From: an uncultured Opitutia bacterium
GTDB lineage: Bacteria > Verrucomicrobiota > Verrucomicrobiia > Opitutales > Opitutaceae
NCBI GenBank assembly: GCA_903869665.1
Contig: CAIPZZ010000212.1
Location: forward strand, 1-34,173
Reading direction: 5' to 3'
Length of the DNA stretch: 34,173 nucleotides
This document shows positions 1 through 34,173 of the stretch, piece after piece. A program made the translations under genes and the position numbers. The number at the start of each line of letters is the position of its first letter. Position 1 is the first letter of the stretch. The notes beneath the pieces were generated by a model that was not told the DNA's origin, did no database searches, and worked only from the letters and a program-made list of their open reading frames with translations.

Positions 1-660
1 AAGGACAAGCAGGGCGTCTTCCGCCTCGGCGTCGCCACGAGTAACCGCCCCGAGGGGCCGTTCAAGGCCGAGCCGGAGCCGATCAAGGGCAGTCTGAGCA
101 TTGACCCGTGCTGCCTCGCGGACAACGACGGGAAGTTTTTTCTCGTCTGGGGCGGCATCTGGGGCGGCCAGCTCCAACGCTGGCGCACCGGGAAATACGA
201 CCCCGAGGGCAAGGAACCCGCGCCGCACGAGCCCGCGCTCGGCCCGCGTATCGCAGAGCTGGCCGACGACATGAAGTCGTTCAAGGGCGACATCACTGAG
301 ATACAGATCCTCGACGAGCACGGCCAGCCGCTGCTCGCTGGCGACCACGACCGCCGCTACTTCGAGGGCCCGTGGATGCACCAATACAAGGGGCTTTACT
401 ACCTCTCCTATTCGACGGGGGACACGCACTATCTCGTCTATGCGACCAGCAAAAACCCGCGCGGGCCGTTCACCTATCGCGGACGCTTCCTGGAGCCGGT
501 CGTGGGCTGGACGACGCACCACTCCATCGTCGAGTTCCAAGGCCGCTGGTGGCTCTTCCACCACGACGCCACACTCTCCGGCGGCAAAAGCCATCTGCGC
601 TGCGTCAAGGTGAAGGAGCTATTCTACGACGCGGCGGGGAACATATTGCCGGTGAAATAA
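1..660 (+). CDS. Glycoside hydrolase family 43-like protein, C-terminal part (5' end outside window)
   Basis: Open frame 1 from window start to TAA at 660; KDKQGVFRLGVATSNRPEGPF..., DGKFFLVWGG, YFEGPWMHQYKGLYYLSYSTGDTHYLVYATSKNPRGPFTYRG are GH43 beta-propeller-like motifs. Confidence 0.85.
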   Translation, partial: KDKQGVFRLGVATSNRPEGPFKAEPEPIKGSLSIDPCCLADNDGKFFLVWGGIWGGQLQRWRTGKYDPEGKEPAPHEPALGPRIAELADDMKSFKGDITEIQILDEHGQPLLAGDHDRRYFEGPWMHQYKGLYYLSYSTGDTHYLVYATSKNPRGPFTYRGRFLEPVVGWTTHHSIVEFQGRWWLFHHDATLSGGKSHLRCVKVKELFYDAAGNILPVK

Positions 661-754
661 TGGGCGGTATTGCGCCGTTGGAGCCGCGACGCCCCCGTCC
701 CGGAAATCTGGCTCATGCTACGCGACGAGGGCGTCGCGTCTCCATCACCATGGC

Positions 755-1834
755 CTAAATATGGACATGGCCGTCGGCCGCCTCCGCCGGCGCGCTGCTG
801 AACGTTGGCCGTTCCACGTTGGACGTTGCCGCTGCGGCATTCGACGCGGCGGCAGGCGTCAGCTCCGTGGTGATGCGGAAGAGGTGGTAGCTCGCCGGCT
901 GGCCGGTCGCGTTTTTCACCGTGTGCTCGTCTCCGGCGGCAATGAAGAAAATCGTGCCCGGTGTGCCGCGCTCGGTCTTGCCGTTGATCGTCACGTCGAG
1001 CAAACCGTCCTTCACGGCGAGCAACTGCTCCTCTGGCCGTTTCGTCGGCGAACCGTAGGCATACCCGGCGTCGAGCGTGATGACGACGCAGTCGAAATTT
1101 TTCGCGGTCGTGGTCGCGCCGTTGAAGATGTCGCGGCGCGAGCCGGTGGGCGTCGGCTTGGCGACGGATTTTTCCCAGTCGAAGATAACCGAGCCGAGCT
1201 TGCCCGCCGGCACGGGATCGGAAGGCGTGCCATCCGGCGGCGTGCGCGGCGTAGCGGCGGTGTGGATGTTGAACACAAGGTAGGTGGCGGGCTTGTCGCC
1301 CTTGTTCTCGACGTTGTGGTATTGGTTGGCCGCGAAGAAAAACACCGCGCCGGGGCCAACTGTCTCGGTGCGGCGCACGTCGGCGGTCACACCGCCCAGA
1401 CCGACCTCCAGCGCGCCCTCCTTGAGCACGATGAACTCCTCGTTGCCGTGGCGGTGCGGGGCGTGCGAGTTCTGGCCGGGGTTGAGCGTGCTGATGTGGA
1501 TCTCGAGTTTCTCGATGGTCGCGGTGGTCAGGTCGGAGACATTGCGGCGAAAGCCGACGTCGGTCGGAGCGACGAAAAGTTTTTCCCAAACGAACGCCGT
1601 CGAGCCGAGCCGCCTCGTCGCGGGTCCGCCCGGCGTGGCGGCCGGCGCGGGGACGAGGTTGGCGAGCGCGGAGTAGCCGTTGACGCCGCTGGTGGGCACG
1701 TTGGGCGCGATGGTGGCGGCAGGGGGAGCGGCCTTCGCCGCGGGCGCGGGAGACGGTGCGGCGGCGAAAATCGCCGGGACGGCCGCCAGCGCGAGGGCAA
1801 GCGCGGTCTGGAGTTTGACAGGGCGGATCTTCAT
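755..1834 (-). CDS. Secreted two-cupin-domain protein
   Basis: ORF with internal Met giving MKIRPVKLQTALALALAAVPAIFAAA signal peptide; two cupin-like halves, the first with HRHGNEEF...NQYHNVEN metal-site pattern. Confidence 0.8.
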   Translation of the reverse strand: MKIRPVKLQTALALALAAVPAIFAAAPSPAPAAKAAPPAATIAPNVPTSGVNGYSALANLVPAPAATPGGPATRRLGSTAFVWEKLFVAPTDVGFRRNVSDLTTATIEKLEIHISTLNPGQNSHAPHRHGNEEFIVLKEGALEVGLGGVTADVRRTETVGPGAVFFFAANQYHNVENKGDKPATYLVFNIHTAATPRTPPDGTPSDPVPAGKLGSVIFDWEKSVAKPTPTGSRRDIFNGATTTAKNFDCVVITLDAGYAYGSPTKRPEEQLLAVKDGLLDVTINGKTERGTPGTIFFIAAGDEHTVKNATGQPASYHLFRITTELTPAAASNAAAATSNVERPTFSSAPAEAADGHVHI

Positions 1835-1932
1835 CAGGGGTGCCACTAAGGAAACTCGCCCCACAATACTTTTCCAGCCCAAAGCTCGAGCCCGCGCTTG
1901 CGGCCCGCACACTTGCCGCCCAATCTCGACTT

Positions 1933-2427
1933 ATGCGCCGCCGCCTCCTTTTCGTCGCCCTGCTCTCTCTCACTCCCGCGCTGCTCTGCGCCGCCGCGTC
2001 CGGCGACGGCGTCCGCCTCGTGCGGGTCTGGCCCGAGTGGCGCGCGGCGGAGTCGTTCACGCGCATCAGCGAGTATTTCGACGGCAAGGAGAACACTGGC
2101 GGCCAGACCGTCCTCCGCTCGCAGCCGAAGGAGCGCGCGGGCTATTATTTCCTTGTCCGCACGGAAACCAAGACCGCTGTGGCGGGCGCGCGTGTCGAGC
2201 TTCAGGTGCTGCTGCCCGGCGCGGCGTCACCGAAAAAATTCACCTTCACCACCGACCTTCCCGCCGGCGGGCACGTCACACTCGCCGGTCTGACCGGCGC
2301 GGACTGGCCCGGCGCGAAAACCGCGCCCGCCGCGTGGCATCTCGCAGTGCTCGCCACCGACGGCACCTTGCTCGCCGAAGAGAAAAGCTTCCTCTGGTCC
2401 GCGCCCGCCGCCGCTACTAAAAAATGA
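1933..2427 (+). CDS. Hypothetical exported protein
   Basis: ORF starting MRRRLLFVALLSLTPALLCAAASG (signal peptide), good codon bias; no family recognised. Confidence 0.6.
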   Translation: MRRRLLFVALLSLTPALLCAAASGDGVRLVRVWPEWRAAESFTRISEYFDGKENTGGQTVLRSQPKERAGYYFLVRTETKTAVAGARVELQVLLPGAASPKKFTFTTDLPAGGHVTLAGLTGADWPGAKTAPAAWHLAVLATDGTLLAEEKSFLWSAPAAATKK

Positions 2428-2529
2428 ACCAAGCCTGACACATCGTCCAAAATCGTTGAAAGGCTGGGTCCGCTATTGTTGCTCACGAAGCCGACTAAAG
2501 GAACATTGGCACTCGCCAAAATTACGCGG

Positions 2530-3009
2530 TCAACGCCGGCGGCGGTCTTTCATCGCCTTGTCCAGCTCGCGGGACTCGGCGCGGGTTTTTAGGTCGTCGC
2601 GCTTGTCGTAGAGCTTCTTGCCCGTGCCGAGGGCGACCTCGGCCTTGAGGAGCGCGCCTTTGAAGTAGAGGCGCAGCGGAACGAGCGCGCGGCCGCCAGC
2701 GTCGAGGGCCTGCGCGATTTTGCGGAGTTGGTGGCGGTGGAGGAGCAGCTTGCGCGCGCGGCGGGGGTCGTGATTGGCGTCGGTGCCGAAGGCGTAGGCC
2801 TCGATGTGGGCGTTGAGCAGCCAGAGTTCGCCCTTGAGGATGCGGCCGAAGGCGTCGTTGATCTGCGCGCGCCCGGCACGGACGGACTTGATCTCGGTGC
2901 CCTTGAGCGCGATCCCGGCCTCGAAGCGCTCATCCACGAAGTAGTCGCGCAGCGCCTTGGCGTTGCGAACTTCAGTGAAGCGGGCATGGTCGGTTTTCGG
3001 GGCGGGCAT
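2530..3009 (-). CDS. smpB: SsrA-binding protein SmpB
   Basis: RNAKALRDYFVDERFEAGIALKGTEIKSVRAGRAQINDAF ... YDKRDDLKTRAESRELDKAMKDRRRR, characteristic of SmpB. Confidence 0.95.
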   Translation of the reverse strand: MPAPKTDHARFTEVRNAKALRDYFVDERFEAGIALKGTEIKSVRAGRAQINDAFGRILKGELWLLNAHIEAYAFGTDANHDPRRARKLLLHRHQLRKIAQALDAGGRALVPLRLYFKGALLKAEVALGTGKKLYDKRDDLKTRAESRELDKAMKDRRRR

Positions 3010-3283
3010 GGCGCGAGCGGACGGACGCAGCAAAAGGGATACAGGCGCGAAAGCGACGCCCGAATTCGACAGGGCTGAACCAGAAAATTGCGATAATCAG
3101 ACGCAAAAATCGAAGAAACCCGCGCGCTGTCCAAAGCCACAAAATCAAGATCCATCAAAGCCAGACGGCAGGCTTTTCATGGCATCATGGGCCAGAGGCA
3201 CCTGCCGGCGACCGGCCGGGCAGCACAAATAAAAGACCGAAGAAACGGACGCGGCGAGCCCTCCCTGCCCAGAGCCGGCGACG

Positions 3284-3487
3284 TCACTTGGCAACGGCGA
3301 ATTCGTAAGAGATCTTTCCTTCGATAACCTCGCGCAGAGCGATGTCCTCGGGTGAGAGCTTCTCGAGCGACTCGACCAGTGCGCGGCTTCCGCGACGGAG
3401 CTGTTTCACGCGGCGGGAAACCACGTTGATGAGCACGTTGGCGTCGGGGATGATCTTGTGCGCTTCCTTCAGGTATTCTTCTCGCAT
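3284..3487 (-). CDS. rpoZ: DNA-directed RNA polymerase omega subunit
   Basis: 67 aa MREEYLKEAHKIIPDANVLINVVSRRVKQLRRGSRALVE...EVIEGKISYE, RpoZ-like. Confidence 0.85.
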   Translation of the reverse strand: MREEYLKEAHKIIPDANVLINVVSRRVKQLRRGSRALVESLEKLSPEDIALREVIEGKISYEFAVAK

Positions 3488-3711
3488 GGCAGAAATGGTG
3501 GTTGGCGATTGGGTGAAGGGTCACTCAATCGCCGACGGGGGCGGCGGTCAAGGGCTGTTTTTAACCCGAGACGGCAAGATGTATTGGCGCTCATTTGCTA
3601 AGCGGCTAGAGACTGGCTTGACAGCGAAAGCACCGGGACAGCGTAGCAAATGCGAAACGGTTCTCGGTTAGAGGCGGGGCCAAGGCCCCACCCTGCCAAA
3701 CTCTCGACGGC

Positions 3712-4401
3712 TCATTTCGCGGGCAGCTCGCCAAAAGTCCACTCGGCCTTGCGGTCGGCGGTGGCGGCGTGGATCTCTTTTACGCGTTCGGCCGTGATAG
3801 GCGGAGCCTGATTGCCCCACTCCTGCCGGATGTAGGTGAGGACATAAGCGATTTTTTCGTCGCTCCAGTTGAAGGTGTTCGCGCTGCCGGCCATGGGGGC
3901 GAAATTCGGCATCTTATTGGGATACACCACTTCGGCACCGTTAAGCTTGAAGGAATCCTTGAGACCGTGGAGGACGATGCGGATAAGACGCTCCTCATTG
4001 CCGGTCACAATGTCCGATCCGGCAAGCTGGGGATAGGCACCGGGCGCGCCGGCTCCGGTGGCCTGATGGCATTTCACGCACTCCAAGGCGTAGAGCTTGG
4101 CGCCGCTCTTAATGATGTCAGGCAGAGGCAGCTCGACCTTTTCCGTGCCGATGGTGGCCGGATCAACATGACGGTTTTGAACGAGCGGGCTGAAGCCGCC
4201 GCGGTTATGCACCAGAAAAATACAGCCGAACAAGATCAGCGCGGACATGAATCCGAGCAGGGCGAGCGGCGCGAGCGAGTAGCCGCCTGGCTCGGGCTGT
4301 GGCTTTTGGCCAAGCAGCGCTCCGTGGACGCGCTGGATGCTCTCGTCGCTGGCGGCGGCAGGCTCAAGGCGCGGGCCGAAATTGGAGGGGACGGCACTCA
4401 T
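3712..4401 (-). CDS. Membrane-anchored monoheme cytochrome c (CcoP-like position)
   Basis: One TM segment (LAPLALLGFMSALILFGCIFLV), one CVKCH heme site, downstream Met ligand candidates (MPNFAPM). Confidence 0.85.
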   Translation of the reverse strand: MSAVPSNFGPRLEPAAASDESIQRVHGALLGQKPQPEPGGYSLAPLALLGFMSALILFGCIFLVHNRGGFSPLVQNRHVDPATIGTEKVELPLPDIIKSGAKLYALECVKCHQATGAGAPGAYPQLAGSDIVTGNEERLIRIVLHGLKDSFKLNGAEVVYPNKMPNFAPMAGSANTFNWSDEKIAYVLTYIRQEWGNQAPPITAERVKEIHAATADRKAEWTFGELPAK

Positions 4402-5108
4402 TTTTTCGGGGCCTCCGCAGGTTTGGCGGCAGCGGGCTTGGGCTCGCTGGCCTGATGGCTGCCTTCCTTTTTCGGGGCGGGCGGGGTGTTGAGACGTTTC
4501 TCCTCGGGATAGTCGTAGGTGTCCTTCAAGCTGAGGAGGTAGGCGACCAAGCTCTCGGCGCGCTCGGTGGGCACGAGTTCAAAACCGGACCGCACACTTG
4601 AAACCTTCAGCGCGTTGGCGGAGGGCTGGCGGCCTTCAAGGCTACGCTGCTCAAACAGAAACGCATGCTGCGGCATCAGTGCGGTCTGGTTGTCGGCTGC
4701 CGGATTATAGAGGAGTTTATAGAGCCGCTCGGCGGCGTCGGCCGTGTTGTAGCGCGCACCGACATTGCGGAGGTCGGGGCCGGCACGGAGCGCGCCAAGG
4801 AGAACGCGCGGCTCGCGGATGTATTCGCGAGCGTAGCTCTGGCGCTCACCCCAATGGCGGGCGACATCGGCACCGTCCGCGTCGCCGCGCACCTGCTGCG
4901 TGTGGCAATAGGCACAGCCGAGATCGGCATAAACTAGCGCGCCGCGGGCGGCAGGGCCGGCGATGCGGGCAGGATAAGCCTTGTTCTCGGTGTCGTCCAC
5001 ATGCGCGGCCAGGCCGCCGTAGCCGCGGGCGTTGCCGAAAGGCAGAGCGGCCCAAGAGAGGAGGAGCGCGAGGAAGGCGCCGAGAAATACGAGGGAGGCG
5101 CGATTCAT
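4398..5108 (-). CDS. Membrane-anchored monoheme cytochrome c, CcoO-like
   Basis: N-terminal TM, GCAYCHTQQVRG, GPDLRNVGARYN, LYNPAADNQTALMP resemble the CcoO/FixO pattern (GCYSCHSQ...GPDLARVGGRYS...LYNP...MP). Stop overlaps neighbouring start codons. Confidence 0.8.
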   Translation of the reverse strand: MNRASLVFLGAFLALLLSWAALPFGNARGYGGLAAHVDDTENKAYPARIAGPAARGALVYADLGCAYCHTQQVRGDADGADVARHWGERQSYAREYIREPRVLLGALRAGPDLRNVGARYNTADAAERLYKLLYNPAADNQTALMPQHAFLFEQRSLEGRQPSANALKVSSVRSGFELVPTERAESLVAYLLSLKDTYDYPEEKRLNTPPAPKKEGSHQASEPKPAAAKPAEAPKK

Positions 5109-6577
5109 GGGGCGGGGGCCTGCTCCAGCTCAGGCGCGGAAAAGGCGGAGGCCGGCACGGGCGCGGCAGCCGAAGCGGCGCGGTGTTGCGGGCAGAGGAC
5201 GAGCTTCACGAGGTTCACGGCAAAGGCGAGGTGGCCGATGGCGAGGAGCAGGCCACCCAGTGTCGCGGCCTGTAGCCAAGGCAGCGTGTGGGCCGCGACA
5301 GCAGCGAAGGGGATTTTGCCATCGGCCAGCTCCTGACCTTGGATCCAGCCGCCGACGGTAAGTGCAAACATGGCGATCACGTGGCCAGTGAACGAAAGGC
5401 AAAAATGAGCATTGATGAGCGAGGCAGACCACCACGGGCGCAGCACAAGTCGCGGGGCAAGATAATAGGCAGCCGCAAACATGGCGAAGCTGAACTCGCC
5501 ATAGAGCACGGCATAGTCGCTCGCCGTGTCGAACCAGGTCAGCCGCGTGATCTCCGCTACGCCGGGCAGCGCGGTGAAGGCTAGTCGCAGCGTGGAGAGC
5601 GTGAAGCAGAACGCGGCGACGGCGGCGAATCGCAGCACGACGCTACTGCGCAGCGCGGCGAGATTGCCGAGCAGCGGGCCGAACAGGTTCACCGCAATGA
5701 CGACGAGCGGCAGCGTGAGGATGAAGCACGCGACCTCGCCGGCGGCGGGTGTCCACGCCGGAACCGGCGCGCCCGCAAGCCGCGCCGCGCCCGCCCAAGT
5801 CGTGAAGACCGCGTAGCTCCAAAACGCGAGCGGCGCGAGCCAGTAGGCGCGGATGGGGCGACCGAGCAACTTCGGCAGCAGATAATAAATTACGGCGAGC
5901 GCGAGCGGAGCGAACCAGAGCGCGAGGAAATTGTGTCCGAACCATGCGGCGACGACCGACTGAACCGTGCCACGCACCGGCGCAAGGAATAGCATCGCCC
6001 CGGCGGCGGACCACACCCATGGCAGCCAGAACAGCGCGGAGAGCAGCCACCATTGCGAGGCATAGAGGCGGGGCGAAGCGCCGCGCCGAAGCAGGCCTAC
6101 GATCCACGCGGCAATGAGCGTGAAAACGACGAGCAGGAACGGCATCAGGTGACGCGGCATCTCAAGCCAAGTAACCGAGCTAGACCAGCCCGCGAGGATA
6201 CCGAGCACCCCGAGCTTCACACCTACATTCCACGCGACGGCAGCGACGGTGAGCAAGCCCGCGCCGGGCAGCGTGGCGCGCGCCAGGCGGGCCATAAGCC
6301 AAAGCGCGACCGCGAGGCCAGCGTTGACACCCCAGCCCCAGGCAAAGGCGTTGAGCGCGGCGGGATAAACGCGACCGTAAGTGAGGAACTCGCATTGGGC
6401 GAGGAACGACGGCGTGTGGAGCTTGATGGCGGCGGCGAGACCCAGCGCAGTCGCGCCAAGCAGCCAGAACACCGCGAAGCCTAACAGCACTAGCACCGGC
6501 ACGCGAATGGAGGCGTCAATCGCGGCGGCCTCGGCGGCGGGTGGGCGGGCGGAAGAATGTTCGGGTGCAGCGCTCAT
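5105..6577 (-). CDS. CcoN-like heme-copper oxidase subunit I homologue lacking most catalytic histidines
   Basis: Multi-TM 490 aa; FLTYGRVYP, AWFGHNFLALWFAPLALAVIYYLLPKLLGRP, TWAGAARLAGAPVPAW, YYLAPRL, WWSASLINAHFCLSFTGHVI align with CcoN landmarks. Confidence 0.8.
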   Translation of the reverse strand: MSAAPEHSSARPPAAEAAAIDASIRVPVLVLLGFAVFWLLGATALGLAAAIKLHTPSFLAQCEFLTYGRVYPAALNAFAWGWGVNAGLAVALWLMARLARATLPGAGLLTVAAVAWNVGVKLGVLGILAGWSSSVTWLEMPRHLMPFLLVVFTLIAAWIVGLLRRGASPRLYASQWWLLSALFWLPWVWSAAGAMLFLAPVRGTVQSVVAAWFGHNFLALWFAPLALAVIYYLLPKLLGRPIRAYWLAPLAFWSYAVFTTWAGAARLAGAPVPAWTPAAGEVACFILTLPLVVIAVNLFGPLLGNLAALRSSVVLRFAAVAAFCFTLSTLRLAFTALPGVAEITRLTWFDTASDYAVLYGEFSFAMFAAAYYLAPRLVLRPWWSASLINAHFCLSFTGHVIAMFALTVGGWIQGQELADGKIPFAAVAAHTLPWLQAATLGGLLLAIGHLAFAVNLVKLVLCPQHRAASAAAPVPASAFSAPELEQAPAP

Positions 6578-6879
6578 TTTTTGGCGGCGTTGAGCTCGTC
6601 AACGGTGAGTTCCATCGCGCGGTCGAGGGGGAGGCGGACGACGTTCTTGTCCTTGTCGAGCCAAGTGTAGGTTTTAGCGAGGGTGTCCGCTTTCGTGTGC
6701 AGTTTTTCGAGTGTCGCTGCGCGCTGCTCGTCGGAGCGGAGGCCGTCGCCCAGCGCCTCGGGGCGGTGCTTGAGCCAGACAAACCAAACCGCCGCGAGCA
6801 GCAGCAACGCGCCGAGGGTGACGCGGACGACGGGCACGCCGCCACAGCAGGAGCCGGAGTTGTGCGGTTCGTCACTCAT
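6574..6879 (-). CDS. Small single-TM protein between ACIII and the oxidase-like genes
   Basis: 101 aa MSDEPHNSGSCCGG...VTLGALLLLAAVWFVWL...WLDKDKNVVRLPLDRAMELTVDELNAAKK; start overlaps actF end, 3' end overlaps next start. Confidence 0.75.
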   Translation of the reverse strand: MSDEPHNSGSCCGGVPVVRVTLGALLLLAAVWFVWLKHRPEALGDGLRSDEQRAATLEKLHTKADTLAKTYTWLDKDKNVVRLPLDRAMELTVDELNAAKK

Positions 6880-8152
6880 GGTAGGTGAGAGATTCTTTGA
6901 TGCGTGGATCGCGCACGGGGATGAGCTTCGCGCCGGAGCCGGCGAGACTGCGGAGATAAGCCCAGACGCAGACGCCGCCGACGCCAACGACCGAGGCAGC
7001 GACCCAGACGAGGTTGAGCGAGAGGAATGGCAACGGGTCGCCGTGCGCGTCCTTCAGTGACGGCAGAATGTTGTAGCAAAGGTCAATCAAGATGATGGCG
7101 GCGATCCAGATATTGATGCGTAGCAGGCCGGCGGCCGTGCTTTTGAGACGGAACGACAGCAGATAGAGGAACGGCACGAAAAAGTGGCCAAAAAGAATCA
7201 GCAGGCCGACCCATTTCCATTGGCTGGGCGTGCCGTCGGCGTGGATTTCGCGGAGGTTATACCAAAAAGTCTCCTCTGGGACGTTCGCGTTCCAGATCAG
7301 GAAATACTGCGAGAAGGTGACGTAGGCCCAGAAGATGACGAAGGCGTGGCCGAGCGTGCCGATGCAGTGCCAGTGGTTCTTGTTGAGGATTCCGCGATAG
7401 TCTCCGCGCGCCGTGAGCCAAACCATGATGAACACGCCGAAGGCCAGCGCGGCGCGGATACAGTTGGCGAAGAACCAGACACCATACATGGTGGAGAACC
7501 AGTGGTATTCGAGGCTCTTCATCCAGAAGATGGCGGCAAAGGTGAGCGCAAGGGCGTTCATCGGAATGCCGAACGCGGCGGTCTTGCGGTTCATGGTGGT
7601 CCACTTCAGGTCGCCGTCGGTGTCCTGGGTGAACGACGCCTTCCGCAGGCGGGCCGAGAGCCAGACCCAGACGGCGAAAAATACCAGCGTCGCTCCGATA
7701 AACATCGGCACGTTGAGGAACGCAGCCTTCTTTTGGTAAAGCACGTCCTCCGCCACGGTGCCGTGGTGCATGACGTGCGCCGGGTTCATCCACGGCCAGA
7801 TGGTGTCGCCGCCACTGATAAAAGGTGTGGCGAGGAGCGGCAGAAAGAGGACGAAGAGCCACTTGAACGCCGCGAGGCCGTGCTCGTATTGACGGCGGAT
7901 GACGGTGGACCAGCTCGCGTCAAAGATGTGATGGATGAGCACCAGCATCAGCATGCCGATGGCCACCGCCGTCCAATAGCTGAATCCGACGAGATAGGAG
8001 GTCGCCGCAGCATGCGCGCCGGAGACGATGACGCCAATGGCGGACACGGACAGGCCGGCGAGGCCGACGGCGAGCGCCTTGCCTGCCGGGTTAGCGGCGG
8101 CAGCGGACGCGCCGGTAAGCGGTGCGGAGACGGTGGTGGCAGGCGCGCTCAT
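6872..8152 (-). CDS. actF: Alternative complex III quinol:cytochrome c oxidoreductase, subunit ActF
   Basis: ~10-TM 426 aa membrane protein, ActF-like motifs (WSTVIRRQYEHGLAAFKW, NPAHVMHHGTVAEDVLYQKKAAFLN); position in act operon. Confidence 0.85.
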   Translation of the reverse strand: MSAPATTVSAPLTGASAAAANPAGKALAVGLAGLSVSAIGVIVSGAHAAATSYLVGFSYWTAVAIGMLMLVLIHHIFDASWSTVIRRQYEHGLAAFKWLFVLFLPLLATPFISGGDTIWPWMNPAHVMHHGTVAEDVLYQKKAAFLNVPMFIGATLVFFAVWVWLSARLRKASFTQDTDGDLKWTTMNRKTAAFGIPMNALALTFAAIFWMKSLEYHWFSTMYGVWFFANCIRAALAFGVFIMVWLTARGDYRGILNKNHWHCIGTLGHAFVIFWAYVTFSQYFLIWNANVPEETFWYNLREIHADGTPSQWKWVGLLILFGHFFVPFLYLLSFRLKSTAAGLLRINIWIAAIILIDLCYNILPSLKDAHGDPLPFLSLNLVWVAASVVGVGGVCVWAYLRSLAGSGAKLIPVRDPRIKESLTYHE

Positions 8153-8772
8153 AGGCCGAGCTCCTTTCGGTTAGCCGCCGGCACGTCGGCAGGCGAGCCG
8201 CGCTGCGCACGCTGGAGAGCGCGGACATATGCCACAACCGCCCAACGGTCCTCGGGCGACAGCTTGTCGGCATAGGGCAGCATGTTCTTGTTTTGCGTCG
8301 AACCGTTGGTGATGACGTTGAAAATTTCGCCGGCGGTGAGGCCGAGACGGCGCTCGTCGAGGTAGCTCGGCGTGGTGCTCATGCCGTATTGCTTGGTGAT
8401 CCCATTGCCGTCGCCAAGCGCGCCGTGACAGGGGGCACAGTAGATGCCATAGCGGTCTTGGCCGCGCGCGAGCAGTTTAGCGTCCACCGCCACGGGGATG
8501 GTCTTGAGCCACGAGTTGTCCGTTGCTTTGCCGCGAAAGAGGCCGTCTTCGGCGTCGAGCGGCAGGCTGGCGGCAACCACGTTAGGCGGCAGCGGGCGGT
8601 CGGCGCGGCCGTCGGTGAAAAACGCGCTTTCGGCCTGGGGCTTGAGATGCGCCTGGTGGTCCATGTCGGGGAACAGCTCCAGCGGTGGGTGCTTAAAGCG
8701 GTCACCGCGAAAGCCGAGCGCGGAAACCGCGAGCACGACGATGAGGAAGGTGGCGAAATAGACGTGGCGCAT
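8149..8772 (-). CDS. actE: Alternative complex III subunit ActE, monoheme cytochrome c
   Basis: MRHVYFATFLIVVLAVSALG anchor; YGIYCAPCHGALGDGNGITKQYGM heme c site; act operon position. Confidence 0.88.
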   Translation of the reverse strand: MRHVYFATFLIVVLAVSALGFRGDRFKHPPLELFPDMDHQAHLKPQAESAFFTDGRADRPLPPNVVAASLPLDAEDGLFRGKATDNSWLKTIPVAVDAKLLARGQDRYGIYCAPCHGALGDGNGITKQYGMSTTPSYLDERRLGLTAGEIFNVITNGSTQNKNMLPYADKLSPEDRWAVVAYVRALQRAQRGSPADVPAANRKELGL

Positions 8773-8775
8773 GGC

Positions 8776-9309
8776 TCAGGCCTCCAGCTCCGTGATGTGT
8801 TTGCCGCCGATTTTTTCGAGCAGGGCGCGGGTCGCCTTGGTGTCGAACTTGGGGTCGCGCGCCTCGACGACGACAAAGAACTTGTCGTCCAACCCGCGCA
8901 CGATGTGGTCGTATTTTAGCACCGGGTGGTAGTGCATCGGCAGGAAGTTCGTGGCAAAGATGCCGAAGATGGTGGCGAACGCGGTGAAGAGAATCGTCAG
9001 CTCGTAGGAGATGGGGAACGCGAACATCGGACTGAATAACGGCTTGCCACCGACAGTGAGCTGGTAGTCCACCGCACCCGTCCACCAGATCATCGTCATG
9101 CCGGCGCAAAAACCCGTGATGCCGCCCGCGAGCGAGAAGCGCGGAACGATGGAGCGCCGAACGCCCATCGCGCCGTCAAGTCCGTGCACCGGGCAGGGCG
9201 TGATGCAGTCCCAATGCCGGTAGCCGGCGTCGCGCACCTGCTCCGCCGCATGGTAGATCTCCGCGGCGGTGTCAAAGGTGGCGATGAGGCCGTGTGGTTG
9301 GGCGGACAT
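8776..9309 (-). CDS. actD: Alternative complex III subunit ActD (DUF3341)
   Basis: LIATFDTAAEIYHAAEQVRDAGYRHWDCITPCPVHGLDGAMGVRRSIVPRFSLAGG is typical of ActD. Confidence 0.9.
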   Translation of the reverse strand: MSAQPHGLIATFDTAAEIYHAAEQVRDAGYRHWDCITPCPVHGLDGAMGVRRSIVPRFSLAGGITGFCAGMTMIWWTGAVDYQLTVGGKPLFSPMFAFPISYELTILFTAFATIFGIFATNFLPMHYHPVLKYDHIVRGLDDKFFVVVEARDPKFDTKATRALLEKIGGKHITELEA

Positions 9310-9338
9310 GAGAAAAGGTCTAAAAGTCGAAGGAAAGA

Positions 9339-10766
9339 TCAGTGGTGGTGCGGGTCGGCCTGGGGCGTGACAGCCTTGATTTCGGCCATCGGCATCACCG
9401 GCAGGAAGCGGATAAACAGCAGGAACAGCACGCTGAACACGCCGAACGTCCCGAAGAAGGTGAAAATCTCCACGATGCTGGGCGAGTAGTAGCCCCAGCT
9501 CGACGGCAGGAAGTCGCGCGCGAGCGAGGTCACGATGATAACGAAGCGCTCAAACCACATGCCGACGTTGACGAAGATGGAGAGCACCCAGACCAGCGTG
9601 GTGTTGTTACGCACGCTCTTGAACCAAAAGAACTGCGGCGTGACCACGTTGCAGGTGATCATGATCCAGTAAGCCCACCAGTAGTGGCCGAACGCGCGGT
9701 TGATGAAGGCGAAGCCCTCGTTCGGGTTCGCACCATACCACGCGATGAAGAACTCCATCGCATAGGCGTAGCCCACCATCGTGCCGGTCGCGAGGGTGAT
9801 CTTGCACATGCAGTCAATGTGATACTGCGTGATCAGATCCTCCAATTTGTAGACGGCGCGGAGCGGCAGCATGAGCGTGAGCACCATGCCGAAGCCCGAG
9901 AAGATGGCGCCCGCGACGAAATACGGCGGGAAGATCGTCGTGTGCCACCCCGGGATGAGCGACACGGCGAAGTCGAACGACACGATCGTATGCACCGAAA
10001 GCACCAGCGGGGTCGAGATACCGGCCAAAATCATGTAGCCCATCTCGTAGTTGCTCCAGTGGCGGTTGGAGCCGCGCCAGCCCATCGCAAAGAGGCCGTA
10101 GAAAAATGCGCGCGTCTTCTTACCCGCCGCATAAAAACGGTCGCGCAGGATGGCGAGGTCGGGAATGAGGCCGACATACCAGAAGAGCACCGACACCGTG
10201 CCGTAGGTGGAGACGGCGAACACGTCCCACTCCAATGGGGAGCGGAAGTTCTGCCAGATCACGTTCTGGTTAGGAAAGGGGAACAGCCAGCCGGGCATGA
10301 TTGCATACCAGATGCGGCCGACGTGGAACACCGGGAAGATGGCGGCGCACACGACGGCGAAGATGGTCATGGCCTCGGCGGCGCGGTTGATCGAGGTGCG
10401 CCACTTCTGCCGGAGCAGGCACAGGATGGCCGAGATGAGCGTGCCCGCGTGGCCGATACCGATCCAAAACACGAAGTTCACGATGTCCCACGCCCAATTA
10501 ATCGGGTTGTGGTGGCCCCACACGCCGACGCCCGTGCCGACCAAGTAGATCAAACCGGCGACGGTGAAAGAGGCGACGAAGCAAGCGACGCCGAAGCAAA
10601 TCCACCACCAGCGGGGTGTCTTCTCCTCAATGATGCCACAGATCTTGTCGGTGATCCAAGAGAAGCTGCGGTTGTTACCCACCAGCGCCGCACGCGGCAG
10701 CACAGCGGGATTCACCTCGCTAAGAATCGCGGGCACGGCGGCGTCATGTTCGGCGGCGGAGCTCAT
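9339..10766 (-). CDS. actC: Alternative complex III subunit ActC, NrfD-like quinol-interacting membrane protein
   Basis: 475 aa NrfD/PsrC-like multi-TM protein; stop/start overlap with actB. Confidence 0.9.
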
Positions 10767-13700
10767 TTCTTGCCCTCCGTTTTCTCTGCCGCAGGGTGCG
10801 CCTCATGCGCCGCACTGTGGCCGCCACCGGGGTGGTTCTTGGCGTTGAACTCCTGCCGGCTGAACGGCAGCCGCTTCTCCTGATTGAGGCCGTCGAACTC
10901 AGGCATGGCGTAATTCGGGTTGCGCAGCTTGCCGAGATAGGTCGTGCGCGGACGGATGTTGAGGTAGCCGAGCAGCGCGTAGTCCTGCGAGCGGGCCTTG
11001 GCCTGGGAGACGGCGCTCTTGGGATCCTTGATATCGCCGAACACAATGGCTTCAACCGGGCAGACCTGCTGACAGGCGGTCTTGACCGCGCCGTCCCTGA
11101 TCTTGATGTCGGCGGTCTGGCCGGCCTCGCGCTTCTGGGCAATTTTGGCGGCCTGCACGCGCTGCACGCAGTAGGTGCATTTCTCCATCACGCCGCGCAT
11201 GCGAACGCTGACCTCAGGATTTTTGGCGAGCTTGGCCAGTTCAGTCATGTCACTCTGGTGGCCAAGGGGGCCCATGTAGAGGGCGTCCGTCGCGCGCTTG
11301 TTGAAGTCAAAATAATTGAACCGGCGGACCTTGTAAGGGCAGTTGTTCGCGCAGTAGCGGGTGCCGATACAGCGATTGTAGGCCATCGTGTTGATGCCCT
11401 CGGGGTCGTGAACCGTGGCATTAACCGGGCACACCGTCTCGCAAGGCGCGAGTTCGCAATGCTGACAGGCGATGGGTTGCACGATGGCCTGCGGATCCTC
11501 CGGGATATCTCTGTTCCCGCTGCGCTCATCGCTGAGGAGGTCGGCCATCGCCCGTCCGTCGGCCTTGCCGTCGGCATAGTAACGGTCGAGGCGAATCCAG
11601 TGCATGATGCGGCCGCGCTGCACCTGATCCTTGCCGACAATGGGGATATTGTTCTCGGCCTGGCAGGCGACGACGCAGGCGTTGCACCCGATGCAGGTGT
11701 TGAGGTCAATGCTCATGCCCCACTGGTGGAGGCCTTCAAAGGCGGGTGTCTCGTAGAGCGAGTTGCCGCGCTGCTCGGCGCCGACGGCGGCACGTTCGGC
11801 GGTGATGGCGGCGCGCTCCTCCTCGGAACCCTTGGCGTAGTCCTCAGCGCTTTTCTCACCAAAGATTGGCGGGGAGTGCGCCTCAAGGCTCTCCTCAGCG
11901 ACAAAAGCGGGGGTTTTCTGAAACTCGTCGAGGTTGGCCTCGCGCACGAGATCGCGGCCTTCCATGGACCAGTGCTCCTGCGTGGTGCCGAGGTCGTAGC
12001 GTTCGCCCGTAAGTGCAAGCTTCGCGCCGGCGGCGAAGTGCGGCGCGTTGACGTCACGCACACCATAGAAATTGACGCCGGTATTTTTGCCCACGCGTCC
12101 GGAAACCGTCCGGCCGTAGCCGAGCGGGAGAATGACCGTCCAGTCGGCCAAGCCGGGCTGGATGTGGAGAGGTCCTTTCACCTTTGCGCCTCCGGGCAGC
12201 GTGAGCTCGCCGACAAAGGCATGCTCCCGTCCGCGGTTCATGTCGGCCAGTTCCTTGCGCGAAACCTGAAGGGCCGCGCCAGCCGGATCAATCTTGAGCT
12301 GCTTGGCGAGCTTCGGGCTAATGAGGATCGCGTTGTCCCAGGCGAATTTTGTGATCGGGTCGGGGCACTCCTGCAGCCAGCCGTTATTGGCGTAGCGGCC
12401 ATCGTCCACCTTGAGATCGGCGACGAAACGGACCTCAAGGCTGTCCTTGGAAAGTGCGGCGGGAGTCTTGCGTTCGCCCAGCGTAGCAACCGTAACGGCG
12501 GCTGCGCCGGTCTTCCAAGCCGAGCCAGCGAGCACGCCGTCGTGAAGAAATTTACGGAAGCCCTTATCTTTGTCGCCGCCGAGCAGCGGCTCGATGGTGG
12601 CGCGAACAATTTTGTAGGGATCGCTGTCGGCCTCGCCGGCCAGGCGAGCGACGACCTCGATCTCGGTGTAGCCGTTGAACAACGGCAGAATCATCGGCTG
12701 CACCGGCACGATCGTGCCGTCGGCCGTGCGCGCGTCGCCCCATGACTCAAGGTAGTGCGCGGCGGCGATGTGCGTCTTCGCCAGCGCGGAGGTCTCGTCT
12801 ACGTGGTATCCAACGCGGATAATTTGTGCCGCCTTCTTGAGGATTTTCGTGTTGAAGTCGGGAAAGCTGTAGGCCGGGTTGCCACCGAGGATAATGAGCG
12901 TCTTGGTCTGGCCGGCCTCGGTTTTCTTGATGAGAGCACCGAAGCCTGTGTTCGGGGAAGGCGTCTCTTCCGCCGCCAAGTATTCGACCGTGGTGCCGAC
13001 CGCGCCAAGCGCCACATTCATCGCCTGCGCAAGGTCGTGAACCTCGACCGGCTGGTGCGAGCCGGCGATGACAACGCTCTTGCCCTTGTTCTCCAGCAGA
13101 TCCTTGGCGCACTCCTCGACCCACTTGGCGTTGACCTCAAGACCCTGCGCGTGAGCGGCGTAGGCGGCGTTGCCCGTGATCTTTTGCGCCAGCGCGGCGG
13201 CAAAAGCGAGCACATGGCTGCTGGCGACACGCAGGCGGTGGTCGGCCATCGAGCCGGTGATGGTGAACGCGCTCTCGACGACGTAGAGGCGGTTCATCGG
13301 ATCGGTGGCCTTCGTCACCTTTCGGGCTTTGGCGAAGTCGCGTGCTTGGGCGAGCGCGTGCGGGCCAGTTTGGAGAAAATCGGCGTCGAGACTGACGACG
13401 CGGGCCGCCTTGTCGAAGTGGTAGAGCGCGCGACCATCCGGGTTACCGCCGATGGCGTCGTATTCACCCCACGTCGCCTTCGGGAATTTTTTCAGCAGCG
13501 CCGCGACCATGCGCGCGCGCGAGGGGGAGGTGGACGACTCGGCGAGGATCGCCAGCCCGTCACCCTGATCGGCGGCGTGGTCGGCGGAAATCTTAGCGAG
13601 CAGCTTGTTGACCGCCTCGTTGTCCGCCGGCTTGCCTTCAATCGTGTGGCTGGTCGCCCGGTCGGGATCGTAGAGGTCCAGCAGCGAGGCCTGCGCTTGC

Positions 13701-14146
13701 AAGGTGGTCGCGCCGCCGTAGGGCGCGTAGGAGGGGTTACCCTCCAGCTTGGTCGGGCGGCCCTGATGCGTCTCGGCCAGCAGCGGAATCGCGCCGCCTC
13801 GGATCGGCATCGCGGTCGCAAAATATAGCGGCAGACCGGGCACCACCTCGGCCACGGACTTGCCGTAAGGAAGGATGTTTTTTTCCGGCCGGCGGCATCC
13901 GGTCGCCAGGCCCATGCCGCCGAGTGCGAACGACGCGGCCATGAGCTTGAAAAAATTCCGGCGGTCCACGCCCTGCAACGACGCCGCGCCCTCGGGGAAC
14001 TCGCGCGCCAGCCGCTCGCGGAAGCCCGGCGTGTCGGCCAGCTCGTCGAGGCTGCGCCAGTAACGCGGACCGGAGAGCTCGCGCGCGGCGGGGGCACCGT
14101 TCGACGGGCCTGCAGCCTTCGGGGAGTGGTCAAATTTACGTTTCAT
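10763..14146 (-). CDS. actB: Alternative complex III subunit ActB (molybdopterin-oxidoreductase-like domain fused to FeS domain)
   Basis: 1127 aa; internal Tat motif [17 protein letters not shown]; four Cys clusters [44 protein letters not shown]...CQQVCP. Confidence 0.93.
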
Positions 14147-14147
14147 C

Positions 14148-14816
14148 TCAGCGGTGGCAGCCGGAGCAGCTCGTCGGCGGCGCGATTTTGTTGGCTTGGA
14201 TAAGTTTCACACCCTGGTCGGCCTGGCCCTTTTCACCGCCGGGGTGAATCCAGTCGAGCCGCGTGACCGTCTGCGCCGGGTCGCGCAGGTCGCGAAGGTG
14301 CTCCTCAGGCGCACGGTGGCACTCCAGACAGAAACCCATCGTGAGTGACTTGTCCTGCGCCACGATCTCCATCTGGTCAATGCGGCCATGACAATCCACA
14401 CAGGAGATGCCACGCGTGACGTGGACGGAGTGGTTGAAGTAGACGTAGTCCGGCGTCATGTGGATCTGCACCCACGGCACAGCCGCACCGGTCTCGTAGC
14501 TCTGACGGACGACGGCGAGCAGCGGGCTGTCGGCCTTCACCTGCGAGTGGCAGTTCATGCAGGTCTGGGCGGTGGGCAGGTTGGCGAAGCCGGACTTCTC
14601 GACGTTCGAATGGCAATAGCGGCAGTCAATGCCTAGCTGGCCCGCGTGGAGCTTGTGGCTGTAGGGCACGGGCTGCACCGGCGCGTAGCCGACGTTGGCC
14701 CACTTGTTGGTCGCGTAGTAGTTGATGCCCGCCATCGCGATGCCACCGAGCACGAACAGATAGAGCAGAATCTGCAGCGGCAGGCGGTTGGCAGATTTGG
14801 GGAAAAGTTTCGACAT
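14148..14816 (-). CDS. actA: Alternative complex III subunit ActA, pentaheme cytochrome c
   Basis: 222 aa with five CXXCH motifs (CRYCH, CMNCH, CVDCH, CLECH, CSGCH) and N-terminal TM. Confidence 0.93.
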   Translation of the reverse strand: MSKLFPKSANRLPLQILLYLFVLGGIAMAGINYYATNKWANVGYAPVQPVPYSHKLHAGQLGIDCRYCHSNVEKSGFANLPTAQTCMNCHSQVKADSPLLAVVRQSYETGAAVPWVQIHMTPDYVYFNHSVHVTRGISCVDCHGRIDQMEIVAQDKSLTMGFCLECHRAPEEHLRDLRDPAQTVTRLDWIHPGGEKGQADQGVKLIQANKIAPPTSCSGCHR

Positions 14817-14858
14817 GGGCCGGTGGTCTCCGGAAAACGCGCGGGCGGGGCGGCGGGG

Positions 14859-15032
14859 TCAACCCTGGCGGGCGACGGCGCGGGCCTCCGGCCGGATGGC
14901 GAAGGTCGGGTGCGGCGCAGCCGGCGCAACGGGTGCGGGCTGGGCTGGCAGTTTGCGGGCGAGACCGACGGCGGCAAGGCACCCCGCCAAGGTGGCGAGG
15001 AAAGTTTTGCGCGTGGTGGGCGAGTGGCTCAC
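14859..15032 (-). CDS. Small exported peptide at head of the act operon (GTG start)
   Basis: 57 aa VSHSPTTRKTFLATLAGCLAAVGLARKLPAQPAPVAPAAPHPTFAIRPEARAVARQG; signal-like N-terminus, 42 bp upstream of actA, same strand. Confidence 0.5.
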   Translation of the reverse strand: MSHSPTTRKTFLATLAGCLAAVGLARKLPAQPAPVAPAAPHPTFAIRPEARAVARQG

Positions 15033-15162
15033 AGGTGGTCGGTGGAAGGTCGGCTGAAAACGTGGATGCGGACGAGGGAAGTCGGCGGCGTCCGGCTTGT
15101 CCAACAAAAATTCTTCTCCGCGCACGGGGCATTAGCCGCGCACGCGCCGCCGGCCGTAGATG

Positions 15163-15723
15163 CTAATTCCGTGCCACACGCGGGCGGCGGGAGCCGACCG
15201 GAGAAACTCGTCGCGCGGGCCGGGTGGCAGTAAACGTCTCGCGGGCGACGGCCAGGGCGTTGAGCGCCGCTGGGAATCCGGCGTAGAGCGCGACCAGTCG
15301 CAGCGCCTCGACGATGTCCGGGCGCGTGCAGCCGGCCCGCAACGCCGATCCGATATGAACCTTCAGCTGCGGCCGCGCGTGCCCGACCGCCGCCAGCGCG
15401 GCGACCACGACGAGCGCCCGCGTGCGCCCATCGAGTCGGCCCTCGGCGATCACGTCCCCATAGGCGAAATCCACGATGTCGCGCGCCAGCGCGGGCGACG
15501 TGGCCATGAGGCCGTTAAGCACCCGCGCTCCCTCCGCGCCGTAGATCTCCGCGCCGAGGCGAAGGCCGCGTGCGCGGCGCGTTTCCGCCCGGACCTTTGC
15601 CGTGGCGGGCGAGCTTCCCCCACCCTGCTTCAGTTTGCCCTTGGTCGCGCGCGCTGTCGCGTCTGCCCGCGCGAGGTTGCGCGCCAGCTTGGCAAACTCC
15701 TGTTTGCTCGCCTTGTCGTTCAT
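15163..15723 (-). CDS. Carboxymuconolactone decarboxylase family protein
   Basis: GAEGARVLNGLMATSPALARDIVDFAYGDVIAEGRLDGRTRALVVVAALAAVGHARPQLKVHIGSALRAGCTRPDIVEALRLVALYAGFPAALNAL matches CMD family pattern. Confidence 0.88.
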   Translation of the reverse strand: MNDKASKQEFAKLARNLARADATARATKGKLKQGGGSSPATAKVRAETRRARGLRLGAEIYGAEGARVLNGLMATSPALARDIVDFAYGDVIAEGRLDGRTRALVVVAALAAVGHARPQLKVHIGSALRAGCTRPDIVEALRLVALYAGFPAALNALAVARETFTATRPARRVSPVGSRRPRVARN

Positions 15724-15805
15724 GCCCACACGCTGCCAGGACGGCGGACGGCGCGCAACAAATCCCTTTCCCCCGGCCCGGCTTTCGTGCTTCTCGTGGG
15801 CTGCC

Positions 15806-16588
15806 ATGCGCCTCCTGCTCACCAACGATGACGGCCTCGACTCCGTGTTTCTCCACGCGCTCGCCCGCGCTCTCGCCACCGCCGGCCACGAGCTCGCCGT
15901 CGTCGCGCCCGCCAGCGAGCAGAGCTGGATCGGCGCGGCCAAGTCCCGCCACCGGCCCGTCGCGTCCGCCGTCGCCGACGCTGGTCTGGGCTGCCCGACA
16001 TGGCGGGTGGACGGCACGCCGAGCGACTGCGTGAACATCGCGCTCGCGCACCTGCTGCCGCGCGACTTCCGGCCCGAGGCGGTCGTCAGCGGTATCAACA
16101 TCGGACGCAACGCCTCGCTCTGCTTCATCCCGGCGAGCGGCACCATCGGCGGCGCCTGGGAAGGAGCGCTGCACGGGCTGCCGGCGGTCGCGTTCTCACA
16201 GGATCTCACGGCCGAGGCCTACGCGGCCATCAAGACCCCCGCGAGCGAGCCGGCCGCGCCGGTGCTGGCCTCGCTGCGCGAGGCGGCGGCACACGCCGCG
16301 CGGCTCGTGCCGGGGCTGGTCGGTGCCACCGCACCGCGCTCCTTCGTGGTGCATAGCGTCAACTTTCCCTTCCCCTGCCGCGCCGACGCCGCCGTGCGCC
16401 GCACGGTGCCGGCGCGCATCGTCATGGGCGGCTTGTTCAGCCCGGCGGCCGACGACGGCACGCACCGGTTCGTCTTCCAACAAGGCGAAGATGTCTCGCC
16501 CCCCGCACCGCTGACCGACCGCGCCGCGCTGGCCGACGGCGACATCAGCCACACCGTGCTGGACTACACGCGGCTGGGAATGGCGTGA
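15806..16588 (+). CDS. surE: 5'/3'-nucleotidase SurE
   Basis: MRLLLTNDDGLDS..., VVAPASEQSWIGAA, VDGTPSDCVNIAL, VVSGINIGRNAS, SGTIGGAWEGALHGLPAVAFS. Confidence 0.95.
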   Translation: MRLLLTNDDGLDSVFLHALARALATAGHELAVVAPASEQSWIGAAKSRHRPVASAVADAGLGCPTWRVDGTPSDCVNIALAHLLPRDFRPEAVVSGINIGRNASLCFIPASGTIGGAWEGALHGLPAVAFSQDLTAEAYAAIKTPASEPAAPVLASLREAAAHAARLVPGLVGATAPRSFVVHSVNFPFPCRADAAVRRTVPARIVMGGLFSPAADDGTHRFVFQQGEDVSPPAPLTDRAALADGDISHTVLDYTRLGMA

Positions 16589-16643
16589 TGGTGCCGATGC
16601 AAAAACGCCCCAAGAAGGCGAGCTGCGGAAATCGCGACACCTG

Positions 16644-16688
16644 AGTGCAGCTTTTGCCGGAAACCGGCTCAACCGCAAAAAGCTGCAC
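16644..16688. repeat. Inverted repeat with AGTGCAGCTTTT / AAAAAGCTGCACT arms
   Basis: agtgcagcttttgccgg...ccgcaaaaagctgcact; the same AGTGCAGC arm recurs as a palindrome at 16800-16816. Confidence 0.7.
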
Positions 16689-16799
16689 TGGGCCAAAATT
16701 CGCCGTTGCGGATTCCGTAAGCCCCGGCTTCATCTGGTCTTGCCTATGAGCGCTCCCGCTCACTTCCCCTACTCAACCCTCGGCCGCCACGCCGTTCGT

Positions 16800-16816
16800 G
16801 CTGCACTGAGTGCAGC
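16800..16816. repeat. Palindrome GCTGCACT-G-AGTGCAGC
   Basis: Perfect 8-bp arms around one base; shares arm with 16644-16688. Confidence 0.7.
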
Positions 16817-16828
16817 CGAATAACACTG

Positions 16829-17281
16829 TTCGGCAAGGAAATCTGTCATGCCATTAGTCATATCCAAAAAAGCCAAAAAAGTTTTCGTCATCCGAAACGA
16901 AGAGTGGCTTGGTGAGATTCTTGGTCACAGTAATTTCGACGGTGAAAATTGGGCCATAGGAGATGAAATCGTATTCGAAGATGGAATGACGGCAGAAATT
17001 ATACAATCTGAAGATAAGCACTTTTATGTGTGGTCCGACCCAAAAGAAAGCCAGCTATCCGAGGTCTTAGATTTATTGGGACGTGTTGCTCGTATTGATG
17101 ATTCTACGAAATCAGAAATCCGGACCTGGCAGGAGCTTTTCATGAAAATTCGTCCGCTTGCATCGCTGCGCTACGCATGAAAAAACAAACCACGGAGCCG
17201 AACCAGCGGCTACAGACAATGCCTCGGCACTTCCCCTTTCAGCTTTTAAAGTCTCTGGCTCGGCATGTCTGACCCGGAACG
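16829..17281 (+). mobile_element. Putative solitary integron-type gene cassette
   Basis: G^TTCGGC junction at 16828, AT-richer ORF, then attC-like site with R'' GCCGAAC (exact reverse complement of GTTCGGC) ending at G^TTAGGC (17281). Confidence 0.6.
16848..17180 (+). CDS. Hypothetical cassette-borne protein, 110 aa
   Basis: MPLVISKKAKKVFVIRNEEWLGEILGHSNFDGENWAIGDEIVFEDGM...; markedly lower GC than neighbours. Confidence 0.7.
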   Translation: MPLVISKKAKKVFVIRNEEWLGEILGHSNFDGENWAIGDEIVFEDGMTAEIIQSEDKHFYVWSDPKESQLSEVLDLLGRVARIDDSTKSEIRTWQELFMKIRPLASLRYA

Positions 17282-17287
17282 TTAGGC
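17197..17287 (+). other. attC-like recombination site
   Basis: R'' GCCGAAC, spacer, L'' ACAGACAATGCC, loop, L' GGCATGTCTGA, spacer, R' GTTAGGC; L arms pair with a single unpaired base. Confidence 0.6.
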
Positions 17288-17667
17288 GCGAAGCGCCTAA
17301 CCCCTGCGAGCCAAGAAAAGAGGCCGTGACGAAAAGCGCGTCGCCCCACGGCCTGACTGCGCACACGCCTTCCCGCGTTTAGCGCACCGGACTGGCGATC
17401 CACAGGTGATGTAGTCACCCCACGCCGTCAGGATGCGTCCGGCTTCCCGCTTTCTGCCGCTTGAAATTAGCGCTTGCGGCCCGCCCACCGCTTCTGGGAA
17501 GTTGACCGTTCGCGGCGGTTCTTTTGGTCAGGCTGGCGTTGCCGCGATGCTCCCGCCGGCCCTTCCCTGTCAGTTCAACCCTCAACCCATGGCCGCGCCC
17601 CGCGCGCGGCCTTCGCGGGAGGCCGGCGACCCGGAGCAGGTCGGTGGCGATCCCGTTGTTCAACACC

Positions 17668-19338
<1,671 letters not shown>

Positions 19339-19382
19339 TCCGCCGCGCGGGCTAAGTCGCCCGGTCCCTAAAGTTCAAACAC

Positions 19383-19416
19383 CGCGCCCGGCCGAAACGC
19401 CGGGCGCGTTTTTTTT
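19383..19416 (+). terminator. Rho-independent terminator of rpsA
   Basis: CGCGCCCGGC-CGAAAC-GCCGGGCGCG followed by T8. Confidence 0.9.
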
Positions 19417-19471
19417 GGCAGATTGAAACCTGTTGGGTCACCCTGTTGATGCGGCGCACAATCGGATTGTG

Positions 19472-19536
19472 GGTGGAACGCGACGCCCGGCGCGTTCACA
19501 GCTCGAACGAGCGCGCCAGGGACGTCGCGCTCCACC
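19472..19536. repeat. Dispersed palindromic repeat, copy A
   Basis: ggtggaacgcgacgcccggcgcgttc...gagcgcgccagggacgtcgcgctccacc; matches copies B and C. Confidence 0.85.
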
Positions 19537-19837
19537 CCGGAGCGTCGTCGTCTCAGAAAAGTGGGTTTCACAAAACGGCCCAAATGCCCGGATCGGCGAC
19601 ACGCACGAGCCGCGGGAAAAACTCCGGGGTGAGGTCGGGGCGCTGGGTGAGCACGAGCAGGTCGTGCGGAGGCGCGGCGCGGAGCACGGGGAGTGCGCCG
19701 CCAGGAATGGCTGGTAGCGGGCGCAAGGCGGGCGGGCGCGTCGGCGGGGGACGGATGGCTTCGGTGGTGGTGTTCATGGCGGTGTGGGCGGTGGGTGTTT
19801 CCCGCTCCTCCGCCGCGTCCGTCTGGGGCCAAAAAAA

Positions 19838-19866
19838 GCCCCCTCCGGCGCGGCGCCGGAGGGGGC
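19838..19866 (-). terminator. Rho-independent terminator (minus strand)
   Basis: Reading minus: GCCCCCTCCGGCG...CGCCGGAGGGGGC followed by T7. Confidence 0.8.
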
Positions 19867-19882
19867 AAATTCGTAAGACGAA

Positions 19883-19993
19883 TCAGAGCCCTCCGGTCGC
19901 GCGAGCGACGACGACGGAACCGACGACGGAAATGCCGGCCACGGCAAGGTGGCAGGCATGGGCGGCGGAGATCGTGTTACCGGTGGGCTTCAT
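19883..19993 (-). CDS. Candidate 36-aa small membrane protein
   Basis: ATG...TGA: MKPTGNTISAAHACHLAVAGISVVGSVVVARATGGL; GC-ending codons, ends 17 bp before a strong same-strand terminator. Confidence 0.45.
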   Translation of the reverse strand: MKPTGNTISAAHACHLAVAGISVVGSVVVARATGGL

Positions 19994-20153
19994 AAGGCTG
20001 ACGGCAACGAGTGAGCGGACCATCGGGTGCTTGTCAAGCGCCCGATGAGGCCTACGCGGCGGGCGGATTTACGCCGGCTTAACAAAGCGGGCCGTAATCC
20101 ACACGCGCCGCTAACAACGTGGGCGTCTCACCTTGCATCAACCCAACCTCACC

Positions 20154-20426
20154 ATGCTTTCCGCCAAAGCTCTCATTTACACTTTCACCATGGGCGCACT
20201 CGTCCTGACCGTTGGGACGGTCGCGTTCGGCAACAGCACCGGGCCCGCGCATCGTCACGCCCTACCTGCGGCCTACACCGGCAAATCCGCGCCGGCCTTC
20301 GCCAGCATCGGACCGGCGCGCGCACCGTATGGCCGCCTGGCGAGGCGAGATCAGCCCGGCCGGCTGGGACGCGCATCGCACTGCGTGTCCACCCCGGGGC
20401 GCGCGACCGCTGAGGCTCCAGCCTGA
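20154..20426 (+). CDS. Hypothetical small exported protein
   Basis: MLSAKALIYTFTMGALVLTVGTVAFGNS hydrophobic N-terminus; followed by strong terminator at 20476. Confidence 0.4.
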   Translation: MLSAKALIYTFTMGALVLTVGTVAFGNSTGPAHRHALPAAYTGKSAPAFASIGPARAPYGRLARRDQPGRLGRASHCVSTPGRATAEAPA

Positions 20427-20475
20427 ACAATTTGCGTGGGGTAATCGCAAAACGGGTGCCCGCAAGGGGCCCGTG

Positions 20476-20515
20476 ACAGCCGGCGGCCGGGGGGTCGCCG
20501 GCTGTTTTTTATTTT
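20476..20515 (+). terminator. Rho-independent terminator
   Basis: ACAGCCGGCG...CGCCGGCTGT then TTTTTATTTTT. Confidence 0.85.
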
Positions 20516-20643
20516 TGAAAACGCAGCCTGGCTCGGGAGGGCCGCAAACGCTGTAGAAAAAGATGGCGGAAAACCATGAGGTTTTAGCGAAACGCGCGTC
20601 GTCGCGCTGCTACCAACGTGGGCCACGAAAGCGAATATCCCAA

Positions 20644-20713
20644 GGTGGAGCGCGGCGTCCCGGCGCGCTCGTGAGTCTCCGATCTGAGCGTGCCGGGGAC
20701 GTCACGCTCCACC
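20644..20713. repeat. Dispersed palindromic repeat, copy B
   Basis: ggtggagcgcggcgtcccggcgcgctc...gagcgtgccggggacgtcacgctccacc. Confidence 0.85.
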
Positions 20714-20733
20714 TCAAGCCGCATGAGAGTCCC

Positions 20734-21144
20734 TCAATCGTTTCTGTCGCCGGCACCGGCAGGCGGCCCCTCACGGTTGGCAGGCAGGTGCTGCGGCAGG
20801 AAAAAATAATAATTGGCCAGCCCCCAGCACCGCGAACGGCGGTAAAGCAACGCGGGCACAACCACCGCCCCCGCGCCAGCGACCACAATGGCGGTTTTTC
20901 CCGACAGCGCGCCGCCATACCAGAACAGCGCGACCGGTGAAAGGAATCCCACCAACGTGACGGCATAGTTGAGCGACATGGCGGCGAGAAACGCCCCCTC
21001 GTCGCGCTCGGTGGGCAGGCCGCAGGCGGAGCACTCGCGATTGAGACCGAGTAATGTGCCGGGCTTGAACAGCGTTTTGCCGCCGCAGTTGGGGCAGCGG
21101 TTCGTAAGACCGCGCCGAAGAATCTGGCCGCGTGTGACTTTCAT
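20734..21144 (-). CDS. DUF983 family membrane protein
   Basis: RGLTNRCPNCGGKTLFKPGTLLGLNRECSACGLPTERDEGAFLAAMSLNYAVTLVG: zinc-ribbon CPNCG/CSACG plus TMs. Confidence 0.8.
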   Translation of the reverse strand: MKVTRGQILRRGLTNRCPNCGGKTLFKPGTLLGLNRECSACGLPTERDEGAFLAAMSLNYAVTLVGFLSPVALFWYGGALSGKTAIVVAGAGAVVVPALLYRRSRCWGLANYYFFLPQHLPANREGPPAGAGDRND

Positions 21145-21155
21145 AGCGGCCAAGC

Positions 21156-21190
21156 AAAAGGCGCTTCCCTGCCGGAGGAAAGCGCCTTTC
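21156..21190 (-). terminator. Terminator of rpsB-tsf transcript
   Basis: Reading minus: AAAGGCGCTTTCCTCCGGCAGGGAAGCGCCTTTT. Confidence 0.75.
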
Positions 21191-21210
21191 TAAAGCAATC
21201 ACCGCGTATC

Positions 21211-21804
21211 TCAGGCGCCAAGCTGGTAGCGCGTGAAGCGGCGGATCTGGATGTTCTCGCCGGTCTTGGCGATCTGGGCCGTGAGCAGCTCCTTGACGGT
21301 CTTCTCGGGCTGCTTGACGAAGGGCTGGTCGAGCAGGACGACGGTTGAGAAATATTTCTCGACCTTGCCCTCGACGATTTTCTGCACGGCGGCAGGGGGC
21401 TTGCCCAGCACCTGCGCGGCGGCGATGTCGCGCTCCTTGGCGAGGTCGGCCTCGGGCACTTCCTCGCGGTTGACGCAGGTCGGGCTGGCGGCGGCGATAT
21501 GCAGGCAGAGATCGCGCACGAAGGCGCGGAATTCGTCGTTACGTGCGACAAAGTCCGTCTCGCAATTGACCTCGATAAGGACGCCGACCTTGCCGCCGAG
21601 GTGGATGTAGCTCTCGACTAGGCCCTCCTTGGCGCTGCGGCTGGAGAGCTTGTCCACCTTGGCACCCAGCTTTTTGCGGAGCAGCGTGATGGCCTCCTCG
21701 ACGTTGCCGTTGGACTCGGTCAGGGCTTTTTTGCAGTCGAGCAAACCGGCGCCGGTCTTTTCGCGCAGGTCGCCGACCATTTGGGCAGAGATGACGGTGG
21801 ACAT
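21211..21804 (-). CDS. tsf: Elongation factor Ts
   Basis: MVGDLREKTGAGLLDCKKALTESNGNVEEAITLLRKKLGAK...GVLIEVNCETDFVARNDEF. Confidence 0.96.
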   Translation of the reverse strand: MSTVISAQMVGDLREKTGAGLLDCKKALTESNGNVEEAITLLRKKLGAKVDKLSSRSAKEGLVESYIHLGGKVGVLIEVNCETDFVARNDEFRAFVRDLCLHIAAASPTCVNREEVPEADLAKERDIAAAQVLGKPPAAVQKIVEGKVEKYFSTVVLLDQPFVKQPEKTVKELLTAQIAKTGENIQIRRFTRYQLGA

Positions 21805-21829
21805 GGAATTTTTTATCCGGATGAAAAGC

Positions 21830-22729
21830 TCAGGACTTGGGCGCGGCGATCTTCTTGCGGGCGAGGGCCTTTTTCTTGGGCGCGGGGGCCTCGCCCTCAA
21901 CTTCGGCGACGAGTTCGGCGGGCAGAGAAACCTTGGACAGGTCCACCTCGCCCTCGGGCGCGATGGCGACGCCAGCGGACTCGGCGACCTCGGCGGTGAC
22001 GGTGGCCATGTCGGCCTGACCGCGGGCGGCGCGGCGGCTGTCACGCTGGGCGAGACCGGACTGGATCGCGCCGATAACGGCCTCGACGATGATACGGATG
22101 GATTTCACCGCGTCATCATTGCCGGGGATGGGATGCGAGAGCTTGGTCGGGTCAGAATTGGTGTCCACGAGGCCGACGCAGGGGATACCGGCGCGCTGGG
22201 CCTCGGCGACGGCGATCGCCTCGTGGCTGGCGTCCACGAGAAAGATGGCGGCGGGCAGACCGTTCATTTCGAGGATGCCGGAGAAGTTCTTGGTCATGCG
22301 GACCATCTCGCGGCGAATGGCAGCCTGCTCCTTGCCGGAAAGCTTGGACATCTCTCCGTTGGTCTCCATGCCCTGGTATTTCTTGAACTTGGCGATGGAT
22401 TTCTTGACGGTGGCGAAATTGGTGAGGGTGCCGCCGAGCCAGCGGTCCACACAGAAGGGCATGTTGGTCGCGCTGGCGGCCTCGCGGATGATGTCGCGGG
22501 CTTGCTTCTTGGTGCCAACGAGGAGCACCTGGCCGCCGCCGGCGACGGTATCCTCAAGAAAGGCGACGGACTTGGCGAGCTGCTCGTGGGTCTTGCCGAG
22601 GTCAATGATGGTGATGCCCTGGCGGTGGTCGAAAACGTAAGGCTTGGAGCGGGGGTTCCAGCGCTTGGTCTGGTGGCCGAAATGAACGCCGGCGTCGAGT
22701 AGGTCTTTGGGAGTGATGGCGAGGGACAT
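21830..22729 (-). CDS. rpsB: 30S ribosomal protein S2
   Basis: TPKDLLDAGVHFGHQTKRWNPRSKPYVF..., GTKKQARDIIREAA, RWLGGTLTNFATV. Confidence 0.97.
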   Translation of the reverse strand: MSLAITPKDLLDAGVHFGHQTKRWNPRSKPYVFDHRQGITIIDLGKTHEQLAKSVAFLEDTVAGGGQVLLVGTKKQARDIIREAASATNMPFCVDRWLGGTLTNFATVKKSIAKFKKYQGMETNGEMSKLSGKEQAAIRREMVRMTKNFSGILEMNGLPAAIFLVDASHEAIAVAEAQRAGIPCVGLVDTNSDPTKLSHPIPGNDDAVKSIRIIVEAVIGAIQSGLAQRDSRRAARGQADMATVTAEVAESAGVAIAPEGEVDLSKVSLPAELVAEVEGEAPAPKKKALARKKIAAPKS

Positions 22730-22749
22730 GGTTTTCTGCGGTGATCTCA

Positions 22750-22784
22750 GGTGCCGGAGGGCACCCAGGACGGCCGGAAGGCCG
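22750..22784 (-). promoter_or_regulatory. Two tandem hairpins in the rpsB 5' leader
   Basis: ggtgccggagggcacc (22750-22765) and cggccggaaggccg (22771-22784) directly upstream of rpsB start. Confidence 0.4.
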
Positions 22785-23211
22785 CCTTGCGATCGGAGTT
22801 TGCTGGTTGGTAGTTAAGGTTTGGACTGGCTCTTTCGAAGGAAAGAGCGGCCCAACACAGAGAGCTTGTCCCCCGCTGGCAAGCCCGAAAACTAGCCTTT
22901 CAATGGAATGCCCGCCACCAAGCCAACCCTTGATGCGCTTTCCCATGAAAATCGTCAACCAATGGTCACGATCGACCAAGGCTCCACTATTGAAAAATCG
23001 GCGCTCCGCGCCGAACTGATCCGCACAAATGGAAGTGTTCGCGTGCAGTTGCGCGTCGCACCCTGCAAGGTCTGCGGCCGACCCAGCCCCCGCTTCATCT
23101 CTCCCGCCATCCGCTCCGCTCGTCGCTGTCGCGGAGTAATCCCCTGCAATTGAGTCTTGGCGTCGCATGGCAGGCTGGCGCATAAGGTGAAATTCCGCCC
23201 CCAGCCGCCCC

Positions 23212-24915
23212 ATGCTCGCCTGCCAAAAACTCGATGTCCGCCCGCGCCCCGGCGCGCCCGCGCTCGTGCACGGGGCGACGGCGCGGTTTGCGGCGGGCGG
23301 GTTGCACGCGCTGATCGGTCCGTCGGGCTGCGGCAAGACCACGCTGCTCAAGGGCCTGCTCGGCATCCTGCCGGCAGAGGGGGAGATTTTCCTGCGCGGG
23401 CAGCGCGCGGCGGGGCCGGACGCGCTCCGGCGTGAGGTGGCATTTGCGCCGCAGTTCAGCATTGCGCACGGCAAGCTCACCGTGGGCGAGTCGCTCGCTT
23501 GCGCGCTGGAGCTTTACCAGGGCGTGCGCGGCCCGGACGGTGCGGCGCGCATCGGGGAGCTGCTGCGGCTGGTCGGCCTGGAGGACCGGCGCGACACGCT
23601 GGTGGAAAAGCTCAGCGGCGGGCAGCTCCGCCGGCTCGGGCTGGCACTCGAACTGACGACCGACCCCGTCTGTTTGCTGTGCGACGAGGTGACGAGTGGC
23701 CTCGACCCGCGCTCAGAGGAGCAGATCCTCGCGGTGCTCCGCGCACTGGTGGATGGGCAGGGCAAGACCGTCGTTTGCGTGATCCACAACCTCGCCAAGC
23801 TGCCGCTGTTCGACTCGGTCACGGTGGTCTATGAGGGCGCGGTGGTGTTCCAAGGCCCGCTGCCGGCGCTGCTCGCGCATTTCGATCTCTCCGACGCGCT
23901 GACGCTCTACGACCGGCTAAACGAAAAACCACTCGCGCACTGGCGCGCGGCCTGGGCGGCGACGCCGCCACCGGAGCCGGCTTCCATGAGCGACGAGCCA
24001 CCCACTCCAACCGCGCCTCCACCCGGAGAAGGCGGCTCCCGCCGTGTCGTGCCGCCGGTGGCGGCGCAAATCCGCACGCTGCTCGCGCGGCGCTGGCTGC
24101 TGCTGCTGCGCGACCGGGGCTATCTCGCGCTCACGCTGGCGATCACATTTGGCTTCCCCTGCCTTGTGGTGATCTTCGCGCTGCGCGGGCTGCCGCAGAT
24201 GCGGACGCTCGCACTCGCTCCACCGGGCGTCGAGACGATGATGGCGCAGGCGGAGTTTGTGCGCGAATCGCTGAAGACGGGCACGCTCGTCTCAGGGCTG
24301 ATCATTTTCCAAGTCATCCTGCTGTGCCTGATGGGCAGCAACAACGGCGCACGGGAGATCGCCGGCGAGCGCGCGCTCTACGAGAAGGAGCGGATGTCCG
24401 GCCTGCGCCCGGCGGCCTACGCGCTGGCGAAGCTGGCGTTCGCCACGCTGCTCGGCGCGGCGCAGGGCGTGTGGATGACGGTGTTCGTAAAAGTCGTCTG
24501 CCACTTTCCCGGCGGCTGGGCGGAACAGCTCCTCGTGCTCGGGGGCACGTGCGCGGCCATGAGCGCGGTGTGCCTCGGCCTCTCGGCGCAGATGGCGTCG
24601 GCCGACAAGGCGTCGCTGCTCTCAATCTACCTTGTGGGATTTCAACTGCCTCTGTCTGGCGTGGTGCTGGCGCTACCGGTCTGGATCGCCTGGCTCGTGC
24701 GTCCGCTCATCACGACCTACTGGGGCTGGGTCGGCTACCTCAAGCCGATGGGCGACGCGGGCAACGGCCGGCTTTACGACACCGTCACACTCATGGGTGT
24801 GGATAAAGATTGGTGGCTCTGGCCGCCTTGGGCGGCGCTGGCGGTGTTGGCGGCGCATTTCGCGGTCGGCGCGGCGTTAGTGTTTTGGGGTTGCGGAAAA
24901 CAGCGCTGGCCGTAG
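23212..24915 (+). CDS. ABCG-type ABC transporter, fused ATPase and ABC2 permease
   Basis: Walker A GPSGCGKTT, signature LSGGQLRRLGLALEL, Walker B VCLLCDEVTSGLD; C-terminal TMs. Confidence 0.93.
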   Translation: MLACQKLDVRPRPGAPALVHGATARFAAGGLHALIGPSGCGKTTLLKGLLGILPAEGEIFLRGQRAAGPDALRREVAFAPQFSIAHGKLTVGESLACALELYQGVRGPDGAARIGELLRLVGLEDRRDTLVEKLSGGQLRRLGLALELTTDPVCLLCDEVTSGLDPRSEEQILAVLRALVDGQGKTVVCVIHNLAKLPLFDSVTVVYEGAVVFQGPLPALLAHFDLSDALTLYDRLNEKPLAHWRAAWAATPPPEPASMSDEPPTPTAPPPGEGGSRRVVPPVAAQIRTLLARRWLLLLRDRGYLALTLAITFGFPCLVVIFALRGLPQMRTLALAPPGVETMMAQAEFVRESLKTGTLVSGLIIFQVILLCLMGSNNGAREIAGERALYEKERMSGLRPAAYALAKLAFATLLGAAQGVWMTVFVKVVCHFPGGWAEQLLVLGGTCAAMSAVCLGLSAQMASADKASLLSIYLVGFQLPLSGVVLALPVWIAWLVRPLITTYWGWVGYLKPMGDAGNGRLYDTVTLMGVDKDWWLWPPWAALAVLAAHFAVGAALVFWGCGKQRWP

Positions 24916-24942
24916 GGTTCCGCCCGACACCCCGTGCAATTT

Positions 24943-25305
24943 ATGCCCACCCCTGCTGAATCCTCGCGCGCTCGCCTGCCCGCCGTCGCGCTCACCGCCA
25001 TCCTGCTCACTCTCGCCGCTGGCGGCTGCAGCCGGGGTGAACCGTTTCCCGTCGCCGATTACCTCAAAACCCCGGCTAACCTCAGCGGCAATCGCTACGT
25101 CCTCGAGGCCGAGGTGGACTCTCAGCTCGGCAGCCGCGAAGGCGTCGGCCGCGTGGTGGTCGTGAAGCCGCTCAAGGACAAGGGCCGCCTCGCTCTCGTC
25201 ATCCCCGACACGCTCGGTGCCAACCTCTCTCCCACGCAGCACTACCGGTTCAGCGTCTCCGTCCGGCCCGACGCCCTCTACGTCAGCAAACTCGAAAAAA
25301 TCTGA
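24943..25305 (+). CDS. Hypothetical lipoprotein
   Basis: Signal with lipobox LAAGGC; RLPAVALTAILLTLAAGGCSRGEPFPVADYLKTPANLSGNRYVLEAEVDSQ. Confidence 0.7.
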   Translation: MPTPAESSRARLPAVALTAILLTLAAGGCSRGEPFPVADYLKTPANLSGNRYVLEAEVDSQLGSREGVGRVVVVKPLKDKGRLALVIPDTLGANLSPTQHYRFSVSVRPDALYVSKLEKI

Positions 25306-25308
25306 GCC

Positions 25309-27537
25309 ATGAACATCGCCGACCGCCTCCGCCCCGCCCTCGCGTTGTCCGCCACGCTCGCGCTTGTCCTCACCGCCCTCCACGCCGCCGTGCCCGCGCC
25401 GCCGGGAAATTTCCCCGGCCTCCGCAACGCCGCCACCGCCGTGGGCAACGCCTTCGACAACGCCCAGTCCACCGGCAACACCGCCGCCAATATCAAGAGC
25501 GACCAAAGCAACAGCCTAGAAAGCAACACCCTCCTCACTATCATAAACAAGGCCTTCGACGCCGACAGCGGCGACATGATTGACCCTGAGAACGGCACCA
25601 TGAAATGGAAGGGCCACACCTACGATCTCGGCCAGATGCGGATCTTCCGCGCACGCTTCCAGCGTTACCTTGAGCTGCCTCCCTCGTCCGACCAACAGGC
25701 ATATCAGGAGCTGCTCGACAAGATTTTTGCCAGTCTCGCCAGCAACAATCCCGATGCCGGCACTCTTGATGGCATCACGGCGGCCTGGCATCTGCTTTTT
25801 CAGGCCGCCGAGTTCGAGGCCGACGGCGGTGTCGCCCTTGATGTCGCCAACCAAGTTTTTAACGCATGGCGCACGCGTGAGGAGAAAAAGGCAATGTATG
25901 CCGCTGGCCTTGAGCTGGAGCGTTTGCGCAACCGAGATCAGAGCTCCTTGGTGCGAAACGCCAACTTGGCCCAAGTGCAGGCGAACAAAACCGGACGCAT
26001 CCTGAACACTGAACTTGGCACCGCTCTAACGGTGCTCGAACCCCTCACGGCGGCACCCGGGGCGAATGCTCCCGGCGGGAACACCACCTCTAGCACCTCC
26101 GGCACTGCCTCATCTCCACGTGCGGGGGCGGGAAGTCCGCAGTCTTATTCAACCGTTCGGCGCTCGCCCACCTACGATGATTTTTCCATCCAAGTGGGCG
26201 CGGCTAACCTTTTGGTCGGGGCTCGTGATCTCGCCGTGGTGGAGGCCAAAATCAAAGCACTCCAGGCCGATGAGCTGCTCACCGTCACCCAGGCCAAGCT
26301 CCAGTTTCAGAGCGCCATCATCAGCCTGTTTCTGCAGCGTCGGTTCCAGCACGCGCTCATCGCCTCCAGTTTTTACCGGTTTATTTTCAAGGGCTCCGCC
26401 CAGGAGCTAGACCCAAAATTCAAGAAGGCGGTCTCCGATTTTTTTCCGGGATCGGCCGACATTCCATTTACCATAGGCATGGTCGAAAATCTCTCCCGGG
26501 AAGCCGTGAATGACGTAAAAAATGGCATGGCTGCTGTCAGGGCAAACTGCGCGGCGGGCAATTACATGGCCGCGCTTGAGCGTATGCAGGAGACGTTTTT
26601 TCTTGGTGAGTTTCTTCGCGAAGTCACCCAGTTTGACGCGGAGAAGCGCCAGACACTCAAGCAGCTCTACACCAAAATAGACACCGCCCGGAAGCTCGCC
26701 GACCTCAAGGATTACGAGGGCATCATCAAGCTCAACGGCGAGATCGGAGCGCTCACCAAGGACTTCCGCTCCTCCGAGGTCACTGCCGCCGCCCGCTCCG
26801 CCGAGCAGATGAGCTCGCTCGCCCTCGCCGGCGCCAAGCAGGCCGCGACCATGGGAGACTTCGACCGCGCGCAGAGCCTCCTTGAGCGCGCCGCCTCCAC
26901 CTGGCCGCTCAACCCCGAGATCGCCTCCTACGGCAGCGGCGTCTCCGCCGGCGCCAGCATCTCCAGCCAGGCCGCCGCCCTGTTCGACGACGCCTACAAA
27001 CACGGCGAATACCGCCGCATCTACGAGCGCCAGGGCGAGCTCGCCGTCGGCCTCATTAACGACGCGCAGCGCGGCCCGCAGTTCAAGGATGTGATCGCGC
27101 GCATGTCGCGCGTCGAGATGGCCCTCGCCCAGGCGCAGGAGGCCGTCGCCCAGAACAACGCCTACGCCGCGTGGGACGCCGTCGCCGCCGCCGCCGAGCT
27201 CGCCCCCGGCGACACCGCTATCAACCAGCGCAAGGCCGAGCTCGCCCCCCGCGTCGCCGACTACGTCGGCGCAGCCGAGAAAGCCCGCGCCGCTGAGGGC
27301 CGCGGCGAGACCGCCGCCAGCCTCGCGTTCTACCTCGCCGTGCAGGACATCAATCCCGGTAGCCCGCTCGCCCGCGCCGGCCTTGAGCGCGTCGCCGCCA
27401 AGCTCCTCGACCGCCTCGCCTCCGACGGCAAGCCAGCGAACGTCTCAGTCAACGCCGCCGCCGGCGCCCCCGCGAGCAAACCGGAAACCTCCGCGCCCCC
27501 AGCGGACAAGCCCTTGGCCGCCGCGCCGCTGAAATAA
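25309..27537 (+). CDS. Large exported protein with TPR-like helical repeats
   Basis: 742 aa, signal peptide ALALSATLALVLTALHAAVPA, alpha-rich; downstream gene follows immediately. Confidence 0.8.
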   Translation: MNIADRLRPALALSATLALVLTALHAAVPAPPGNFPGLRNAATAVGNAFDNAQSTGNTAANIKSDQSNSLESNTLLTIINKAFDADSGDMIDPENGTMKWKGHTYDLGQMRIFRARFQRYLELPPSSDQQAYQELLDKIFASLASNNPDAGTLDGITAAWHLLFQAAEFEADGGVALDVANQVFNAWRTREEKKAMYAAGLELERLRNRDQSSLVRNANLAQVQANKTGRILNTELGTALTVLEPLTAAPGANAPGGNTTSSTSGTASSPRAGAGSPQSYSTVRRSPTYDDFSIQVGAANLLVGARDLAVVEAKIKALQADELLTVTQAKLQFQSAIISLFLQRRFQHALIASSFYRFIFKGSAQELDPKFKKAVSDFFPGSADIPFTIGMVENLSREAVNDVKNGMAAVRANCAAGNYMAALERMQETFFLGEFLREVTQFDAEKRQTLKQLYTKIDTARKLADLKDYEGIIKLNGEIGALTKDFRSSEVTAAARSAEQMSSLALAGAKQAATMGDFDRAQSLLERAASTWPLNPEIASYGSGVSAGASISSQAAALFDDAYKHGEYRRIYERQGELAVGLINDAQRGPQFKDVIARMSRVEMALAQAQEAVAQNNAYAAWDAVAAAAELAPGDTAINQRKAELAPRVADYVGAAEKARAAEGRGETAASLAFYLAVQDINPGSPLARAGLERVAAKLLDRLASDGKPANVSVNAAAGAPASKPETSAPPADKPLAAAPLK

Positions 27538-27538
27538 G

Positions 27539-28315
27539 ATGCCCGCACGACCGCGCGGAAAATTTTCCCGTCGCGCCGCCGTGGGCCTCGCCGCCCTCGC
27601 CGGCGGCGCTCCCCTGCTCCACCCCGCGTCCGCCCCGCCGGCGGAAAATGCCTCCGCCACCGCCACGCCGAAACCCGACGCGGCCGCGCGGCCTTCCTTT
27701 TACGATCCCTTCGACCCCAAGGCCGGCCTGCCGCCGCCGACGAAGCCGCCCAACACCCCGCCGCCCTCCCCTCAAGCTCCGCCGGTGGTGACCAATTCTC
27801 CGGCCAAGCCCCGGTATCCTCCGCCGTTCTGGCCGGGCGGCTCGCAGGTCACGGTCACAGTCGCGCTGAAGACCTTTCCCAATGGCGCCGGTAAGAACGC
27901 CTACTACCGCCCCTACCTCGCCCTCTGGGTCGAGGATGCCAACCACGCCCTCGTCCGGACTATCGTCGTGCTCGGGCGCGACTCGACCTACCTGCGCCAT
28001 CTCACCAGTTGGTGGCGCGTCTCCGGCAGCTACACGGAGAGCACCTACATCGCCATGACCCGGGCGACGCGCCCTGCCGGCGAGCACACCTTCGTGTGGG
28101 ACGGCTACAACGACGCCGGCAACCCGCTGCCGAAGGGCCGCTACACACTTTTCATTGAGATCTGCCGCGAGAACGGCCGCCATACCCTCCAGTCCGTCCC
28201 GCTGGAGATCGGCGACGATACCTTGTCCCTCCCCCTACCCGCCGACGTCGAGTCGAACCCGGGCAAGGTCGAATATGGCCCACCCAAAAAATCATCGCCA
28301 CCACCGGCCCCATAG
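27539..28315 (+). CDS. DUF2271 domain protein with Tat-like signal
   Basis: FSRRAAVGLAALAGGAPLL; YYRPYLALWVEDANHALVRTIVVLGRDSTYLRHLTSWWR...TRATRPAGEHTFVWDGYNDAGNPLPKGRYTLFIEICRENGRH. Confidence 0.8.
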   Translation: MPARPRGKFSRRAAVGLAALAGGAPLLHPASAPPAENASATATPKPDAAARPSFYDPFDPKAGLPPPTKPPNTPPPSPQAPPVVTNSPAKPRYPPPFWPGGSQVTVTVALKTFPNGAGKNAYYRPYLALWVEDANHALVRTIVVLGRDSTYLRHLTSWWRVSGSYTESTYIAMTRATRPAGEHTFVWDGYNDAGNPLPKGRYTLFIEICRENGRHTLQSVPLEIGDDTLSLPLPADVESNPGKVEYGPPKKSSPPPAP

Positions 28316-28452
28316 CCGCCGTCATGCTCCCGTAATCTTTTCTGTGCCATAATGCTTAACACGCCCGCAGTTAAAATTTCATTTGTAACCTGTCCTCTGC
28401 CGCCGCGTCGTTACTTACCACTATCCCCCTCCCCCCACCACTCCCACTATCC

Positions 28453-30186
28453 ATGCAAATCCCCCGCCCGCTCTCGTCCCGCCCCTTCACCCGCGCCGCT
28501 CTCGTCGGCCTGACCGGCTTCGCCGGCACCAAAGCCGTGTGGGCCACGCCCAACCTGACGCCTCCTGCCGGCGCGATGCCCGCGCAAGCCCGCGAGGCCG
28601 AGACCGCCCGCTTCACCTTCGCGCGCGACGGCGTGTTGGGCACCTCGCTCGATCTCACTGTCCAAACCGTCCGCCCCGAGGAGGCAGCCCGCGTCGAGCT
28701 CGCCGTCCTCGCCGAGATCGAACGCCTGCGCCGCATCCTCAGCACCTACGATCCGGCCAGCGAAATTTCTCGGGTCAAGTTTGGCGCGGAGATCCAGTCG
28801 CCTGAGCTCGCCGAGCTGCTCACCGCCTACGACACTTGGACCGTCCGCTCCGGCGGCGCACTCTCCGCTCGCCTCGGCGAGGTGAAACGCCTCTGGCGCG
28901 ACGCCGCCGACTCTGGCCGCGCTCCTGACGCCGCCGCCCTCCGCGCCGCGCTCGACGCCCCCGGCGCGCTCAATGTGGACGCGCTCGGCAAGGGCTACAT
29001 CATTGACCGCGCCGTCGCGGTCGCCCGCCGTCTCGCGCCCGCCGGCCTGCTCGACATCGGTGGTGACCTGCGCGCGTGGGGTGAGGTGAACTGGCTCGTC
29101 GGTGTCGCCGATCCCTTCAACCCTGCCGACAACGCCGCGCCCCTTGCCACCTTCGTCCTCCGTGACGCCGCCGTGGCCACCAGCGGTGGTTACGCGCGCT
29201 ACGTCACCATCGCGGGTGAGCGCCGCTCGCATATCCTCGACCCGCGCACCCTCCAACCCGCCGAGGGCGCGGTCAGTGCGACGGTCATCGCCGCCGATTG
29301 TCTCACGGCCAACGCCCTCTCCACCGCCGCCTGTGTGCTCGGCGGTGCGCCCGGCACAGCGCTCGCCCAAGCCGGCCGCGCGCTCGGTCATCTGTTCGTT
29401 TCCACTACTGGTGAAACCCACCGTGCCGGTTTGCTCGCCACCGTCGCCGCCCCGGCCGCCCCGCCCGCTGATCCGCTCGCGCGTCCCCCTGCGCCGGCCA
29501 CTCCGCCTGCCGCCAGCCAACCCGCCGCGCCCGCTACGCGCGCTGCCAGCGCGACTGCTGCTGCCACCGCGTGGCCGAAAGATTTCCAAGTCACGGTCAA
29601 GGTGAACATCGGTGCCGCCGCCAGCGCCGCCGCCCAGCCCGGACGCGGCCCGGGCGGTGCGCCTGGTGCTCCGGGTGGCCCTGGCGTTGCTGCTGGCCCC
29701 GGTGGACGCGGCGGCCCGGGCGGCCCCGGTGCGCGCGGCGGTTTCCCCGGTGGCCGCGGCCCCGGCGGGCAGAAGCGCGCCTACGTCGCCATCTGGGTGG
29801 AGGACGCTCAGCACAAGCTCGTCCGCACCGTCGCCGTGCTCGGCGACAATCCCCGCTATGTGCCCGAACTCACCGCTTGGTATCAGGCCGTCGGCCACCC
29901 GGATCTGCGCAATGTCCGCTCCATCACCCGCGCCACCCGCGCCAACGGACTCTACACCATCGCATGGGACGGCCTCGACAACGCCGGCCAGCCCGTGCCG
30001 CAGGGCGCCTACACCATCAAGGTCGAGATCAACCGCGAACACGGTCGCCACACCACTGGCAGCGCGGTTGTCAACTGCGACACCCAGCCGCACAGTGTTG
30101 ACCTCTCCGCCACCGCTGAGAGCGACGTCTCCAAGGTCGAATACGGCCCCAAGCCCGCGCCCGCCGCCACGCCGCCGGCCCCGTGA
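28453..30186 (+). CDS. ApbE (FAD:protein FMN transferase) fused to C-terminal DUF2271 via Gly/Pro-rich linker
   Basis: ApbE motifs LNVDALGKGYIIDRA, GLLDIGGDLRAWG, RSHILDPRT; then GRGPGGAPGAPGGPG... linker; then RAYVAIWVEDAQHKLVRTVAVLGDNPRYVPELTAWY. Confidence 0.88.
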   Translation: MQIPRPLSSRPFTRAALVGLTGFAGTKAVWATPNLTPPAGAMPAQAREAETARFTFARDGVLGTSLDLTVQTVRPEEAARVELAVLAEIERLRRILSTYDPASEISRVKFGAEIQSPELAELLTAYDTWTVRSGGALSARLGEVKRLWRDAADSGRAPDAAALRAALDAPGALNVDALGKGYIIDRAVAVARRLAPAGLLDIGGDLRAWGEVNWLVGVADPFNPADNAAPLATFVLRDAAVATSGGYARYVTIAGERRSHILDPRTLQPAEGAVSATVIAADCLTANALSTAACVLGGAPGTALAQAGRALGHLFVSTTGETHRAGLLATVAAPAAPPADPLARPPAPATPPAASQPAAPATRAASATAAATAWPKDFQVTVKVNIGAAASAAAQPGRGPGGAPGAPGGPGVAAGPGGRGGPGGPGARGGFPGGRGPGGQKRAYVAIWVEDAQHKLVRTVAVLGDNPRYVPELTAWYQAVGHPDLRNVRSITRATRANGLYTIAWDGLDNAGQPVPQGAYTIKVEINREHGRHTTGSAVVNCDTQPHSVDLSATAESDVSKVEYGPKPAPAATPPAP

Positions 30187-30311
30187 GCCACACGGTGGAA
30201 CGCGTTAACCCAACGCGTTGACCGCCCTTCCGACGAAAAGCGCATTGAGCCCCATGCGCCCCGCCGTTCACGCTGCCCTCGTCCCGACACTTCGCCCACT
30301 CTCCCCCCACC

Positions 30312-30950
30312 GTGCACATCAATCGCAAGCTCCTCAGCTTTTCCCGCACAGTCCATATCTATCTCACGATGCTCGGTCTCTTCGTGATGATGCTGTTCGG
30401 CATCACCGGCTTCACCGTCAACCACGAGGACTGGTTCGGCGCGACCACGCCCCGCGTCACCGAGACCGACGGCCAGACCCCCGCCGAGCTCGTGGCGAAA
30501 AAGGACGCGCTCCGCATCGTTGAACACCTGCGGCAGAACTGGCGCATCACCGGCGCGCTTACCGGCTACGACGAACTCGACGGGAAATTTTCCCTCGGCT
30601 TCAAGGAGCCCGGCCGGCTCTGGGAGGTCGAGGTGGACCGGCCCTCCGGCCGCACCCGCGTCCACGCCGAGGCGTTCAACTTTTTTGCCCTCATCAACAA
30701 CCTCCACCGCGGCCGCTACGCCGGCCCCGGCTGGCGCTGGGTAATTGACCTCTCCGCGCTCTTCATCGCGCTCGCCTGCGCCACCGGCCTCGTGCTTTGG
30801 CTCGCACTGCCCAAGCGCCGCCAGCTCGGCGTCCTCGCGCTGGTCGTCGGCACGCTGGGTGTAGTCGGCATCTACCTCGCGCTCGTCCCCGGCCCTGATG
30901 CGGCGGTGAGCAACGCTCCGCCCGAGGCGGCCACCACCGCACCTCAGTAG
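30312..30950 (+). CDS. PepSY-associated TM (PepSY_TM) protein
   Basis: GTG start; RTVHIYLTMLGLFVMMLFGITGFTVNHEDWF...FNFFALINNLHRGRYAGPGWRWVIDLSALFIALACATGLVLWL. Confidence 0.85.
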   Translation: MHINRKLLSFSRTVHIYLTMLGLFVMMLFGITGFTVNHEDWFGATTPRVTETDGQTPAELVAKKDALRIVEHLRQNWRITGALTGYDELDGKFSLGFKEPGRLWEVEVDRPSGRTRVHAEAFNFFALINNLHRGRYAGPGWRWVIDLSALFIALACATGLVLWLALPKRRQLGVLALVVGTLGVVGIYLALVPGPDAAVSNAPPEAATTAPQ

Positions 30951-31040
30951 CCCGCCGCGTGAGCGGCGGGAAACATGTGCCGTGCAAAATTCCGTGTGAC
31001 CTGAGGCTGGCCGGCGGCGTCTTTATCGGAAATCCCCGCC

Positions 31041-31556
31041 ATGACTCAGCCGCCAGAATCCACCACGCCGCCAGACGATCAGCGTCATGTTGCCAATCAT
31101 AATTTGATTTGGAGTCGCGCAATCGCCGCAATCTTTGTCTTGGTCATTTTCTGGACGATCATGCGCGAAATAAAAAACGCGATCAATCCCCATCATGGAA
31201 TAATCGGAGCAACCCACATATTTGTCGCGGTAACCTTGAAGACGCCCCTTGAACGATACCGAATCGACTACGACGATTACCCCAGCACAGCGCAAGGCTT
31301 GCAGGTGTTGCTCAAGCCGCCTCGCGGCATGGAAAAAAACTGGGGCGGGCCTTACCTTGATCTCACTCCGCCGGACAAAATGCCGCCCGACCCTTGGGGC
31401 CACGCTTATCGCTACGCCTATCCGAGCATCCATGCTTCGACCGCAAGCGCGAGCGTCGGGCCAGACGGCCTGCCAAGACCACGCCAGTCTTACGATGTTT
31501 GGTCGCTCGGCCCCGACGGGATTGACGGCACCGCCGACGACATCGGCAACTGGTAG
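31041..31556 (+). CDS. TM-anchored protein with GspG (T2SSG) C-terminal domain
   Basis: LERYRIDYDDYPSTAQGLQVLLKPPRG...WGGPYLD..PPDPWGHAYRYAYPS...YDVWSLGPDGIDGTADDIGNW. Confidence 0.8.
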   Translation: MTQPPESTTPPDDQRHVANHNLIWSRAIAAIFVLVIFWTIMREIKNAINPHHGIIGATHIFVAVTLKTPLERYRIDYDDYPSTAQGLQVLLKPPRGMEKNWGGPYLDLTPPDKMPPDPWGHAYRYAYPSIHASTASASVGPDGLPRPRQSYDVWSLGPDGIDGTADDIGNW

Positions 31557-31561
31557 CTGAA

Positions 31562-31625
31562 GGTGGAGCGCGGCGTCCCGACGCGCTCGGATCGAACGAA
31601 CGCGCCGGGGACGTCGCGTTCCACC
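31562..31625. repeat. Dispersed palindromic repeat, copy C
   Basis: ggtggagcgcggcgtcccgacgcgctc...gaacgcgccggggacgtcgcgttccacc. Confidence 0.85.
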
Positions 31626-31688
31626 TCGGGCAACGACTTCATCCACGCCCATCCGTGAGATTCGCGAAAAGCTCCGCTACGTCGCGCC

Positions 31689-32213
31689 TCACTTCGCCGC
31701 CACGATCTTGACCGTCGTCACCTCGATGCGCTCGACGGGGGTGCTCTTTTCCGGGCCGCCGGTCGGCACGGTGGCGATGCGCTCCAGCACATCGTCGCCC
31801 GCCGTGAGCGCGCCAAACGCCGTGTATTGCCGGTCGAGAAACTTCGCGTCGCCGTGGCAGATAAAAAACTGGCAGCCCGCCGAATTCGGGTCGGACGAGC
31901 GCGCCGCCGAGAGCACGCCGCGCACGTGGGGCCGGGCGTTAAACTCGGCCTTCACCTTGTAGCCAGGGTCGCCGGTGCCGGGGATGCCACGCGAACCTTT
32001 CTTCGTGTTGGGGCAGCCGCCCTGGATCATGAAGCCCTTGATGATGCGGTGAAACGCTGTGCCGTCGTAAAAACCCTCGCGGGCGAGCTTCTTGAAATTC
32101 TCGACGTGCTTCGGCGCGACATCGGGCCAGAAGGCGACGGTCAGGTCGCCGTAGCTGGTGCTGATGACGGCGACCTCGTTGGTGGCGGGTTGGGCGGCGG
32201 GAGCGGTAGGCAT
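31689..32213 (-). CDS. Peptidylprolyl isomerase, cyclophilin type
   Basis: FYDGTAFHRIIKGFMIQGGCP...GCQFFICHGDAKFLDRQYTAFGALTAGDDVLERIA. Confidence 0.94.
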   Translation of the reverse strand: MPTAPAAQPATNEVAVISTSYGDLTVAFWPDVAPKHVENFKKLAREGFYDGTAFHRIIKGFMIQGGCPNTKKGSRGIPGTGDPGYKVKAEFNARPHVRGVLSAARSSDPNSAGCQFFICHGDAKFLDRQYTAFGALTAGDDVLERIATVPTGGPEKSTPVERIEVTTVKIVAAK

Positions 32214-32279
32214 GGGACGGTGAGCGTCGCGCGCGCGGCGGTTTGTTCAACCAAAAACCGCTCGTCCGCTGGCGCGCGT

Positions 32280-32369
32280 TCACCCCGCCCAAGCCAACAA
32301 CCATAGCGCCAAGGCCAGCGCAATCAGGGCGAGGGCGAGTTTTTCGCGTCGGGTCAGGCCGAAGAGCAT
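32280..32369 (-). CDS. Candidate 29-aa membrane peptide downstream of exosortase
   Basis: MLFGLTRREKLALALIALALALWLLAWAG, one predicted TM; same strand, 56 bp after exosortase stop. Confidence 0.35.
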   Translation of the reverse strand: MLFGLTRREKLALALIALALALWLLAWAG

Positions 32370-32425
32370 GGCGGCGTAGGGTTTCGGGGTTTGAGTCTGA
32401 GGGGTGGGTCCGCGTTTGCGACGAC

Positions 32426-34042
32426 TCACAGGCCGAGCGGCCTGAGGCCCGCGAAAAACTCGGCGAGCAGCGGCTCGGCGGCGATCCGGTCCCAAGGCCG
32501 GTTGCTGGACACGCGCACAAAGAGCTGCTCGCCCGAGGTGAGAAAGCCGTGCCGCCACGCGAGCCCGAGCAGCTCGCGCGGCGAGAGCGGGTTGATTTGC
32601 AGCACGGGCCGGCCGGCGTTGAGGTGCCAATACCAGGTGTGCTGCGGGTGGCCGGCAGCGTCCTTGAAAAACAGGTGGATAGGCGGCGGCAGCGCCCGGC
32701 CGGCAACGGCTAGCGCCTCCGTGCGCGGCCCCGGCTGCTGCACCCAGCCCGAGCCAGGCCAGCACGATTCCGGCGTGTGCGACTCGACGAGGCTGACGGG
32801 GACCTTGCCCGGCGCCCACCAGGCCAGGTAGAGCGTGATCTGCTCGACGCCGCCATCAGCCGCGCGCCGCTGGTAGGTGCGCTGCATGAGCGTGTCAGTC
32901 TCCAGCGTCGGTGTGAACTGCCGCAGGTCGTCAGTTGTCACCCGCTCCCACCCGGCCGGTGTGGCGGGCACGAGACGCGCGAGGTCGGGCGCGGCGGCGG
33001 AAGCCGCGCCGTCGCGCGGGCCGTGGGTGCCGAGCGCAAACAGTGCCACGAGCGCCGCCGCCAGTGCGAGCCCGCCCGGCAGCAGGCAGCGCAGCGGGGA
33101 CCTGGGCCCGCCGTCCAGCGGGGCCAGCGGCGGCGCGGCAGGAGCGCGCGTCTCCAGCAGCAACGCCAACCCTCCGAGCATCGCCGCCGTCACACCGAGG
33201 ACGGCGAAACCCGTCCAATCATGCCACGCGCCGGCGATGTCTACCCCAGCGTTGGCGAGCAACGTGAGCGTGAGCGAGCGGACGACATTCATCCCCACCG
33301 CGAGCGGCACGGCCAGCGCCACGAGCAGCGCTCGCGCAGCGGGCCGTCGCACCAGCGTGGCCGAAAAAAAGAGACCGGCCACCACGCACGCCACGAGACT
33401 GCGCACGCCACTGCACGCCTCCTCGACCCCCACGCTCGTCCGCGCGAGCTCGATGACGTTGCCGTCCTGCACCGCCAGGATGCCGAGCAGGTGCAGCGCG
33501 TTTAGCACGACCCCCGACACCCAAAGCTGGAGCGAGCCGGTCAACCGCGTGTAGGTGCCCGGCGGGATGGGCGCGCTGAGCGGCCAGAGGGCGAGCGCGG
33601 CGAGCGCCGGCCAGTTGAGGGGCATGAAGCGCACGCGCCCGTCCGCGAGGCCGAGCAGCGCGCCGAGCAGCAGCAGCGCCAGCGCCACCGCGAGCACAAA
33701 GCCCACGAGCGCGTTGGACCAGTCGAGCGCCGCCGCGTAAAGCCCGCCCGCCGCCAACAGCACCAGCCCCGCCGCCAGCGCGAGCGCCGTCCCGGCCGAA
33801 GCCCACGGCGAGGCCGGCAGCCAACGCCACGGTCCGCGCGCGCGGGCCTCATGCAGCAAAACGAGGAATAGAACCGGCGTGAAAATCGCGTGCGACAGGT
33901 CGGGGTTGCCCCGCCACTCGATCAGGAACAACGCGTAGAACGCCGCCGCCAACAGCCCCGCGAGCGCGACGATCACCGCCGTGGCCGCGTCCGCGCGCAC
34001 AGATGGCGCGGACGGCGGGGTGGCAGGAGCGGCGGCGGGCAT
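32426..34042 (-). CDS. Exosortase with fused C-terminal EpsI-like domain
   Basis: Multi-TM; catalytic motifs VEEACSGVRSL (Cys), GMNVVRSL (Arg), AWHDWTGF (His); EpsI-like YLAWWAPG...HTPESCWPGSGW. Confidence 0.9.
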   Translation of the reverse strand: MPAAAPATPPSAPSVRADAATAVIVALAGLLAAAFYALFLIEWRGNPDLSHAIFTPVLFLVLLHEARARGPWRWLPASPWASAGTALALAAGLVLLAAGGLYAAALDWSNALVGFVLAVALALLLLGALLGLADGRVRFMPLNWPALAALALWPLSAPIPPGTYTRLTGSLQLWVSGVVLNALHLLGILAVQDGNVIELARTSVGVEEACSGVRSLVACVVAGLFFSATLVRRPAARALLVALAVPLAVGMNVVRSLTLTLLANAGVDIAGAWHDWTGFAVLGVTAAMLGGLALLLETRAPAAPPLAPLDGGPRSPLRCLLPGGLALAAALVALFALGTHGPRDGAASAAAPDLARLVPATPAGWERVTTDDLRQFTPTLETDTLMQRTYQRRAADGGVEQITLYLAWWAPGKVPVSLVESHTPESCWPGSGWVQQPGPRTEALAVAGRALPPPIHLFFKDAAGHPQHTWYWHLNAGRPVLQINPLSPRELLGLAWRHGFLTSGEQLFVRVSSNRPWDRIAAEPLLAEFFAGLRPLGL

Positions 34043-34120
34043 GGCAATAGCATTCAACCACTCCCGCTCGGCAAAGGCAAACCCGTTGAACGACGGCAAG
34101 GGCTTAGCATGTAGGGGCGC

Positions 34121-34173
34121 AGGCTTGCTGCGCCCTCCCTGGCTGGCGTTAGCTCATTAGGCGCAGCAAGCCT
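34121..34173. repeat. Inverted repeat at window end
   Basis: AGGCTTGCTGCGCC (34121-34134) and exact reverse complement GGCGCAGCAAGCCT (34160-34173). Confidence 0.8.

Follow-up and report, generated by a model that had tools for sequence, protein, structure and literature searches.

The 34,173-nt stretch of DNA analysed here (the window), from an uncultured Opitutia bacterium, very probably contains an integron platform that lacks an integrase, made up of a copied attI module, one gene cassette, an intact attC site, a truncated older attC and a conserved 3′ tail (Table 1). A sequence-only reading had described a solitary cassette with an attC-like site and no visible integrase, either an off-site insertion or a relic. 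Below, C numbers denote contig loci of the window's own assembly (C212 being the window platform), G numbers genomes of the family, and L numbers listed loci; an arrow marks a crossover.

Table 1. Features of the window platform, in window coordinates
Feature	Position	Strand	Description
5′ module	16643..16828	+	Imperfect hairpin, then leader to the crossover; without intI; based on identity with C266
attI-type site	16800..16834	+	GCTGCACTGAGTGCAGC palindrome and GCCGAATAACACTG↓TTCGGC core; crossover G16828↓T16829
Gene cassette	16829..17281	+	453 bp; own 5′ end TTCGGC complementary to own R′′ GCCGAAC
Cassette ORF	16848..17180	+	110 aa, AT-rich, AAGGA 5′ of ATG; orphan protein
attC site	17197..17287	+	From R′′ and L′′ across the variable region to L′ (one extrahelical base) and R′
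Platform side of crossover	17282..17301	+	TTAGGCGCGAAGC and GCCTAAC; read as start of the empty platform
3′ module	17295..17380	+	R′′/L′′-like truncated attC (GCCTAAC..AGCCAAG), then conserved tail ending CCCGCGTTT

The site that closes the cassette is an attC beyond reasonable doubt. Two covariance models were built: R1, which includes the window site and scores it at 63.5 bits, and R2, which comprises 12 attC sites, all from other genomes, with shortened variable regions. Searched against both strands of the 34 kb, R2 returned this site as its sole match up to an E-value of 10 (48.7 bits, E = 1.1 × 10−9); since no own-genome sites entered the model, the match identifies an attC and answers the earlier call for a covariance check. 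All parts listed in the sequence-only reading are present, namely GTTCGGC (16828–16834, which contains the 5′ crossover of the cassette), R′′ (GCCGAAC, 17197–17203), L′′ (CAGACA, 17213–17218) followed by an extrahelical A at 17219 and TGCC (17220–17223), L′ (GGCATGTCTG, 17262–17271), R′ (GTTAGGC, 17281–17287) and the ORF. With an ORF between two G↓TT crossovers and an R′′ that complements its own 5′ end, the segment has the make-up of an integron gene cassette. The site also matches L142, in an array of another MAG, at 92% over 113 bp; an Rfam search returned no useful match. When the bottom strand is folded, the L′/L′′ helix forms with its bulged base, and the total folding energy is ordinary (z = 0.03) because the variable loop is long. 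An ordinary energy is also what one would expect of a hairpin that arose by chance next to foreign coding sequence, with no integron feature present at all, but we reject that explanation, whose probability is negligible, on the strength of the independent R2 match and the attI homology described below.

The cassette ORF has a GC content of 43%, against 65% for the window. Its 110-aa product has no match in Pfam or NCBIfam, no significant match in PDB or PHROGs, and no homologue among 252 family genomes, viral contigs and plasmids; one marginal match (E = 0.008, within a 957-aa frame) was not counted as a homologue. A single-sequence structure model was poor (pLDDT 55). Orphans of this sort are frequent among integron cassette genes.

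The 5′ boundary of the cassette lies in an attI-type module that is common to intI-bearing integrons of the family, and the suggestion of an off-site insertion was not borne out. Judging from its sequence, the 5′ module, which opens with hairpin arms AGTGCAGCTTTTG (16644–16656) and CAAAAAGCTGCACT (16676–16689), corresponds to the intergenic region between intI and attI in these integrons. It shares 80% identity with C266 over 202 bp (−194 to +6), and parts of it are common to C171, C53 and L122, the last of which retains an intI remnant. The attI core adjoins a divergent intI frame in 16 of the Opitutaceae integrons examined, 64–218 bp from the frame start. For example, in the complete genome G008, of a different genus in the same family, the attI ends ..CAACTGAGTTGATGCCAATAACACTG↓TTCGGC and belongs to an integron with an intI of 358 bits (cut-off 265) and an array of ∼20 cassettes with mostly ∼90-bp attC sites. 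The exact pattern SCNAATAACACTGTTNGGCRA occurs at 60 genome loci and is absent from the viral contigs searched; all but one of the loci (59) belong to records of Opitutaceae, Opitutia or Verrucomicrobia, the exception being a Polaribacter; a single MAG, JAUSID01, contributed 13 of the compared attI sites. A scan of the leader for a sigma-70 promoter gave no match. The same boundary bears on whether the cassette entered a non-classical secondary (attG) site by chance. Such an event would agree with a single cassette that has no intI nearby, but its 5′ side would not be a conserved attI-type module, nor would its flanks recur at other platforms; the attI-type boundary contradicts this class, and we consider it highly improbable.

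That the window lacks intI is correct but understates the result. A search of the whole assembly, which is 89% complete, for the integron integrase (TIGR02249) found nothing above the cut-off, and no intI similarity was detected within 3 kb 5′ of the window site. Three intI candidates in the same genome (C45, C215 and C112) were rejected as XerC/D-like, since each matching stretch scored 25–79 bits where 265 are required. In the genus of the window, intI is absent from six of six genomes, whose assemblies are partly incomplete; therefore present activity here cannot be claimed. Compared with a complete integron, the locus has a cassette with an attC (R2, E = 1.1 × 10−9) and, by homology to the attI of intI-bearing integrons, a probable attI, and lacks an intI beside it. 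The R2 match and the intI-negative assembly together support the earlier description of a gene cassette with an attC and without an integrase. Because attI and attC both look intact, we favour an intI-less platform over debris; the term ‘relic’ may still apply in that intI is gone, but it sits poorly with two intact-looking sites.

The window platform has siblings in its own genome. A DNA-level search of the assembly (2.75 Mb in 276 contigs) found copies of both window flanks at unrelated loci, and about ten platform loci of the window type. Attachment sequence of the attI type followed by a different cassette is seen at C266, C53, C171, C90, C153, C69, C80 and C160, while C22 and C84 retain an attC and C22 also the 3′ flank. 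The attC model gave strong matches in C266, C212, C69, C90 and C160, weaker ones in C84 and C22, and in C80 a match at noise level only. The proposed search for other attC sites in the genome was thus positive, and ‘solitary’ holds locally, where there is one cassette, but not for the genome.

Alignment of these loci separates constant flanks from exchangeable contents. The cassettes of C212 and C266 are unrelated, although the two loci agree at 80% over 202 bp on the upstream side and at 87% over 115 bp on the downstream side. Similarly, C90 and C153 have attI modules that match at 98% across 182 bp, and their cassettes are unrelated right after TT.GGCAAAG (beyond +11). Sibling platforms with matching flanks hold cassettes that show no similarity to the window cassette. 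The ∼90-bp 3′ module is common, wholly or partly, to C212, C266, C90, C53, C171, C69, C22 and L126, and in C53 and C171 it is read as GCCGAACAAGGCGCCAGAGCCAAG, a left attC half. Despite their different cassettes, C212, C266, C90, C69 and C22 have a remainder of equal length between the crossover and the truncated attC half with the shared tail. The flank pattern in C212, C266, C90, C153, C69 and C22 agrees with recombination of the integron type having taken place at the G↓TT of each platform. As near-identical copies part exactly at the crossover into unrelated cassettes, these were apparently acquired or swapped once the copies existed. None of the compared loci was an empty platform.

Two further observations concern the position that intI would occupy. 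At C69, C80 (L064, L270), L137, L150 and L172, a small divergent ORF starts 5′ of attI in the place of intI, and these starts have a common N-terminus (MPRAKARYRISVKDNLTGHR.. / MGRQTARFKISIKD..) in two genomes. At C90, the contig ends (position 20253) at exactly the expected intI start, beside the attI shared with C153; a repeated intI may have gone unassembled there.

Integrase-less attI sites are widespread in the family. We surveyed 200 family genomes for the attI core with at most one mismatch, using the reversed pattern as a control. The core occurs in 77 of them, with 150 sites listed against ∼5 matches of the reversed pattern. Just 28 of the 150 have an intI no more than 2.5 kb away and 122 do not; contig ends explain some of the latter, 22 of which lie near a low contig end (only low ends were checked). 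An intI match at E = 10−45 is absent from 35 of 76 site-bearing genomes. Among genomes in one or few contigs, G008, G009, G024, G063, G080, G127 and G187 have both intI-adjacent and orphan sites, and G007 has two orphan attI sites and zero intI. Of the orphan sites examined in these genomes, almost every one precedes 1 to 9 or more attC; at L228 (G063) an IS element takes the place of the attC. In G008, the attC of the orphan platform L088 is 93–95% identical to several attC sites of the main array, which suggests a common cassette pool. Separately, L131 and L146 contain unusually long IntI-containing open frames of ∼660–670 codons (673 aa in L131) with an extra N-terminal part.

How platforms lost their integrase can be followed in relatives. 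Loci L225 and L226 of G009 keep intI codons 5–39 and 5–24, respectively, at the expected distance and then continue with the flank that lies behind intI, so that these sequences display intI deletion directly. In G063, two full integrons are 97% identical, a third has a partial intI, and an intI-less copy is homologous from −299 to +15 only. Plain decay would also produce such a series, which grades from a complete intI via a partial one to its first codons alone. On that view each site is what survives of its own full integron, with intI in cis, that shed intI and most cassettes at its own time, and neither small-unit movement nor IntI in trans is involved. Several genomes with 3–5 intI matches, the intI-like start MDENQAISFTD-stop that C266 retains (read by eye) and a weak intI remnant in C153 (E = 3 × 10−4) point the same way, and we give this explanation serious weight, if somewhat short of an even chance. 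What it accommodates poorly is the recurrence of one 5′ end among copies of a genome, which is hard to obtain by independent deletions. Five attI copies in JAUSID01 align from about −205 to between +5 and +13 at 82–96% and then diverge, three more align from about −226/−261 at 89–93% before diverging, four G002/G004 copies begin at about −120 and two G008 copies at −156, and the window platform, C266 and C53 have a common 5′ end at the hairpin. Several same-genome copies that end alike speak for duplication of a module that had lost intI beforehand rather than for intI decay at each site independently.

These shared ends could also reflect a MITE-like, non-autonomous unit of ∼120–260 bp with a capture site, dispersed empty and later supplied with cassettes by an IntI encoded elsewhere. 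The sharp 5′ ends within a genome, the conserved 3′ module and the constant post-crossover remainder are all compatible with this view, as is a gene beside a G008 platform: just 5′ of the orphan platform L089, at about 2400–2900, lies a transposase-like ORF of the REP-associated (Y1) type, and this RAYT-like ORF is a possible candidate for the dispersal agent. Both G008 platforms end near GGAAAAGGGGTCRAACTTTGCACTTTGCACACGC. On the other hand, the modules have common 5′ and 3′ ends but inspection by eye revealed no inverted termini, no target duplication or cognate transposase could be assigned to the dispersed modules, and an empty copy is missing from the loci compared. Moreover, the G009 copies share >2 kb of upstream DNA; as larger segments were copied in G009 and G063, sharp-ended short modules may not be the moving unit everywhere. 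We regard the MITE-like unit as possible but doubtful.

Insertion sequences account for other shared DNA at these sites. At L224 (G009), L225 and L228–L231 (G063), nearly identical insertions of ∼1.65 kb begin directly where an attC ends, encode an IS110/IS1111-like transposase and occur in orphan and intI-bearing arrays alike; they resemble the known IS1111-attC group. In G024, a 1.93-kb stretch follows the attC of an intI-adjacent site and again that of an orphan site (L234/L235, 98.8% identical) and encodes a 534-aa transposase-like protein. The long stretches that orphan and intI-bearing sites within a genome have in common, examined as possible shared cassettes, were IS elements, IS1111-like in G009 and G063 and with another transposase in G024.

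The window platform is flanked by surE (start MRLLLTNDDG) and rpsA, gene names read from sequence. The sequence-only reading proposed a comparison of this interval in relatives. No platform lies upstream of rpsA in four same-genus genomes (G001, G002, G004 and G005), and none of the four offers a clean empty target. G002 and G004 have an SUMF1-like gene between surE and rpsA, G005 has a fragment resembling that gene, and G001 has other neighbours 5′ of rpsA. The outcome that the sequence-only reading named as its refutation, a missing attC covariance match and an ORF conserved here in relatives that lack the flanking sites, did not emerge, as the ORF is without a homologue at this locus or elsewhere in the 252 genomes.

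We propose that family integrons or attI modules were copied to several chromosomal loci and that intI would have been lost by deletion, as in the relatives above. An integron integrase, acting in cis while intI was still present or supplied in trans by another copy, would join the folded bottom-strand attC and attI at G↓TT; action in trans of a distant IntI on such sites is plausible. Each platform would thereby gain its own cassette, as the near-identical flanks with different cassettes suggest. Without intI the cassette would be fixed and expressed at most from the leader or by surE read-through, leaving an orphan gene captured between surE and rpsA. It is tempting to extend this model to a distributed integron, in which one or a few Opitutaceae integrases serve many scattered attI modules, up to a dozen capture places in different transcriptional contexts, with the integrase later lost in the genus of the window and the cassettes fixed. 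We offer this extension tentatively and would sooner doubt than adopt it.

Integrons are usually described as having one integrase and one attI. The window platform resembles a sedentary chromosomal integron (intI, attI and array), full examples of which occur in the same family (G008, G009, G063 and G127), in its attI-type core, G↓TT crossover and cassette with attC, but differs in lacking intI, in holding a single cassette and in having several dispersed copies per genome. A capture site that is multi-copy, dispersed and often without an adjacent integrase would give solitary cassettes and integrase-less arrays a concrete origin, and dispersed attI sites make IntI action in trans testable. 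In a limited literature sample, and hence as weak evidence, we found no account of orphan, secondary, multiple or additional attI sites in integrons, and the only three papers that mention Opitutaceae together with integrons name neither in title or abstract.

Earlier work has described CALINs, single attC sites and the loss of intI (PMC9024848, PMC12444791). CALINs are attC clusters without an integrase, with at least two attC by default (IntegronFinder, PMC9024848). Like CALINs and single attC sites, the window platform has an attC without a neighbouring intI, but its single full attC is accompanied by no more than a truncated half, and it keeps a recognisable attI, which is itself multi-copy. 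Surveys keyed to intI or attC clusters would overlook many such loci. Cassettes can also enter attG sites, which are non-classical and diverse according to Loot et al. 2024 as relayed in PMC12901181 and PMC12444791; as portrayed there, these insertions likewise place a cassette away from any integrase, but the 5′ site in the window is a conserved attI-type module. A parallel to intI loss with kept cassettes and arrays at other loci comes from Xanthomonas, where intI is inactivated, cassettes are kept and CALINs occur off-locus (PMC12444791). There, however, a single ancestral integron locus is described, whereas Opitutaceae genomes have attI modules at many loci.
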